From Moritella sp. 24 (GTDB taxonomy: Bacteria; Pseudomonadota; Gammaproteobacteria; Enterobacterales; Moritellaceae), in contig NZ_CP056123.1 in assembly GCF_018219155.1 (NCBI RefSeq), positions 558,001 through 622,000 of the forward strand: 64,000 bases of DNA. The letters are read 5' to 3'. Positions 1-64,000 of the stretch are shown here, in pieces (the first letter of the stretch is position 1; the number at the start of each line of letters is the position of its first letter). The position numbers and the translations under genes were made by a program. The notes below the pieces were generated by a model. That model did not search any database. It saw only the letters and a list, made by a program, of their open reading frames with translations, and was not told the DNA's origin.

Positions 1-62
1 CTTTCTATAACGTAATTTATTGCCTTAGCATAGGTAAGCACTTTCTTTTACTCAGGAACTCA

Positions 63-881
63 ATGATGTCGCAGACATATCTACAATATCCAGAAATTGA
101 TCCCGTTGCGATCAGTCTCGGTCCTATCAATGTTTATTGGTATGGCTTGATGTATTTACTTGGCTTTTTATTTGCTAATTGGATGGGTAATCGTCAAGCC
201 GCTAAACCGGGAAGCCGTTGGGACAAAGAGGAGGTTGGGGATTTATTATTCTATGGCTTCCTTGGCGTGATCTTAGGCGGACGTATTGGTTATGTTCTAT
301 TTTATAACTTCGGTTTATTCCTTGATGATCCAATGTATTTATTCCGTATCACGGATGGCGGTATGTCATTCCATGGTGGTTTGATTGGTGTATTGTTAGC
401 GTTTGCTTATTTTGGTCGTAAAACACAGCGTTCATTTTTCGTTATTGCCGACTTTATTGCGCCGATGGTACCGTTTGGGTTAGCCGCTGGCCGTATTGGT
501 AACTTTATTAATGGTGAGCTATGGGGACGTGTAACAGATGTGCCTTGGGCGATGATTTTCCCTACTGGTGGAGACTTACCACGTCATCCTAGTCAGCTGT
601 ATCAGTTTGCAATGGAAGGTGTATTACTGCTTATTATCTTACAAGTATTTGCACGTAAACCCCGTCCTGTAGGCGCTATCTCTGGCCTATTCTTATTCGG
701 TTATGGTATTTTCCGCTTTGTTGCAGAATACTTCCGTCAACCAGATTCTCAGTTGGGTCTGTACTTTGATTTGATTAGCATGGGACAAATTTTATCTACA
801 CCGATGATTTTCCTGGGTGCGCTAATTATGTTTATTGCCTATAAGAAACCAACATTGTTTGCTGGTAAACACAGTGCATAA
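63..881 (+). CDS. lgt: Prolipoprotein diacylglyceryl transferase
   Basis: Inner-membrane enzyme that moves diacylglycerol from phosphatidylglycerol onto the lipobox cysteine of prolipoproteins, the first step of lipoprotein maturation. The protein is 272 aa with about seven hydrophobic segments. The family signature [13 protein letters not shown] is present near residue 143, and the HGG motif with the essential histidine lies near residue 104 (GGMSFHGG). An AGGA box lies 5 nt before the first ATG and 8 nt before a second ATG, so the protein may begin at either Met. In many gammaproteobacteria lgt directly precedes thyA. Here a GGDEF-EAL gene separates them and thyA is reversed. Confidence 0.97.
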
Positions 882-894
882 ATAGAAAATACCC

Positions 895-944
895 ACCTGT
901 AGTGACCGCTATATACTATGCTTAGTTGATGGGGTCCTACAGGT
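895..944. repeat. Inverted repeat downstream of lgt
   Basis: ACCTGTAG is repeated as CTACAGGT about 35 bp later, and the stem can extend by GACC/GGTC with a one-base bulge. There is no T-run on either side, so a simple intrinsic terminator is not convincing. It may be an mRNA 3' structure of lgt or a protein-binding site. The rest of the 256-bp gap up to the GGDEF-EAL gene shows nothing clear. Confidence 0.45.
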
Positions 945-1137
945 TGATTACTCCTACCTTTTATCGTTAATACCCTGTAAATAAGTTATTTTATGAAAAC
1001 TGCGGCCTTTGTCCGGATTGTTTATAATCAATGACTTTATATTGACTCTGTTACTTGTCTATCTAATTATACGGTTTAATAGAGTAGCGTATCCCTGTTC
1101 AGTATGCTGCTAGCCTAGCAATGAGTAATACTGCAAT

Positions 1138-2730
1138 ATGAAAATTCTCTCCATTTTTTTGGTCGCGTTTGGACTGTTCTTTTTGTCTACTAGCTTAAAA
1201 CCAGCGGTGAACATCTGTAAGCAAGACCGCAGTGTTGGCTGGAAATCACTCCTGCTATTAATTATCTTTTTTGTTTTTGGCTATTTTGCTTTTCTTTATT
1301 ATCTGACCACCATCACAGTCGTATCTATTGTCGAAACATGTTTGGCGATAATCCTATTTGGTGGCAGTATTTTCGTATTGATGGTGATTAAATTTAGTTT
1401 ACGCAGTCTTGAAGACCTCAATTTAATTGCCGAAAAAGAACGTCACAATGCATTACATGATTCATTAACGGGTTTACCTAATCGCTTACATTTTATGGGC
1501 GAGGTGTCATCGAGGATTGAACTGGCGACGCCATTTTCTGTTTTTGTACTCGACCTTAATGACTTTAAACAAATTAACGATGTTGTTGGTCATTATTATG
1601 GTGATCAATTACTTATTAAGTTGTCACGAAGAATGGCAAAAGCACTGCCAAAGTCATGCTTTTTTTCACGCGTTGGTGGTGATGAATTCATTTTGATTAC
1701 AGATGTTGTCATTAAAGATGATATTGAAGCGTTAACGACGCTTATTACTGACGCACTCGTTACGCCTTTTGATATTAATAATTACAATATGAATGTTGGG
1801 GTCAGCATTGGTATTAGTTTATTCCCTGCACATGCTCAAGAGATCGCGCCTTTGTTACAAAAAGCAGATACGGCGATGTATGTATCAAAGAGAAAGCAGC
1901 TCACCTATATGCTCTATAACGCAAGTCTTGATGATGATGCGCATACGCGGCTAATGATCTCAAGTCAGCTTCATTTGGCATTAGAATTAAATCAATTTCA
2001 GCTTTTCTATCAACCTTTAGTGAAAGACAAAGCAACAAAGCGACATCATTTTGAAGCCTTGTTACGTTGGCCACAAACGGATGGTAGTTATATACCACCG
2101 GATAAATTCATTCCATTGGCGGAACAAAATGGTTTGATTCGTGATATTACGTATTGGGTGTTAATGCAAATCATTGATGATTTAACCTTGTTTGCAGCGC
2201 GTGAGCTGGATGTTTGTATACATATCAATTTATCGGCTCGTGACCTGCAAGATGATACGCTGTCGAAACATCTTTCTGAGCTTGTACGTACAGGGCAATT
2301 ATCACCAACACAAATAGTGCTAGAAGTCACCGAAACTGCGATCATGTCTGATGTGAATCAGGTGCGTGAAGTTTTATCTCAGTTATCAACACAAGGGTTT
2401 CATATTAGCTTAGATGATTTTGGTACGGGTTTTTCGTCGTTATCAATTCTAAGAGAACTGCCCATTAATCAAATTAAAATAGACCGTTCTTTTGTGATGG
2501 CAATGCATGCTGATAACACGAACAATGCGATAGTGCGATCAATCATATTCTTAGCACAAAATTTGGGCTGTAGTGTCGTTGCTGAAGGTGTTGAAACACA
2601 AGCGATAGCAGAAGAACTGATACAGTTGAAGTGTGATTACTTGCAAGGTTATTACTATTGTCGAGCTTTACCGCTAAGGTCAATATTACCTTATTGTGAG
2701 CAGGAAGGCTGGCCGGTATCGGAACAGTAA
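1138..2730 (+). CDS. Membrane GGDEF-EAL cyclic-di-GMP protein
   Basis: Probable bifunctional or single-activity c-di-GMP enzyme of 530 aa. The N-terminus carries about three hydrophobic segments (roughly residues 1-25, 37-60 and 65-90) that anchor it in the membrane without a recognisable sensor domain. A GGDEF domain follows with an intact GGDEF motif at residues 180-184. An EAL domain has EALLRW at 306, EVTETA and DDFGTG at 426, and VAEGVET, so both active sites look intact. The usual inhibitory RxxD site five residues before GGDEF is absent (the segment reads LPKSCFFSR). No good ribosome-binding site precedes the ATG. It sits alone between lgt and thyA. Which activity dominates cannot be judged from sequence. 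Confidence 0.93.
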   Translation: MKILSIFLVAFGLFFLSTSLKPAVNICKQDRSVGWKSLLLLIIFFVFGYFAFLYYLTTITVVSIVETCLAIILFGGSIFVLMVIKFSLRSLEDLNLIAEKERHNALHDSLTGLPNRLHFMGEVSSRIELATPFSVFVLDLNDFKQINDVVGHYYGDQLLIKLSRRMAKALPKSCFFSRVGGDEFILITDVVIKDDIEALTTLITDALVTPFDINNYNMNVGVSIGISLFPAHAQEIAPLLQKADTAMYVSKRKQLTYMLYNASLDDDAHTRLMISSQLHLALELNQFQLFYQPLVKDKATKRHHFEALLRWPQTDGSYIPPDKFIPLAEQNGLIRDITYWVLMQIIDDLTLFAARELDVCIHINLSARDLQDDTLSKHLSELVRTGQLSPTQIVLEVTETAIMSDVNQVREVLSQLSTQGFHISLDDFGTGFSSLSILRELPINQIKIDRSFVMAMHADNTNNAIVRSIIFLAQNLGCSVVAEGVETQAIAEELIQLKCDYLQGYYYCRALPLRSILPYCEQEGWPVSEQ

Positions 2731-2737
2731 TGAGAAA

Positions 2738-2774
2738 GAGGGCGTTAACCGGCAAAGTTAACGCCCTCTCTTTA
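2738..2774. terminator. Bidirectional intrinsic terminator
   Basis: A perfect 12-bp stem (GAGGGCGTTAAC with GTTAACGCCCTC) has a 7-nt loop, with TCTTT on one side and AAAG on the other. It lies between the converging GGDEF-EAL gene and thyA and can serve both. Confidence 0.85.
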
Positions 2775-2827
2775 TCAATCGCTCACAGCCTTGGTCATGA
2801 ACTTTCCTTAATCATTTGTGATAACGA

Positions 2828-3679
2828 CTATACCGAAAATGGATATTTAATCGCATCATGATGCTGGTAATCAGTTACTTCAAAATCATCCATCGTTACC
2901 CACGTTTCTAAATCTTCTAACGTCTTAATTTTTGGGTTTATGTGTAATTTTGGTAGTGGTAATGGCTCACGTTTTAACTGCACATCACGCATCAGATCGA
3001 GTTGGTCTTCATAAATGTGTGCGTTCACGATCTTGTGGTACGCCTGACCGGCCTTATGACCTGTTATTTGAGCTACTAGCGCTAATAATACATGCACTTG
3101 TACCATGTTAAAGTTTAAGCCTAGCGGTACGTCACATGAACGTTGCGTGCTGTTTAGGTATAGCGTGTCACCAAGTAATGAGAAATGGTGGCTATACATG
3201 CAAGGACGTAAGCAGCCCAGTTCAAATGCACCCGGATTGAAGAAGGTTAAGATCTCACCGCGGTTATCAATGCCGTTTGATAGGTCATCAATGATTTGAC
3301 GCAATAGGTCGACAGTACCACCTTGTGGCTTGACCCAGTTACGTGCACATGCACCATACACATAACCCATATCGTCTTCACCTTTACGGTGTGGACTTGC
3401 TAACCAAACAGGATTGTCGTTGGCATTCGCATCCCAAGTTTTAGTACCTAATGCGCGAAAGTCTGCTGCATTGTCATAACCTCGGATATAACCAATGATC
3501 TCGGCAATCGCTGACTTCCAGAAGCTCTTACGTGTGGTGACGAGTGGAAACTCATTATTTGCTACGTCATAAGTGAGGTCAGCATTGATTACGGTTAAAC
3601 AGCGTTTACCAGTACGTTCATTTTCAACCCAAACGCCTTCATTCACTATTCGGTTACATAAATCAAGATACTGTTTCAT
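2828..3679 (-). CDS. thyA: Thymidylate synthase
   Basis: Converts dUMP to dTMP with methylene-tetrahydrofolate as carbon donor. At 283 aa it is longer than the E. coli protein (264 aa) and belongs to the divergent type found in vibrios. The catalytic cysteine is in LRPCMY (C160), followed by the conserved [12 protein letters not shown] block that binds dUMP. The start [11 protein letters not shown] fits the family. The 166-bp gap upstream shows no clear structure. Confidence 0.97.
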
Positions 3680-3845
3680 CGACTACTACCCACTCTTATT
3701 GTTATACATTAATTATTGTGCATTATTTGCATGGGCAGGATCTTTACATAGATTAGCGGGGGTTACAAATAGGATTTACGAAAGATAACCAATTATCGCT
3801 GACCTGATATCAGCGATAATGAAGGCTGTGCATTAGCTAGCGGAA

Positions 3846-5594
3846 TTAAGGCTGCTCGAGTTTCAACGCTTGTGAATTAAAGCGTTTTTTATTCTTGTCT
3901 GTAAATTGAGCGAGGTCTAATACGATTAAGCCATCAATACAATGATTGAAGTTTGGATCGATATTGAAGTCAAAAATTTGCACGCCACCGGGTTTGCATA
4001 ATTTGGTATATTGTTTAAACAAGGTAGGTACACTAAACCCCATGTGGTTGAGTTGTGCTTTGAGGATAAGCATACCTTCTTCTGCATCGACATCAGCAAA
4101 TAGGTCTGTTAACCGTGTATTCGCTTCTTCTGCTAATCGAAATGGCATCGTGGCACTAGCGACATTGTTATTGTTGCCGTAGAAGTGCTGGTAGTAATAA
4201 ACTAAGAGCTCTTTAGCTGGTTGTGAGTAGCTATTACTGATACTGACTGTGCCGAACAGGTAGCGGCAGCTACTGTGCTGAATAATGTATTCCATGATCC
4301 CTTGCCATAAATACTCTAGGCTGCGGGTACCCCAGTACTTTGGTTGAATAAAGCTACGCCCAAGCTCTATACCACCGGCTAAATACGGTGTCATTGCTGC
4401 ATGATAATCAAATAACGTTGCACTGTAGAGCTGCTGTTGGACATTGACGAAATCAACTTTATTGGTTTCTAACAAGCGATAAGCGCCGATTAATTCAAGC
4501 TCTTTATCATCCCACAGCAGAATGTGTATATAGGAATTATCGTAAATGTCGACATCACGACGCTCACCGGTTCCTTCACCGACTAATCGGAATGATTCTT
4601 CGCGTAGACGGCCTATTTCACGCATGATGGTGGAGTTTGCTTGATGACGATAGCAATAGACTTGTTTACCATCTCGGCTTTCACTGATTTTTTGACAGGC
4701 ACGTATTTCTTCACGTAACAGTGCTTTATTTTCGGGATGCGCAATGGCGGATTGGGTATTGAAAATTGACGGTTTGTCTTTGGTTAAACGGTATAAATGC
4801 TTACGGAATAATGCCGTTTTGGTATTAATGGGTAAGTCGAGAGATTGGTAAGTTTGATAATTAATTTGTTCACCAATACGAATCGATACCGAGTTATGCG
4901 CATGCTTAAACATTTCACGAATTAACCATAAGGTTGATATCGGTTTAGAGAGCATGGACAGACTATAGAAAAACAGTGAGTTTTTAGCATTAACATAAAT
5001 GGGAATGATAGGGGCTTGAACGCTGCTCGCAATACGTAAAAAACCATTGCGCCATTTACCGTCTTTTACACCCTGTGGACTAATGCGTGAGACTTCGCCC
5101 GCTGGGAACATAATGATCACACCTTCATCCTTGAGATGCGTTTTTATTGCTTGTAACCGATCGCTAGCGGTGCCGCCATTCATGTTATCTACCGGTAATA
5201 AATAATCTCTTACTGGCTTGATAATCATGAGCATGTCATTGGCCACGACTTTCACGTCTGGACGGACTTTACTGACCATTTTTAGCAGGGCCATGCCATC
5301 GAGAGTGCCAATGGGGTGGTTAGCGATGATAACTGCTTTTCCTTTTGCCGGAATACGTTCTATTTCATTAGGACGTACCGAGTAGCTAAAGCTAAAGTGC
5401 TCGAATACTTGTTCGATAAATTCGATACCAGTGAGATGAGCATAGGTTTCACCAAACTGACGTAATTCACGTTCATGAAAGAGTAACCTGAGTGTTGCCA
5501 GCATTGGTTTGGCAATGAGACGAGTACTTTTCTTCTGAAAAAAGTCAGGGTAACGTTGGTTTATTTCCGCTTCTACGTTAAGCATAATCTTCAT
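3846..5594 (-). CDS. Two-domain acyltransferase, PlsC-like plus GNAT (OlsF-type candidate)
   Basis: A 582-aa fusion. The N-terminal half (about residues 75-290) is a lysophospholipid acyltransferase-like domain with NHPIGTLDG at 92-100 in place of the classical HX4D box (here H93 and D99, five residues between), and FPAGEVSR at 163-170. The C-terminal half (about 310-560) resembles the OlsB/hemolysin-type GNAT N-acyltransferases. This architecture matches OlsF enzymes known in Serratia and Vibrio, which make ornithine lipids by N-acylating ornithine and then O-acylating the product. That activity is inferred from architecture only. It could instead acylate another amine. It lies 86 bp downstream of the alpha/beta hydrolase gene on the same strand, so it may be cotranscribed. 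Confidence 0.8.
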   Translation of the reverse strand: MKIMLNVEAEINQRYPDFFQKKSTRLIAKPMLATLRLLFHERELRQFGETYAHLTGIEFIEQVFEHFSFSYSVRPNEIERIPAKGKAVIIANHPIGTLDGMALLKMVSKVRPDVKVVANDMLMIIKPVRDYLLPVDNMNGGTASDRLQAIKTHLKDEGVIIMFPAGEVSRISPQGVKDGKWRNGFLRIASSVQAPIIPIYVNAKNSLFFYSLSMLSKPISTLWLIREMFKHAHNSVSIRIGEQINYQTYQSLDLPINTKTALFRKHLYRLTKDKPSIFNTQSAIAHPENKALLREEIRACQKISESRDGKQVYCYRHQANSTIMREIGRLREESFRLVGEGTGERRDVDIYDNSYIHILLWDDKELELIGAYRLLETNKVDFVNVQQQLYSATLFDYHAAMTPYLAGGIELGRSFIQPKYWGTRSLEYLWQGIMEYIIQHSSCRYLFGTVSISNSYSQPAKELLVYYYQHFYGNNNNVASATMPFRLAEEANTRLTDLFADVDAEEGMLILKAQLNHMGFSVPTLFKQYTKLCKPGGVQIFDFNIDPNFNHCIDGLIVLDLAQFTDKNKKRFNSQALKLEQP

Positions 5595-5680
5595 CCTTTA
5601 GATTATTATTGGCTCTATCATAAAAGTTAGCGATGACATTTTTAGTGGTTTTTTATTGCCATTGGATGACTGTTTTAAAT

Positions 5681-6496
5681 TTATTTTGTGATCCAACTCG
5701 CTATTTTTTGGCAAACCCACAGACCGTCATCGAGGGGTAAATCATGACCTGCGGTAGGATGATATTGGATAGGACAGTGCCATTGTGTTGCGATGGTACT
5801 GCTGCAACGTACATCAACTAACTGATCATGCTTACTTGCAAGTAATAAAATATGTTCGATTGGTGGCTGTGGAGGGGGATTAAAACGACTGGCCGCATAC
5901 AGTTGGCGCAGTGCATTTTTACGGCTTACAGGTTGTTGTATTGCATAGTGCTGCCAGCGTCGAGCTAATGCGTGATTATGGTGTTGAGTATGGCTGGTCA
6001 TGTTTAAAATGAGTTGTTCTTGCTGTAAAGATTCTCTGCATAATATCTGTAGGAGTGTGGTTATTTTATTCGGTTTTAGACGATGATGAATCGGACTGAA
6101 TTGTTTGAAGCTGGTATTAATAAAAACCATGTGTTCAATTTCGTTGGGGAAATGTTTAGCCCACTCAGTCGCGATCATGCCTCCCATTGAAATACCCAAT
6201 AAACGGATTGGATAAACTACATCGGGGTTTTGTAATCTAAATGTGTCCCTGAGTTGTAAGGTGATATCGGTGATAGAGAGCGGTGTTAATTGCTGCCATT
6301 CATCGCCAGTACCCGGAATATCGCAACAGAGCACCTGACTGTTAAGTTGTTGAGCAAGTTGTATTGGGAAGTCCTCCCAGTGCCGTTTTTGACGACAGAG
6401 ACCGCGTATTAATAACCAGATAGATGCTGACTTGTCATTGCTTGTTGGTGACTGCATCGAGTTATTCGGTATACCAGAGAGAGGTTGCATCGGCAT
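5681..6496 (-). CDS. Alpha/beta hydrolase
   Basis: A 271-aa serine hydrolase of the alpha/beta fold. The nucleophile elbow is GISMGG with S103. A candidate acid lies in KHDQLVD and the catalytic histidine in TAGHDLP near the C-terminus. No signal peptide is seen, so it is likely cytosolic. The start at MPMQPLSG has an AAGGA box 8 nt upstream, which makes the gene overlap the preceding M14 peptidase gene by 35 bp and suggests translational coupling. A later Met (residue 14) would remove the overlap. The substrate is unknown. Confidence 0.85.
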   Translation of the reverse strand: MPMQPLSGIPNNSMQSPTSNDKSASIWLLIRGLCRQKRHWEDFPIQLAQQLNSQVLCCDIPGTGDEWQQLTPLSITDITLQLRDTFRLQNPDVVYPIRLLGISMGGMIATEWAKHFPNEIEHMVFINTSFKQFSPIHHRLKPNKITTLLQILCRESLQQEQLILNMTSHTQHHNHALARRWQHYAIQQPVSRKNALRQLYAASRFNPPPQPPIEHILLLASKHDQLVDVRCSSTIATQWHCPIQYHPTAGHDLPLDDGLWVCQKIASWITK

Positions 6497-7487
6497 GATT
6501 ACGTTCCTTGTTGAGTTGGGGTAACCAATGGTGATAGGACCCTGTTACTTTGATTAAAAACTCCATGAGTACATGGTGCTGTCGCAATACTCGTTTAATA
6601 CGGTGGGGCTGAATAGGGTGAAAGATCCCGGTGGACTTGAATATTTGCATCGGGTTCTTTTTTATCCAAGTCCATGAGCCCATTTCTAATGTTAATGGTA
6701 AGAAAGTTGTATCTAGTTTAAGGGATTGGTCGTACATATGATCCCATAAATCACCGTGCGTCATATAATTACGAGCTTGCGGTTCAAACACATAATCTTG
6801 ATGAGGATAGGTTTCGGTGAGCATTTTTCGCAGCTTGAATATCTCGGCCAAGTGAGGAATTGGCTGTTTTGATTTGGCATAGGGAAACCAAATCTGATTA
6901 TCAAAACCAAAGCCGGAGTGACAATCTAATGCAATACTAAATGGTGCCGTTAATAATTGTTGGTTGATATGTTCGACTAAGACACGGGATTCATCTTGCA
7001 TGGCTTTGCCTTTTTTTCCGCGATACCAAGGCAATATATTACTCATGCGTTGACCGCCAACCAACCAAGGTACATTTCCAACAGCATCGACGGGTGCATT
7101 TCGCATTAAGTCGACACCGTTACCGTTGGCGCGACTATTGTTAAGCATACCAATTGGATTCATTAATGGCAGGAACAGCAGTTTTACTTGGCTGAGTTCT
7201 TGATGCAGTGATTGGTCCCATTTTAGTCGACGAATAAGACTTTCAAATAAGGCAAGGATGACTTGAGTGCCTATGCGTTCAACGCCGTGAATCCCTCCGA
7301 TAAAGGCGATGACAGGCGCGTTTGGATCTTCAGCCCCCATGCTAATTGAATACACCGGATAGCTCGATTTTTTATAAGGCACACGCGTTAATATCTGATG
7401 GCGTAAGTGCTTACCGCCGAGTGCTATCAATTTTTCTAGCTGAACTAATTCTGGTAATAATTGCTGATGCTGGTTTTTTAATGACAT
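6462..7487 (-). CDS. M14-family zinc carboxypeptidase-like protein
   Basis: A 341-aa protein of the M14/succinylglutamate desuccinylase-like fold. The zinc ligands are visible: HGVE (H67, E70) in GGIHGVERIG and H190 in LDCHSG, with a likely general-base glutamate in LTLEMGSW (E268). An NPIGMLNNSRANGNGVD block with a substrate-binding arginine is also typical. There is no signal peptide. It is the first gene of a leftward group with the alpha/beta hydrolase, which it overlaps, and perhaps the OlsF-like acyltransferase. Whether it cleaves a peptide or an amide is not determinable here. Confidence 0.85.
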   Translation of the reverse strand: MSLKNQHQQLLPELVQLEKLIALGGKHLRHQILTRVPYKKSSYPVYSISMGAEDPNAPVIAFIGGIHGVERIGTQVILALFESLIRRLKWDQSLHQELSQVKLLFLPLMNPIGMLNNSRANGNGVDLMRNAPVDAVGNVPWLVGGQRMSNILPWYRGKKGKAMQDESRVLVEHINQQLLTAPFSIALDCHSGFGFDNQIWFPYAKSKQPIPHLAEIFKLRKMLTETYPHQDYVFEPQARNYMTHGDLWDHMYDQSLKLDTTFLPLTLEMGSWTWIKKNPMQIFKSTGIFHPIQPHRIKRVLRQHHVLMEFLIKVTGSYHHWLPQLNKERNHADATSLWYTE

Positions 7488-7644
7488 TAACGGTTACCTA
7501 AATAAGATGAACGAAACGATTAATGCATACCAATATAGCGAAATTAAAAAAATTAAAGGTTAAACCTTTGTGAAGTTTCTATACTAGTTCGATGCTTTTG
7601 ATTATTTATTGAATATAAATACCTGATATAGCAAGGAGATTAAT

Positions 7645-8856
7645 TTGTATAAATCCTTAACGAAATTCTTACGCACTGAATCAGCTGGTGGCGTATTACT
7701 TATTATTGCTGCAGCCCTCGCGATGATTATCGCTAATTCTCCCTTTTCAGAACTCTATCTGGGATTTCTACACACCGAAATACAAGTACGTGTTGCTGAT
7801 ATTGATATTAATAAATCATTTAGCCATTGGATTAACGATGGTTTGATGGCGGTATTCTTTTTATTGATTGGTCTAGAAGTAAAGCAAGAGCTGGTGGAGG
7901 GGGCGTTAGCAAGTCGAAAAAAATCACTGTTTCCTATTATTGCAGCTGTCGGAGGTATGTTCGCGCCTGCTCTGGTGTACTTAACCTTTAATAGTGCTGA
8001 TCCTGAAGCGGTAAAAGGTTGGGCTATTCCAGCAGCAACGGATATCGCATTTGCATTAGGTGTGCTGTCGTTATTAGGCAAGCGGGTGCCACTTAATCTT
8101 AAGGTATTCTTACTGGCGTTGGCTATCATGGATGATTTAGGCGTTATTATTATTATTGCGCTGTTTTATACCGCAGATATGTCGATACTCTCATTGAGTT
8201 TAGCTTGTGCTTGTATCAGTGTTTTATGGTTAATGCATCGATATAATGTAATGCGGTTAACGCCTTATTTAATCGTTGGCGGTTTATTGTGGGTTGCTGT
8301 GCTTAAATCTGGTGTGCATGCGACGCTAGCTGGCGTGGTTATTGGTTTTGCTATTCCGATGTATCGTAAAGACAATAAAAATGATGTTGAAAATCCTCAC
8401 TCTCCCGCAAAGACGCTCGCGGATTGGCTACACCCTTGGACTAAATACTATATCTTACCTTTGTTTGCATTTGCGAATGCTGGCGTATCGTTAACTAATA
8501 TTCAACTTTCAGATATGACCTCAGCGTTACCCATTGGTGTTGCTTTAGGTTTATTCATTGGTAAACCACTCGGTATTTTTACGATTAGTTGGCTTGCGGT
8601 GAAACTAAAAATTGCGACACTCCCGGAAGGGATTAATTTTAAGCAGATTTTCGCTGTGTCTGTGTTATGTGGAATTGGTTTTACTATGTCGATGTTTATT
8701 ACGTCGCTTGCCTTTACGGATCCGGGCATGGCTGATTTGGCGCGTTTAGGTATATTGATGGGGTCAACGTTGGCTGCGGTGATTGGTTATTATCTACTTG
8801 CTTGTGCAACGGCTGTTAGCGATGAGGTTAAAATTGAAAGGGAACTACATGAATAG
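7645..8856 (+). CDS. nhaA: Na+/H+ antiporter NhaA
   Basis: Inner-membrane antiporter that expels sodium in exchange for protons, useful in a marine or alkaline setting. The 403-aa protein has about 12 hydrophobic segments. The paired ion-binding aspartates fall at D163-D164 in IMDDLG, the same numbering as E. coli NhaA. Translation starts at TTG, supported by AAGGAG 6 nt upstream. The gene stands alone, divergent from the M14 peptidase gene, and ends at a shared terminator with rpsT. Confidence 0.97.
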
Positions 8857-8901
8857 AGTCGATTTAGTGTAATTTACAGCAAAACAGTCTTTTTTAGATA
8901 T

Positions 8902-8928
8902 AAAAAAACCAGCCTAGGCTGGTTTTTT
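8902..8928. terminator. Bidirectional terminator between nhaA and rpsT
   Basis: A perfect palindrome AACCAGCCTAGGCTGGTT is flanked by A-run and T-run, serving both converging genes. Confidence 0.9.
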
Positions 8929-8950
8929 CATTATCGTATTAAAGCAATAA

Positions 8951-9211
8951 TTAAAGTGCTTTGATCTTCGCAGAAAGACGGCTCTTAACGCGAGCAGCTT
9001 TGTTTGCGTGGATCAGGCCTTTACAAGCCATACGATCAAGAATCGGTTGTGCAGCAACAAATGCAGCAGTCGCTTCTTCTTTGTTACCAGCAGCGATAGC
9101 TACGATAACTTTCTTTGTAAGTGTACGCATCATTGAACGACGTGAAGCGTTATGTTGACGACGTTTTTCAGATTGGATCGCGCGTTTTTTAGCAGACTTG
9201 ATATTAGCCAA
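8951..9211 (-). CDS. rpsT: 30S ribosomal protein S20
   Basis: An 86-aa, lysine/arginine-rich primary 16S-binding protein ([10 protein letters not shown] at the N-terminus). The start codon is TTG (TTG GCT AAT), preceded by AGGAG with 7-nt spacing. E. coli rpsT also uses the rare TTG start, and it is linked there to autogenous control by S20. The gene is divergent from murJ, an arrangement common in gammaproteobacteria. Confidence 0.98.
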
Positions 9212-9410
9212 GGTCCTACTCCTAAATGTCTAAAGACGTTAATTTTATAAAGGCGAGGAATATGCCTTGCCTAACGAAATTTGTCAATATTTTTGTGTAA
9301 ATAACAGGCAAAATATTGGCAACTAACTGCAATGACAGTTAAGATGTGGGACATATTTTAGCAGCAAATGCGCCCGACGAACAGGGTTTGATTGACATAA
9401 AAGGTATTTC

Positions 9411-10970
9411 TTGAGTAATAAATTAATAAAATCTGGCCTTATAGTCAGTTCAATGACCATGATCTCGCGTATTTTAGGTTTAGTTCGAGATGTTATTGTT
9501 GCAAATCTAATGGGCGCGGGTGCCGCAGCGGATGTTTTCTTCTTTGCCAATAAAATCCCTAATTTTTTACGCCGTCTTTTCGCTGAAGGTGCATTTGCAC
9601 AAGCTTTTGTGCCAGTTCTGACCGAATATCAACAAACTGGTGATAAACAAAAGATACGACAATTGATCGCATCTGTATCCGGAACCTTGGGTGTACTCGT
9701 GACAATTGTTACCTTATTCGGGGTAATTGGCTCACCATTAATTACTATTCTCTTTGGTGCTGGTTGGTTTGTTGATTGGCTTAATGATGGACCCGATGCC
9801 CACAAGTTTGAACTTGCTTCATTTATGCTAAAAATAACTTTTCCTTATTTGTGGTTTATTACTTTTACCGCATTATCTGGTGCAATTTTGAACACTTTGG
9901 GTAAGTTCGCGGTTGCAGCCTTTACGCCTGTGTTTTTAAATATCGCGATTATTGGCGCTGCATTGTTCATTGCACCGACTTTAGAACAGCCTGAAGTTGG
10001 TCTTGCCATTGGTGTATTTATAGGCGGTGCAATTCAGTTTTTATTCCAGATTCCATTTTTAGCAAAACAAAAAATGTTAGTGAAACCACGTTGGGGTTGG
10101 CGAGATCCAGGCGTGACGAAAATTCGTAAATTAATGATACCGGCCATGTTTGGTGTATCAGTAAGCCAAATCAATCTATTGTTCGATACATTTATAGCCA
10201 GTTTCTTAATGACGGGGTCGATCAGTTGGTTGTATTACTCCGACCGTTTACTTGAATTTCCCCTTGGCTTATTCGGTATTGCGATCGCGACGGTTATTTT
10301 ACCTGCTTTATCTCGTACTCATTCTGCTAATTCAGATCGCCAGTTTAAGCAAACGATGGATTGGGGGGTAAGAGTCGTGCTATTGCTGGGTATACCCGCG
10401 ATGATGGGCATGATTGTACTTGCAAGCCCAATGCTTAAAGTGTTGTTTATGCGTGGTGAATTTGGTGCTGACGATGTATCAATGGCGTCGATGAGTTTAA
10501 TGGCTTATGGCTCCGGCTTGCTGAGTTTCATGCTGATTAAAGTGCTTGCACCGGGCTATTATGCACGTCAAGACACGCGCACACCGGTTAAATTCGGTAT
10601 TGTCGCGATGATCAGTAATATGGGCTTTAATATTGTGCTTGCTATTCCATTCGGTTATGTGGGCCTTGCGCTGGCGACGGCAGGTTCTGCGACATTAAAT
10701 GCAGGCTTATTATACTGGGGCTTACATAAAGAAGGTGTATATAAGGTAAATAGCGATACGGGTATTGTGATTACTAAACTATTCTTATCTGCAGGTTTGA
10801 TGGCCGGATTGGTGCAATACGCTAAACCCGATATGCAGCAATGGTATGCTTGGGGTCTATTAGATAGTAGTTTGTGCCTATTCGGATTAATCGGATTGGC
10901 TGCAATAAGCTATTTTATGGCTTTATTGGTGTTTGGTTTACGCCCTCGACATTTTAAAATTACCGACTGA
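9411..10970 (+). CDS. murJ: Lipid II flippase MurJ
   Basis: A 519-aa MOP-superfamily membrane protein with about 14 hydrophobic segments that translocates lipid II across the inner membrane. The conserved charged residues map as R20, R26, D41 and R54 (two more than E. coli numbering), in SRILGLVRD, AAADVFF and NFLRRLFAEGAF. The start is TTG with an AAAAGG box just upstream. It precedes ribF and probably heads the ribF-ileS-lspA-fkpB-ispH block. Confidence 0.96.
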   Translation: MSNKLIKSGLIVSSMTMISRILGLVRDVIVANLMGAGAAADVFFFANKIPNFLRRLFAEGAFAQAFVPVLTEYQQTGDKQKIRQLIASVSGTLGVLVTIVTLFGVIGSPLITILFGAGWFVDWLNDGPDAHKFELASFMLKITFPYLWFITFTALSGAILNTLGKFAVAAFTPVFLNIAIIGAALFIAPTLEQPEVGLAIGVFIGGAIQFLFQIPFLAKQKMLVKPRWGWRDPGVTKIRKLMIPAMFGVSVSQINLLFDTFIASFLMTGSISWLYYSDRLLEFPLGLFGIAIATVILPALSRTHSANSDRQFKQTMDWGVRVVLLLGIPAMMGMIVLASPMLKVLFMRGEFGADDVSMASMSLMAYGSGLLSFMLIKVLAPGYYARQDTRTPVKFGIVAMISNMGFNIVLAIPFGYVGLALATAGSATLNAGLLYWGLHKEGVYKVNSDTGIVITKLFLSAGLMAGLVQYAKPDMQQWYAWGLLDSSLCLFGLIGLAAISYFMALLVFGLRPRHFKITD

Positions 10971-11043
10971 GTACAAATTGTTGCTGACCCTGTGCGTTGA
11001 CTAAGATATAATTTGTCGTTTTAGTGGAATAGTTGGCAAAAAC

Positions 11044-11976
11044 ATGGAGCTGATTCGAGGCATTCACAATCTGAAGCCCCACCATCAAGGGTGCGTTTTA
11101 ACTATTGGTAACTTTGATGGGGTTCATCGAGGGCACCAGTCGGTATTACGGCAGTTGATCGAAAAAGCGAGTCAGTTGAATTTACCTGCAACGGTAATGA
11201 CGTTTGAGCCGCAACCACTAGAGATGATCATTGGCGATAAAGCACCTGCGCGGTTAACTCGATTACGTGATAAATACGTTGCGTTAAAAGATCAAAATAT
11301 TGATCAACTATTATGTGTTAATTTTAATGCTAAGTTTGCTGCGCTTTCTGCCGAAGATTTTATTACGCAGTTATTAGTGAAAAAGCTGGGTGTTAAATAT
11401 TTAGTTGTCGGTGATGATTTCCGTTTTGGCCATAAACGCGCAGGTGACTTTGCAATGCTGCAAGCTGCTGGTGCTAAATATGGCTTTGATGTTGTGAGCA
11501 TGGATACGTTTAGTGTTGCAGAAGCTCGTGTTAGTAGCACCATGATCCGCAACGCATTAGCACAAGATAAACTTGATTTAGCGACTGAATTATTAGGCCG
11601 ACCATTTAGCATTTTTGGTAAGGTTTCTCACGGTGCTAAATTAGGTCGTACGATAGGATTTCCAACCGCAAATATACCACTTAAACGCTGCGTAGACCCA
11701 ATCAATGGTGTTTATGTCGTTGAAGTGTTTGGTATCAAAGATACTGCGGTACAGGGTGTTGCCAATATAGGTAAACGTCCTACAGTGGGTGGCGTACGTA
11801 CACAGCTGGAAGTAAATTTATTTGATTTTGATGGCGACCTTTACGGTAAACAGTTAGAGGTTGTACTGAAAAGAAAATTACGCGGTGAAGAAAAATTTGC
11901 ATCTTTCGATGTACTTCGTCAGCAAATAGAAAGAGATGTCATTGCAGCCAAGAATTATTTTGGCCTGTCAGTTTAA
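11044..11976 (+). CDS. ribF: Bifunctional riboflavin kinase/FAD synthetase
   Basis: Makes FMN from riboflavin and then FAD. The 310-aa protein has an N-terminal nucleotidyltransferase domain (TIGNFDGVHRGHQ, residues about 21-33) and a C-terminal flavokinase domain (GRTIGFPTANI). It lies between murJ and ileS in the conserved order. The ribosome-binding site is weak. Confidence 0.97.
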   Translation: MELIRGIHNLKPHHQGCVLTIGNFDGVHRGHQSVLRQLIEKASQLNLPATVMTFEPQPLEMIIGDKAPARLTRLRDKYVALKDQNIDQLLCVNFNAKFAALSAEDFITQLLVKKLGVKYLVVGDDFRFGHKRAGDFAMLQAAGAKYGFDVVSMDTFSVAEARVSSTMIRNALAQDKLDLATELLGRPFSIFGKVSHGAKLGRTIGFPTANIPLKRCVDPINGVYVVEVFGIKDTAVQGVANIGKRPTVGGVRTQLEVNLFDFDGDLYGKQLEVVLKRKLRGEEKFASFDVLRQQIERDVIAAKNYFGLSV

Positions 11977-12036
11977 TTTTAAATCATACCCATTACATTA
12001 CGTAATAAGTATAAGACAATAACGGAATTAGGATAC

Positions 12037-14856
12037 ATGAGCGAATATAAAAAAACGCTGAACCTGCCAAAAACTGGCTTCGCAATGCGCGCTAACTTAG
12101 CGAACCGCGAACCAAATATGTTGAAGCAGTGGACTACTGATGATTTATACGGAAAAATCCGTGCCGCTAAGAAAGGTAAAAAAACCTTTATTCTGCATGA
12201 TGGTCCTCCTTATGCGAATGGTAACATTCACATTGGTCACTCAGTTAATAAGATCCTGAAAGACGTTATTATTAAAGCGAAAGGCTTGTCTGGCTTTGAT
12301 GCACCTTATATCCCAGGTTGGGATTGTCACGGTCTACCAATTGAATTAATGGTAGAAAAGAAAGTGGGCAAACCAGGCCGTAAAGTTACAGCTGCACAGT
12401 TCCGTGAAGAATGTCGTAAATATGCGACAAAACAAGTTAACGGTCAACGTGAAGACTTCATCCGTCTTGGCGTATTAGGCGATTGGCAGAATCCGTACCT
12501 AACAATGGATTTCAGCACTGAAGCAAACATTATCCGTGCTTTAGGTAAAATCGTTGAAAACGGTCACTTACAAAAAGGTTCTAAACCTGTTCATTGGTGT
12601 ACAGACTGTGGTTCAGCACTAGCTGAAGCAGAAGTTGAATACGAAGATAAGAAATCACCAGCTATCTACGTACGTTTCACTGCGCAAGATCAAGCAGCTG
12701 TTAAAGCTGTATTCGGTAGTGATGTTGAAGGTTTAGTTTCAACAGTTATCTGGACTACAACACCTTGGACATTACCTGCTAACCGCGCGGTTGCATTAGC
12801 TGAAAGAGTTGAATACTCATTAGTTAACATGGTAACTGAAACTGGTTCACAACAGTTAATCCTAGCGACAGACCTAGTTGAAACTTGCATGGCTGCATTT
12901 GCACCTGAAAGCTTCGCAACATTAGGTACTTGTACTGGCGCTGCACTAGAAAACTTACGCTTTAACCACCCATTCTACGATTTCGATGTTCCAGCTATCT
13001 TAGCTGATCACGTAACGACTGAAGCGGGTACGGGTGTTGTTCATACTGCACCGGGTCACGGTCAAGAAGATTACGTGGCTGGTCTACGTTATAACCTAGA
13101 AATTGCAAATCCTGTTGGTAACAACGGTGTTTACCTTGAAGATACGCCTTTATTTGCTGGCCAACATGTATTTAAAGCAAATGATAGCGTACTTGAAGTA
13201 CTGACTGAAAAAGGTGCGTTACTAAACCACCAAGTGCTAAAACACAGCTACCCACATTGCTGGCGCCACAAGACGCCAATTATTTTCCGTGCTACACCAC
13301 AATGGTTTATCAGCATGGAGCAGAATGGTCTGCGTAACGCTGCAATGAAAGAAATTAAAGATGTGCAATGGGTTCCTTCTTGGGGTCAAGAGCGTATCGA
13401 AAGCATGGTAACGAACCGTCCTGACTGGTGTATTTCTCGTCAGCGTACTTGGGGCGTGCCGATTTCTTTATTCGTGCATAACGAAACACAAGAACCGCAT
13501 CCGCGTTCTGCTGAACTAATGCAAGATGTTGCTAACTTAGTTGAACAGAAAGGCATCCAAGCATGGTGGGATCTTGATTCTGCTGACTTACTTGGTGATG
13601 ATGCTGTTAACTACACGAAAGCACCTGACACATTAGATGTATGGTTCGATTCGGGTTCAACACACTTTTCAGTTGTTGATGCACGTAAAGAATACGACGG
13701 CGCAGATATCGATCTTTACCTTGAAGGTTCTGATCAACACCGTGGTTGGTTCCAATCATCATTGATGATCTCAACGGCTATTCATGGCAAAGCACCTTAT
13801 AAAGACGTACTAACACACGGCTTCGTTGTTGATGCGAAAGGTCGTAAGATGTCTAAATCTATCGGTAACGTAATGGCACCACAAGATGTAATGAATCGTC
13901 TTGGTGGTGATATTCTTCGCTGGTGGGTTGCAAGTACTGATTACACGGGTGAAATGACAGTATCTGATGAGATCTTAGATCGCAGTGCTGACGCTTACCG
14001 TCGTATCCGTAATACAGCTCGTTTCTTACTGTCTAACCTTGAAGGTTTCAACCCTGAAACTGATATCGTTGCAGCAGAAGACATGGTTGCATTAGATCAA
14101 TGGGCTGTGGGTCGTGCACACGCACTACAAACTGAAATCTTAGCGGATTATGAAAACTACCAAATGCAGAATGTAACGCAAAAGCTAATGACATTCTGTT
14201 CAATTGAAATGGGTAGTTTCTACTTAGACATCATTAAAGATCGTCAATACACTGCAAAATCAGACGGTATTGCACGTCGTAGCTGTCAAACTGCGATGTT
14301 CCATATCTTAGAAGCAATGGTTCGTTGGACTGCTCCTATCTTAAGCTTTACAGCGTTTGAAATCTGGAATGCAATGCCTGGTGAACGTTCTGAGTATGTA
14401 TTTACTGAAGAATGGTACACAGGTTTAACACCACTTGCTGATGATACTGAGCTAAACAACGCTTACTGGAGCAAGCTACAAGCTGTTCGTAGTGAAGTAA
14501 ACAAAACTGTAGAACTAGCACGTAACAACGCTGTTGTTGGTGGTTCTCTACAAGCTGACGTTACTTTATATGCGAATGCTGAACTTGCAGCTGACCTTGA
14601 TAAGCTAGGTAACGAGTTACGTTTCTTACTACTAACATCAAACACGAAAGTTGTTGCTGTTACAGATGCGCCTGAAGGCGTTGAAGCAAGCACAATCGAG
14701 GGTTTATGGATTAGCGTTGCTAAGAGTGAAGCTGAGAAGTGTGAGCGTTGCTGGCACCATAACGACACTGTAGGTAAGTCTGAGACGCACCCTACTATTT
14801 GTGGTCGTTGTGAAGACAACATCGATGGCGAAGGCGAAAAACGTCAATTTGCTTAA
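12037..14856 (+). CDS. ileS: Isoleucyl-tRNA synthetase
   Basis: Class I synthetase of 939 aa. HIGH is at residues 65-68 and KMSKS at 604-608. The connective editing domain is present ([12 protein letters not shown] region). The C-terminal zinc site CERCW...CGRC is intact. Length and motifs match bacterial type 1 IleRS. Codon use appears optimised, as for other translation genes here. Confidence 0.98.
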
Positions 14857-14931
14857 TCACGATTGTGTTAATAACGCAGTTTGAGTAAAGAAGGGTAATT
14901 GCAATTAAGTTGTAATTATCATTCACATAGA

Positions 14932-14987
14932 ATGCCTACTGTATGCTGTTCATCTGAATATGCATAAACACAGTAGGCATTTTTTTA
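14932..14987 (+). terminator. Terminator downstream of ileS
   Basis: An 11-bp stem, ATGCCTACTGT pairing with ACAGTAGGCAT, is followed by seven T residues. The loop is long (27 nt) and can fold further. It separates ileS from lspA. Confidence 0.75.
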
Positions 14988-15090
14988 TGGATTAATGCTT
15001 AACCAGTGTGACTAAAATGATATGATTGATAACAATCTATTCGTCGCATTGTATTTTCGTCATCAAGCTAACGTATCGCAGAGGGTAATA

Positions 15091-15603
15091 ATGACCGTAG
15101 GCACAAAGAAGAGAACAGGATTAATCTGGCTATGGCTAGCTGTTGTCGCATTTTTCATTGATTTAGGCACCAAGTCTTTTGTGGTAAGCCATTTTCAGCT
15201 GGGCGAATCAGTGAATGTATTGCCTGTGTTTAATTTTACTTATGCACGTAACTATGGCGCAGCATTCAGTATGCTTGCAGATGCGGGTGGCTGGCAACGC
15301 TGGTTCTTTGGCGTGATTGCCGTATCAGTGTCTGGTTTATTGATTTATTGGTTAAAGCAGCAAGCAGCCAATAAATATTGGAGCAATATTGCTTATGCCC
15401 TTATCTTAGGTGGTGCGCTAGGCAATTTATATGATCGTATTATTCACGGCTATGTAATTGATTTTCTACATGTGTATTGGGATACAAGCCATTTCCCTAT
15501 TTTTAATTTAGCAGATACTTGGATCTGTATTGGCGCAGCGATGTTAATCATAGAAGCCATTATGGAAAGTAAAAATGACAAGGAATCATCAAATGACAGT
15601 TAA
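15091..15603 (+). CDS. lspA: Signal peptidase II (lipoprotein)
   Basis: Inner-membrane aspartic peptidase that removes the signal peptide from diacylglyceryl-prolipoproteins, the step after Lgt. With the start at MTVGTKKRTG (GAGGG box 5 nt upstream) the protein is 170 aa, as expected. An ATG 69 bp earlier lacks a ribosome-binding site. Four transmembrane segments are visible. The catalytic aspartates are D124 (YVIDF) and D142 (NLADT). Confidence 0.96.
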   Translation: MTVGTKKRTGLIWLWLAVVAFFIDLGTKSFVVSHFQLGESVNVLPVFNFTYARNYGAAFSMLADAGGWQRWFFGVIAVSVSGLLIYWLKQQAANKYWSNIAYALILGGALGNLYDRIIHGYVIDFLHVYWDTSHFPIFNLADTWICIGAAMLIIEAIMESKNDKESSNDS

Positions 15604-16039
15604 CGTAGCAACAATTGGTAATGAAAGCCAAGTACTCATGCATTTCACTATTACTTTAGCAGATGGCTCTGTTGCAGATAGTACTGAATTACAAGGAAAA
15701 CCTGCCAAGTTAGTGATTGGTGATGGCAGTTTAACACCCAATTTTGAAAACTGTTTATTAGGGTTAACGGTTGGTGATAAAAATAAGTTCGAACTGCAAC
15801 CAGAAGATGCGTTCGGACAGCCTAACCCTGATAATATTTACTATTTAGACCGCGCTAAGTTTACGGAAGTGAAAGCCGAAGTTGGCTTGATTGTTGGTTT
15901 TACTCAGCCTGATGGCGCTGAATTACCGGGCATGATCCGTGAAGTGATTGGCGATTCGGTTACTGTTGACTTTAATCATCCGTTAGCTGGACAAGTAGTA
16001 ACGTTTGAAGTTGAAATTTTAGAAATTAATGCAGAATAA
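15593..16039 (+). CDS. fkpB: FKBP-type peptidyl-prolyl isomerase
   Basis: Small SlpA/FkpB-type prolyl isomerase of 148 aa with the split FKBP domain and inserted flap (DAFGQPNPDNIYYLDR region). The start at MTVNVATIG is preceded by AAGGA at 8 nt and overlaps lspA by 11 bp, so the two are translationally coupled. A Met six codons earlier has no ribosome-binding site. The order lspA-fkpB-ispH is conserved. Confidence 0.95.
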   Translation: MTVNVATIGNESQVLMHFTITLADGSVADSTELQGKPAKLVIGDGSLTPNFENCLLGLTVGDKNKFELQPEDAFGQPNPDNIYYLDRAKFTEVKAEVGLIVGFTQPDGAELPGMIREVIGDSVTVDFNHPLAGQVVTFEVEILEINAE

Positions 16040-16048
16040 ATAAGGTTT

Positions 16049-16996
16049 ATGATGGAAATTTTACTCGCTAATCCTCGTGGCTTTTGTGCAGGTGTTGATC
16101 GTGCTATTAGCATTGTTGAACGTGCGCTTGAGTTGTTTGAAACCCCTGTCTATGTACGTCATGAAGTAGTACATAACCGTTATGTGGTGGATGGCTTAAA
16201 AGAGAACGGTGCTATTTTTGTCGAAGAACTTGATGAAGTGCCAGACGGTCGTGTTGTTATCTTTAGTGCACACGGTGTATCTAAAGCAGTGCAAGCTGAA
16301 GCAAAACGTCGTGACTTGAAAGTATTTGATGCGACTTGTCCATTAGTGACGAAGGTACACATGGAAGTAACACGCGCAAGTCGTCGTGGTATTGAATGTG
16401 TATTAATTGGTCATAAAGGACATCCTGAAGTTGAAGGCACTATGGGCCAGTATGATAATGCCGATGGTGGTATGTATCTGGTTGAGTCGATTGCTGATGT
16501 AGCGGTATTAGAAGTTAAAGATGTAACAAACCTAACTTATAGCTCGCAGACTACATTATCGGTAGACGACTGCTCAGGTATCATTGATGCATTACGTGAG
16601 CGCTTCCCTGAAATTAAGGGACCACGTAAAGATGATATTTGTTATGCAACACAGAATCGTCAAGATGCAGTATCTAAATTAGCGAATATGGCTGACATTA
16701 TGTTTGTTGTAGGCTCTAAGAACTCATCGAATTCAAATCGTTTACGTGAAAAGTCTGAAAATATCGGTGTACCTTCTTATTTGATTGATAATGCGGGAGA
16801 TATTGATCCTAAATTATTGGAAGGTAAACTGAAAATTGGTGTTACTGCTGGTGCATCAGCACCAAAGATCTTAATCGATCAAGTGGTAGAGAAACTACAA
16901 GCGTGTGGTGGAACATTGGTGACTGAAGTAGAAGGTCGCCCAGAAAACACAACATTTGAAGTACCTGCTGAATTACGTATCAAACAAGTCGATTAA
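16049..16996 (+). CDS. ispH: 4-hydroxy-3-methylbut-2-enyl diphosphate reductase
   Basis: Last enzyme of the MEP isoprenoid pathway. It is an iron-sulfur reductase giving IPP and DMAPP. The 315-aa protein keeps the three cluster cysteines in PRGFCAG, DATCPLV and DDICYAT. Either of two adjacent ATG codons may be the start. It lies just downstream of fkpB. Confidence 0.98.
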
Positions 16997-17011
16997 ACAT
17001 CATCGTTAAAG

Positions 17012-17042
17012 TAGCTCGTTTAGTCATTGACTAGACGAGCTA
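17012..17042. terminator. Stem-loop after ispH
   Basis: A 14-bp stem (one G-T pair) with a 3-nt loop, TAGCTCGTTTAGTC with GACTAGACGAGCTA. The T-run is poor (TATT), so termination is likely but not certain. Confidence 0.55.
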
Positions 17043-17241
17043 TATTAACCCGACGAACGCTCTCCTATTACTCTCTTGCTACAAACTTGCTATTTCTTCA
17101 TATCTCGTACCTTTTATAACTTCTATCATGTGAATGTTTAATCTAATTTAAGGCTGTCTTCACAGAATGAAATACCGCTGTGTTTACATAAAATAAACAT
17201 TTGTGTAACATGTGTGTACAAGTTATTTAAGTGAGTTAGTT

Positions 17242-17685
17242 ATGAAATCTAGAAAGGATTCTGGATTCAGTCTCATTGAAGTGATGATCACATCATTCAT
17301 ACTTGCCGTAGGCCTACTTGGTATTGTGGCATTGCAAGGGATTGCGAAGAAATCATTAGCAGATACAGACAAGCAAATTGAAGCTTCATTTCTTGCGCGC
17401 ACGGCGTTGCAAGAAATGCGGGCGGATACGAGCTGGCTATCAGCTCCCACCTTAGCGGCCCAAGATGTACTCATCGACGCGATTATTGCTAACTCTATCG
17501 ATTTTGCTTCTCGCAGTAATCTGGATTTATGTCGTCACGTGGCAGGAAACGTCACCATTGCAGTCAGTTGGCAAATTCAGAACGCGACTATTACAGCGCC
17601 TGCTGGTAATGATGCTGGATGTGGATTAGTTATTGATAACCGTCGACAAGTGATCTTTACGAGCTTAATAACGGAGGCTATATGA
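17242..17685 (+). CDS. pilV: Type IV minor pilin PilV-like
   Basis: Minor pilin of 147 aa in the type IV pilus priming complex. The start MKSRKDSG gives a short basic leader cut at G|FSLIEVM by the prepilin peptidase, with the conserved Glu5 and a hydrophobic helix. An ATG 30 bp earlier would lengthen the leader without a ribosome-binding site. It heads an operon with pilW, pilX, pilY1 and pilE. Two cysteines (LDLCRH and AGCGL) may form the pilin disulfide. Confidence 0.88.
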   Translation: MKSRKDSGFSLIEVMITSFILAVGLLGIVALQGIAKKSLADTDKQIEASFLARTALQEMRADTSWLSAPTLAAQDVLIDAIIANSIDFASRSNLDLCRHVAGNVTIAVSWQIQNATITAPAGNDAGCGLVIDNRRQVIFTSLITEAI

Positions 17686-18659
17686 CCGCTAAGCAAGCTG
17701 GCTTTAATTTGATTGAGCTGATGATTGCCCTTGTTGTTGGTATTGTTCTGATGGCGTCTATCACCACGATGTTTGTAGATACTAAAGTATCAGCGAACCG
17801 TTCCTCTACTGTATCTAACCTACAACAACAGGCGCAGCTAGCCTTGCAAGTACTCGTTGATGATGTACGGAGTATAGGCAGTTGGGCTGAATTTTCAGGT
17901 GAGGATCTTGCTGATATTCAAGTCCCTAATATTGCCGGAGTAAATTGCAGTATCGTACCTGCTGTTGGGGCGGTGAATGCTGGTAACGCACATATCCCTG
18001 TGACTGCTAACTGGATTCTTAGTTCAAGTGTTGTTGGTGTTGGTAATGTGAATGTTGCGAATGCTTGTCTTGCTCCTGGCTACACTATTTCTGGTGGTAG
18101 TGATGTTGTTTCAATCGCACGAGTTAGAGGCTTGATAACAGCGGTAAGTGATATTAATTCGGATAGTTACTATGTCGCCATTGCCCCTCAGCAAGCGCAG
18201 TTATTTGAAGGACGAGCACCTAACGGGGCAACTAATATAGACAATGTCGAAATTTATCCCTATGTCCAGCACACCTACATTGTAGAGTCACATGCTATTG
18301 ATGGTCCGCGGTTAAGCCGATTTAGCTTTACTGATGGTGATTTTATTACCGATATGGTGGTTGGTAATATAGAGCAGATCCGTATTGATTTCGGTGTTGA
18401 TAATAATGAAGATGGCCGAGCTGATAATTATAATATGAGTGCTAACATCACGGAGCAGATGTGGAGAATGAATCAAATCGTTTCTGCGCGTATTTATGTT
18501 CTTGCGCGCGCGAAAAATAAAGATATGACGTTTAATAATGACGCAGCCTATAACGTCAGATTTTTGCCTTTTACTCCAACTAATAATGATAATTATCGCC
18601 GTTTTTTATTAGCAACAACAGTGGTAATTAAGAATAACATGATGGCGGTGACACAATGA
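17682..18659 (+). CDS. pilW: Type IV minor pilin PilW
   Basis: A 325-aa minor pilin with prepilin leader MTAKQAG|FNLIELM. It overlaps pilV at ATGA. Large minor pilins of this type sit near the pilus tip with PilV, PilX and PilY1. Residues 240-248 (DNNEDGRAD) match an EF-hand-like calcium loop pattern DxNxDGxxD, which is unusual to see in PilW. Confidence 0.88.
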   Translation: MTAKQAGFNLIELMIALVVGIVLMASITTMFVDTKVSANRSSTVSNLQQQAQLALQVLVDDVRSIGSWAEFSGEDLADIQVPNIAGVNCSIVPAVGAVNAGNAHIPVTANWILSSSVVGVGNVNVANACLAPGYTISGGSDVVSIARVRGLITAVSDINSDSYYVAIAPQQAQLFEGRAPNGATNIDNVEIYPYVQHTYIVESHAIDGPRLSRFSFTDGDFITDMVVGNIEQIRIDFGVDNNEDGRADNYNMSANITEQMWRMNQIVSARIYVLARAKNKDMTFNNDAAYNVRFLPFTPTNNDNYRRFLLATTVVIKNNMMAVTQ

Positions 18660-19096
18660 AAAATCAGCAAGGCGTTACTTTATTTATCGTGATAATCATA
18701 TTGGTGGTTGCGACGTCTCTCGCCGCTGCTGTTATTACTGAAACACGATTAGGGCAGCACTCGATTGGTTTGACGAAAGAAAAACTCGCCAATGAGCAGG
18801 ACATCTTAAGTGGTGTAGAAAGTATTGTTAGTGATGCTGGGTTAGTGGGCGTCATTATGGGAATGAGTGCTGATAGCGATATTAGCCTGTCTGCATATTC
18901 GTTTAATACCAACGCAAGAATGACACTACGTGGTGAAGGTTACTGTAAGCGCAGTGGTACAGCCTCTAGCATTAATTTAATTCAATGTCGGCATGTCAGG
19001 ATCGACTTTAATCAACAAGACAATACACGACGTGTACAAGGGAATAGTATGACGTCGGGTATTGAACAGCCATTTTTAGCGGCTAAAAATAATTAG
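18656..19096 (+). CDS. pilX: Type IV minor pilin PilX-like
   Basis: A 146-aa prepilin-like protein with leader MKNQQG|VTLFIVI and a long hydrophobic helix. It lacks Glu5 (Ile instead), as in many PilX/GspK-type pseudopilins thought to occupy the tip. It overlaps pilW by ATGA and is followed 9 bp later by pilY1. Confidence 0.82.
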   Translation: MKNQQGVTLFIVIIILVVATSLAAAVITETRLGQHSIGLTKEKLANEQDILSGVESIVSDAGLVGVIMGMSADSDISLSAYSFNTNARMTLRGEGYCKRSGTASSINLIQCRHVRIDFNQQDNTRRVQGNSMTSGIEQPFLAAKNN

Positions 19097-19105
19097 GGAT
19101 AGGCA

Positions 19106-22100
19106 ATGAAAAGGATTTTCAAACAAGCCAGTATTATTCTAGCAGGGGCAATGGCATTACAGGTTGGAGCTGATGAAGGTGAGATTTATTCCGTCAGCTT
19201 AAATGGGAAACCTCAAGTACTTATTATTTTAGATACTTCAGCACACATGAAAGAGGAAGCTGACTTCCCTTATCCTAAATATTACGATCCGCATATTGCT
19301 TACCCTCCGACGCCAGATACCAATGCTGAAGATATCATTTACCGCTGGCTCTATGGTGGAGAGCAATTTTATTATAATAATAGCACGAAGGCTAAAGCGC
19401 TTGAGCATAGTGAATTACGTCGTATTGCTGAAAAAGCGGTTGATACATATGCTGGTGGTGCGGCGTTAACAGGGGATGAGCAAGTAAAGTATGATACTTT
19501 TGTTACGACTATTCCGACTCGAGGAAGTAGTAGTAAACTCGATTTTTCTAAAATGAATTGTTATTCAGCCGTCGCAGACTTCCAAGGTGATCTTGGTGCT
19601 TATCAAGACTATGTTGCTCAGTGGTTACCTGGAAAAATTGTGCTTGGTGATGGAGTTGTTGGGATCCCGTATGAATGGCGCACAATTGGCAGTAAAAGCA
19701 GTATTGGGCGAAAGTTTGTTGATTGTGATCAAGATATAGCGACGGGTGAAGACCGAAATCCTGGTTACGAACATAGCGGTGTCATTAAGGCTGAAGAAGT
19801 TAATGAAGATGGCGAATCAGATGATGGTTCAGCTGATGGCTATGTTGAAAACCCAAAGAGAAAAGGTTTTCCATCTAATGGTCCGGAGTATTACTGGAAT
19901 GTCTATGAGGATAAAGCGCAAGGACGATTTAATGGTGATAGCAATAATAAAGCATATTTGTATTCGGATAATTTAGTTAAATGGGCTGCGTTAAAGCCAA
20001 CGAGTGGCACGACAATCCAACTATCTAATTTACAGATAGCCAAAAAAGTTGTGCTAGATATGATGCTTGATACGAAAGAGATTAATACAGGGCTGGAAAT
20101 TTTCAATCCGAATAACTCTATTACTAAACTCGATATTTTAAGTAATAACGGTGGGCGAATTATTTCTAAGGTCAGCTCTTATGACCCTGATGATTACGAT
20201 GCCGCGACGAATGATTATGTAAATAAAAAAAAGTTGCTAAAAAGTCAGGTGCAAGACATTTTTACGACGAGTATGTCCAAATCCGCTTTATGTGAAAGCT
20301 TGTATGAAGGGTACCGGTATTTATATGGTCAAGATGTTTGGTATGGAGATGACGTATTAATCGATCCAAAACCAAAGGCTGATAAAACGGCTGAAAGTGG
20401 TGGTACTTACATTAGCCCTATGGATTGGGTAAATAGCTGCCAAACAGAAGCGTATATTATCATGGTTACTGCGGGGTATCATGATGTTAGCCCACGCATC
20501 GCTGATATTGTTCCTTGTGGTGGTATTTTTAATGACTTAATTCGAATTGATGCATTTGATCATGATAGTAAGGCAAATGAATTAATTGAAAAACTGCCGG
20601 GAATGACTGCCCAAAATATTAAAGATAGAGCGGTACAAGTGAATAGTGCAGATACTACCTGCGATAAAAACTTACTCCCCGTACTTTCTGGTTGGTTAGC
20701 AGAAAATGACATAAATAAAAAGACGACAGATGTGAAAGAACGCATTGTTACTTACACCGTAGGTATTGGTAATCTTGATGCTGGGCGTCGTAATTTGTTA
20801 GAAAAAACAGCCGAGTATGGTGATGGGCAATTTTATAATGCGTTGGATGCAAATGAATTACGTCAGAAACTGGAAATGGCGTTTGCTGATATTATTGCCA
20901 GACAAAATGGTGTTGCATCATCTGTCGGTACCTCTATTAACAGCAGTAATGCAAGCAAGAGTAACGAATTTGTTTATTACTCAATGTTCCAACCTAATCA
21001 AACAAGTAAGTGGCAGGGGAACCTGCGTAAACTGAAAGTAACGGGTGATGGTGTGCTAAGTGCGTGGACGCAAGCGGCCAGTGATGCTGCATCAACAGAG
21101 TCTGCGATCGCTCCGGCCTTGAAAGATGATAACACTTCTTTTTTTAATGATAACTTGTACTCAGGTTGGAGCTCACAGCAGGGCTTAAATGATATTGAAA
21201 AAGGAGGTGTTGTTGAAGCATTTTCGAATCTACCATCAACCGCGGTTCGCCAGATTTACATGACTAATGCCGATAACACCGCACTGCTAACCTTAGATAA
21301 AGATAACTTGAAGAGTGCTTTATTAGTGACAAGCGATGCTGATTTAGCAAGTAAACTTGGCGTATCTGAGGCGAATTTAGATTCCGCTATTAGTTGGTTA
21401 CAAGGGAAGAATGAAGCGGGTGAGTACCGTGATGATATTTTTGGTGACCCTATGCATGCAGAACCTTTAATTGTCGAGTTCCCGGATTCTGAAAATGTAA
21501 ATACACTAGAAAAATCCCGTATATTTATTGGTACAAATGCCGGTTTTTTTCATGCATTTAAAGACAATGGCCGTAGCGTTGAAGAAGAATGGGCATTTAT
21601 ACCGAAAGAAAATCTGGCTACTGCACTCAAGTTAAACCTACAAGTCACCAAAGCCGAAAATCGTATTTATGGCATTGACGGTAGTGCTGTCGATGCGAGT
21701 TATATCGATAGTGCTGGTAATCTTAAACACCTTATTACCTTTGGTTTACGTCGTGGTGGTAATCAATACTTTTCGCTAAGTGTCGACCTTGATAGTACAA
21801 CGGTAAATACCACCAAACCAGCGCTTAATTGGGTGATTAATACTGACAACAATAGCTATTCAACATTGGGTCAGACTTGGTCTACACCTGTGGTCAGTAA
21901 AATATTCAGAGGCAATATCGCGACAAACGATAAACCAGTATTAATTTTTGGTGGTGGTTATGATGCCAAGAAAGATGATTGTGGTGCAAATAATAGTACC
22001 AAGACTTGTGCTGATACAATGGGACGTGGTGTTTATATTGTCGACGCTGATACAGGTTCTTTAATTAAATCATTTGAAAATGGTATTAGCGACAGTATTG

Positions 22101-23017
22101 CCAGTCGTTTAGCGGTTATGGACAGCGATGGTGATCGTTATGCCGATCGCATTTATGCACCTGATACAGCGGGTAATATTTACCGTATTGATATGCCAAA
22201 GATATTTGATGCAGATAAAAACAAGTTCATTATGGAAACCAGTCAATGGCAATTGTTTAAGCTAGCGAGTCTTGGTGGTTTGGGGAGTAATGACCGACGA
22301 TTCTTTAGTGCGCCATCCATTGTTAGAGCAAGAGATATTGATGGTGCCTCTTATGATGGACTGCTGTTAGGCAGTGGTGATATTACCAGTCCTAATTCAA
22401 ACATTATCACGCAGAATTCTTTCTTTACGATTAAGGATAGCAATATCTATCCTGAAGTTTGGGGTGAGGGGGATGGAGAAAAACCGATACCGTCAGCAAT
22501 CACAATCGCGAATTTATCTGTGATTAAATATAGCAGCCTTTCAGGAACCGATACACTCGCGGGGGTTGTCGATGACGCTACACTTGCGGGATGGCGTTAT
22601 GAATTAAATCAAGCGGATGCTGTCGATGGTTCGAGCCAAGGGGGCGAAAAATCTCTTGGTAGCGCCGTGGTGATAAATGGTGTTGTTCACTTTAATACCT
22701 ACACTCCTTTTGCTAAAGGCTATGTGATCGAAAATGGCCAATGTGTGATTAACCAATCGGGTAATAGTCATTACTATCAAGTTAATTTAAATACAGGTAC
22801 AACAAAGTATTATCAAAAACTGCCGAACGTTATTGCTAAAGATTTGGCTGTTCATGCAGCATCAAGTAATGGCGCATCTGTATTACGCTTATTAGGTGCG
22901 GGCAAAGGCGATAGCAAGACTGTTGAGGGGGTCACGTTCAATAAAGGGACTGTAGATACAAATATGCTGTTAGAGCCGAGCTCAACCTACCGTTACTTTA
23001 ATGAGGCAGCACAATAA
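19106..23017 (+). CDS. pilY1: Type IV pilus tip adhesin/assembly factor PilY1
   Basis: A 1303-aa secreted protein with a signal peptide (cleavage probably after LQVGA). The N-terminal half is von Willebrand A-like with a MIDAS-type DTSAHM at residue 43. The second MIDAS serine seems replaced by histidine. The C-terminal half (about 780-1250) is the PilY1 beta-propeller domain, with the calcium loop DSDGDRYAD at 1006-1014 that in Pseudomonas controls pilus extension and retraction. Its place between pilX and pilE is typical. Confidence 0.9.
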
Positions 23018-23445
23018 TGAATTATAAAAACACAGGGTTTACGCTCGTTGAATTAATGATCGTCGTTGCGATTGTTGGTATTTTAGCTGGTATTGGTTAT
23101 CCCTCTTATCGTGCTTACATTATTGATAACAATCGCAATGATGCTAAAACGGCATTATATAAAGCGCAGTTACTACAAGAGCAGTTCTATTTAGATAATG
23201 GCCAATATGCGACTTCATTAACTAACGGTGCGTCAAATACATTGTCAGGCTGGAGTGATAATTCTGACTATTACAGTTTTAGTATTGATCAGACTCTTGG
23301 CAGCAGTAAATATAAGATAACCGCTAAAACTCAAACATCAAGTGTGCAAATTTCAGATACAGATTGTGTTGCTTTTAGCATTGATAATTTTGGGACTACG
23401 ACATCGATGAATAGTGCAAATACAGTGACAACGGGTTGTTGGTGA
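23017..23445 (+). CDS. pilE: Type IV pilin PilE-like minor pilin
   Basis: A 142-aa pilin with leader [25 protein letters not shown], containing Glu5. Two C-terminal cysteines (TDCVAF and TTGCW) define the D-region. The start codon overlaps the pilY1 stop codon (TAATG). The product completes the minor-pilin operon. Whether it is a major or minor subunit cannot be told from sequence, but the position argues for minor. Confidence 0.88.
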
Positions 23446-23549
23446 TTTTTAATAAAGTGATAAGCTTAGCTATTTCATCGATTTAATTACTTGTCTGATT
23501 GGCAATTTAGATTTGCTTATGTATGCTAATAGTTATATTTAAGGGCTAA

Positions 23550-23900
<351 letters not shown>

Positions 23901-23944
23901 TCATTATTAGCGAAATTAACCGTTAATATCGTCACGATTTCTAC

Positions 23945-23980
23945 AAGACACCGAGCATTTATGTTCGGTGTCTTTTTTTT
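23945..23980 (+). terminator. Terminator of glnB
   Basis: Stem AAGACACCGA with TCGGTGTCTT is followed by a run of T residues. Confidence 0.88.
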
Positions 23981-24149
23981 ATCTGAATACGCTTGAATGT
24001 TCGCGTTATAACCGTACATAAATAGCGCGTCGAGGGCTTCTCTGAGTTAGCATTTTGACGCAGTTTGGGTATAATCACTTCATTAACAGATCCGTTTATA
24101 TTATTTAATCTAAACAATCGCTCATAATTCAAGCACCCAGGACAATTAC

Positions 24150-26771
24150 ATGACAATGTCTACAGCTGAGATCCGCAACGCGTTTCTTGATTATTTTGCC
24201 GGTAAAGGGCACAACAAAGGCACAAGTAGCTCACTTGTTCCTGCTAATGATCCAACTTTGTTATTCACAAACGCGGGCATGAACCAATTTAAAGACGTAT
24301 TCCTAGGTGCAGAACAACGTTCATACACTCGTGCAACAACGTCTCAACGCTGTGTACGTGCTGGTGGTAAACACAATGATCTAGATAACGTAGGTTATAC
24401 AGCTCGCCACCATACATTCTTTGAAATGTTAGGTAACTTCAGCTTTGGTGATTACTTTAAAGAAGATGCGATCTTATTTGCATGGGAATTCTTAACTGAA
24501 GTATTGGGATTACCAAAAGAAAAATTACTGGTTACTGTGTATGAAAGTGATGATGAAGCATTTTCATTCTGGGCTAATAAAGTAGGCGTGCCAGAAGATA
24601 AGATTATTCGCATTGGTGACAAGTCTCCAGAGAAGAAGTTTGAATCAGATAACTTTTGGTCAATGGGTGATACAGGTCCATGTGGTCCATGTTCTGAAAT
24701 TTTTTATGATCACGGCGAAGACATTTGGGGTGGCGTACCGGGTTCTCCTGAAGAAGACGGCGATCGCTTCATTGAGATCTGGAACTTAGTATTCATGCAG
24801 TTCAACCGTCAAGCTGACGGCACAATGGAAGAGTTACCAAAACCATCTGTGGATACAGGTATGGGCCTTGAGCGTATTTCTGCAATTATGCAAAATGTAC
24901 ACTCAAACTACGAAATCGATATTTTCCAAAGCTTAATCAAGCACGTTGCAGAACTTATCGGTACGACAGATTTAGAAAACAAATCACTACGCGTAATTGC
25001 CGATCACATTCGTGCATGTAGCTTCCTGATCTCTGACGGTGTTATGCCATCAAATGAAGGCCGTGGTTATGTACTACGTCGTATTATCCGTCGTGCAGTG
25101 CGTCACGGTAATAAGCTAGGTGCTAAAGGCCCATTCTTCAACAAACTTGTTGCTAAGATGGTTGAGCTAATGGGCGATATTTCTGACGATTTAGTAAAAC
25201 AACAAGCGATTGTTGAAAAAATATTACTTATCGAAGAAGAGCAATTTGGTAAAACATTAGAACGTGGTCTGAACATTCTAGACAACGAATTGTCACAATT
25301 AGACGGCACAGTGGTTCCGGGTGATGTGGTATTCAAACTTTACGACACCTATGGTTTCCCATCAGATCTAACGGCTGACATCGCGCGTGAGCGTGAGTTA
25401 ACAATTGATGAAGATGGCTTTAAAGCTGCGATGGAAGAACAGCGTAATCGTGCTCGCCAAGGTTCTAACTTTGGTACTGATTACAACGAAATGCTAAAAA
25501 TTGATGCTGATACTGAATTCTTAGGTTATCAAACGCTAACATCTGATGCACAAATTGTTGCTTTAGTAAGAGACAACGCTGAAGTTGAAATCTTAAATGA
25601 CGGTCAAGAAGGCGCTATTGTATTAAACAAAACGCCATTCTACGCGGAAGCGGGTGGTCAATCTGGCGACCAAGGTATCATTAAAGTAGGCGATGCTGTA
25701 TTTACGGTTACAGATACTAAGAAAGTAGGTAACGCAACGGTTCATTTCGGTACTATCTCTGGTGTTATCGAAGTAAATAACCACGTTATTGCCGATGTTG
25801 ACGTTAATCGTCGTAAGGCTATTGGCCTTAATCACTCTGTAACTCACTTAGCACACGCAGCTTTACGCAAAGTTGTTGGTGAAAATGTACAGCAGAAAGG
25901 TTCACTAGTATTACCAGAACGTTTACGTTTTGATTTCTCACACTTTGAAGGCGTAACAGCAGCACAATTGCTTGAAGTTGAACGTCTGGTTAACGCACAA
26001 ATTCGTGCTAACCACGAAGTTGTAACTGAAGTAATGGACATTGATGCAGCGCGTGAAGCGGGTGCAATGGCGTTATTTGGTGAGAAGTACGATGATGAAG
26101 TACGTGTAGTACGTATGGGTGACTTCTCTATCGAGCTATGTGGTGGTACGCATGTTAAGCGTACTGGTGATATTGGTTTCTTCAAAATCTTGTCTGAGAG
26201 CGGCATTGCTGCGGGCGTACGTCGTGTTGAAGCTGTGACGGGTGATTCTGCATTAGCATATGTTCACGATCTTGTTGCTAAAATGCAAGAAACTGCAAGC
26301 TTAGTGAAAGCAGACCAAAATACAGTGACGGCAAAAGTGACGCAAGTTCTTGAGCGTAACCGTAGCCTAGAAAAAGAAGTTGAGAAGTTAAATGCACAAG
26401 TAGCCAGTGCTGCAAATGCTAACTTGATCGACCAGGTGCAAGTGATTAACGGTGTTAAAGTACTTGTTGCTAACCTAAAAGGTGCAGATCCTAAGTCGTT
26501 ACGTAGTTCGATGGATGAGCTGAAGAACAAACTGCAAAGCGGTGTTATTGTTCTTGGTATTCCAGGTGAAGGCAAAGTTAACCTGATCACGGGTGTAACT
26601 AAAGATTTAATCGGTAAAGTAAAAGCCGGTGAATTAGTAAGCTACCTTGCTGTCCAAGTAGGTGGTAAAGGTGGCGGTCGTCCTGATATGGCGCAAGCGG
26701 GTGGTTCAAATCCTGAAGCATTACCTGCAGCACTAGAATCAGTAACACCTTGGTTAACTGAAAAACTATAA
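24150..26771 (+). CDS. alaS: Alanyl-tRNA synthetase
   Basis: Class II synthetase of 873 aa with catalytic, tRNA-recognition, editing and C-Ala domains in order. Editing-site ligands are HSVTH (H562, H566) and CGGTH (C664, H668). The start chosen has AGGA 7 nt upstream. A second Met two codons on matches the E. coli N-terminus but is farther from the box. The alaS-lysC-csrA-tRNA order is shared with Vibrio. Confidence 0.98.
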
Positions 26772-26780
26772 ATCAGTATA

Positions 26781-26813
26781 TTAGTGAGTAATTGATCATT
26801 GCTCACTAAGTTT
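26781..26813 (+). terminator. Weak stem-loop after alaS
   Basis: TTAGTGAG pairs with CTCACTAA, and the stem can be extended inward by AAT/ATT. Only a short GTTT follows. It may be a terminator or an mRNA end structure. The lysC leader beyond it shows no lysine riboswitch motif. Confidence 0.45.
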
Positions 26814-26907
26814 AAATAAACAGTGTTATGGCAAGAGGCAGACAATCCTGTTTCTTGTTCTAAGCACAGGCGGTGATAAATTTAAAGGTTATTAAGGGAA
26901 GTTTGTT

Positions 26908-28131
26908 GTGGCGTTGTATGTACAAAAATATGGTGGCACTTCCGTTGGCTCAATTGAGCGAATAGAAGCAGTTGCTCAGCGAGTGAAAAAATCTCGTGAA
27001 AAGGGAAATCAAATAGTTGTGGTTGTGTCAGCAATGTCAGGGGAAACGAATCGTTTACTTGGCATGGCTAAAGAGCTCGATGAGCACGCAGATCGCAGAG
27101 AAATGGATGTATTAGTTTCAACTGGTGAACAAGTTACTATTGCATTGTTAACCATTGCCCTGCAAAAAGCAGGTGTCGATGCGATATCAATGACGGGTGA
27201 TCAAGTTCAAATGAAAACCGATAACAGCCATGGTAAGGCTCGCATCAAAACCGTTGAAACAGACAACTTACAACGTCATCTAGATGAAGGTAAAGTGGTC
27301 GTAGTCGCAGGTTTCCAAGGTCGTGATGAAGATAATAATATCACGACGTTAGGACGCGGTGGCTCGGATACTACCGCAGTTGCAATTGCAGCTGTACTGA
27401 AAGCTGATGAATGTCAGATTTATACTGACGTTAATGGCGTCTATACCACCGACCCTCGGGTTGAACCGCGCGCACGGAAATTAGATTGCATCACTTTTGA
27501 AGAGATGCTTGAAATGGCGAGCTTAGGTGCCAAAGTATTACAAATTCGTTCAGTCGAGTTTGCAGGGAAATACAATGTACCTTTACGTGTACTATCTTCA
27601 TTTGAAGAGGGTGAAGGGACATTGATTACTTACGAGGACGTAAAAAAAATGGAATCAGCAATCATATCTGGCATTGCGTTTAATCGCGATGAAGCAAGTT
27701 TAACAATATCAGGTATCCCTGATGAACCTTTAGTCGCAGCTAATATCCTAACGCCAATTGGTGATGCAGGTATTGATGTTGACGTTATCGTCCAAAATGC
27801 ACACGGCAAAGATGGCCTTGTTGATTTTACCTTTACTGTTCATCGTGATGATTACCAAGCAGCAAAAGCGCTATTGGTAAAGACATGCGAAGAATTATCT
27901 GGAAAAGATGTGCAAGGTAACGATCGTATTGCTAAAATTTCTATTGTAGGTGTCGGTATGTGGAATCATCCAGGTGTCGCTAAAACAATGTTTGAAGTTT
28001 TAGGCAATGAAGGAATCAACATGCAGTTGATTTCAACCTCTGAAATTAAGATCTCAGTTATCGTCGACGAAAAGTATTTAGAGCTTGGCGTTCGTGCGTT
28101 GCACGCTGCATTCAACTTAGATGTGGCTTAA
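26908..28131 (+). CDS. lysC: Aspartate kinase (monofunctional)
   Basis: First step of the aspartate family pathway (Lys, Thr, Met). The 407-aa protein has an N-terminal amino-acid kinase domain (KYGGTSVGS at 7-15, and a GRGGSDTTAVA block) and two C-terminal ACT domains that bind feedback inhibitors. It starts at GTG with AAGGGAA 7 nt upstream. It is not fused to homoserine dehydrogenase. Which amino acid inhibits it cannot be read from sequence. Confidence 0.95.
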   Translation: MALYVQKYGGTSVGSIERIEAVAQRVKKSREKGNQIVVVVSAMSGETNRLLGMAKELDEHADRREMDVLVSTGEQVTIALLTIALQKAGVDAISMTGDQVQMKTDNSHGKARIKTVETDNLQRHLDEGKVVVVAGFQGRDEDNNITTLGRGGSDTTAVAIAAVLKADECQIYTDVNGVYTTDPRVEPRARKLDCITFEEMLEMASLGAKVLQIRSVEFAGKYNVPLRVLSSFEEGEGTLITYEDVKKMESAIISGIAFNRDEASLTISGIPDEPLVAANILTPIGDAGIDVDVIVQNAHGKDGLVDFTFTVHRDDYQAAKALLVKTCEELSGKDVQGNDRIAKISIVGVGMWNHPGVAKTMFEVLGNEGINMQLISTSEIKISVIVDEKYLELGVRALHAAFNLDVA

Positions 28132-28251
28132 ACTGAGTGAATTAACAACAAATTAGGTCTTAATCATTCTTTTCTTGTTTTACATTGAAGCTTTTAATAG
28201 AATAATAAGCGGCTTAACAAAAATATAATAAATTAGTTGAGGAATAAATTA

Positions 28252-28443
28252 ATGCTAATATTGACGCGCCGTGTTGGCGAAACACTTATGATCGGTGATG
28301 AAGTTACAGTTACTGTATTAGGTGTTAAAGGTAATCAAGTTCGTATCGGTGTTAATGCGCCTAAAGAAGTATCTGTTCACCGTGAAGAGATCTACATGCG
28401 AATTCAAGCAGAAAAAGGCGAAAGCCCTGAAGGCAACTTCTAA
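28252..28443 (+). CDS. csrA: Carbon storage regulator CsrA
   Basis: Small RNA-binding global regulator that binds GGA motifs in mRNA leaders and is sequestered by CsrB-type RNAs. The ATG (AGGA box 8 nt upstream) gives 63 aa beginning [10 protein letters not shown]. The RNA-contact residues L4, R6 and R44 (VHREEI) are present. An in-frame TTG 15 bp earlier would remove the ribosome-binding site. The only GGA seen close to the start is in the Shine-Dalgarno itself, which could allow autoregulation. A large CsrB-like RNA lies elsewhere in this window. Confidence 0.98.
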
Positions 28444-28470
28444 ATTAGAATAATAAAATTATTACAGATT

Positions 28471-28499
28471 GGGTTTAGCGTTGGCTAAGCCCTTTTTTT
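28471..28499 (+). terminator. Terminator of csrA
   Basis: Stem GGGTTTAGC with GCTAAGCCC (one G-T pair) is followed by seven T residues. Confidence 0.88.
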
Positions 28500-28601
28500 A
28501 TCTGTTTTTTGACAAAATTGGGACGTTTATCCCATTTTTGCTGCAATAGTAGTTTTGTTGTTTGAAACTTAAACAGTTGCTAGAGTGCTGTTAATTAATA
28601 T

Positions 28602-28629
28602 TTGACTTATTTTTCAGTATCCGTATTAT
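28602..28629 (+). promoter_or_regulatory. Promoter of the tRNA-Ser/Arg cluster
   Basis: TTGACT and TATTAT are separated by 16 bp and followed by a GC-rich GAGCGCC discriminator, the pattern of stringently controlled stable-RNA promoters. The first tRNA starts 15 bp beyond the -10 box. Confidence 0.65.
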
Positions 28630-28644
28630 GAGCGCCAACAACAC

Positions 28645-28738
<94 letters not shown>

Positions 28739-28822
28739 GTTGTCCTAATATCTATCACATGTTGTAAAATGTGTTATAGTGTTTTGGTCGGCTTTTTGGA
28801 CGTTGTAAGAAATAGTTGTTGT

Positions 28823-28899
28823 GCGGATGTAGCTCAGCTGGATAGAGTACCTGGCTACGAACCAGGCGGTCGGAGGTTCGAATCCTCCCATCCGCACCA
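28823..28899 (+). tRNA. tRNA-Arg (anticodon ACG), copy 1
   Basis: A 77-nt cloverleaf with acceptor GCGGATG/CATCCGC, anticodon loop CTACGAA and encoded CCA. A34 should be edited to inosine to read CGU/CGC/CGA. It appears identical to the five copies that follow. Confidence 0.97.
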
Positions 28900-28988
28900 T
28901 TATTTCGATTAGAATTAATTCTAAGTAATTAGTAGAAGTTGAAAACACTTAATCTAGTTATAAAAATTATACGTTAGACCAAATATGT

Positions 28989-29065
28989 GCGGATGTAGCT
29001 CAGCTGGATAGAGTACCTGGCTACGAACCAGGCGGTCGGAGGTTCGAATCCTCCCATCCGCACCA
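28989..29065 (+). tRNA. tRNA-Arg (anticodon ACG), copy 2
   Basis: Same 77-nt sequence as copy 1. The spacer before it is 89 nt and unrelated to the other spacers. Confidence 0.97.
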
Positions 29066-29113
29066 TTGGTTTTAACACAACGTTTGCTCGGCAAACAACA
29101 GAATAAATTATGT

Positions 29114-29190
29114 GCGGATGTAGCTCAGCTGGATAGAGTACCTGGCTACGAACCAGGCGGTCGGAGGTTCGAATCCTCCCATCCGCACCA
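29114..29190 (+). tRNA. tRNA-Arg (anticodon ACG), copy 3
   Basis: Same sequence as copy 1, with a 48-nt spacer before it. Confidence 0.97.
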
Positions 29191-29259
29191 TTTATTCAAA
29201 TCACCTAGAGATTTAAAACTAGACGTTGTAGAACGTAAACCTAACAGAACAAATTATGT

Positions 29260-29336
29260 GCGGATGTAGCTCAGCTGGATAGAGTACCTGGCTACGAACC
29301 AGGCGGTCGGAGGTTCGAATCCTCCCATCCGCACCA
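29260..29336 (+). tRNA. tRNA-Arg (anticodon ACG), copy 4
   Basis: Same sequence as copy 1, with a 69-nt spacer before it. Confidence 0.97.
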
Positions 29337-29412
29337 TTTGTTCAAAACGATTAATTTTTATGGTTTAATTCGTTAAACGGTAAAATACAACAAGTTCTTA
29401 AAATAGAAATGT

Positions 29413-29489
29413 GCGGATGTAGCTCAGCTGGATAGAGTACCTGGCTACGAACCAGGCGGTCGGAGGTTCGAATCCTCCCATCCGCACCA
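29413..29489 (+). tRNA. tRNA-Arg (anticodon ACG), copy 5
   Basis: Same sequence as copy 1, with a 76-nt spacer before it. Confidence 0.97.
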
Positions 29490-29513
29490 TCTATTTTATA
29501 ATATAAATTTTGT

Positions 29514-29590
29514 GCGGATGTAGCTCAGCTGGATAGAGTACCTGGCTACGAACCAGGCGGTCGGAGGTTCGAATCCTCCCATCCGCACCA
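29514..29590 (+). tRNA. tRNA-Arg (anticodon ACG), copy 6
   Basis: Same sequence as copy 1, with a short AT-only 24-nt spacer before it. Confidence 0.97.
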
Positions 29591-29597
29591 TTTATTA

Positions 29598-29655
29598 TAT
29601 TATTATGAATTTTCCGATGTAAGTCTTTACATTGTCGATGTTTTTCATAATAATA
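29598..29655 (+). repeat. Long hairpin in the last tRNA spacer
   Basis: A perfect 12-bp inverted repeat (TATTATTATGAA and TTCATAATAATA) encloses a second possible stem ATGTAA/TTTACAT. It fills most of the spacer between the sixth tRNA-Arg and the second tRNA-Ser and may guide processing. No T-run follows. Confidence 0.5.
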
Positions 29656-29665
29656 GGGTTTGTGT

Positions 29666-29759
<94 letters not shown>

Positions 29760-29767
29760 AAATAAAT

Positions 29768-29791
29768 AAACCGCTTAATAGCGGTTTTTTT
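29768..29791 (+). terminator. Terminator of the tRNA cluster
   Basis: Stem ACCGCT with AGCGGT is followed by seven T residues, just after the last tRNA. Confidence 0.88.
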
Positions 29792-29878
29792 ATGCCTAAA
29801 ATTTACCTCATCAACTATCTGCTCGTCGCGTTATTAATCTAAACTTAAAAAACACTCTATTCTATTGGCTTGTTTATC

Positions 29879-30274
29879 ATGTTTCAATTAACGCACACAA
29901 TTCAACGTTTCTCAGCACCGCTTGGTCGCTTTCTTATTGGTATCTTATTTGTACAAGCTGGGTTAGGAAAGATTTTTTCTTATGCGGGAACTGCTGACTA
30001 TATGCTTGCCATGGGCGTACCTAGCATATTGCTGCCCTTAGTGATCATCGCCGAAATCGGTGGTGGACTCGCTGTGATCCTTGGTTATCATACCCGAATA
30101 GCGGCTTTTGCCTTAGCTGGTTTTTGTGTATTAACAGCCGTGTTATTCCATGCTGATTTTAGCGATACGACACAGATGATCATGTTTTCTAAAAATATGG
30201 CGCTTGCCGGAGGCTTTTTATTTTTAGTTGCCCACGGTGCAGGGGCTTTTTCGTTAGATAATAAAGTGAAGTAA
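29879..30274 (+). CDS. DoxX-family membrane protein
   Basis: A 131-aa protein with four hydrophobic segments and the DoxX signature region (GRFLIGILFVQAGLGKI near the start). DoxX/YqjF-type proteins are small inner-membrane proteins with poorly known roles in redox or sulfur metabolism. The start MFQLTHTI is chosen by family fit, because no ribosome-binding site is evident. An in-frame TTG three codons earlier is possible. Confidence 0.85.
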   Translation: MFQLTHTIQRFSAPLGRFLIGILFVQAGLGKIFSYAGTADYMLAMGVPSILLPLVIIAEIGGGLAVILGYHTRIAAFALAGFCVLTAVLFHADFSDTTQMIMFSKNMALAGGFLFLVAHGAGAFSLDNKVK

Positions 30275-30311
30275 TAAGGCAATGAGTATATAAGGCGCTA
30301 CTTTCGTCAGG

Positions 30312-30479
30312 TCAACGAGTAAGGTACATCATTAAACTGAGGAATAGGATGATGGCTGTTGTGCCGCCAATAATATAGATGAAGCCTTTTTTACCTTGCT
30401 GTATGGTCCAGTTGTTATATTGCAAGAACCCAAACCACAAGATACTCAGTATTAAAGGTAATAGAAAAAATTTAAACAT
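30312..30479 (-). CDS. Small two-helix membrane protein, unknown function
   Basis: A 55-aa hypothetical protein starting MFKFFLLPLILS with GGGGAG just upstream (3-nt spacing). Two hydrophobic helices (about residues 3-19 and 31-50) are separated by a polar, positively charged turn (NNWTIQQGKKG). A start nine codons earlier is possible but lacks a comparable box. It is oriented against its neighbours. No family was recognised. Confidence 0.6.
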   Translation of the reverse strand: MFKFFLLPLILSILWFGFLQYNNWTIQQGKKGFIYIIGGTTAIILFLSLMMYLTR

Positions 30480-30737
30480 AAACTCCCCAACATAGCGATT
30501 AATCACTGTTTATTGAATTATATAGTAGCTAAACTGTCCTACCACTTTTAATTATGCACTTAATATTTGCATATCAGGCAAATGTTATCAGTCAGTGTAC
30601 CCACAGATATGCCAAGACATAGCGTCAGCATGCTTAACTTTGATTATACGTCTAACTTCAATATATAGTGTGACTTAATTCTCTTACTGCTGACGAGTGC
30701 GAATAATATTGTAGGTAAATGAAATATAGAGGGTTAG

Positions 30738-31157
30738 ATGGGTCTTTGGTTATTATTTTTAAGCAGTTTTACGTCTGCGACTATTTTACCTGGTAGTTCA
30801 GAAATCTTATTAACCGCGATGTTAGTTGAAGGTTCATGGTCGCACTGGCAACTTTTTGTGATGGCCACGAGTGGTAATGTATTAGGATCTATCCTGACAT
30901 TTTATATGGGGTATTTTATTTATGCGAAAAAACCAATCGATTTTTCTGAGAATAAGCATTACCGCCGTGTACATGGCGTGATCCAACGCTGGGGCTGGAG
31001 TAGCTTGCTATTTAGTTGGCTACCTGTTTTTGGTGATGTTTTTTGTTTATTAGCGGGTTGGTTACGTTTAAATCCGGTTCTGTCTTTTATCGCAATTATG
31101 TTAGGCAAGTCAGTTCGCTATGCCGTTATTATTTGGTTTATGGGTGCTATTAGCTAA
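30738..31157 (+). CDS. yqaA: YqaA-family (DedA-like) membrane protein
   Basis: A 139-aa inner-membrane protein of the YqaA/SNARE-associated (DedA-like) group. LPGSSEILLTAML near the N-terminus and the RWGWSSLLFSWLPVFGDVFCLLAG block are characteristic. About four hydrophobic segments are seen. A similar gene lies near the M16 peptidase, gshA and luxS in vibrios. Function is unknown. Relatives are implicated in lipid transport. Confidence 0.85.
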   Translation: MGLWLLFLSSFTSATILPGSSEILLTAMLVEGSWSHWQLFVMATSGNVLGSILTFYMGYFIYAKKPIDFSENKHYRRVHGVIQRWGWSSLLFSWLPVFGDVFCLLAGWLRLNPVLSFIAIMLGKSVRYAVIIWFMGAIS

Positions 31158-31196
31158 TGATTTTATATTTAACTTTAATCCAACGAGGAATGTTTG

Positions 31197-34100
31197 ATGC
31201 GTTTTAATTATTTTTATCGTGCCCTAGTACGAAGATCTTCGATAATCGTACTGAGTACGTCTATTACGCTACTTGGTGGTTGTTCTTTATTGAACACAGA
31301 TGATGATGTGAGCACCTTATCCTTACCAGCAGGAATGACATTCGTTGCTCAGCAAGAAAAAATAGCGGATAGCTTACTGATTCCTTATGAAAAATATAAG
31401 CTCAGTAATGGCTTAACAGTGATTTTACATGAAGATGATTCAGATCCTTTAACTTACATTGATATGACTTATCATGTTGGTTCTGCGCGCGAAGAGATTG
31501 GAAAATCAGGTTTCGCCCATTTTTTTGAGCATATGATGTTCCAAGGCAGTAAAAATGTCGGTGATCAGCAGCATTTTAAAATTGTAAATGAAGCTGGCGG
31601 CTCGATGAATGGCAGTACCAATCAAGATCGCACCAACTATTATCAAACAGTACCTGCAAATCAATTAGAAAAAATGTTGTGGTTAGAAGCAGATCGTATG
31701 GGCTTCTTATTAGATGCGGTCGATCAACGTAAATTCGAAATCCAACGTGCAACGGTTAAGAATGAGCGTTCACAGCGTGTCGACAACCGTCCTTATGGCT
31801 TATTAGGTGAGCGTGTTGGCGAAGCATTATATCCACGAGACCATCCTTATTCTTGGCAGCCAATTGGTTATGTTGAAGACTTGGATCGTGTTGATGTTAA
31901 TGATTTAAAACAGTTTTTCTTGCGTTGGTATGGTCCTAACAATGCAACGCTGACGATTGCGGGTAAATTTGATAAAGCAGAAACACTCGCTTGGGTTAAT
32001 AAGTATTTTTCAACTATTCCAACCGGCCCTGAAGTAAAAGACGTTGAACCAGAGCCTGTGACACTTGATAAAGATCGTTACATAACCTTAGAAGATAATG
32101 TACCTCAACCTATGCTCTATATGAGCTACCCAACGGTTTATATGGGTCATGAAGATGAAGCACCATTGGATTTGTTCGCGTATGCATTAGGCGGTGGTAA
32201 AAATTCACTGTTATATAAAAATTTAGTTGAAACGGGTTATGCAACAACGGTGGCTGCATACCATAGTTGCAGTGAATTAAGCTGTAGTTTTGATATCTAT
32301 ACACAACCTAACCCGGCGAAAGGGATGGAATTAGCACCGTTATTAGAAAAAGTGAATGCATCCATAAAAGAACTTGCTGAAAAAGGCATTGCAGACTCTG
32401 AAATAACGCGACTACGTTCAATTATTGAAAGTTCGACGGTATTTGGCATGCAAAGTGTGGCTGGTAAAGCGAAAGAACTCGCTCTCGGTGAAACTTTGAT
32501 GAATGATCCGAACTATTTAACTAAAGGTTTAGCGGGTTTTAGTACGATAACCGCAGAGAAAGGACTTGCTGGATATAAAAAATACCTTGAGAACAAACCA
32601 AAGGTGATCATGAGTGTTGTGCCTAAAGGCCAGCTACAATATGTTGCGCACACATCGACATTCACACCCGCGCCGCGTGATATTGATAAACAAGAAACTA
32701 AATTGACTCAAACATTGAGTGTGCGAGAGACGAAAGATGTGTTTGACCGTTCGGTAATGCCTAAAGCTGGTAGCAACCCACAACAAACATTGCCGACGCT
32801 TTGGCGTCAATCATTAGCGAATGATATTCAAGTACTTGGCACTGTTTACGATGAAACTCCAACGGTGAGTATTCAGATAAACTTGAAAGGCGGAAGACGT
32901 GTAGAGAGTTTAGATAAGCAGGGGATTGCGAGGTTAACTGCGGCAATGATGAATCAGTCTACTGAGTTACATTCATCTGCAGAGCTTAATGATCAATTAC
33001 AATCACTGGGCAGTAGTATCAATTTCTCTGCAGGGCTTTACGGGACTGTGATTAGCGTGAATAGCTTAGCTAAAAATTTGCCAGCAACATTGGCTATATT
33101 AGAAGAAAAGTTATTTAAACCAGGCTTTATCGATACTGATTTCACACGTATTAAAGCGCAATCAAGACAGGCTTCGTTACAAAATCAACAACGCGTTGGT
33201 TGGTTAGGGCAGCTTGCTACACAGCGTATCTTATACGGTGATGAGCGAGTAACAGGTAATCCATCATCAGGCACGTTAAAAAACCAAGCAGCATTAACAC
33301 GCGATGATGTTCAGACATATTACCAACTGTACTATAATTTGGCAGAGGCTAAAGTTGTCGTTGTGGGTGATGTTAGCGAAAAAAACATTACAGAATCGTT
33401 AGGCTTTTTACAGCAAGGGGCGCATTTACCTGCCGTCACTTACCCTGCGTTAGCAAAAGCACCAAAATGGCAGCCTAATACGCTTTATATTGTTGATAAA
33501 CCTGACGCCGTACAATCTGTCATTAAGGTTGTATCACCTGCAATTTCGTACGATGTAACAGGTAACTTCTTTAAAGCAAACCTGATGAACTTTAATTTGG
33601 GTGGCAATTTTAATAGTCGTTTAAATCAAAATCTACGTGAAGATAAAGGTTACACGTACGGTGCGACTACAGGATTTTATGCTGACCGAGAGTATGGTTA
33701 TTTTTCAGCATCTGCAGATGTACGTTCTGAGGTGACCGGCGATGCGATTAAAGAAACATTAGCAGAATTAAAAGGTTACACGGATGCAGGTATTAGTGAT
33801 TCAGAACTGGATTACATGAAGAGTGCGGTTTCACAACAAGAAGCCTTGTCTTATGAAACACCTGCGCAAAAGTCTAATTTCTTAATGCAGTTATTATTAT
33901 TGGATTTATCGCCTGATTTTGTCGACCAACAAGCAGACATAATTCAAGCTATGGATAAGTCTGAAATACAGGCATTAGCAAAGACTTACTTATCGAGCGA
34001 TCAATTTTCTGTTATTGTGGTCGGAGATCGTCAGTTGATTGAAAAGCAGGTGAAAGATTTTGGTTTCGATATTAAAATATTCGACCTGTTAGATAAATAA
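31197..34100 (+). CDS. M16-family zinc peptidase lipoprotein
   Basis: A 967-aa pitrilysin/insulinase-like protein with two M16 halves. The first half has the inverted zinc motif HFFEH (H108, E111, H112) and the downstream glutamate region. The second half is the catalytically inactive partner. The N-terminus is a lipoprotein signal with C about residue 29 (LLGGCSLL), so it is probably periplasmic and membrane-anchored. The start ATG has GAGGA at 7 nt. A TTG one codon earlier is unlikely. Confidence 0.92.
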   Translation: MRFNYFYRALVRRSSIIVLSTSITLLGGCSLLNTDDDVSTLSLPAGMTFVAQQEKIADSLLIPYEKYKLSNGLTVILHEDDSDPLTYIDMTYHVGSAREEIGKSGFAHFFEHMMFQGSKNVGDQQHFKIVNEAGGSMNGSTNQDRTNYYQTVPANQLEKMLWLEADRMGFLLDAVDQRKFEIQRATVKNERSQRVDNRPYGLLGERVGEALYPRDHPYSWQPIGYVEDLDRVDVNDLKQFFLRWYGPNNATLTIAGKFDKAETLAWVNKYFSTIPTGPEVKDVEPEPVTLDKDRYITLEDNVPQPMLYMSYPTVYMGHEDEAPLDLFAYALGGGKNSLLYKNLVETGYATTVAAYHSCSELSCSFDIYTQPNPAKGMELAPLLEKVNASIKELAEKGIADSEITRLRSIIESSTVFGMQSVAGKAKELALGETLMNDPNYLTKGLAGFSTITAEKGLAGYKKYLENKPKVIMSVVPKGQLQYVAHTSTFTPAPRDIDKQETKLTQTLSVRETKDVFDRSVMPKAGSNPQQTLPTLWRQSLANDIQVLGTVYDETPTVSIQINLKGGRRVESLDKQGIARLTAAMMNQSTELHSSAELNDQLQSLGSSINFSAGLYGTVISVNSLAKNLPATLAILEEKLFKPGFIDTDFTRIKAQSRQASLQNQQRVGWLGQLATQRILYGDERVTGNPSSGTLKNQAALTRDDVQTYYQLYYNLAEAKVVVVGDVSEKNITESLGFLQQGAHLPAVTYPALAKAPKWQPNTLYIVDKPDAVQSVIKVVSPAISYDVTGNFFKANLMNFNLGGNFNSRLNQNLREDKGYTYGATTGFYADREYGYFSASADVRSEVTGDAIKETLAELKGYTDAGISDSELDYMKSAVSQQEALSYETPAQKSNFLMQLLLLDLSPDFVDQQADIIQAMDKSEIQALAKTYLSSDQFSVIVVGDRQLIEKQVKDFGFDIKIFDLLDK

Positions 34101-34115
34101 TAGACCTTCAGTTAC

Positions 34116-34153
34116 CCTTAAAGATAGGCTCAAAGACTGCGCTATCTTTAAGG
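34116..34153 (+). terminator. Stem-loop between the M16 gene and gshA
   Basis: A perfect 12-bp stem (CCTTAAAGATAG with CTATCTTTAAGG) with a 14-nt loop. The T-run is weak, so termination may be partial. Confidence 0.5.
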
Positions 34154-34187
34154 TGCTACTTTTATATAGTTCATTGGTGGATTTAAT

Positions 34188-35780
34188 TTGAACGTTACAT
34201 TTGAATCTCTGATCTCAAAATTATCAGAGCCAAGCAATATACAGTCACTAAACGGTATTACTCGCGGCATCGAACGTGAGTGTTTACGTGTTGATGAAGC
34301 CGGAGATTTATCTCAGAGCGATCACCCAGCAGCGTTTGGTTCGGCATTAAGTCATCAGCACATTACCACAGACTATTCTGAAAGCTTATTAGAGTTCATT
34401 ACGCCTGTTAGCGATAGTGCCGCAACAGCGCAACAGCAACTGAGTGATATTCATCGCCATGTAGCAAAAAATATGGACGGCGAGTTATTCTGGCCTTCAA
34501 GTATGCCTTGTCAGGTTAATGATGAAAACGATATACCGCTCGCTAAATACGGTACATCGAATACAGGAAAAATGAAGCATACATACCGTATTGGTTTAAA
34601 ACACCGTTATGGTAGTAGCATGCAGATCATTTCTGGCTTGCATTATAATGTGTCATTACCAATGGCATTGTGGCAAAAATTGTATGATATCAAAGGTGAA
34701 ACTGGCGAGTTACAAGACTTTATTTCTCATAGTTATATGGGATTGATCCGTAATTTCTATCGTTATGGTTGGTTAGTACCTTATTTATTTGGTGCATCAC
34801 CTGCGTTAAATCGTTCGTTTTTACCAGCAGAAAAGCAAGAATCATTCTCGTCATTAGGTGAGAGCACGATATACATGCCGTATGCAACATCGTTACGTAT
34901 GAGTGATTTGGGTTATACGAACAATGCGCAAGACGATTTGGTGATTTGTCATAATACGTTAGACAAATATACGAATAGTTTGAAAAAAGCAATTAAAAGC
35001 AAAGCGCCTGAATTTGCAGATATTGGCATTAAAGTTAATGGTGAATACCGTCAGCTCAATGACAATGTGCTGCAAATCGAAAATGAGTTGTATGCACCTA
35101 TTAGACCCAAACGTGTTGCTAAATCAAACGAAAAACCGTCTGAAGCACTTGCTGCGCGTGGTATCGAATATATTGAAATCCGTTCTTTAGATGTAAATCC
35201 ATTTACAGCTACGGGTATCACGACAGCACAGATGTCAGTATTAGATAGTTTGTTAGTTTGGATGGCATTACAACCATCTGCACCGATGACTGCTGATGAA
35301 ATGGCGGTATGCCGTGATAACAGCACGAAAGTGGTGATGGAAGGGCGTAAGCCTGGTTTAACATTAATGTTAGATGATAAGCCTCAATCTCTGACTGATG
35401 TAGCGACTCATATCCTTGCTGAAGTTCAGCAGGTTGCACAGTTATTAGATGGTGCTCAGTTAGCGACAAATACAGCTGCGAGTAATTTCGCTGACGCTGT
35501 TTGTGCTCAACAAGCATTAATTAATAACCCTGATGCACTATTGTCAGGTCAGGTGCTCGCTACAATGAAAGAGCAAGGTTTGGAGCATAATGATTTCATT
35601 TTAAATTTAGCAAATAAATATAAGAAGGAATTGATTGCGACAGACTATGAGCATTGGGATGATGTTTACTTCAACCAGATGCAACGTGACTCAGTCGCAG
35701 AGCAACAAAAAATTGAAGCTGCTGATACCGTCGATTTCGATGCGTTTTTAGCTGACTATTTTTCTAATATTAAAAAATAG
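34188..35780 (+). CDS. gshA: Glutamate-cysteine ligase
   Basis: First step of glutathione synthesis, joining glutamate and cysteine. The 530-aa protein matches the gammaproteobacterial GshA type throughout, including GIERECLRV near the N-terminus, HYNVSLPMALW, and ENELYAPIRPKR. The start is TTG with a weak GGTGG upstream, and no ATG is near. No plus-strand terminator follows. The gene runs into a pair of minus-strand RNA candidates before luxS. Confidence 0.96.
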   Translation: MNVTFESLISKLSEPSNIQSLNGITRGIERECLRVDEAGDLSQSDHPAAFGSALSHQHITTDYSESLLEFITPVSDSAATAQQQLSDIHRHVAKNMDGELFWPSSMPCQVNDENDIPLAKYGTSNTGKMKHTYRIGLKHRYGSSMQIISGLHYNVSLPMALWQKLYDIKGETGELQDFISHSYMGLIRNFYRYGWLVPYLFGASPALNRSFLPAEKQESFSSLGESTIYMPYATSLRMSDLGYTNNAQDDLVICHNTLDKYTNSLKKAIKSKAPEFADIGIKVNGEYRQLNDNVLQIENELYAPIRPKRVAKSNEKPSEALAARGIEYIEIRSLDVNPFTATGITTAQMSVLDSLLVWMALQPSAPMTADEMAVCRDNSTKVVMEGRKPGLTLMLDDKPQSLTDVATHILAEVQQVAQLLDGAQLATNTAASNFADAVCAQQALINNPDALLSGQVLATMKEQGLEHNDFILNLANKYKKELIATDYEHWDDVYFNQMQRDSVAEQQKIEAADTVDFDAFLADYFSNIKK

Positions 35781-35782
35781 AC

Positions 35783-35868
35783 AAAAAAAAAGAGCCCAAA
35801 TAAGGCTCCAAAAAATGAAAAAACAACTCTTGCAATGAATCAGACTACTAGATTGAAGTATGGTTCAT
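35783..35868 (-). ncRNA. Candidate small RNA A (gshA side of a tandem pair)
   Basis: On the minus strand this element runs from ATGAACCAT through a variable hairpin region, a conserved GCAAGAGTTGTTTTTTC segment and a U-rich tract to the stem GAGCC/GGCTC and nine T residues, a typical Hfq-type layout. It is about 80% identical to the next element 114 bp away. Its own promoter is weak (TTACAA as -10, no good -35), so it may depend on read-through from copy B. The 5' end is estimated. It also contains a 6-codon frame (ATG AAC CAT ACT TCA ATC TAG). Confidence 0.5.
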
Positions 35869-35896
35869 AAATATTTGTAAAAGTTGAAAAAGAGAT

Positions 35897-35982
35897 AAAA
35901 AAAAGGAGCCTTAATAGGGCTCCCAAAAAATGAAAAAACAACTCTTGCACTTAATCTGACTACAGCATTAAGCAATGGTTCA
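35897..35982 (-). ncRNA. Candidate small RNA B (luxS side of a tandem pair)
   Basis: Minus-strand element paralogous to copy A. It begins ATGAACCAT, has a hairpin CTTAAT/ATTAAG around a conserved TAGTC loop, then GCAAGAGTTGTTTTTTC, a U-rich tract and a terminator (GGAGCC/GGCTCC plus eight T residues). A good promoter lies upstream on the minus strand: TTGAAA (complement of 36010-36015), 16 bp, TAATAA (complement of 35988-35993), inside the luxS leader. No known RNA family was recognised. Transcription is inferred, not shown. Confidence 0.58.
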
Positions 35983-36028
35983 TAAAATTATTATTTGTTT
36001 ACTAAATTATTTCAACGGAGTGTTAATA

Positions 36029-36538
36029 ATGCCATTACTGGATAGTTTTACGGTTGACCATACCATCATGAATGCACCTGCAGTGCGTGTTGCCAAGACC
36101 ATGTCTACACCAAGTAAAGATACGATTACTGTGTTTGACCTGCGTTTTTGTGCACCAAATAAAGATATTTTAAGCGAAAAAGGGATTCATACTTTAGAAC
36201 ATCTTTATGCTGGTTTCATGCGTGACCACCTTAATTCTTCAACGGTAGAAATTATTGATATTTCGCCAATGGGTTGCCGTACTGGTTTTTACATGAGCTT
36301 ACTTGGCGCGCCAACAGAACAGCAAGTTGCTGACGCATGGTTAGCATCAATGCAGGATGTTCTTGCCGTTAAAAGCCAAGGTGATATTCCAGAATTGAAT
36401 GAATACCAGTGTGGTACTTATGTGATGCATTCATTAGACGAAGCAAAGCAAATAGCACAGGTAATCATCAGTGCTGGTATTGGTGTGAACAAAAATAATG
36501 ACTTGCTGTTAGCAGATGAAATTCTGAATAAACTGTAA
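36029..36538 (+). CDS. luxS: S-ribosylhomocysteine lyase (AI-2 synthase)
   Basis: Cleaves S-ribosylhomocysteine to homocysteine and DPD, the precursor of autoinducer-2. The start [11 protein letters not shown] has GGAG 8 nt upstream and gives 169 aa. The metal ligands are H54 and H58 in HTLEH and the cysteine in QCGTY. The gene is preceded by the tandem minus-strand RNA candidates, whose promoter overlaps its leader. Confidence 0.97.
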
Positions 36539-36542
36539 TATG

Positions 36543-36569
36543 AAAGGCGACCATTGAGTCGCCTTTTTT
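36543..36569 (+). terminator. Terminator of luxS
   Basis: Stem AAAGGCGAC with GTCGCCTTT is followed by T residues. Confidence 0.88.
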
Positions 36570-36620
36570 ATCATTACAGTTTCCTTTCAATAGACAGTAT
36601 TTAATGAAATGGAGAGTGTT

Positions 36621-37250
36621 ATGAAAGCGAAGTATTTACTGAATAAAAAGGGCTGTCTAGTTGCACTATTTAGCTTGGTATTAACTGCATGTTCAACAGT
36701 TAAGGTGAGCACTGATTATGATCAGAGTGCCGATTTTACTGCGCTAAAAGGGTTTAATTGGTTACCAAAAACAGAAAAGCTTGAAAAAGAGAGTGCCTAT
36801 CTTAATAATCGTATTATGGATGTCCGTATTACCAAGGCGGTTGATAAGCAGTTAGTTGCTCAAGGATTTACTTTTTCGACAGCCCCTGATTTTTATGTGA
36901 ACTATAATATTACCTCAAAAAATAAAACGGATATTCGTACCTATGACAGTTATTCAGGTTATGGGCCGAGTTGGGGTTGGGGTGTCGGTTATGGCCATCG
37001 CGGTATGGCCTTCAGTACACAAACTGAAACTCGCATTGACGACTATCAGCAAGGTAGTCTAATCATTGATATTATCGATCCAACAAGCTTAGAATTAATT
37101 TGGCGCGGTATTGGTAGTAAACGTTTACCTGAATCGGCAGATGCGGCTGAAATGGATAAGCTAGTTGCAGACGTGGTAAAGAGTATTTTAGTTAAGTTCC
37201 CACCTGAAGCAAAGCAAACGGTGAAACGAAATACCCATTACAATATGTAA
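36621..37250 (+). CDS. DUF4136 lipoprotein
   Basis: A 209-aa envelope lipoprotein with lipobox LVLTAC (C24). The DUF4136 fold begins at VKVSTDYDQSADF and continues to the TLEL-type IWRGIGSKRL block. A Gly/Trp/Tyr-rich stretch lies mid-protein (YGPSWGWGVGYGHRG). The start has GGAGAG upstream. An ATG four codons earlier overlaps that box. Function is unknown. Confidence 0.85.
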   Translation: MKAKYLLNKKGCLVALFSLVLTACSTVKVSTDYDQSADFTALKGFNWLPKTEKLEKESAYLNNRIMDVRITKAVDKQLVAQGFTFSTAPDFYVNYNITSKNKTDIRTYDSYSGYGPSWGWGVGYGHRGMAFSTQTETRIDDYQQGSLIIDIIDPTSLELIWRGIGSKRLPESADAAEMDKLVADVVKSILVKFPPEAKQTVKRNTHYNM

Positions 37251-37282
37251 CATGGTCATAAAGAATACGTTGTTTTAGAAAT

Positions 37283-37314
37283 AAAAATGAGCAGCCTAGG
37301 CTGCTCATTTTTTT
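37283..37314. terminator. Bidirectional terminator before purD
   Basis: AAATGAGCAGCC and GGCTGCTCATTT form a long stem with A- and T-runs outside. It serves the lipoprotein gene and the converging purHD operon. Confidence 0.9.
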
Positions 37315-37342
37315 ATAACATTATAACCGTGTATAACGCGAA

Positions 37343-38635
37343 TTATTTATTCTGGTTTTCACGCGCAATTGCACGATAAGCAATATCGGTACGGTAAAAA
37401 GCACCTTCCCAATTGATTTGAGCTGCTAGCTTATATGCATTTTCTTGTGCTTCTGTCACTGTGTTACCCAGTGCTGTCGCACAAAGAACACGACCACCAC
37501 TTGTCACGATGTTATCGCCTTGCAATGCTGTACCAGCATGGAAAACTTTACTTTCCGTTGAGTCAGCTTGTGGTAGGCCTGTAATGATATCGCCTTTTGC
37601 GTAGTCAGCAGGATAACCGCCAGCCGCAATCACAACACCAACCGCTGCACGTTCGTCATAATCTGCAGTCACTGTGTCTAGTTTACCTGCAACGGCAGCA
37701 AGACAAAGTTCAACAAGATCTGATTTTAAACGCATCATGATCGGCTGTGTTTCAGGGTCACCAAAACGGCAGTTATATTCTAATACTTTTGCAGTGCCAT
37801 CTGGTGCAACCATCAGGCCAGCATATAGGAAACCTGTATAGGTATTACCTTCTGCTTTCATACCATCAACAGTTGGACGAATTACTTCATTCATTGCAAA
37901 GTCATGAACAGCTTGCGTTACCACTGGTGCTGGTGAGTAAGCACCCATACCACCTGTGTTTGGACCTTTATCGCCATTGTCACGCGCTTTATGATCTTGA
38001 CTCGTTGCTAGCGCAAGAATATTCTCGCCATCAACCATCACAATGAAACTAGCTTCTTCACCTGTTAGAAATTCTTCGATAACAACACGAGCACCAGCAT
38101 CGCCAAACTTGTTACCTTCCAGCATGTCATCAATTGCATCGAATGCTTGTGCTTCAGTTTCAGCGATGATTACGCCTTTACCTGCAGCTAGACCGTCTGC
38201 TTTGATTACAATTGGGCAACCCATTTCACTTACATACGCTTTTGCTGGTGCGATTTCAGTGAAGTTTTGGTATGCCGCTGTTGGAATATGATGACGTGCA
38301 AAGAAGTCTTTCGAGAATGCTTTAGAGCCTTCTAGTTGTGCTGCACCTTGTGTTGGGCCAAAGATAGCAAGACCTTCTGCTTGGAATGCATCAACAACGC
38401 CAAGTACGAGTGGTACTTCAGGGCCTACAATCGTTAATTCAACGTTATTTTCTTTTGCGAATGCAACCAATGCTGGAATATCTTCAACTTGGATTGGTAC
38501 ATTTTTACATTTGTTTTCTAGTGAAGAACCGATATTACCTGGTGCGATAAATACCGTTTCAACATTTTTAGACTGAGCCGCTTTCCAACCTAGGGCGTGT
38601 TCACGACCACCGCCACCAATAATTAATACGTTCAT
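37343..38635 (-). CDS. purD: Phosphoribosylamine-glycine ligase
   Basis: Second step of de novo purine synthesis, an ATP-grasp enzyme making GAR. The 430-aa protein starts MNVLIIGGGGREHALGW and carries the GEEASF and CRFGDPETQ blocks. It follows purH on the same strand after a 150-bp gap that holds a strong hairpin. Confidence 0.97.
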   Translation of the reverse strand: MNVLIIGGGGREHALGWKAAQSKNVETVFIAPGNIGSSLENKCKNVPIQVEDIPALVAFAKENNVELTIVGPEVPLVLGVVDAFQAEGLAIFGPTQGAAQLEGSKAFSKDFFARHHIPTAAYQNFTEIAPAKAYVSEMGCPIVIKADGLAAGKGVIIAETEAQAFDAIDDMLEGNKFGDAGARVVIEEFLTGEEASFIVMVDGENILALATSQDHKARDNGDKGPNTGGMGAYSPAPVVTQAVHDFAMNEVIRPTVDGMKAEGNTYTGFLYAGLMVAPDGTAKVLEYNCRFGDPETQPIMMRLKSDLVELCLAAVAGKLDTVTADYDERAAVGVVIAAGGYPADYAKGDIITGLPQADSTESKVFHAGTALQGDNIVTSGGRVLCATALGNTVTEAQENAYKLAAQINWEGAFYRTDIAYRAIARENQNK

Positions 38636-38719
38636 AATGATGTTATTCCTTTTACTTTATGCGCTAATCTTGGGGGTACTCTACGATACTTATCAAGATT
38701 TATAATTGAATGAGAGCAG

Positions 38720-38756
38720 TACAATAAGGGCTGTGTGTGTCGCTACCCTTATTGTA
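38720..38756. repeat. Hairpin in the purH-purD intergenic region
   Basis: A perfect 11-bp inverted repeat (TACAATAAGGG and CCCTTATTGTA) with a 15-nt loop containing a GT repeat. On the purHD strand it is not followed by T residues, so it is more likely an mRNA stability or processing element than a terminator. Confidence 0.55.
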
Positions 38757-38785
38757 TTTTAATGTATGTGTTTTTTCTTACAGGC

Positions 38786-40378
38786 TTAGTGACGGAAGTG
38801 ACGCATGCCTGTGAAGATCATTGTCATACCGTGTTCGTTAGCCGCATCGATAATTTCATTATCACGGATTGAACCACCTGGTTGGATAACACATTTAATA
38901 CCCGCAGCCGCTGCAGCATCAATGCCGTCACGGAATGGGAAGAATGCATCAGATGCCATTACTGAACCTTCAACAACGAGACCTTCGTCTGCCGCTTTAA
39001 TACCAGCAACTTTAGCACTGTAAACACGGCTCATTTGACCTGCGCCTACACCGATAGTTACGCCGTCTTTTGCGTAAACAATCGCGTTTGATTTAACAAA
39101 TTTAGCCACTTTCCAGCAGAATAGTAAATCAGTTAGTTCTTGTTCACTTGGTTGACGCTCAGATACAACCGTTAAGTCGTCTAGGCCTACCATGCCACGG
39201 TCACGATCTTGTACTAAGATGCCGCCGTTTACACGTTTGATATCGAACTCGCCGTTTTTAGCTGTCCATTCACCACATTCAAGTAAACGTACATTTTTCT
39301 TACTTGCAACGATAGCGCTAGCTTCAGCACTTACAGATGGCGCAATGATTACTTCAGTGAATTGGCGATCAACGATTGCTTGTGCCGTTACTGCATCAAG
39401 TTCACGGTTGAATGCAATGATGCCACCGAATGCTGATGTTGGATCTGTTTTAAATGCACTGTCGTAAGCACTTAAAATATCTTCACCAATAGCAACACCA
39501 CATGGGTTTGCGTGTTTAACAATAACACAGGCTGGAGCATCGAATTCTTTCACACACTCTAATGCTGCGTCTGTATCTGCGATGTTGTTATAAGATAATG
39601 CTTTACCTTGTAACTGAGTCGCAGTTGCAACAGATGCTTCAGTTGTGTTTTTCTCAACATAGAATGCTGCATCTTGGTGGCTGTTTTCACCATAACGCAT
39701 GTCTTGTTTTTTGATAAACTGAGAATTGAATGTACGAGGGAATTTAGATGCTTCGTCACCTTCAGTATTGTCACCATAGCTAGGAACCATAGTACCGAAG
39801 TAGTTTGCGATCATACCGTCATAAGCAGCTGTGTGCTCAAATGCTGCAATAGCAAGATCGAAACGTGTTTTATGAGTCAGTGAGGTATTATTTGCAGACA
39901 TTTCACTTAATACACGGTCATAATCGCTCGCGTTAACGACAATTGTCACGTCTTTGTGATTTTTAGCTGCAGAGCGAACCATAGTTGGACCACCGATGTC
40001 GATATTCTCAACGGCGTCAGCAAGGCTGCAATCTGGATTGGCAACAGTGTTGGCAAATGGGTAAAGGTTAACAACGACAATATCAATTGGATTGATACCG
40101 TGTTCTGACATGACTTCAACATCAATGTCACGACGGCCAAGAATGCCACCATGTACTTTTGGATGCAGCGTTTTAACACGACCATCCATCATTTCTGGAT
40201 GACCTGTATAGTCAGAAACTTCTATTACTGGGATATCATTTTCAGCTAATAATTTAGCAGTACCACCAGTCGATAATAATTCGACACCTTGTTCTACTAG
40301 GCCACGAGAAAATTCTACAATACCAGTTTTATCAGACACACTGATAAGTGCACGGCGAATAGGTCGAGCGTTGTCCAT
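38786..40378 (-). CDS. purH: AICAR transformylase/IMP cyclohydrolase
   Basis: Bifunctional enzyme for the last two steps to IMP. In the 530-aa protein the N-terminal cyclohydrolase domain ([14 protein letters not shown]) comes first and the C-terminal transformylase ([11 protein letters not shown] block) second. The start has GAGGT 8-9 nt upstream. A long structured leader precedes it. It is the first gene of purHD. Confidence 0.97.
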
Positions 40379-40404
40379 TTTACGATTACCTCAAAGTACA
40401 TTTA

Positions 40405-40476
40405 TATAGAAGGATGTTTTCGGAAAAGGTCAGCTCGGCCTTTTACGGAAACATCCTGCACTATGTTCCTTCTATA
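40405..40476 (-). promoter_or_regulatory. Structured leader of purHD with competing stems
   Basis: In the purH mRNA leader AGGAUGUUU pairs with AAACAUCCU, continuing inward through a short internal mismatch to AAAAGG/CCUUUU, about 18 pairs around a 9-nt loop. An outer repeat (UAUAGAAGGA and UCCUUCUAUA, 10 bp) shares the UCCU arm, so the two pairings exclude each other in part. This suggests a switch-like leader. No intrinsic terminator is formed, and no known riboswitch class was recognised. Confidence 0.5.
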
Positions 40477-40766
40477 CCTACTAACTTTACGCAGCAATTT
40501 GCTTGCTAAAGTGTTCTAGATATATAACGTACCGCAGATGGGGGGCATTCTAACTGAAAATTAATTCATTGTGTCGATTTTTTCATAAAAAATTCACGAA
40601 CAGTATGTTTATATTTTGAATTGAATTAACTCAGCACAATCAAAATACAATCAAACGATAGGCTGAGTACAACATTGTATAGCAGGTAAGTACAATTAAT
40701 AATAGTTGACTTGTAAGTCAGTTATTACAACGTGTTGCATCGATTAATCGTAAATTGTTACCTGTA
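40477..40766. other. Gene-free stretch between purH and plsY
   Basis: This AT-rich stretch should hold the purH promoter. It also contains a short inverted repeat ACTCAGC/GCTGAGT (from about 40628) and a near-palindrome TGACTTGTAAGTCA (about 40707-40720). No open frame, RNA gene or clear terminator was found. Confidence 0.4.
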
Positions 40767-41363
40767 TTATTTTTTCTTTTTATGCCAAATCTTAGTTTCT
40801 TCGCCGCGTAACAAACGTATGATGTTGTCGTAGTGACGTAAAATAATTAAACAAGATAGCATGGCGACAGGCAACGTATATTGGGCTTTGAATATCAAGG
40901 TATAAACAGGTGCAAAAAGCGCAGTGAAAATAGCTGCAATTGAAGAGTAACCTGTAATTGCTAATGATAATAACCAGCTAACGACAATGGATGCGCCAAG
41001 ATCAAGACCGATAGTTAACAGTGCACCAAATGCAGTTGCGACACCTTTACCACCTTGAAAGTGAAAGAAGATTGGATAAATATGACCTAGGCATGCAGCT
41101 ATTGCGATAAGTCCAAGATAAAAGGGGGTGAAATTGAGATACCACGCCAACCATACCGGTAATGCGCCTTTTAGCATATCAAAAAACAGCACTAATCCAG
41201 CGGCTATTTTATTTCCTGAACGTAATACATTGGTTGCGCCGGGATTGAGTGATCCATATTTCCGTGGATCAGGCAGGCGAAATAGCCGACAAATTAGAAT
41301 AGCGGAAGAAATCGAACCTAGTAGATAGGCGAAAATGATAAAGATTAAGCTCAATAGGGTCAT
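40767..41363 (-). CDS. plsY: Glycerol-3-phosphate acyltransferase PlsY
   Basis: Inner-membrane enzyme that acylates glycerol-3-phosphate from acyl-phosphate, opening phospholipid synthesis. The 198-aa protein has about five hydrophobic segments and the family loops [22 protein letters not shown] and [13 protein letters not shown]. It is divergent from folB, as in many gammaproteobacteria. Confidence 0.96.
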
Positions 41364-41552
41364 TACTGATTAATTCTTCTCTAGGTTTGCTGTATTATTG
41401 CATTATTATATCGATTAATAAATTACGTGCTGTAAGAAGGCTTACAAATTCGTAGTTTATCTTGGATATAAATAAAAATTGAGAAACCTATCATACGCGT
41501 TTTATATTCGCGAGGGTATCCGACCTCTATTAAGTTTATTACGGGCGAGTTC

Positions 41553-41921
41553 ATGGACATTGTATTTATTGAAAAATTGGAAGTTTTTACGACGATCGGT
41601 GTATATGATTGGGAAAAAGAGATCATTCAGCGATTAGTATTTGATTTGAAAATGGCACATGATAACCGTCCTTCAGCACTGACGGATGATATTACCAAAG
41701 CACTTGATTATTCAGCTGTATCTAAAGTAGTGACTGATTTTGCACAGGGTAATATCTTTGAATTAGTTGAAACAATGGCAGAGCAAGTTGCTGAACTATT
41801 AATGAAGACGTTTGGTATACCTTGGATTAGCCTCAAATTGAGTAAACCCGGAGCAGTCGCAAATGCGGCAACCGTAGGTGTATATATTGAACGTGGTCAG
41901 CGCGATGGAACGCTAGCGTAA
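41553..41921 (+). CDS. folB: Dihydroneopterin aldolase
   Basis: A folate-pathway aldolase/epimerase of 122 aa. IGVYDWEKE near the N-terminus and the catalytic lysine in LKLSKPGAV are visible. The stop codon overlaps the folK start. Confidence 0.96.
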   Translation: MDIVFIEKLEVFTTIGVYDWEKEIIQRLVFDLKMAHDNRPSALTDDITKALDYSAVSKVVTDFAQGNIFELVETMAEQVAELLMKTFGIPWISLKLSKPGAVANAATVGVYIERGQRDGTLA

Positions 41922-42427
41922 TGGCTTTAGTGTATATCGGCATCGGCAGTAATATTGATAAAGAGTATCATGTAGCGAATGCGCTGCAAGATCTTGAACA
42001 GATTTTTGATAACTGCCGTATTTCACCGATTTTCGAAAGTGCAGCAGTTAACTGCAGTGGCGATAACTATTATAATTTAGTGGTTGAATTTACCACGTCG
42101 TTATCGATTACTGCTTTAATGCAGCGTTTAAAAGATCTTGAAATCACACATGGACGTAAAGCGACGGACCGTCGTTATGCACCAAGAACGTTAGATCTGG
42201 ATTTATTATTGTTTGATAATATCATCCAATCAACAGCCCCTATTTTACCTCGTCCCGAAATTCTTCATCATGCATTTGTGTTATGGCCGTTAGCGGAATT
42301 TGCGCCTGATTTATTACATCCTGAATTAGGTATTTCGATGGCGCAACTATGGCACGATTTTGATAAATCGACGCAGGTATTAAAGCTTGCTGAGTGGCAA
42401 TGGCCACAAATTACTGAATTAGCTTAA
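41921..42427 (+). CDS. folK: 2-amino-4-hydroxy-6-hydroxymethyldihydropteridine pyrophosphokinase
   Basis: Pyrophosphorylates the pterin made via FolB. The 168-aa protein has GIGSNI at the start and the signature DRRYAPRTLDLDLLLF. It is coupled to folB by a one-base overlap (TAATG). Confidence 0.96.
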   Translation: MALVYIGIGSNIDKEYHVANALQDLEQIFDNCRISPIFESAAVNCSGDNYYNLVVEFTTSLSITALMQRLKDLEITHGRKATDRRYAPRTLDLDLLLFDNIIQSTAPILPRPEILHHAFVLWPLAEFAPDLLHPELGISMAQLWHDFDKSTQVLKLAEWQWPQITELA

Positions 42428-42439
42428 CAATACAAAAGA

Positions 42440-42474
42440 AAGGCGAATATTAGTGCGTATAATATTCGCCTTAT
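42440..42474 (+). terminator. Stem-loop after folK
   Basis: A 12-bp stem AAGGCGAATATT with AATATTCGCCTT, followed by a weak TTATT tail. Confidence 0.6.
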
Positions 42475-42519
42475 TAACTAATTATCTTATTTCCCATTAT
42501 TACAATAAAGGACATATTA

Positions 42520-43374
42520 ATGAGTACTTTGGAAGTGATCGTTCTGGCATTGATTCAAGGATTAACTGAATTTTTACCAGTATCAAGCTCAGCTCACCTT
42601 ATTTTACCGTCACAATTATTAGGTTGGGCAGACCAAGGTCTTGCTTTTGATGTTGCCGTGCATATAGGTACATTACTTGCAGTACTTATTTATTTCCGTG
42701 AAGAAGTGGGTACTATGGCCGTTGCTTGGGTGCGCTCTTTATTTAAAGGTGACCATACTAAAGATAGTCAGTTGGCATGGTGCATTGTATTAGCGACGAT
42801 ACCGGCTGCGTTATTTGGATTCTTTGGTAAAGACTTAATTGAGTTATATTTGCGTAGTACAACTGTGATTGCGACGACTACAATCATCTTTGGTTTATTG
42901 TTGTGGTGGGCAGATGCTAAAGCGATACAAATAAAAGATGAGTATAAAACGGGTTGGAAAGGCGCGCTAATCATTGGTTTTGCACAGATGCTAGCGTTAA
43001 TCCCGGGTACTTCTCGTTCGGGTGTTACTATTACGGCTGGTTTAATGCTAGGTCTAACGCGTAGTGCTGCTGCACGTTTTTCATTCTTGATGTCGATTCC
43101 TATTATTGCAATGGCGGGTGGTTATTTAACGCTTAAATTAGTGCTTAATGGTGATGTTGTTGAAACACTACAAGCTGGTGAAATCATTACAACCGTACGT
43201 CCTGTAGATTGGTTTGCGATGGGATTAGGCATCGTTGTTTCTTTCTTTAGTGCTGTTGCGTGTATCCATGTATTTTTGAAAGTACTAGAAAAATTGGGCA
43301 TGTTCCCGTTTGTTATCTACCGTTTACTACTCGGTACTGGTCTGTTTTATTTAATTTATACCCAGGCGCTTTAA
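42520..43374 (+). CDS. uppP: Undecaprenyl-diphosphatase
   Basis: Membrane phosphatase (BacA) that recycles undecaprenyl carrier lipid for cell-wall synthesis. The 284-aa protein has about eight hydrophobic segments and the motifs [14 protein letters not shown] and [11 protein letters not shown] that form the active site. AAAGGA lies 8 nt before the ATG. Confidence 0.96.
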
Positions 43375-43420
43375 CTTCTCGATTCGCGATGATTCAATTG
43401 AAGTAGAAAGTAGAAAGTAG

Positions 43421-43456
43421 AAAGGGCTGTTATCAGATCGATAACAGCCCTTTTTT
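43421..43456. terminator. Bidirectional terminator between uppP and cca
   Basis: AAAGGGCTGTTATC pairs with GATAACAGCCCTTT around a 5-nt loop, with T residues after and A residues before. Three short GTAGAAA repeats precede it. Confidence 0.9.
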
Positions 43457-43477
43457 GATCTTATTAACGACGCCTAC

Positions 43478-44647
43478 TTATTGAGATTGCAACGCTGTTA
43501 ATGCTGAAATACGTTGTGCAGTCAATTGCTGCTTGATTTCAGCCCCTCGAAATCCAGCTGCGATAATAGGTTGTACTGCTATATCACAAGCGGCAATCAG
43601 CATTTTTGTTAGGTGCTGAGTCGGTTGATACTCATCGGTTAACTGACAAACTTGGCTACTTGAACAGGTCAGTAATATTTGTTGAAAACGTGTTGGCTTA
43701 CGCCATGCATCCGTATTATCGAACAAACTGATAATTTCTGTTGGTGTTAAGGATAACGCACGATGAATATTACTTTGTTGCGCACTCACTAATAATGCTA
43801 AATCGCGGTGCTCGTTTGGTACTTTACAGCGCTTAGCGAGGGCTTTAATATTGGTTTGGTGATTATTAAGTTGCTGCATTAATGCGGCAAAGCGAATGGC
43901 TAAATCAGGGGAGCAGGATGCAGAGTGCTTTAATTGGCATAATGCCTGTTGACCAAGGTTATTAACGTCATTTTCGACTTCGCTGTTTATATCGAGTGCG
44001 AGATTAAAGAGGGCGTCAAGTTCAGGTAAAATGACGGCTAGTGCCCCAATGTCTTTTAATACTTGAAAAAATACAGCTGGGTTCGCTGCTGATAATGTTT
44101 TCTCAACTTCTTGCCATACACGCTCTGGTGTTAACTCTGCAAGAGCACCAGCTTGAGTCATGTCTTGCATTAGCTGCAATGTTTCATCTGCGATGGTAAA
44201 GCCAAGGTCGTGAAAGCGAGCTGCAAAACGCGCCACGCGCAAGACTCGTAATGGATCTTCGCTAAAACTTATTGATATATGACGGAGTACTCGATTATCT
44301 AAATCATCTTTGGCATTGAGTGGATCAATGAATTGACCATCTTCGTCTTCAACCATCGCGTTTATTGTGAGGTCTCGACGCACAAGATCTTGCTCAAGGG
44401 TTACATCTGGCGCTGCATAACACGTAAATCCAGTATAGCCCGAACCACTTTTACGCTCGGTACGCGCCAGTGCATATTCTTGTTTACTGCTTGGGTGTAA
44501 AAATACAGGGAAGTCTTTACCGACTTGCTGGTAACCTTGTTCAAGCATTTCAGCTGGTGTCGCACCAACAACAACAAAATCTTTATCTTTTACCGGTAAA
44601 GATAATAGTTTGTCACGAACAGCACCGCCGACTAAATATATTTGCAC
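43478..44647 (-). CDS. cca: CCA-adding tRNA nucleotidyltransferase, HD site lost
   Basis: Adds or repairs the 3' CCA of tRNAs. The 389-aa protein has an intact head: GGAVRD, the catalytic D21-x-D23 and RRDLTINAM. In E. coli the C-terminal domain is an HD phosphohydrolase (RFAALCHDLGK). Here the same place reads RFAALMQQLNN, with Q258-Q259 instead of HD, and the following HGHGP block is also gone. Nucleotidyltransferase should work, while phosphatase/phosphodiesterase activity is probably lost. Confidence 0.93.
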   Translation of the reverse strand: MQIYLVGGAVRDKLLSLPVKDKDFVVVGATPAEMLEQGYQQVGKDFPVFLHPSSKQEYALARTERKSGSGYTGFTCYAAPDVTLEQDLVRRDLTINAMVEDEDGQFIDPLNAKDDLDNRVLRHISISFSEDPLRVLRVARFAARFHDLGFTIADETLQLMQDMTQAGALAELTPERVWQEVEKTLSAANPAVFFQVLKDIGALAVILPELDALFNLALDINSEVENDVNNLGQQALCQLKHSASCSPDLAIRFAALMQQLNNHQTNIKALAKRCKVPNEHRDLALLVSAQQSNIHRALSLTPTEIISLFDNTDAWRKPTRFQQILLTCSSSQVCQLTDEYQPTQHLTKMLIAACDIAVQPIIAAGFRGAEIKQQLTAQRISALTALQSQ

Positions 44648-44906
44648 TAAATACCCCCTGTTACTTTACTTTAATGATGGCTTTAAGATGATCACATGAT
44701 ATCTGTTAATTATACCTTAACTATTTAGAAACTCGATATTTGCTGGTTAGCAGTCGTTGTTAATCCGCTGTAATTCAGGTTTAGTGGATGATTAATTACC
44801 ATAAGGCGATTTATTCATGAATAAAGTCCTATTTTTATCGCCTATTTTTGACATTTAGTTGTCTAACTATTAACGTGAAGCATCAATCATAGGATGATAA
44901 TCATAG

Positions 44907-46553
44907 ATGTATACTGAGTTTTTTCATTTAAAAGAAGTGCCTTTTTCTATTGCGCCTGATCCGCGTTTCTTTTTTATGAGCGATCGTCATAAAGAAGCGT
45001 TGACACACCTGACTTATGGTTTACAAGGTGCGGGTGGTTTTGTCATGCTAACCGGGGAAGTTGGGACTGGTAAAACAACTGTCTCACGCGCCTTAGCACA
45101 AGGACTCCCCAAGGACACAATTATTGGTTATGTTCATAACCCAGCAATGAGTGAACTTGAATTATTAGCCACACTTTGCGATGAATTTAAGCTTGATTAT
45201 GATAAGCAGAGTTTAAGTTTAAAAGTACTGTTTGATTCACTGCATCATTACCTTTTAAATCATTGCAAACAAGGAAAACCTTGTGTTGTGATCATTGATG
45301 AAGCACAGCTATTATCAACGGCAGCGCTTGAACAGTTACGCTTGTTAACAAACCTTGATGTTGACCATAAAAAGTTGCTACACATCGTACTGATTGGCCA
45401 ACCTGAATTACAGCTAAAGCTAAAACAACCGGAGTTACGTCAACTCGCACAGCGCATTACAGCCCGCTATCATTTATTACCCTTAACCGAACTCGAGTTG
45501 ACCAGTTATGTGGCTTATCGTTTAAGTATCGCATCGGGAAATCCTGGGTTATTTAGTACTAAAATATTGAAACGTATTCATCAGCATACTGCAGGTGTCC
45601 CCCGATTAGTTAATCTTGTTTGTGATAAAGCGCTGTATTATGCGTTTAAAGCAAGAGCGGATAGAATCACGTATCAGCATGTGCAAGATGCACTTAAGGC
45701 TGTCGTTGTTACAGAGTCGCATAAACCAACATCGAGTAAGTCTGGAGTCTTTACAGCTCTTGCTACCTTGTTATTACTGGGTGCTGGCGTTACGGCATTT
45801 CAGCTTGGTTGGATTAATTTACCAGAGGATAAAGTGGTCGCTGCGCAAGTTGATAACGCAGTCCCTGTTATTGCGAATAGTCATGTCGATAATATTGATA
45901 CTAGTATGGCGACTGATAAAGTGATGTCAGATAAGGCATTGCTAGCGGAGATTAAGTCGACACGACACCGTGATGCTGCAACCCAGTTTCTATATAAAGA
46001 GTGGGGCTATAATATTGCATTAAAAGATGCGACTTGTCGTAATGCACAATACGCTAATTTACGTTGCCTACAGCGACAAGGAAACTATGCACAGTTAGTC
46101 CAATATAATTTACCTGCGGTTGTTCGTTTGTTAGATAATCTTGGTGAAGGCTACTATGCGACATTATTGAGTGTTACGCCTGCAGGTGTAGAACTGCAAG
46201 TAAACAAAAGCCATATATTGGTAAGCCAAGCATGGTTTGAAAAATACTGGAGTGGTGATTTTACCTTACTTTGGACTGCACCAAGTCGATTTAAGAATAG
46301 CTTAAAGAAAAATGATAAAGGCGAATTAATACGTTGGTTAGATCGCAATGTAAGTGCTGCGCTAGGCGAAAAGGCATTATCAGGCACGAGGTTTGATTCG
46401 GTATTAATGAAAAAGGTGATGCGTTTCCAGCAACAATCAGATCTAACAGCGGATGGTATCGTAGGCCCTCAAACGATGATGACAGTTGTTCACCATGCTG
46501 ACAGTACTGTTCCAAAATTGAATGTGGCGACACACTTAGGGGAAGTGAAATGA
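44907..46553 (+). CDS. gspA: Type II secretion ATPase GspA (ExeA-like)
   Basis: Inner-membrane AAA+ ATPase of 548 aa. Walker A GEVGTGKT is at 50-57 and Walker B CVVIIDEAQ follows. A single membrane helix lies at about 280-300. The periplasmic C-terminus carries a peptidoglycan-binding repeat (FQQQSDLTADGIVGPQT). With GspB it helps pass the GspD secretin through the cell wall. The alternative identity MshM was considered, but the adjacent gspB favours GspA. The 259-bp gap upstream has a weak stem-loop (AGGCGAT/ATCGCCT) and no gene. Confidence 0.88.
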   Translation: MYTEFFHLKEVPFSIAPDPRFFFMSDRHKEALTHLTYGLQGAGGFVMLTGEVGTGKTTVSRALAQGLPKDTIIGYVHNPAMSELELLATLCDEFKLDYDKQSLSLKVLFDSLHHYLLNHCKQGKPCVVIIDEAQLLSTAALEQLRLLTNLDVDHKKLLHIVLIGQPELQLKLKQPELRQLAQRITARYHLLPLTELELTSYVAYRLSIASGNPGLFSTKILKRIHQHTAGVPRLVNLVCDKALYYAFKARADRITYQHVQDALKAVVVTESHKPTSSKSGVFTALATLLLLGAGVTAFQLGWINLPEDKVVAAQVDNAVPVIANSHVDNIDTSMATDKVMSDKALLAEIKSTRHRDAATQFLYKEWGYNIALKDATCRNAQYANLRCLQRQGNYAQLVQYNLPAVVRLLDNLGEGYYATLLSVTPAGVELQVNKSHILVSQAWFEKYWSGDFTLLWTAPSRFKNSLKKNDKGELIRWLDRNVSAALGEKALSGTRFDSVLMKKVMRFQQQSDLTADGIVGPQTMMTVVHHADSTVPKLNVATHLGEVK

Positions 46554-47221
46554 ACTTTGTAGCAGGTAAAGCGTTAAGCAAGTTCACGGTAAGTATGAGC
46601 GTTATTGCAAGTGTTCTCTGGTCTCCAATCTTATTTGCGAATGCTGGTACCGTAACGACTATTTCATCGGGTGTTGAACAAACAGATCCTTTAATTATTT
46701 TAAAGTTACCTGATATTCAATTTGAGCACTCCCTTTCTATTGTGACTATACCAGATAAGGTGGATATTCCTTCGCGTTCTGCTAATGATATCGCAGCGAT
46801 TGTCGTGCCAAGTACACCTCTTAAGGCTGCGAGTAAATCAGAACGACTAACCATGAATGATGAATTAGCGAATGAGCAGGTATCTGCTGATTTACTCGCT
46901 AAATTTAATCGTGCATTAACGGCGACAAGTAATACAGATAATGCCCCAGTGAATGAGGCTGAAGAAGAAAGTTTTAATGCTGTACCAATTGCTGATCTAC
47001 CAGCGCATTTACGTGCGCAAATTCCTGATATTAGTTATAGTTCTCATGTGTATTCATCAAAATCAAGAAACCGCAGTGTTCGCCTTAATAATAGAGATTT
47101 ACGTGAAGGCAGTTGGTTAAGTGATGATGTTGAAATACTAGAGATATTACAAAATGAAGTGATAATGCGTGTTGGTGCGCAGAGCTTTAGCCTTAAAGCG
47201 TTATCTGATTGGTCGGCTTAA
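46550..47221 (+). CDS. gspB: Type II secretion accessory protein GspB
   Basis: A 223-aa membrane-anchored periplasmic protein. An N-terminal hydrophobic segment (about 15-31) is followed by a variable linker and the conserved C-terminal GspB domain (LPAHLRAQIPDISYSSHVYS, then REGSWLSDDVEILEI). It overlaps gspA by ATGA and forms the GspAB complex. Confidence 0.87.
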   Translation: MNFVAGKALSKFTVSMSVIASVLWSPILFANAGTVTTISSGVEQTDPLIILKLPDIQFEHSLSIVTIPDKVDIPSRSANDIAAIVVPSTPLKAASKSERLTMNDELANEQVSADLLAKFNRALTATSNTDNAPVNEAEEESFNAVPIADLPAHLRAQIPDISYSSHVYSSKSRNRSVRLNNRDLREGSWLSDDVEILEILQNEVIMRVGAQSFSLKALSDWSA

Positions 47222-47251
47222 TTATTGATTAGTTAACGAAGCGTTTAAATA

Positions 47252-47284
47252 GTCGATAAGGGAGTCTCGAACTCCCTTATCGAC
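47252..47284. terminator. Stem-loop between gspB and the converging oxidoreductase gene
   Basis: A perfect 14-bp stem (GTCGATAAGGGAGT with ACTCCCTTATCGAC) with a 5-nt loop. T-runs are poor on both sides. Confidence 0.6.
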
Positions 47285-47288
47285 CATA

Positions 47289-48317
47289 TTACTGTTTAGC
47301 TAACTTATTTATCACTTCATCAGCTTCAGAGATAATTCGTTCAACGATAACGGCCACGCTTGGCACATCATTAATCAGTCCTTGTGATTGACCAATAAAT
47401 TGCACCCCAGTAGTTAAATCCCCATTGATGGTCGCGGCCTCAAGCTTTTCAGTTGCAGCACCGAAGTAAGACAATTGTTTTATCTTATCGAACTGTATAA
47501 AAACACCGGCTGCTAATTTCCAGAAGGGTAAATCAACCATTTTTGCAGCTTTCACTGACTTGAGTAATGCTAAAACAAAATTCATTGGTTTTTTTGTTGC
47601 TTTGATTGAGGCTGGTGTTTTAAGTACACGAGCATGAAGACCATCAAAGTTTTTAGAATAGATAGTATCGTTTTCTGATTTACTGGTGATCACTTGCTTA
47701 ACGTCATTGTGTAATGCACTTTCTTGGCTTGTCGCAAAGCGAGACCCCATGGCTACAGCATCAGCGCCTAAAGAGAGTGCGGCGACTAGCCCGCGTCCAT
47801 CGGCAAAACCACCAGTTGCAATAACGGGAATATCGACAGCTCTCGCAATGGCTGGTACAAGCACAAGTGAGGTAACGTCTCCGCCGTGTGCAGCTGCTTC
47901 ATGGCCTGTTACCATCAAGGCATCAGCGCCAACTGCCTGTGCTGATTTAGCATGCTTTTCATTGACGACAGTGGCAATCACCTTGCCACCGTAAGCATGT
48001 ACCTGTTCAACGATCCAATCACCTTTACCTAATGAAAAGTTAATCACAGGTACTTGTTCTTCAATTCCGACCTTTGCATTCTCTTTTGCACCCGGCATTA
48101 GTAGTGTTGCACCAATACCAAATGGTTTATCTGTTAGTTCACGGATCTTTTTAATTGAAGCTCGGGTTTCTTCTTGGCTTAGAGGGCCTGTTGCAAGAAT
48201 ACCTAAACCACCGGCATTTGAAACGGCAGCAACTAGTTCTGGTTTTGATATCCAGCTCATACCAGGTAAGACAATAGGGTGCTCAATGCCTAATAATTCT
48301 GTAATCCGTGTTTTCAT
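47289..48317 (-). CDS. FMN-dependent nitronate monooxygenase/FabK-like oxidoreductase
   Basis: A 342-aa TIM-barrel flavoprotein. PIVLPGMSWIS, the glycine-rich ATGGFADGRG loop and GADAVAMGSRF phosphate-binding region are typical of nitronate monooxygenases and FabK enoyl-ACP reductases, which cannot be separated confidently here. The histidine in TGHEAAAHGGD suits both. The start MKTRITELLG is chosen by family fit. A Met seven codons earlier lacks a ribosome-binding site. Confidence 0.85.
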   Translation of the reverse strand: MKTRITELLGIEHPIVLPGMSWISKPELVAAVSNAGGLGILATGPLSQEETRASIKKIRELTDKPFGIGATLLMPGAKENAKVGIEEQVPVINFSLGKGDWIVEQVHAYGGKVIATVVNEKHAKSAQAVGADALMVTGHEAAAHGGDVTSLVLVPAIARAVDIPVIATGGFADGRGLVAALSLGADAVAMGSRFATSQESALHNDVKQVITSKSENDTIYSKNFDGLHARVLKTPASIKATKKPMNFVLALLKSVKAAKMVDLPFWKLAAGVFIQFDKIKQLSYFGAATEKLEAATINGDLTTGVQFIGQSQGLINDVPSVAVIVERIISEADEVINKLAKQ

Positions 48318-48512
48318 CACTTTATCCCAAAGATGCAAGAAGGTTGGAAAAATAAACTAGCATAAATACACTAATACATACAGATGTTAATGGTATGTTT
48401 ATTTTTAACAAAATTATTTATCGTAAAATTTTAACGATCACAACTTTAGTTTGGGTATATTCTGTGTATTTTTTATCCACCATATTATCTACTACGGAAC
48501 CCCAATTTCACG

Positions 48513-48720
48513 TGTAAGACATCGACTATTGAGGTGTCGGGATATAGTCGTTACGTACCTATGCTTATCTCGATATCGTGCCTAGTCTTACACTCTTAAA
48601 TATATTGTATACTCATAATTATCAATGGCTTATGTATGTGGTCGTTTTATTCTTTGTAAAATTATGTAATTTAATCATTTTTTCGCGGTTGTTGATCAGC
48701 ATTATTAACGTATATTTATA
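48513..48720 (+). promoter_or_regulatory. Putative control region of the CsrB-like RNA
   Basis: TGTAAG (48513-48518) and CTTACA (48587-48592) are inverted half-sites of the GacA/UvrY box TGTAAG-N6-CTTACA, though neither has a good second half beside it. TATCAATGGCTTA (48620-48632) fits the full IHF consensus WATCAANNNNTTR. TTGATC (48692-48697) with an AT-rich -10 around TTTATA (48715-48720, 17-bp spacing) makes a plausible promoter. The same order is known for csrB/rsm promoters. Confidence 0.55.
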
Positions 48721-48724
48721 AGCA

Positions 48725-49571
48725 CAAGGACGAGGCGGGAACATCTTCAGGAAGAAGACCAAAGGATTAAGTTGCAGGACGCGACACAAGGACAGCTTCA
48801 GGAAGAAGACTAAAGGATTAAGTTGCAGGATGCGACACAAGGACAGCTTCAGGAAGAAGACCAAAGGATTAAGTTGCAGGATGCGACACAAGGAACATCT
48901 TCAGGAAGAAGACTAAAGGATTAAGTTGCAGGATGCGACACAAGGAACATCTTCAGGAAGAAGACTAAAGGATTAAGTTGCAGGACGCGACACAAGGACA
49001 GCTTCAGGAAGAAGACTAAAGGATTAAGTTGCAGGACGCGACACAAGGACAGCTTCAGGAAGAAGACTAAAGGATTAAGTTGCAGGACGCGAGACAAGGA
49101 CAGCTTCAGGAAGAAGACTAAAGGATTAAGTTGCAGGAGGCGACACAAGGACAGCTTCAGGAAGAAGACCAAAGGATTAAGTTGCAGGACGCGACAACAA
49201 GGACAGCTTCAGGAAGAAGACCAAAGGATTAAGTTGCAGGACGCGACACAAGGACAGCTTCAGGAAGAAGACCAAAGGATTAAGTTGCAGGACGCGACAC
49301 AAGGAACATCTTCAGGAAGAAGATTAAAGGATTAAGTTGCAGGATGCGACACAAGGACAGCTTCAGGAAGAAGACCAAAGGATTATGTTATAGGATGTAA
49401 CACAGAAATAAATCAGGATCGATTTGTTGTGCTAGGAAGGCAAAAGGACACTCCGACGGATTGGGAAGTGGAAATTTAACGGAATAAATAGAGTCAGGAT
49501 TTAGCAGGGTTGCTACAAGTTTCACGGATTGAAAGTATAGACTTTAGGGCGGCACAGTGTGCCGCCTTTTC
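48725..49571 (+). ncRNA. csrB: Giant CsrB-family RNA with 13 tandem units
   Basis: Predicted regulatory RNA of about 850 nt that would bind and titrate CsrA. Thirteen head-to-tail units of 51-52 nt begin near 48745 and end near 49400. Each has GGA in four contexts: CAAGGA (unpaired), CTTC-AGGAA-GAAG (hairpin loop), AAAGGATT (unpaired) and GTTGC-AGGAY-GCGAC (hairpin loop). A tail follows with more GGA hairpins (AAATC-AGGATC-GATTT, TGCT-AGGAA-GGCA) and then the terminator GGCGGCAC/GTGCCGCC plus TTTT at 49548-49570. By eye there are about 62 GGA. E. coli CsrB has about 20 in 370 nt. The 5' end is estimated from the promoter. Confidence 0.88.
48745..49411 (+). repeat. Tandem 51-52 bp repeat array within the CsrB-like RNA
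   Basis: The CTTCAGG anchors fall at 48745, 48796, 48847, 48899, 48951, 49002, 49053, 49104, 49155, 49207, 49258, 49310 and 49361. Spacing is 51 bp, or 52 where an extra A is present. Variation is confined to a few positions (ACATCTTC or CAGCTTC, GGAC/GGAT/GGAG, GACC/GACT). The last unit is diverged but keeps its hairpin. There are no spacers, so it is not a CRISPR array. Confidence 0.95.
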
Positions 49572-49711
49572 TATATCTGGAATTTAATAAATCGTTTATT
49601 TTGGCGTTCTGCCTACGACATCTCCCATTATTGATACTTCTTATTAGCCTATACATGACAGAATTCATTGTATGTTTAGCTTTATAACTAACCTCAGATC
49701 GTTAGCCATTA

Positions 49712-49749
49712 ATATCTACATTTAATATCTAGATGTAAAATGTAGATAT
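49712..49749. repeat. 12-bp inverted repeat between the CsrB-like RNA and srmB
   Basis: ATATCTACATTT and AAATGTAGATAT are perfect complements around 14 nt. It lies next to the srmB terminator and has no evident role. Confidence 0.5.
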
Positions 49750-49751
49750 AA

Positions 49752-49781
49752 AAAAGGCGTTAAACAAATTTAACGCCTTTT
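49752..49781 (-). terminator. Terminator of srmB
   Basis: AAAAGGCGTTAAA and TTTAACGCCTTTT form a 13-bp stem. On the minus strand it is followed by T residues. Confidence 0.85.
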
Positions 49782-49816
49782 GATTTTGCTAATTTAAATT
49801 ATCGTTCTTGGAGCGA

Positions 49817-51082
49817 CTATTTACTTTTAGACTTATTCTTCTTGATACGTTTCTTAGCTTTAAGTTTCGCTTTTGCTGATGCTTTATTTTTACCAGTTGC
49901 GGCTACTTTTGCTTTTTTCTTCGTTTTCGATACTGCAATTTTATTGTTTGGTTTCAAACCTTGAATTACACGACGTTTAATCGTTTCTTCAGTGTAACGT
50001 TCGATTTTACCAAAAATACGTAGATCATGCGCTTCAACTAATGAAATTGCTGTACCTTTTTTACCAGCACGTGCAGTACGACCAATACGGTGAACATACA
50101 CTTCAGCACTACGTGGTAAATCAAAGTTAAATACGTGACTTACATCCTGAACGTCAATACCGCGAGCGGCAACGTCAGTAGCAATCAGTACTTTTACTTT
50201 ATCGTTTTTAAATTGATTTAATGAACGAGTACGTTTTGCTTGATCCATCTCACCACGTAAATAAGCACACGGGATACCCTGAGATTGTAAGTAGCTAACT
50301 AAGTCAGCTAAACGTTCACGGGTTTTTACAAACACGATAGAACGAGTTGTGCTCTCATCACGTAACCAGTGCACTAGCAAAGCTTGCTTGTGTGCGTGGT
50401 CATCAACGTAATGCATGAATTGATGAATTTTTGCTTTTTCTTTACGTGAAGGATTCGCTGTAAATTCAGCTGGCTCTTTCAATAGTTCTTCAGCAAAACG
50501 CTCAATACCACGACCTTCTAGGGTTGCAGAAAATAGCATTGTTTGTTGACGACGAGTCATTTCATCAGTGATTTTTTTCACGTCTTCATAGAAGCCCATA
50601 TCTAACATACGGTCGGCTTCGTCTAAGATTAGTACTTCAACGGCTGCACATTCAAATGCATCACGACGGATGTATTCTAGTAAGCGACCTGGTGTAGCAA
50701 TGACAATATCAAGGCTATTTTTTAGTACTTCAGCGTGTAGTGCGTAATCAACACCACCCGTTACCATCGATACTTTATGATCAGTATAGGCAGCTAGCAT
50801 TTTAGCTTGTTGGAATACTTGACTCGCGAGTTCTCGCGTTGGCGTCAAAATCAGTACTCGTCCAGGACCTAATTCACGACGTGGAAAGTCAAGCAGATGC
50901 TGAACAGCTGGTAATAAAAACGCCAGCGTTTTACCTGTACCTGTCGGTGCAGATGCAAGGATATCTCTACCTTCCATGGCAGTTGGCAATACTTGCTGTT
51001 GAATCAATGTTGGTTGAACAAGATTATTATCAGTAAGTGCTGCAATTAATTCAGGGTCTAGATCGAGACTTTCGAAGTCCAT
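49817..51082 (-). CDS. srmB: DEAD-box RNA helicase SrmB
   Basis: ATP-dependent RNA helicase that aids 50S ribosome assembly. The 421-aa protein has motif I APTGTGKT at 45-52, LDEADRMLDMGF, SATLEG and HRIGRTARAG. A lysine-rich C-terminal tail suits RNA binding. The DFPRRELGP and EGRGIERFAEELL segments match SrmB better than other DEAD proteins. It lies close to trmN6, as in enterobacteria and vibrios. Confidence 0.93.
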   Translation of the reverse strand: MDFESLDLDPELIAALTDNNLVQPTLIQQQVLPTAMEGRDILASAPTGTGKTLAFLLPAVQHLLDFPRRELGPGRVLILTPTRELASQVFQQAKMLAAYTDHKVSMVTGGVDYALHAEVLKNSLDIVIATPGRLLEYIRRDAFECAAVEVLILDEADRMLDMGFYEDVKKITDEMTRRQQTMLFSATLEGRGIERFAEELLKEPAEFTANPSRKEKAKIHQFMHYVDDHAHKQALLVHWLRDESTTRSIVFVKTRERLADLVSYLQSQGIPCAYLRGEMDQAKRTRSLNQFKNDKVKVLIATDVAARGIDVQDVSHVFNFDLPRSAEVYVHRIGRTARAGKKGTAISLVEAHDLRIFGKIERYTEETIKRRVIQGLKPNNKIAVSKTKKKAKVAATGKNKASAKAKLKAKKRIKKNKSKSK

Positions 51083-51313
51083 AAAACACCGTATAACAAG
51101 AGGTTAAAAAGGAAGATGAAGTTATCATTTACAATATTGGAACAATGACACGTCAAATTTTTGATCGTTAATCAGCCATTATGGCAGATATGGAGGCTTG
51201 AGGGTATTTGTTTTCTACTCTAGCGTTTAAATAATTGTTATTATAATACTGTTTATTTTTCTTTTTAAGTAAGTTAACCCGTGCTTTAGGTTAATCATGT
51301 CTATTATTGAATA

Positions 51314-52372
51314 TTGCCTACTTACTTGTTGGTATTATTCATTGGCCTGATATTTTCATTGGTGCTATCTTACTCTATATTAATTACATTTAAGGTGTTC
51401 AGATTGATTTTCTCACTTGGTATCCCTCGGCTAGTTGCATTATCTTCTATTGTGCTATTTTCTGTTTTATCTATTCCGATTCATGCCGCTGATGATAAAT
51501 ACTATTCTGAAAATGACGATAAAATTTCCAACAAAGGTTACTGGGGTAAACAGCGTGGACATCTTGGCGGTGAAGAGCAGCGAAAGCCAAAACCTGTTGT
51601 AGAAGAGCCAGAAGAACCTGCATTTGAACCCTTTCTATTTCCTGAACCTCTTTATTCTAATATTAGCTTTGGCTTACAGTTACACAGTAACTATGAAGAC
51701 TATGATAGACATGGTACTTCTTTAGCTAATAATCCTGGTATAGATTACGTTGTCGATAATGTTTTTACCGATGATCTCGTTTGGCAAGCAAATGTAGATT
51801 ACAAAAATGATGATGTGTTAATTTCTAACGGCATTGGTGTATTACCTGAAGATAGCCTTATCGGTGTGGGTGTTAACGCATTTTGGGACGTAGAATTAAA
51901 CTCGGGAAATCATCGTTTATCGGTGGGTGCTAAATATGATGATCCGAATTATATCTTCAATCTGTCATCGAATATTTATTTTCCATTATCAGGTAAAGGC
52001 AGTGAAGATGACTTAGTTAACAGTATGGATATTCGTGCTGAAGGGGCAATTACTCCCACTTTACAATTCCATAGTTCGTTTGAATACTTTTTTGGTGATG
52101 ATATTCAAGTGACTGAGGATTATGACCCAACGAATAATAGTAATAAATTGACTGCGGGGCTTGATTACACGCCAATCCCATTATTACAATTTGGTGTTGA
52201 AGCGACAAAAGTGAAAGATCATGAAGTTGGCTATGGTGTCTACCTTTACTTCAATTATGATCCGTGGCGTCCATTTAATGAACAGCTCGAACTTATTTTA
52301 GATAGTGATTTTTCTATGCATCAAATGATTCCATTCTCGCGTTCTAAAGTACTTCCGCGTACTGGAAACTAG
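51314..52372 (+). CDS. Standalone inverse-autotransporter beta-barrel protein
   Basis: A 352-aa outer-membrane protein candidate. A signal sequence ends near IPIHAADD, then a proline/glutamate-rich stretch, then a region resembling the invasin/intimin beta-domain (GVGVNAFWDVELNSGNHRLSVGAKYDD; GVYLYFNYDPWRPFNEQL). There is no passenger: the protein stops just after the barrel-like region, like E. coli YchO. The start is uncertain. The TTG used here gives a hydrophobic segment before the signal peptide. A GTG 81 bp later, just after AAGG, would give a normal signal peptide. It is inserted between srmB and trmN6. Confidence 0.7.
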   Translation: MPTYLLVLFIGLIFSLVLSYSILITFKVFRLIFSLGIPRLVALSSIVLFSVLSIPIHAADDKYYSENDDKISNKGYWGKQRGHLGGEEQRKPKPVVEEPEEPAFEPFLFPEPLYSNISFGLQLHSNYEDYDRHGTSLANNPGIDYVVDNVFTDDLVWQANVDYKNDDVLISNGIGVLPEDSLIGVGVNAFWDVELNSGNHRLSVGAKYDDPNYIFNLSSNIYFPLSGKGSEDDLVNSMDIRAEGAITPTLQFHSSFEYFFGDDIQVTEDYDPTNNSNKLTAGLDYTPIPLLQFGVEATKVKDHEVGYGVYLYFNYDPWRPFNEQLELILDSDFSMHQMIPFSRSKVLPRTGN

Positions 52373-52422
52373 TGTAAAGTACCCGTCATCGTTATACGCG
52401 CAGATAAAGTGTGGGGAACACA

Positions 52423-53166
52423 GTGACAAATAAAAATGACGGGTTTAGCTTCAAGCAATTTCATGTTTCACATGCTGATTGTGCGATGAAAGTCGGCACT
52501 GATGGTATTTTACTCGGTGGCTGGACTAAGGTAAACATGCCATCATCAGTGCCATTGAAAGCACTTGATATTGGCACTGGTTCGGGCCTTATCAGCTTGA
52601 TGTTAGCCCAACGTTGCGAAGGCAATATACAAGCAGTCGCAATTGATATCGATGAGTCTGCATGTCAGCAAGCTAAACGCAATGTAGATAACTCACCATG
52701 GCCTTCATTAATTACAGTTAAACATGTTGCGTTGCAGGCTTTCACTCAGGAATATAAAGTAGAAGCTGCTAAATTTGATCTTATTGTTTCTAACCCTCCT
52801 TATTTTGTTCACGGCCAATATTTTGCTGATGACGCCCGTAAAACGGCGAGACATACAGGCAGTTTAACCCACCAAGAATTGGTTAGTTGTGCGCTAGAGT
52901 TATTAGCACCTAATGGTCGTATTGCGCTTGTATTGCCTTATGATTCAGGTTGTGAACTTGTTACTTATTGCCAACAATTGGGTAATTTACAAATAAGTTG
53001 CCTAAATATAAAAACCACGCCTACAAAGCCTTACAAACGCATGCTAATGAGTATCAGTCGTGGTAATTCTACACTGGAAGAACAGTCGCTTACTGTTCAT
53101 AATCCCGACGGTAGCTACTCGAATGATTATCAATTAATCACTAAAGATTTTTATTTAAACATGTAG
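52423..53166 (+). CDS. trmN6: tRNA1(Val) A37 N6-methyltransferase
   Basis: SAM-dependent methyltransferase (YfiC) that modifies A37 of tRNA-Val. The 247-aa protein has SAM motif LDIGTGSGLISLM and the catalytic NPPYF at 124-128. The GTG start giving MTNKNDGFSF has GGGGA just upstream and matches E. coli length. A GTG four codons earlier is also possible. Confidence 0.92.
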   Translation: MTNKNDGFSFKQFHVSHADCAMKVGTDGILLGGWTKVNMPSSVPLKALDIGTGSGLISLMLAQRCEGNIQAVAIDIDESACQQAKRNVDNSPWPSLITVKHVALQAFTQEYKVEAAKFDLIVSNPPYFVHGQYFADDARKTARHTGSLTHQELVSCALELLAPNGRIALVLPYDSGCELVTYCQQLGNLQISCLNIKTTPTKPYKRMLMSISRGNSTLEEQSLTVHNPDGSYSNDYQLITKDFYLNM

Positions 53167-53381
53167 TTTCATTATATCTAGGTCGGATTTACGCTTGCAC
53201 TTAATTACCAGATTGTTAGTATCAATCATTAACGGGTGAGTGGCTAATACAAAATTCTTCAAAAGAATATAATTATAATACTTTGTGCTACACCGGCTGG
53301 GGGAGTTGATTTCTCCATGCTTACTTCACGGAAGAAGTTGATAAATGAACACACAACAATATCTAAGCAGAGAGTATATTA

Positions 53382-54707
53382 ATGACTATAAAGTTAAAAA
53401 CAGCTGATGTTTTAGCCATCGGTTTTATGACATTTGCCTTCTTTTTGGGCGCTGGTAATATCATTTTTCCACCTTTAGCAGGTAACCTTGCTGGGCAATC
53501 ATTTATGCCTGCAATGTTTGGTTTCCTTGTCACTGCTGTAGGTTTGCCACTGATTACGATAATTGCAGTCGCGAAAGCGGGTGGTGGTTTAATTACCATG
53601 ACACGTTTTTTACCTGCAATGGCTGCAACTGCAATTGCTGTGGCGATTTATGTCATTATAGGTCCTGCGTTTGCAGCGCCAAGAACGAGCCTTGTTGCTT
53701 ATGAGATGGGTATTAAACCTTTCCTAGGTGATGCGGCTAATGATACAACATTAGCGTTGTATTCTATTACGTTCTTCATTATCACTGCTTACTTCTCACT
53801 GAGCCAAGGTAAGTTAATTGATAATATCGGTAAGATTTTAACTCCGGCATTAATTGCATTATTAACTGTTTTAGCTATTGCGGTATTTATCATGCCACAA
53901 GGTGAGATCGGTCTTGCACGTGAAGCGTATATCGAGAGCCCATTTACTAAAGGTTTCCTTGAAGGTTATAACACCATGGATACGTTTGCGTCGTTAATGT
54001 TTGGTATGTTGATTATCAACGTACTTAAAAGCAAAGGCGTAACGGATAAAGAAGGTCAATTTAAGTATTTAGTGATGGCTGGTTCTATCGCTGCTGCTGG
54101 TCTTGCATTTGTTTATATTTCACTGTTCTATTTAGGTGCGACGAGCCAATCTCTTATTGCCGTTGGTGCTGACGTTAATGGTGCTATGATCTTAGCAACT
54201 TATGTTCAAGCGTTATTTGGTATGCCTGGTCAATACATTCTGGCTGCAGTAGTGACATTAGCGTGTTTAACTACGGCTGTAGGCCTAGCAAGTGCGGTTG
54301 CAGAGTTCTTCCACGAATTAAAGCCACAATGGTCATACAAAATGTTAGTTATCATTAACTGCATCGTGTGCGCGATTGTTGCGAATGTTGGTTTATCACA
54401 ACTGATCAGTATTTCTGTACCGGTATTATTTGCTGTATATCCACTTGCGATTGCGATTGTTGCGCTTATCTTATTGCAAGAGCGTTTCCCTAATCCACAG
54501 TTTGCATTCCGTTTAGTGATGGTTGTTGCATTCATGTTTGGTGTATTAGATGGCATGAAGGTAGCAGGCTTGGCAATGAGCGGTTTTGAATTTTTACCAC
54601 TATTTGATCAAGGTTTAGCTTGGGTATTACCTACAACTCTTGCTATCATAGTGTCGATTTTTGTAATGCGCCCACAAACAAGTGTGAATACAGCGACTGC
54701 AAAATAG
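53382..54707 (+). CDS. brnQ: Branched-chain amino acid transport system II carrier
   Basis: A 441-aa LIVCS-family sodium-coupled leucine/isoleucine/valine importer. About 12 hydrophobic segments are seen. The family N-terminus FMTFAFFLGAGNIIFPPLAG is intact. It is monocistronic, with its own terminator downstream. Confidence 0.93.
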   Translation: MTIKLKTADVLAIGFMTFAFFLGAGNIIFPPLAGNLAGQSFMPAMFGFLVTAVGLPLITIIAVAKAGGGLITMTRFLPAMAATAIAVAIYVIIGPAFAAPRTSLVAYEMGIKPFLGDAANDTTLALYSITFFIITAYFSLSQGKLIDNIGKILTPALIALLTVLAIAVFIMPQGEIGLAREAYIESPFTKGFLEGYNTMDTFASLMFGMLIINVLKSKGVTDKEGQFKYLVMAGSIAAAGLAFVYISLFYLGATSQSLIAVGADVNGAMILATYVQALFGMPGQYILAAVVTLACLTTAVGLASAVAEFFHELKPQWSYKMLVIINCIVCAIVANVGLSQLISISVPVLFAVYPLAIAIVALILLQERFPNPQFAFRLVMVVAFMFGVLDGMKVAGLAMSGFEFLPLFDQGLAWVLPTTLAIIVSIFVMRPQTSVNTATAK

Positions 54708-54747
54708 TTTGAACATATGCTCTAAATGAGATTTGGTTAGGCTAATT

Positions 54748-54778
54748 AAAAATCCGTTCCTGAGAGAGCGGATTTTTT
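54748..54778 (+). terminator. Terminator of brnQ
   Basis: AAAAATCCG and CGGATTTTT flank a 12-nt loop, with T residues after. Confidence 0.75.
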
Positions 54779-54829
54779 ATGATTTTTTTTTGGTGCTTAC
54801 GTTTAGTCGCACTATAATGAGGTGGTTTG

Positions 54830-55012
54830 ATGGGTAATGAACTGTGGTTAGCATTAGCGATTGTATTTATCATCGAAGGTATAATGCCGATGTTGGTACC
54901 TAAACAGTGGCAGCAAATGCTTACTATCATTAGCCAACAACCTGCTGACAAAGTACGTAAATATGCTGGTTGCTTAGTTGTAACTGGCACCATATTATTG
55001 TTTATGTTGTAA
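54830..55012 (+). CDS. yjeT: DUF2065 small membrane protein
   Basis: A 60-aa protein with two hydrophobic helices, starting MGNELWLALAIVFIIEG, with GAGG 7 nt before the ATG. It matches YjeT/DUF2065, which lies between hflC and purA in E. coli. Only the yjeT-purA part of that order is present here, without hflXKC. Function is unknown. Confidence 0.85.
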   Translation: MGNELWLALAIVFIIEGIMPMLVPKQWQQMLTIISQQPADKVRKYAGCLVVTGTILLFML

Positions 55013-55014
55013 TT

Positions 55015-55053
55015 TTTTTGTACAGCAGAACAAATTTTTGTACAGCAGAACAA
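55015..55053. promoter_or_regulatory. Tandem 19-bp repeat upstream of purA
   Basis: TTTTTGTACAGCAGAACAA occurs twice with a period of 20 bp. Each copy contains an imperfect dyad TTGTAC-AGCA-GAACAA. Two like-phased dyads about two helical turns apart suggest a dimeric regulator site. It does not match the PurR box. Confidence 0.5.
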
Positions 55054-55123
55054 TAAGTAAAGTTATATTTTCCGATTTTAATGAGATTGATATCAAATTT
55101 TTTAAACATTTTGATTTAAATTT

Positions 55124-56461
<1,338 letters not shown>

Positions 56462-56486
56462 GTCTGTCTGGTTAAACTGATAAATA

Positions 56487-56511
56487 AAAGGTCGCTGTTG
56501 CGGCCTTTTTT
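56487..56511 (+). terminator. Terminator of purA
   Basis: Stem AAGGTCGC with GCGGCCTT (one G-T pair), followed by T residues. Confidence 0.85.
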
Positions 56512-56611
56512 ATACCTGAATTTATTAACGTTAGCGGCATGATGATTTAGTTATTTTTATGAGCTAATGATTTTACGGTCGGATAAGTTTAGTTTTTTGA
56601 ATTTTAGATAC

Positions 56612-56645
56612 AAAAAAGCCGCATGATAATTCATGCGGCTTTTTA
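56612..56645. terminator. Bidirectional terminator before ispB
   Basis: AAAAAGCCGCATGA and TCATGCGGCTTTTT form a 14-bp stem with a 4-nt loop. Confidence 0.88.
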
Positions 56646-56703
56646 GTATCTAAACTGATTACTTCCAGATTAACTTTGTTTCTTCGCGTTAATAATGGGT
56701 GTG

Positions 56704-57675
56704 TTAATTATTTCTGTTTGCTGCAATATAGGCCAATGAGATAAGCGCTTGCTTGTATTCTGATTCAGGTAGTACAGCAATTGATTTAACGGCTAATTCA
56801 GCTTCTTGTTGTGCTTTATCAAAGCAATAGTTAAGAGAACCGTTACGCTCAAGAATAGCCAGAATTTCATCAAGGTTATCCATGCCATTCATTTTTTCGA
56901 TAGCTTCTCGTATCATCAATGCTTCTTGCTCAGTACCATTTTGCATTGCATGAATAAGCGGTAATGTTGGTTTGCCTTCTGCAAGGTCGTCACCGACATT
57001 TTTACCCATTTCTTGTGCATCGGCAGTGTAGTCCATCACATCATCGATAAGTTGGAATGCAGCACCTAAATGTACACCATAATCAATCATCGCTTGTTCG
57101 ATGTCTGCTGGCTGATCTGAGATAACCGCTGCAAGCTGAGTCGCCGCTTCAAATAGCTTGGCTGTTTTGTAGTAGATGACATCCATATAACGTTTTTCGT
57201 CAGTGTCTGCGTCATTACAATTCATTAGTTGTAATACTTCACCTTCAGCAATCACATTGGTTGCATCAGATAAAATATCGATAATTCTACTGTTTTGAAG
57301 TTTCGCCATCATTTGGAAAGAGCGAGAGTATAGGAAGTCACCAACTAATACACTTGCGGCATTGCCAAATGCAGCATTCGCAGTTTCACGACCACGACGC
57401 ATATCTGATTCATCAACGACGTCATCATGCAGTAATGTAGAAGTATGAATAAATTCGATGATAGCAGCTACATCAACATGCTGTTGCCCCTGATAACCTA
57501 ATGCGCGAGCACTTAACGTTGCGATTAGTGGACGAATGCGCTTACCGCCACCATTTACAATGTAATAACCCACTTGATTTACGAGGGCAACATCCGATTG
57601 CAGTCGATCTAAAATGAGTTCATTGACAGCGTCCATATCTTGTTTCGATAACGCTTGAATGGCTTTTATGTCCAT
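56704..57675 (-). CDS. ispB: Octaprenyl diphosphate synthase
   Basis: Builds the polyprenyl side chain of quinones. The 323-aa protein has the first aspartate-rich motif DDVVD (D84, D85, D88) and the second LIDDVMDY. Chain length is assumed to be C40 by synteny. It is divergent from rplU, a conserved arrangement. Confidence 0.95.
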   Translation of the reverse strand: MDIKAIQALSKQDMDAVNELILDRLQSDVALVNQVGYYIVNGGGKRIRPLIATLSARALGYQGQQHVDVAAIIEFIHTSTLLHDDVVDESDMRRGRETANAAFGNAASVLVGDFLYSRSFQMMAKLQNSRIIDILSDATNVIAEGEVLQLMNCNDADTDEKRYMDVIYYKTAKLFEAATQLAAVISDQPADIEQAMIDYGVHLGAAFQLIDDVMDYTADAQEMGKNVGDDLAEGKPTLPLIHAMQNGTEQEALMIREAIEKMNGMDNLDEILAILERNGSLNYCFDKAQQEAELAVKSIAVLPESEYKQALISLAYIAANRNN

Positions 57676-57888
57676 GTGTAATAAGTTCCGTGCTTTTATA
57701 GTTGTATGACGACTTTAAACACTATCAATACTTATATAGAACCGTAACTCTATTTTGGTAGTGTCTGGTAAGGTAAAATCCTCGTCAAATTTATGTCGTA
57801 ATTGTACACTAAATTATAATTGCCGAAAGGATTAAGCGACAGGGATGCACTAGTTTCTAGCTTATTTATATTTATTTTGAAAATGCGC

Positions 57889-57917
57889 TTGCCTAACCGG
57901 GAAGTTTTGAGTAGAAT
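57889..57917 (+). promoter_or_regulatory. rplU promoter
   Basis: TTGCCT and TAGAAT are spaced by 17 bp and followed by a GC-rich TCGCGCC discriminator, as expected for a growth-rate-controlled ribosomal protein promoter. The rest of the 316-bp gap to ispB holds no gene. Confidence 0.7.
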
Positions 57918-57945
57918 TCGCGCCATTGTTATAAATTATTATGAC

Positions 57946-57973
57946 GTGTCGCTGCCTAAGGCAAGTTGGACAC
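57946..57973 (+). promoter_or_regulatory. Hairpin in the rplU leader
   Basis: GTGTC pairs with GACAC, with an inner TGCC/GGCA stem, ending 6 nt before the Shine-Dalgarno. It may take part in control of L21 synthesis. Confidence 0.45.
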
Positions 57974-57991
57974 GGATCGGAGTCAGAAAAC

Positions 57992-58300
57992 ATGTACGCT
58001 GTTTTCCTTAGCGGTGGTAAACAACACCGTGTTGCTGAAGGTCAAACTCTTCGTCTAGAACTTCTAGACGTTGAAGCTGGTTCAAGCATCGAATTTAACG
58101 AAGTATTAATGGTAGCTAACGGCGAGAATATCGAAGTTGGCGCACCTTACCTTGAAGGTAAGAAAATCACTGCTGAAGTGGTATCTCATGGTCGTGCGGA
58201 CAAGGTTAAAATCCTTAAGTTCCGTCGTCGTAAGCACTCTCGTAAACAGATGGGTCACCGTCAATGGTTTACAGAAGTTAAGATTACTAAAATCGCTTAA
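57992..58300 (+). CDS. rplU: 50S ribosomal protein L21
   Basis: A 102-aa protein starting [17 protein letters not shown], with GGAG 9 nt upstream. The C-terminal [16 protein letters not shown] is the L21 signature. It is cotranscribed with rpmA 16 bp downstream. Confidence 0.98.
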
Positions 58301-58316
58301 TTAGGAGTACTAAAAG

Positions 58317-58574
58317 ATGGCACATAAAAAAGCTGGTGGTAGTACCAACAACGGTCGTGATTCAGAAAGTAAACGCTTAGGTGTTAAGCGCTTTGGTGGT
58401 GAATCAGTTCTTGCGGGTAACATTCTAGTTCGTCAACGTGGTACTAAATTCCACGCTGGTACAAACGTAGGTTGTGGTCGTGACCACACTCTATTCGCTA
58501 AAGCTAGCGGTAAAGTGCAGTTCGAAGTTAAAGGACCACAAAACCGTAAGTTCATTAGCATTGTAGCTGAATAA
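58317..58574 (+). CDS. rpmA: 50S ribosomal protein L27
   Basis: An 85-aa protein starting [16 protein letters not shown], the usual N-terminus that reaches the peptidyl transferase centre. It follows rplU and ends at a strong terminator. Confidence 0.98.
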
Positions 58575-58597
58575 TTTCAGTACAAACTAAGAATTTT

Positions 58598-58627
58598 AAA
58601 ACCCCGCCTATATGGCGGGGTTTTTTT
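58598..58627 (+). terminator. Terminator of rplU-rpmA
   Basis: AAACCCCGCC and GGCGGGGTTT around TATAT, followed by T residues. Confidence 0.92.
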
Positions 58628-58744
58628 ATTGCTAAAATTAATATTAGTAATAAAAGATAATAAAATAGTAAACATTGAGAGAGATTATTGGCCCATACAA
58701 GCTGGTTAAGCTTGCTTAGTCATTAGACTCCATTAAAAGTTGAT

Positions 58745-60032
<1,288 letters not shown>

Positions 60033-60069
60033 TCATACTAAGACATTGATCTTATAAGATTTTACATTG

Positions 60070-60099
60070 AAAATACCAGCCTAGCGCTGGTATTTTTTT
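60070..60099 (+). terminator. Terminator of obgE
   Basis: AAATACCAGC and GCTGGTATTT, followed by T residues. Confidence 0.88.
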
Positions 60100-60214
60100 A
60101 ACTAAAATTATACTTTTAGGCACTTGCTACACTAAATGCTCTGAAATCATGGTTTTACCTAATAAGATTAGAGTTTTTTGACAAAAAACTTCCAATTTAG
60201 CTTCAATTAGCAGA

Positions 60215-60279
60215 TAATCCGGCCCGTTCATAATATGAACCAAGCAGGTAATGATTACCTATTATTTTAAATCCGGTTA
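60215..60279 (+). promoter_or_regulatory. Three-way-junction-like leader of the NCS2 permease gene
   Basis: TAAtCCGG pairs with CCGGTTA (one bulge) and encloses two hairpins, GTTCAT-AAT-ATGAAC and AGGTAA-TGA-TTACCT. A TTGACA box lies 32 bp upstream. The layout recalls a purine riboswitch, but the 3-nt loops cannot make the kissing contact of that class and its conserved junction bases are not seen. The remaining gene-free sequence (60100-60214 and 60280-60446) shows nothing else clear. Confidence 0.4.
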
Positions 60280-60446
60280 TTTAGTAATTGTCAGCTTAGA
60301 ACTTACCACTTTTCCGCTACGCGACAGCCATTTACTAAAAGCCAGTCATCTTAGTTTGTATCTATCAGTTGCATGAAAGAGCAATAAGTACAAACAGCCG
60401 CTGTTTACAGTGAGTAAGATGAACAAAGCCAAAAGTGAGTACCTTA

Positions 60447-61796
60447 ATGAATTCTGCAAGTCAGTCTACCCCTGCATCAACGAACACTTCTGCTTTTGCG
60501 ACTTTAATGGAAAAGTTGTTTAAGCTAAAAGCACATAACACCACGATCAAAACAGAAGTAATGGCAGGTTTAACGACTTTCGTTACCATGGCTTATATCC
60601 TATTTGTTAACCCTGACATCATGTCTATTGCTGGCATGGATTACCAAGCGGTATTCGTTGCTACTGCACTAAGTGCTGCGATTGGCTGTATCTTTATGGG
60701 TTTATACGCGAACTGGCCTGTAGGTCTAGCACCGGGTATGGGTCTAAACGCATTTTTCACGTTTGCCGTTGTAAAAGGCATGGAATACACTTGGGAAGTT
60801 GCATTAGGTGCAGTATTCATTTCAAGTATTGTATTTGTATTAATGAGTGTGACTAAATTACGTGGTTGGATCATCGACAGTATTCCAAGCAGCTTACGTT
60901 ATGCAATGACTGCAGGTGTTGGTCTGTTCTTAGGTATCATCGGTCTTAAAGCGGCGGGTATCATCACTGCAAGCCCAGCTACGTTGGTAACACTAGGCAA
61001 TTTCCATGACCCTAAAGTTATCTTAGGTGCACTAAGTTTCTTAATTATCGCTATTTTAGCAACACGTAAAGTGTTCGGTGCGGTATTAATCGGTATTGTT
61101 ATTACAACTGCAATCAGTGCGGTAATGGGACTAGTTAGTCTACCTGAGCAAGTAGTATCACTACCAACTGGCTTATCAAAAACATTCATGCAAATGGATG
61201 TGATGGGTGCGTTAGACGTATCTATGGTGAGTATCATCCTAGCATTCCTATTTGTTAACATGTTTGATACGGCTGGCACCATGATTGGTGTTGCTGAAAA
61301 AGCAGAAATGTATAACAAAGACGGCAAAATTGAAAACCTAAACAAAGCATTAACTGCGGACAGTGTTGCAAGTGTTGCAGGTGCAGTAATTGGTTGCCCA
61401 CCAGTAACAACCTACATTGAAAGTAACGCGGGTATTGCTGAAGGTGGTCGTACTGGTTTAACAGCTGTTGTTGTTGGCCTACTATTCTTAGCGGCAATGT
61501 TCTTTGCACCGATTGCTCAGATTGTACCAAGCTACGCAACTGCGGGCGCGTTAATCTATGTTGCTTTCTTAATGGTTGGTAGCCTGCATAAAGTTAACTG
61601 GGATGAGTTCACTGACTACGTTCCTGCTGCAATCACAGCAATCATGATGCCGTTAACGTACTCTATTGCTGATGGTATCATCTTAGGTTTCCTATCATTC
61701 GCTATCATTAAACATGCTACTGGTCGTTCTGCTGACGTATCTCTAGGTATGAATGTACTTGCTATCGTGTTTATTGCAAAACTAGCGTTTATCTAA
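60447..61796 (+). CDS. NCS2-family purine permease (AzgA-like)
   Basis: A 449-aa proton-coupled nucleobase importer with about 12-14 hydrophobic segments. MAGLTTFVTMAYILFVNP and NWPVGLAPGMGLNAFFTF are typical of the AzgA/GhxP/AdeP subgroup that takes up adenine, guanine or hypoxanthine. FDTAGTMIGVAEKA and the CPPVTTYIESNAGIAEGGRTG block are intact. The exact substrate is not determinable. The ATG is preferred over a GTG four codons earlier. Confidence 0.9.
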   Translation: MNSASQSTPASTNTSAFATLMEKLFKLKAHNTTIKTEVMAGLTTFVTMAYILFVNPDIMSIAGMDYQAVFVATALSAAIGCIFMGLYANWPVGLAPGMGLNAFFTFAVVKGMEYTWEVALGAVFISSIVFVLMSVTKLRGWIIDSIPSSLRYAMTAGVGLFLGIIGLKAAGIITASPATLVTLGNFHDPKVILGALSFLIIAILATRKVFGAVLIGIVITTAISAVMGLVSLPEQVVSLPTGLSKTFMQMDVMGALDVSMVSIILAFLFVNMFDTAGTMIGVAEKAEMYNKDGKIENLNKALTADSVASVAGAVIGCPPVTTYIESNAGIAEGGRTGLTAVVVGLLFLAAMFFAPIAQIVPSYATAGALIYVAFLMVGSLHKVNWDEFTDYVPAAITAIMMPLTYSIADGIILGFLSFAIIKHATGRSADVSLGMNVLAIVFIAKLAFI

Positions 61797-61891
61797 TTTG
61801 AACCTATATCTCTGCTGTTGGTAATACCTTTGCCAACAGTACGATGATACTGTCAATATGATAGCGCTAATGTAATAGAAGCGTTGATATG

Positions 61892-61944
61892 AAAAAATGC
61901 CAGCTGATTACGCGCCATTCGCCTGTATGACGCTGGCATTTTTT
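61892..61944 (+). terminator. Terminator after the NCS2 permease
   Basis: AAAAATGCCAGC pairs with GCTGGCATTTTT around a 27-nt loop, followed by T residues. It lies about 95 bp after the stop codon. Confidence 0.7.
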
Positions 61945-61964
61945 GATCTTGCCCCTAGGATCTT

Positions 61965-61977
61965 AAGTGTTACACTT
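61965..61977. promoter_or_regulatory. Possible operator of the ArsR gene
   Basis: The palindrome AAGTGT-T-ACACTT lies 33 bp before the ArsR-family start. Its spacing does not match the usual 12-2-12 SmtB-type operator, so this is tentative. Confidence 0.3.
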
Positions 61978-62010
61978 TCAGATACTTCAAATAATTATAA
62001 GCGAGGCATA

Positions 62011-62355
62011 ATGCCAAAATTAGAATCTCAATGTTGCCCTGAACCGCAATGTAGTGCAGAGCTACCCGCGTTAGATGATAAGCACATTGCTTCACTGGCG
62101 CATTTGTTTCACTTATTAGGCGATGAAGGACGTATACGTTTAGTGCTTGCTTGTATGGGCGGGCCTGTCGCGGTATCAGATCTATCTGCGGCAACGGGTA
62201 TGTCACAATCGCTTACCAGCCACCATTTACGCCACCTACGTGAAGCGCGTATTTTACGTTCGGAGCGTCAAGGTAAACAGATATTATACCGACTTGATGA
62301 TCACCATATTCGTCATGTTGTGCACGATCTTGCCTGTCACGTTACTGAGCATTAA
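62011..62355 (+). CDS. ArsR/SmtB-family zinc-responsive repressor
   Basis: A 114-aa winged-helix repressor starting MPKLESQCCPEPQC, with GAGG upstream. The recognition helix is MSQSLTSHHLRHLREA. The alpha-5 metal site DxHx10HxxE is complete (D97, H99, H110, E113), as in the zinc sensors SmtB, ZiaR and CzrA, while the alpha-3 ELCVCD cysteines are missing. N-terminal cysteines C8, C9 and C14 may add ligands. A zinc ATPase gene two genes downstream suggests the target. Confidence 0.88.
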   Translation: MPKLESQCCPEPQCSAELPALDDKHIASLAHLFHLLGDEGRIRLVLACMGGPVAVSDLSAATGMSQSLTSHHLRHLREARILRSERQGKQILYRLDDHHIRHVVHDLACHVTEH

Positions 62356-62402
62356 AAATTACCTAAACCTAATCTAATAGACCTAATTTTAAAGAGTGAA
62401 TC

Positions 62403-63029
62403 ATGCGACATTTGTTTATCGAATTTTTAACACAACTTGGTAGCGCTGATCGTGCGCATGATATCGATCATATTGAACGTGTTGTTGCGACAGCAAGACA
62501 GCTTGGCAAAAGAGAAGGGGCTGAACTAGCGGTATTAGAACCCGCAGCTTGGCTACATGATTGTGTTTCTGTTGCCAAAGACCATCCGCAACGTAAGCAG
62601 GCATCTTTATTAGCCGCAGATCGCGCTGTTGAGTTCTTACAAGAGATTAATTATCCCTCGCAATATCTTAGCGCAATTCATCATGCCATCGTCGCACACA
62701 GCTTTAGCGCCAATATAAGACCTGAAAGCCTTGAGGCTAAAATATTGCAAGACGCTGATCGTATGGATGCGCTGGGCGCGATTGGTATTGCCCGCTGTAT
62801 TTTAGTTGGTGGCAAGCTTAATCGGCAGTTGTATAGCAGCATTGATCCATTGTGTGTTGATCGTGAACCGAATGATGATGTGTATACTCTTGATCACTTC
62901 TTCACTAAGTTGCTTACATTGGGCGAGAGTATGCAAACACAGGCAGCAAAGGCAGAAGCACAACGACGCAGTATCTATATGCGCGATTTCTTAGTGCAGT
63001 TGCAGTCAGAATTATTGACGCAAGAGTAG
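62403..63029 (+). CDS. HD-domain phosphohydrolase (YedJ-like)
   Basis: A 208-aa metal-dependent hydrolase. Ligands are visible as H23 in DIDHIERV, H52-D53 in WLHDC and D in QDADRMDA. It resembles YedJ. The substrate is unknown. It follows the ArsR gene by 47 bp and may share its transcript, placing it between the zinc sensor and the zinc exporter. Confidence 0.85.
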   Translation: MRHLFIEFLTQLGSADRAHDIDHIERVVATARQLGKREGAELAVLEPAAWLHDCVSVAKDHPQRKQASLLAADRAVEFLQEINYPSQYLSAIHHAIVAHSFSANIRPESLEAKILQDADRMDALGAIGIARCILVGGKLNRQLYSSIDPLCVDREPNDDVYTLDHFFTKLLTLGESMQTQAAKAEAQRRSIYMRDFLVQLQSELLTQE

Positions 63030-63067
63030 GGTATTAACACCTAAATATATAGTTTAACAACATGACC

Positions 63068-63114
63068 GCTAACTCATTTTTCGTGAAGGATAACGAATGG
63101 GTTAGCTTTTTTTT
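63068..63114 (+). terminator. Terminator of the ArsR-HD unit
   Basis: GCTAACTCATT pairs with AATGGGTTAGC (one G-T pair), followed by eight T residues. Confidence 0.82.
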
Positions 63115-63232
63115 GTAAAGACACTTGAATGAAAGTTAATATGAATATATATTTATATGTAAGTTAATTGGCTTGAACGCTTTAACTGTTATTTATATTA
63201 CTAACTTCAATTCTATTTACGAGGATAAACCC

Positions 63233-64000
63233 ATGTCATGTAAAGGCAATACTGCAACAGCAGTCGCACAAAAATCAAATCAAGGATGTTGTGGCAGTGA
63301 TCACAGCAAAACACACGTACACGAACATCAACATACAGATGAGCATCATGTTGCATCTGCAAGTAGTGATTCCTGCTGTGCCAATTCAGAATCTAACGAG
63401 GTTATTGCTGACGATGAGGAACCTGAGTCCAGTAGTTTAACCGCTCGTTTATCCTGGTTAGTTACAGGCATGGACTGCCCAAGTTGTGCCCGTAAAGTAG
63501 AAAAAGCCGTTCAAGCATTACCGCAAGTTAAGCAATGCCGCGTCGCATTTGCCACCGAAAAGCTCCTTGTTGATATCGAAAAAGATAGCAATACCAATAC
63601 ACTTGATAGCATAAAGCAAGACGTGATTAATGCCGTTGTGAGTGCTGGATTCAAGTTACAAGAAGTGGGAAAAAAAGCGGCAAACATTGAAGAAGATAAT
63701 TCTCTATCACAAAACTTACGTGAGCATTGGCATGCAATAACGCTCGTGAGCGCTATCGTTATTGCTGCGATCCTTACTCAATTTAACAGTGATGCTAGTC
63801 AATGGTTATTTACTTTTGCCAGCGTTTTCGGTGTTATTCCTGTTATTAACCGCTCGATTAAATTAGCGCGTTCAGGTACACCGTTTGCTATCGAAACACT
63901 AATGTCAGTGGCGACTGTTGGTGCCCTTATTCTAGGTGAAACAGCTGAATCTGCGATGGTATTAGTACTGTTCATGATTGGTGAGAAACTGGAATCGTTT
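63233..64000 (+). CDS. zntA: Zn/Cd/Pb-translocating P-type ATPase, N-terminal part
   Basis: The gene runs off the window; 256 codons are visible. Start ATG has AGGA 7 nt upstream. The N-terminus is rich in Cys and His (GCCGSDHSKTHVHEHQH, DSCCA) and is followed by a heavy-metal-associated domain with GMDCPSC (C82, C85). The first membrane segments follow up to FMIGEKLESF. The catalytic DKTG lies beyond the end, so activity cannot be checked. It likely exports zinc under control of the ArsR protein upstream. Confidence 0.88.
   Translation, partial: MSCKGNTATAVAQKSNQGCCGSDHSKTHVHEHQHTDEHHVASASSDSCCANSESNEVIADDEEPESSSLTARLSWLVTGMDCPSCARKVEKAVQALPQVKQCRVAFATEKLLVDIEKDSNTNTLDSIKQDVINAVVSAGFKLQEVGKKAANIEEDNSLSQNLREHWHAITLVSAIVIAAILTQFNSDASQWLFTFASVFGVIPVINRSIKLARSGTPFAIETLMSVATVGALILGETAESAMVLVLFMIGEKLESF

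Follow-up and report, generated by a model that had tools for sequence, protein, structure and literature searches.

A predicted, unusually expanded CsrB-family RNA gene conserved in Moritella

The array locus

Moritella are cold-loving, marine bacteria. The stretch of Moritella sp. 24 DNA analysed here (64,000 nt; hereafter the window) carries a tandem array dense in GGA motifs, set between a divergent flavoprotein gene and a convergent helicase gene. The features referred to below are these:

28252-28443, plus strand: csrA, open reading frame
47289-48338, minus strand: FabK / nitronate monooxygenase-like flavoprotein, divergent neighbour; open reading frame whose best NCBIfam match, FabK, is below cut-off
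48513-48529, plus strand: UvrY/GacA-type half-site TGTAAGACATCGACTAT, about 200 nt before the start of the RNA
48583-48592, plus strand: inverted half-site TAGTCTTACA, which matches the CTTACA half-site of the UvrY box and changes little from one Moritella to another
48708-48732, plus strand: -10/start block ACGTATATTTATAAGCACAAGGACG, near invariant in 15 Moritella loci
48724-49571, plus strand: predicted CsrB-family RNA, about 848 nt, 62 GGA
48745-49401, plus strand: tandem array made up of 12 complete 51-52-nt units and part of a 13th (TRF, unit splitting, local folding)
49402-49545, plus strand: unique 3' domain that shares homology with one of the genome's ordinary csrB genes
49546-49571, plus strand: intrinsic terminator AGGGCGGCACAGTGTGCCGCCTTTTC, pairing kept in relatives
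49817-51082, minus strand: srmB (DEAD-box RNA helicase), convergent neighbour; NCBIfam SrmB, 646 bits against a cut-off of 507

A motif count on the plus strand of 48725-49571 gave 62 GGAs, the figure of about 62 in about 850 nt reached in a preliminary description of this DNA; the mean for sliding segments of 847 nt over the same 64 kb is 6.9 on the plus strand and 5.2 on the minus. TRF places the array at 48741-49389, with a period of 51, 12.6 copies and 95% matches. Each unit contains four GGAs and runs from hairpin A (CTTC-AGGAA-GAAG) through a GGA linker with AAAGGATTAA to hairpin B (GTTGC-AGGAY-GCGAC) and a final GGA linker, ACAAGGACAG. The 26 loop hairpins of two types described earlier are all present as cores, and the 13 of type A are exact, but only 10 of the 13 type B hairpins fit the sequence given for them: one has the loop AGGAG, one lacks the outer pair (GCGAG), and the last reads GTTAT-AGGAT-GTAAC. 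Elsewhere in the window, at 35773-35986, a 115-nt sequence is repeated in 1.9 copies with 85% match.

Local folding (span 40) left 60 of the 62 GGAs mostly unpaired and gave a mean pair probability above 0.7 in 25 of the 26 hairpins, the exception being the GCGAG hairpin at 0.48; the alternation of GGAs between hairpin loops and linkers, claimed as CsrB-type architecture, is thus borne out. Under global folding 50 GGAs were still mostly unpaired, with arms pairing across units. Because the hairpin arms are identical between units, partners are mixed in this fold, and the 26 hairpins therefore need not all form simultaneously. The fold of the whole 848-nt RNA has z = -4.3, from 20 shuffles only.

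The extent of the RNA was set by the conserved promoter block at its start and the terminator at its end. The latter, which had been said to close the array RNA, was located as a stem-loop at 49546-49568, and paired changes in relatives preserve its pairing (for example GGCGACACA/TGTGTCGCC). The terminator scan found no terminator-like site inside the array. Two other readings of the repeats were tried and rejected: a CRISPR-like array, the units being contiguous and without spacers, and coding repeats, no frame on either strand being open across loci.

Upstream elements and the Csr circuit

All 15 Moritella array genes for which upstream sequence was available have the TGTAAGACATCGACTAT-type half-site at -215, counted from the first GGA. 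Elements of 17 nt resembling TGTAAGAGATCGACTAT also precede many CsrB genes of other genera near -200, most of the other CsrB loci analysed have similar ones between -154 and -221, and the E. coli element TGTGAGAGATCTCTTACA falls at -199 on the same scale. This last is the UvrY inverted repeat, centred at -183/-182 and bound in experiments (PMC4682653). The Moritella box is a far-upstream site of UvrY/GacA type, not closely palindromic, with one half well kept and the other weak; the inverted element TAGTCTTACA, about 70 nt downstream of the first half-site, presumably acts as the second. A generic sigma-70 scan called no plus-strand promoter at the ACGTATATTTATAAGCACAAGGACG block.

The genome encodes a single csrA (PF02599, E 6.6e-25, one match; NCBIfam CsrA above cut-off). 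Its position some 20 kb from the array had been pointed out; the gene is indeed there, starting at 28252, but the distance is uninformative and is not evidence of linkage. Full-length UvrY (74% identical to that of E. coli) and BarA (48%) are also encoded, giving the host both CsrA and BarA/UvrY, and a CsrD-like protein with 32% identity over residues 143-627 indicates that csrD is probably present. Just downstream of csrA, at 28645-29757, six near-identical tRNA-Arg(ACG) genes are flanked on either side by a tRNA-Ser(GCT) gene. The srmB gene, whose product influences expression of csrB/C in E. coli, is convergent to the array gene here; this adjacency may be coincidence, because E. coli srmB also adjoins trmN (yfiC).

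CsrB-family membership and origin of the unit

A search with the Rfam CsrB model (RF00018), proposed beforehand as a check, gave 81.1 bits for this locus against a gathering score of 71, with 49238-49576 matching the full model (1-356). The same model was also applied to 296 genomes, with no more than five candidates scored in each. In the literature searched, no paper names both Moritella and CsrB.

Besides the array, the same genome has two ordinary csrB genes 1.6 kb apart (C1:87774 and 89368), which makes three CsrB loci in all. The ordinary pair share the upstream element with the array gene, and csrB-1 also has a counterpart of its 3' domain and a segment resembling hairpin A; they differ from it in being about 320 nt long, with 21 and 17 GGAs and no array. 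Local alignment of the array gene's 3' domain with csrB-1 scored 64, against a mean of 19 and a maximum of 32 in 300 shuffles. The array unit scored 30 against the csrB-1 hairpin segment, a value reached in none of 500 shuffles (maximum 28); the unit is likely to derive from a csrB-1-like hairpin segment, though less firmly than the 3' domains are homologous.

On the evidence of the Rfam score, the csrB-homologous 3' domain and the UvrY-type element, which back the original assignment to CsrB-type RNAs, we take the locus to be a CsrB-family gene in a conserved, unusually expanded form. At about 848 nt its RNA is outside the typical, non-defining CsrB size of about 350-420 nt. Taken whole, the best explanation, which we hold with high confidence, is an RNA of the CsrB family, about 848 nt long, whose transcription would start at a promoter activated by UvrY and stop at the intrinsic terminator, and whose GGA hairpin loops and linkers would bind many CsrA dimers and so keep them from mRNA targets. 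The gene would go back to an ordinary csrB in which a segment with two hairpins was duplicated in tandem. That the locus is transcribed, that its RNA binds CsrA and that added units raise titration per RNA we infer from these features.

Variation within Moritella

The array locus is present in 11/11 Moritella species genomes, with a contig ending in or at it in three. Among complete genes the unit number runs from 3 to 13 and the GGA count from 22 to 62. This comparison of related genomes had been recommended in the preliminary description, and the variation in unit number between species agrees with its proposal of growth by unit duplication. Genes of normal size (a 287-nt GGA run) occupy the same locus in other Moritella, and a neighbouring protein is 93-94% identical at four Moritella loci. 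In some Moritella two tandem array genes lie about 500 nt apart, each with promoter block and terminator; such whole-gene duplications were seen in several species (loci L042, L043, L045, L046 and L047).

The four GGAs are kept in 91/91 complete internal units, which comprise 46 distinct sequences. Departures from consensus amount to 1.5% in stems, 1.8% at GGA positions, nearly all of these an artefact of gap placement, and 9.1% at other positions. In stem B, GUUGC/GCGAC is replaced by the compensatory GUUAC/GUAAC in 12/106 units, with G-U intermediates. As the units are related and so not independent of one another, neither this count nor the 91/91 can be used as a probability. The hairpin A stem barely varies, so that the support from covariation is confined to hairpin B and the terminator.

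CsrA capacity and alternative explanations

In the known mode of action of CsrB, two GGA sites can be bridged by a single CsrA dimer if they lie 10-63 nt apart (PMC7652899). Successive hairpin loops in the array are 25-26 nt apart, within the bridging range, so that by arithmetic the full array could have room for several times as many dimers as E. coli CsrB, and one array RNA may soak up far more CsrA than usual. This capacity claim is disputed, and the compatible assignment to the CsrB family left untouched, if unit number is neutral, drifting by slippage or unequal crossing-over where one to three units suffice, an explanation to which we give a little less than an even chance. The range of 3 to 13 units between species speaks for it, and units are more alike within a locus (95.2% identity) than between loci (92.7%; 0/2000 permutations), as expected under ongoing turnover by duplication and loss. 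It accounts less well for the absence of GGA loss from any internal unit, or for the finding that the shortest complete genes (22-26 GGA) were all in genomes that carry a second tandem gene; in what is a small sample, GGA totals per complete locus are 46-62 with one gene (four genomes) and 45-78 with two. Selection might instead keep the CsrA-site total at the locus in a high band, through added 51-nt units or gene duplication, a proposal we make tentatively and think somewhat improbable. Were it true, Moritella would tune CsrA titration by repeat number, and the array would be a protein sponge evolving by copy number.

An RNA of 848 nt might also fail to accumulate as a sponge if the transcript were cut or terminated early to give shorter RNAs. 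Shewanella csrB2 yields several transcript sizes (PMC3171408), and the repeated linkers might be cut repeatedly; the lack of terminator-like sites within the array speaks against early termination, and we consider this outcome unlikely. It is less likely still that the exact unit number is partly an artefact of assembly: several Moritella drafts do break inside or at the array, but the assembly that includes the window consists of 3 contigs, its 12 full units comprise 10 distinct sequences, and other near-complete Moritella genomes have 9-11 units. Hardly credible is a minisatellite or repeat-protein gene with no CsrA connection, for which antisense open reading frames of 83-89 aa crossing the repeats could be cited; units of 49-52 nt mix the frames, none of which is open across loci, and the Rfam, promoter and terminator evidence contradicts it.

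Comparison with other CsrB-type RNAs

CsrB-type RNAs act through the many protein sites they carry, but the relation of site number to titration strength is hard to study in the irregular natural ones. In the predicted sponge RNA gene described here, nearly identical units numbering 3 to 13 form a natural series within one genus, on a common promoter, 3' domain and terminator. The series would allow a direct test of how the number of sites relates to co-operative binding of CsrA and to RNA decay, and it illustrates growth of a sponge RNA through segment duplication.

We searched 395 genomes from the order and 369 from the class for arrays, defined as three CAGGAHG motifs within about 95 nt, a pattern that also picks up noise from GC-rich coding genes. 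In the order, Moritella came out on top with up to 40 overlapping matches, the best others having about 15. In the class, many matches fell in a few genomes (G750, G574), those listed for G750 being short repeats of about 20 nt. At G750:C5:15224-15585, in a 2 Mb gammaproteobacterial genome, TCAGGATGACA-type repeats of this length run head to tail, on both strands; similar ones in G508 and G743 are, like these, probably unrelated to CsrB.

The unusual size noted at the outset stood up to comparison: the window copy is the largest among about 45 CsrB-type genes measured, other genera reaching 44 GGA, though the comparison loci show an upper range because they were chosen as GGA-rich-looking. Enlarged CsrB-type RNAs with 30-44 GGAs occur in families f25, f11 and f6 of the same order, among them up to 42 GGAs over 512 nt in f25 genomes and 44 over 634 nt in one f11 genome, where a block of 133 nt is repeated. 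Some are internally duplicated (133 nt x2, 85 nt x2.3, 51 nt x3.8), with repeats fewer and less uniform than those of Moritella. The last of these, a CsrB-like GGA-rich locus in an f6 genome (L085, 574-766), has 3.8 copies of a different 51-nt unit, apparently an independent expansion with the same period; judged from these sequences, segment duplication in CsrB-type genes has apparently occurred more than once. Since other members of the order have CsrB RNAs carrying 38-44 GGAs, Moritella represents the end of a range and not a separate class.

E. coli CsrB (Rfam RF00018) resembles the array RNA in its GGAs in hairpin loops and linkers, its CAGGA(U/A/C)G motif, its UvrY site about 200 nt upstream and its intrinsic terminator. 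It differs in being 369 nt long and without a tandem array, with 22 GGAs in a 329-nt run against 62 in 801 nt, and 9 exact CAGGA(A/C/T)G motifs in csrB against 24 in the window RNA. Pf1, Pf2 and Pf3 of Pseudoalteromonas, in which CsrA binding has been shown, are likewise Csr RNAs of a cold-adapted marine bacterium, with 25 (21 in the earlier paper), 21 and 9 GGAs, respectively (PMC11882849, PMC9927453), against the 62 of Moritella.
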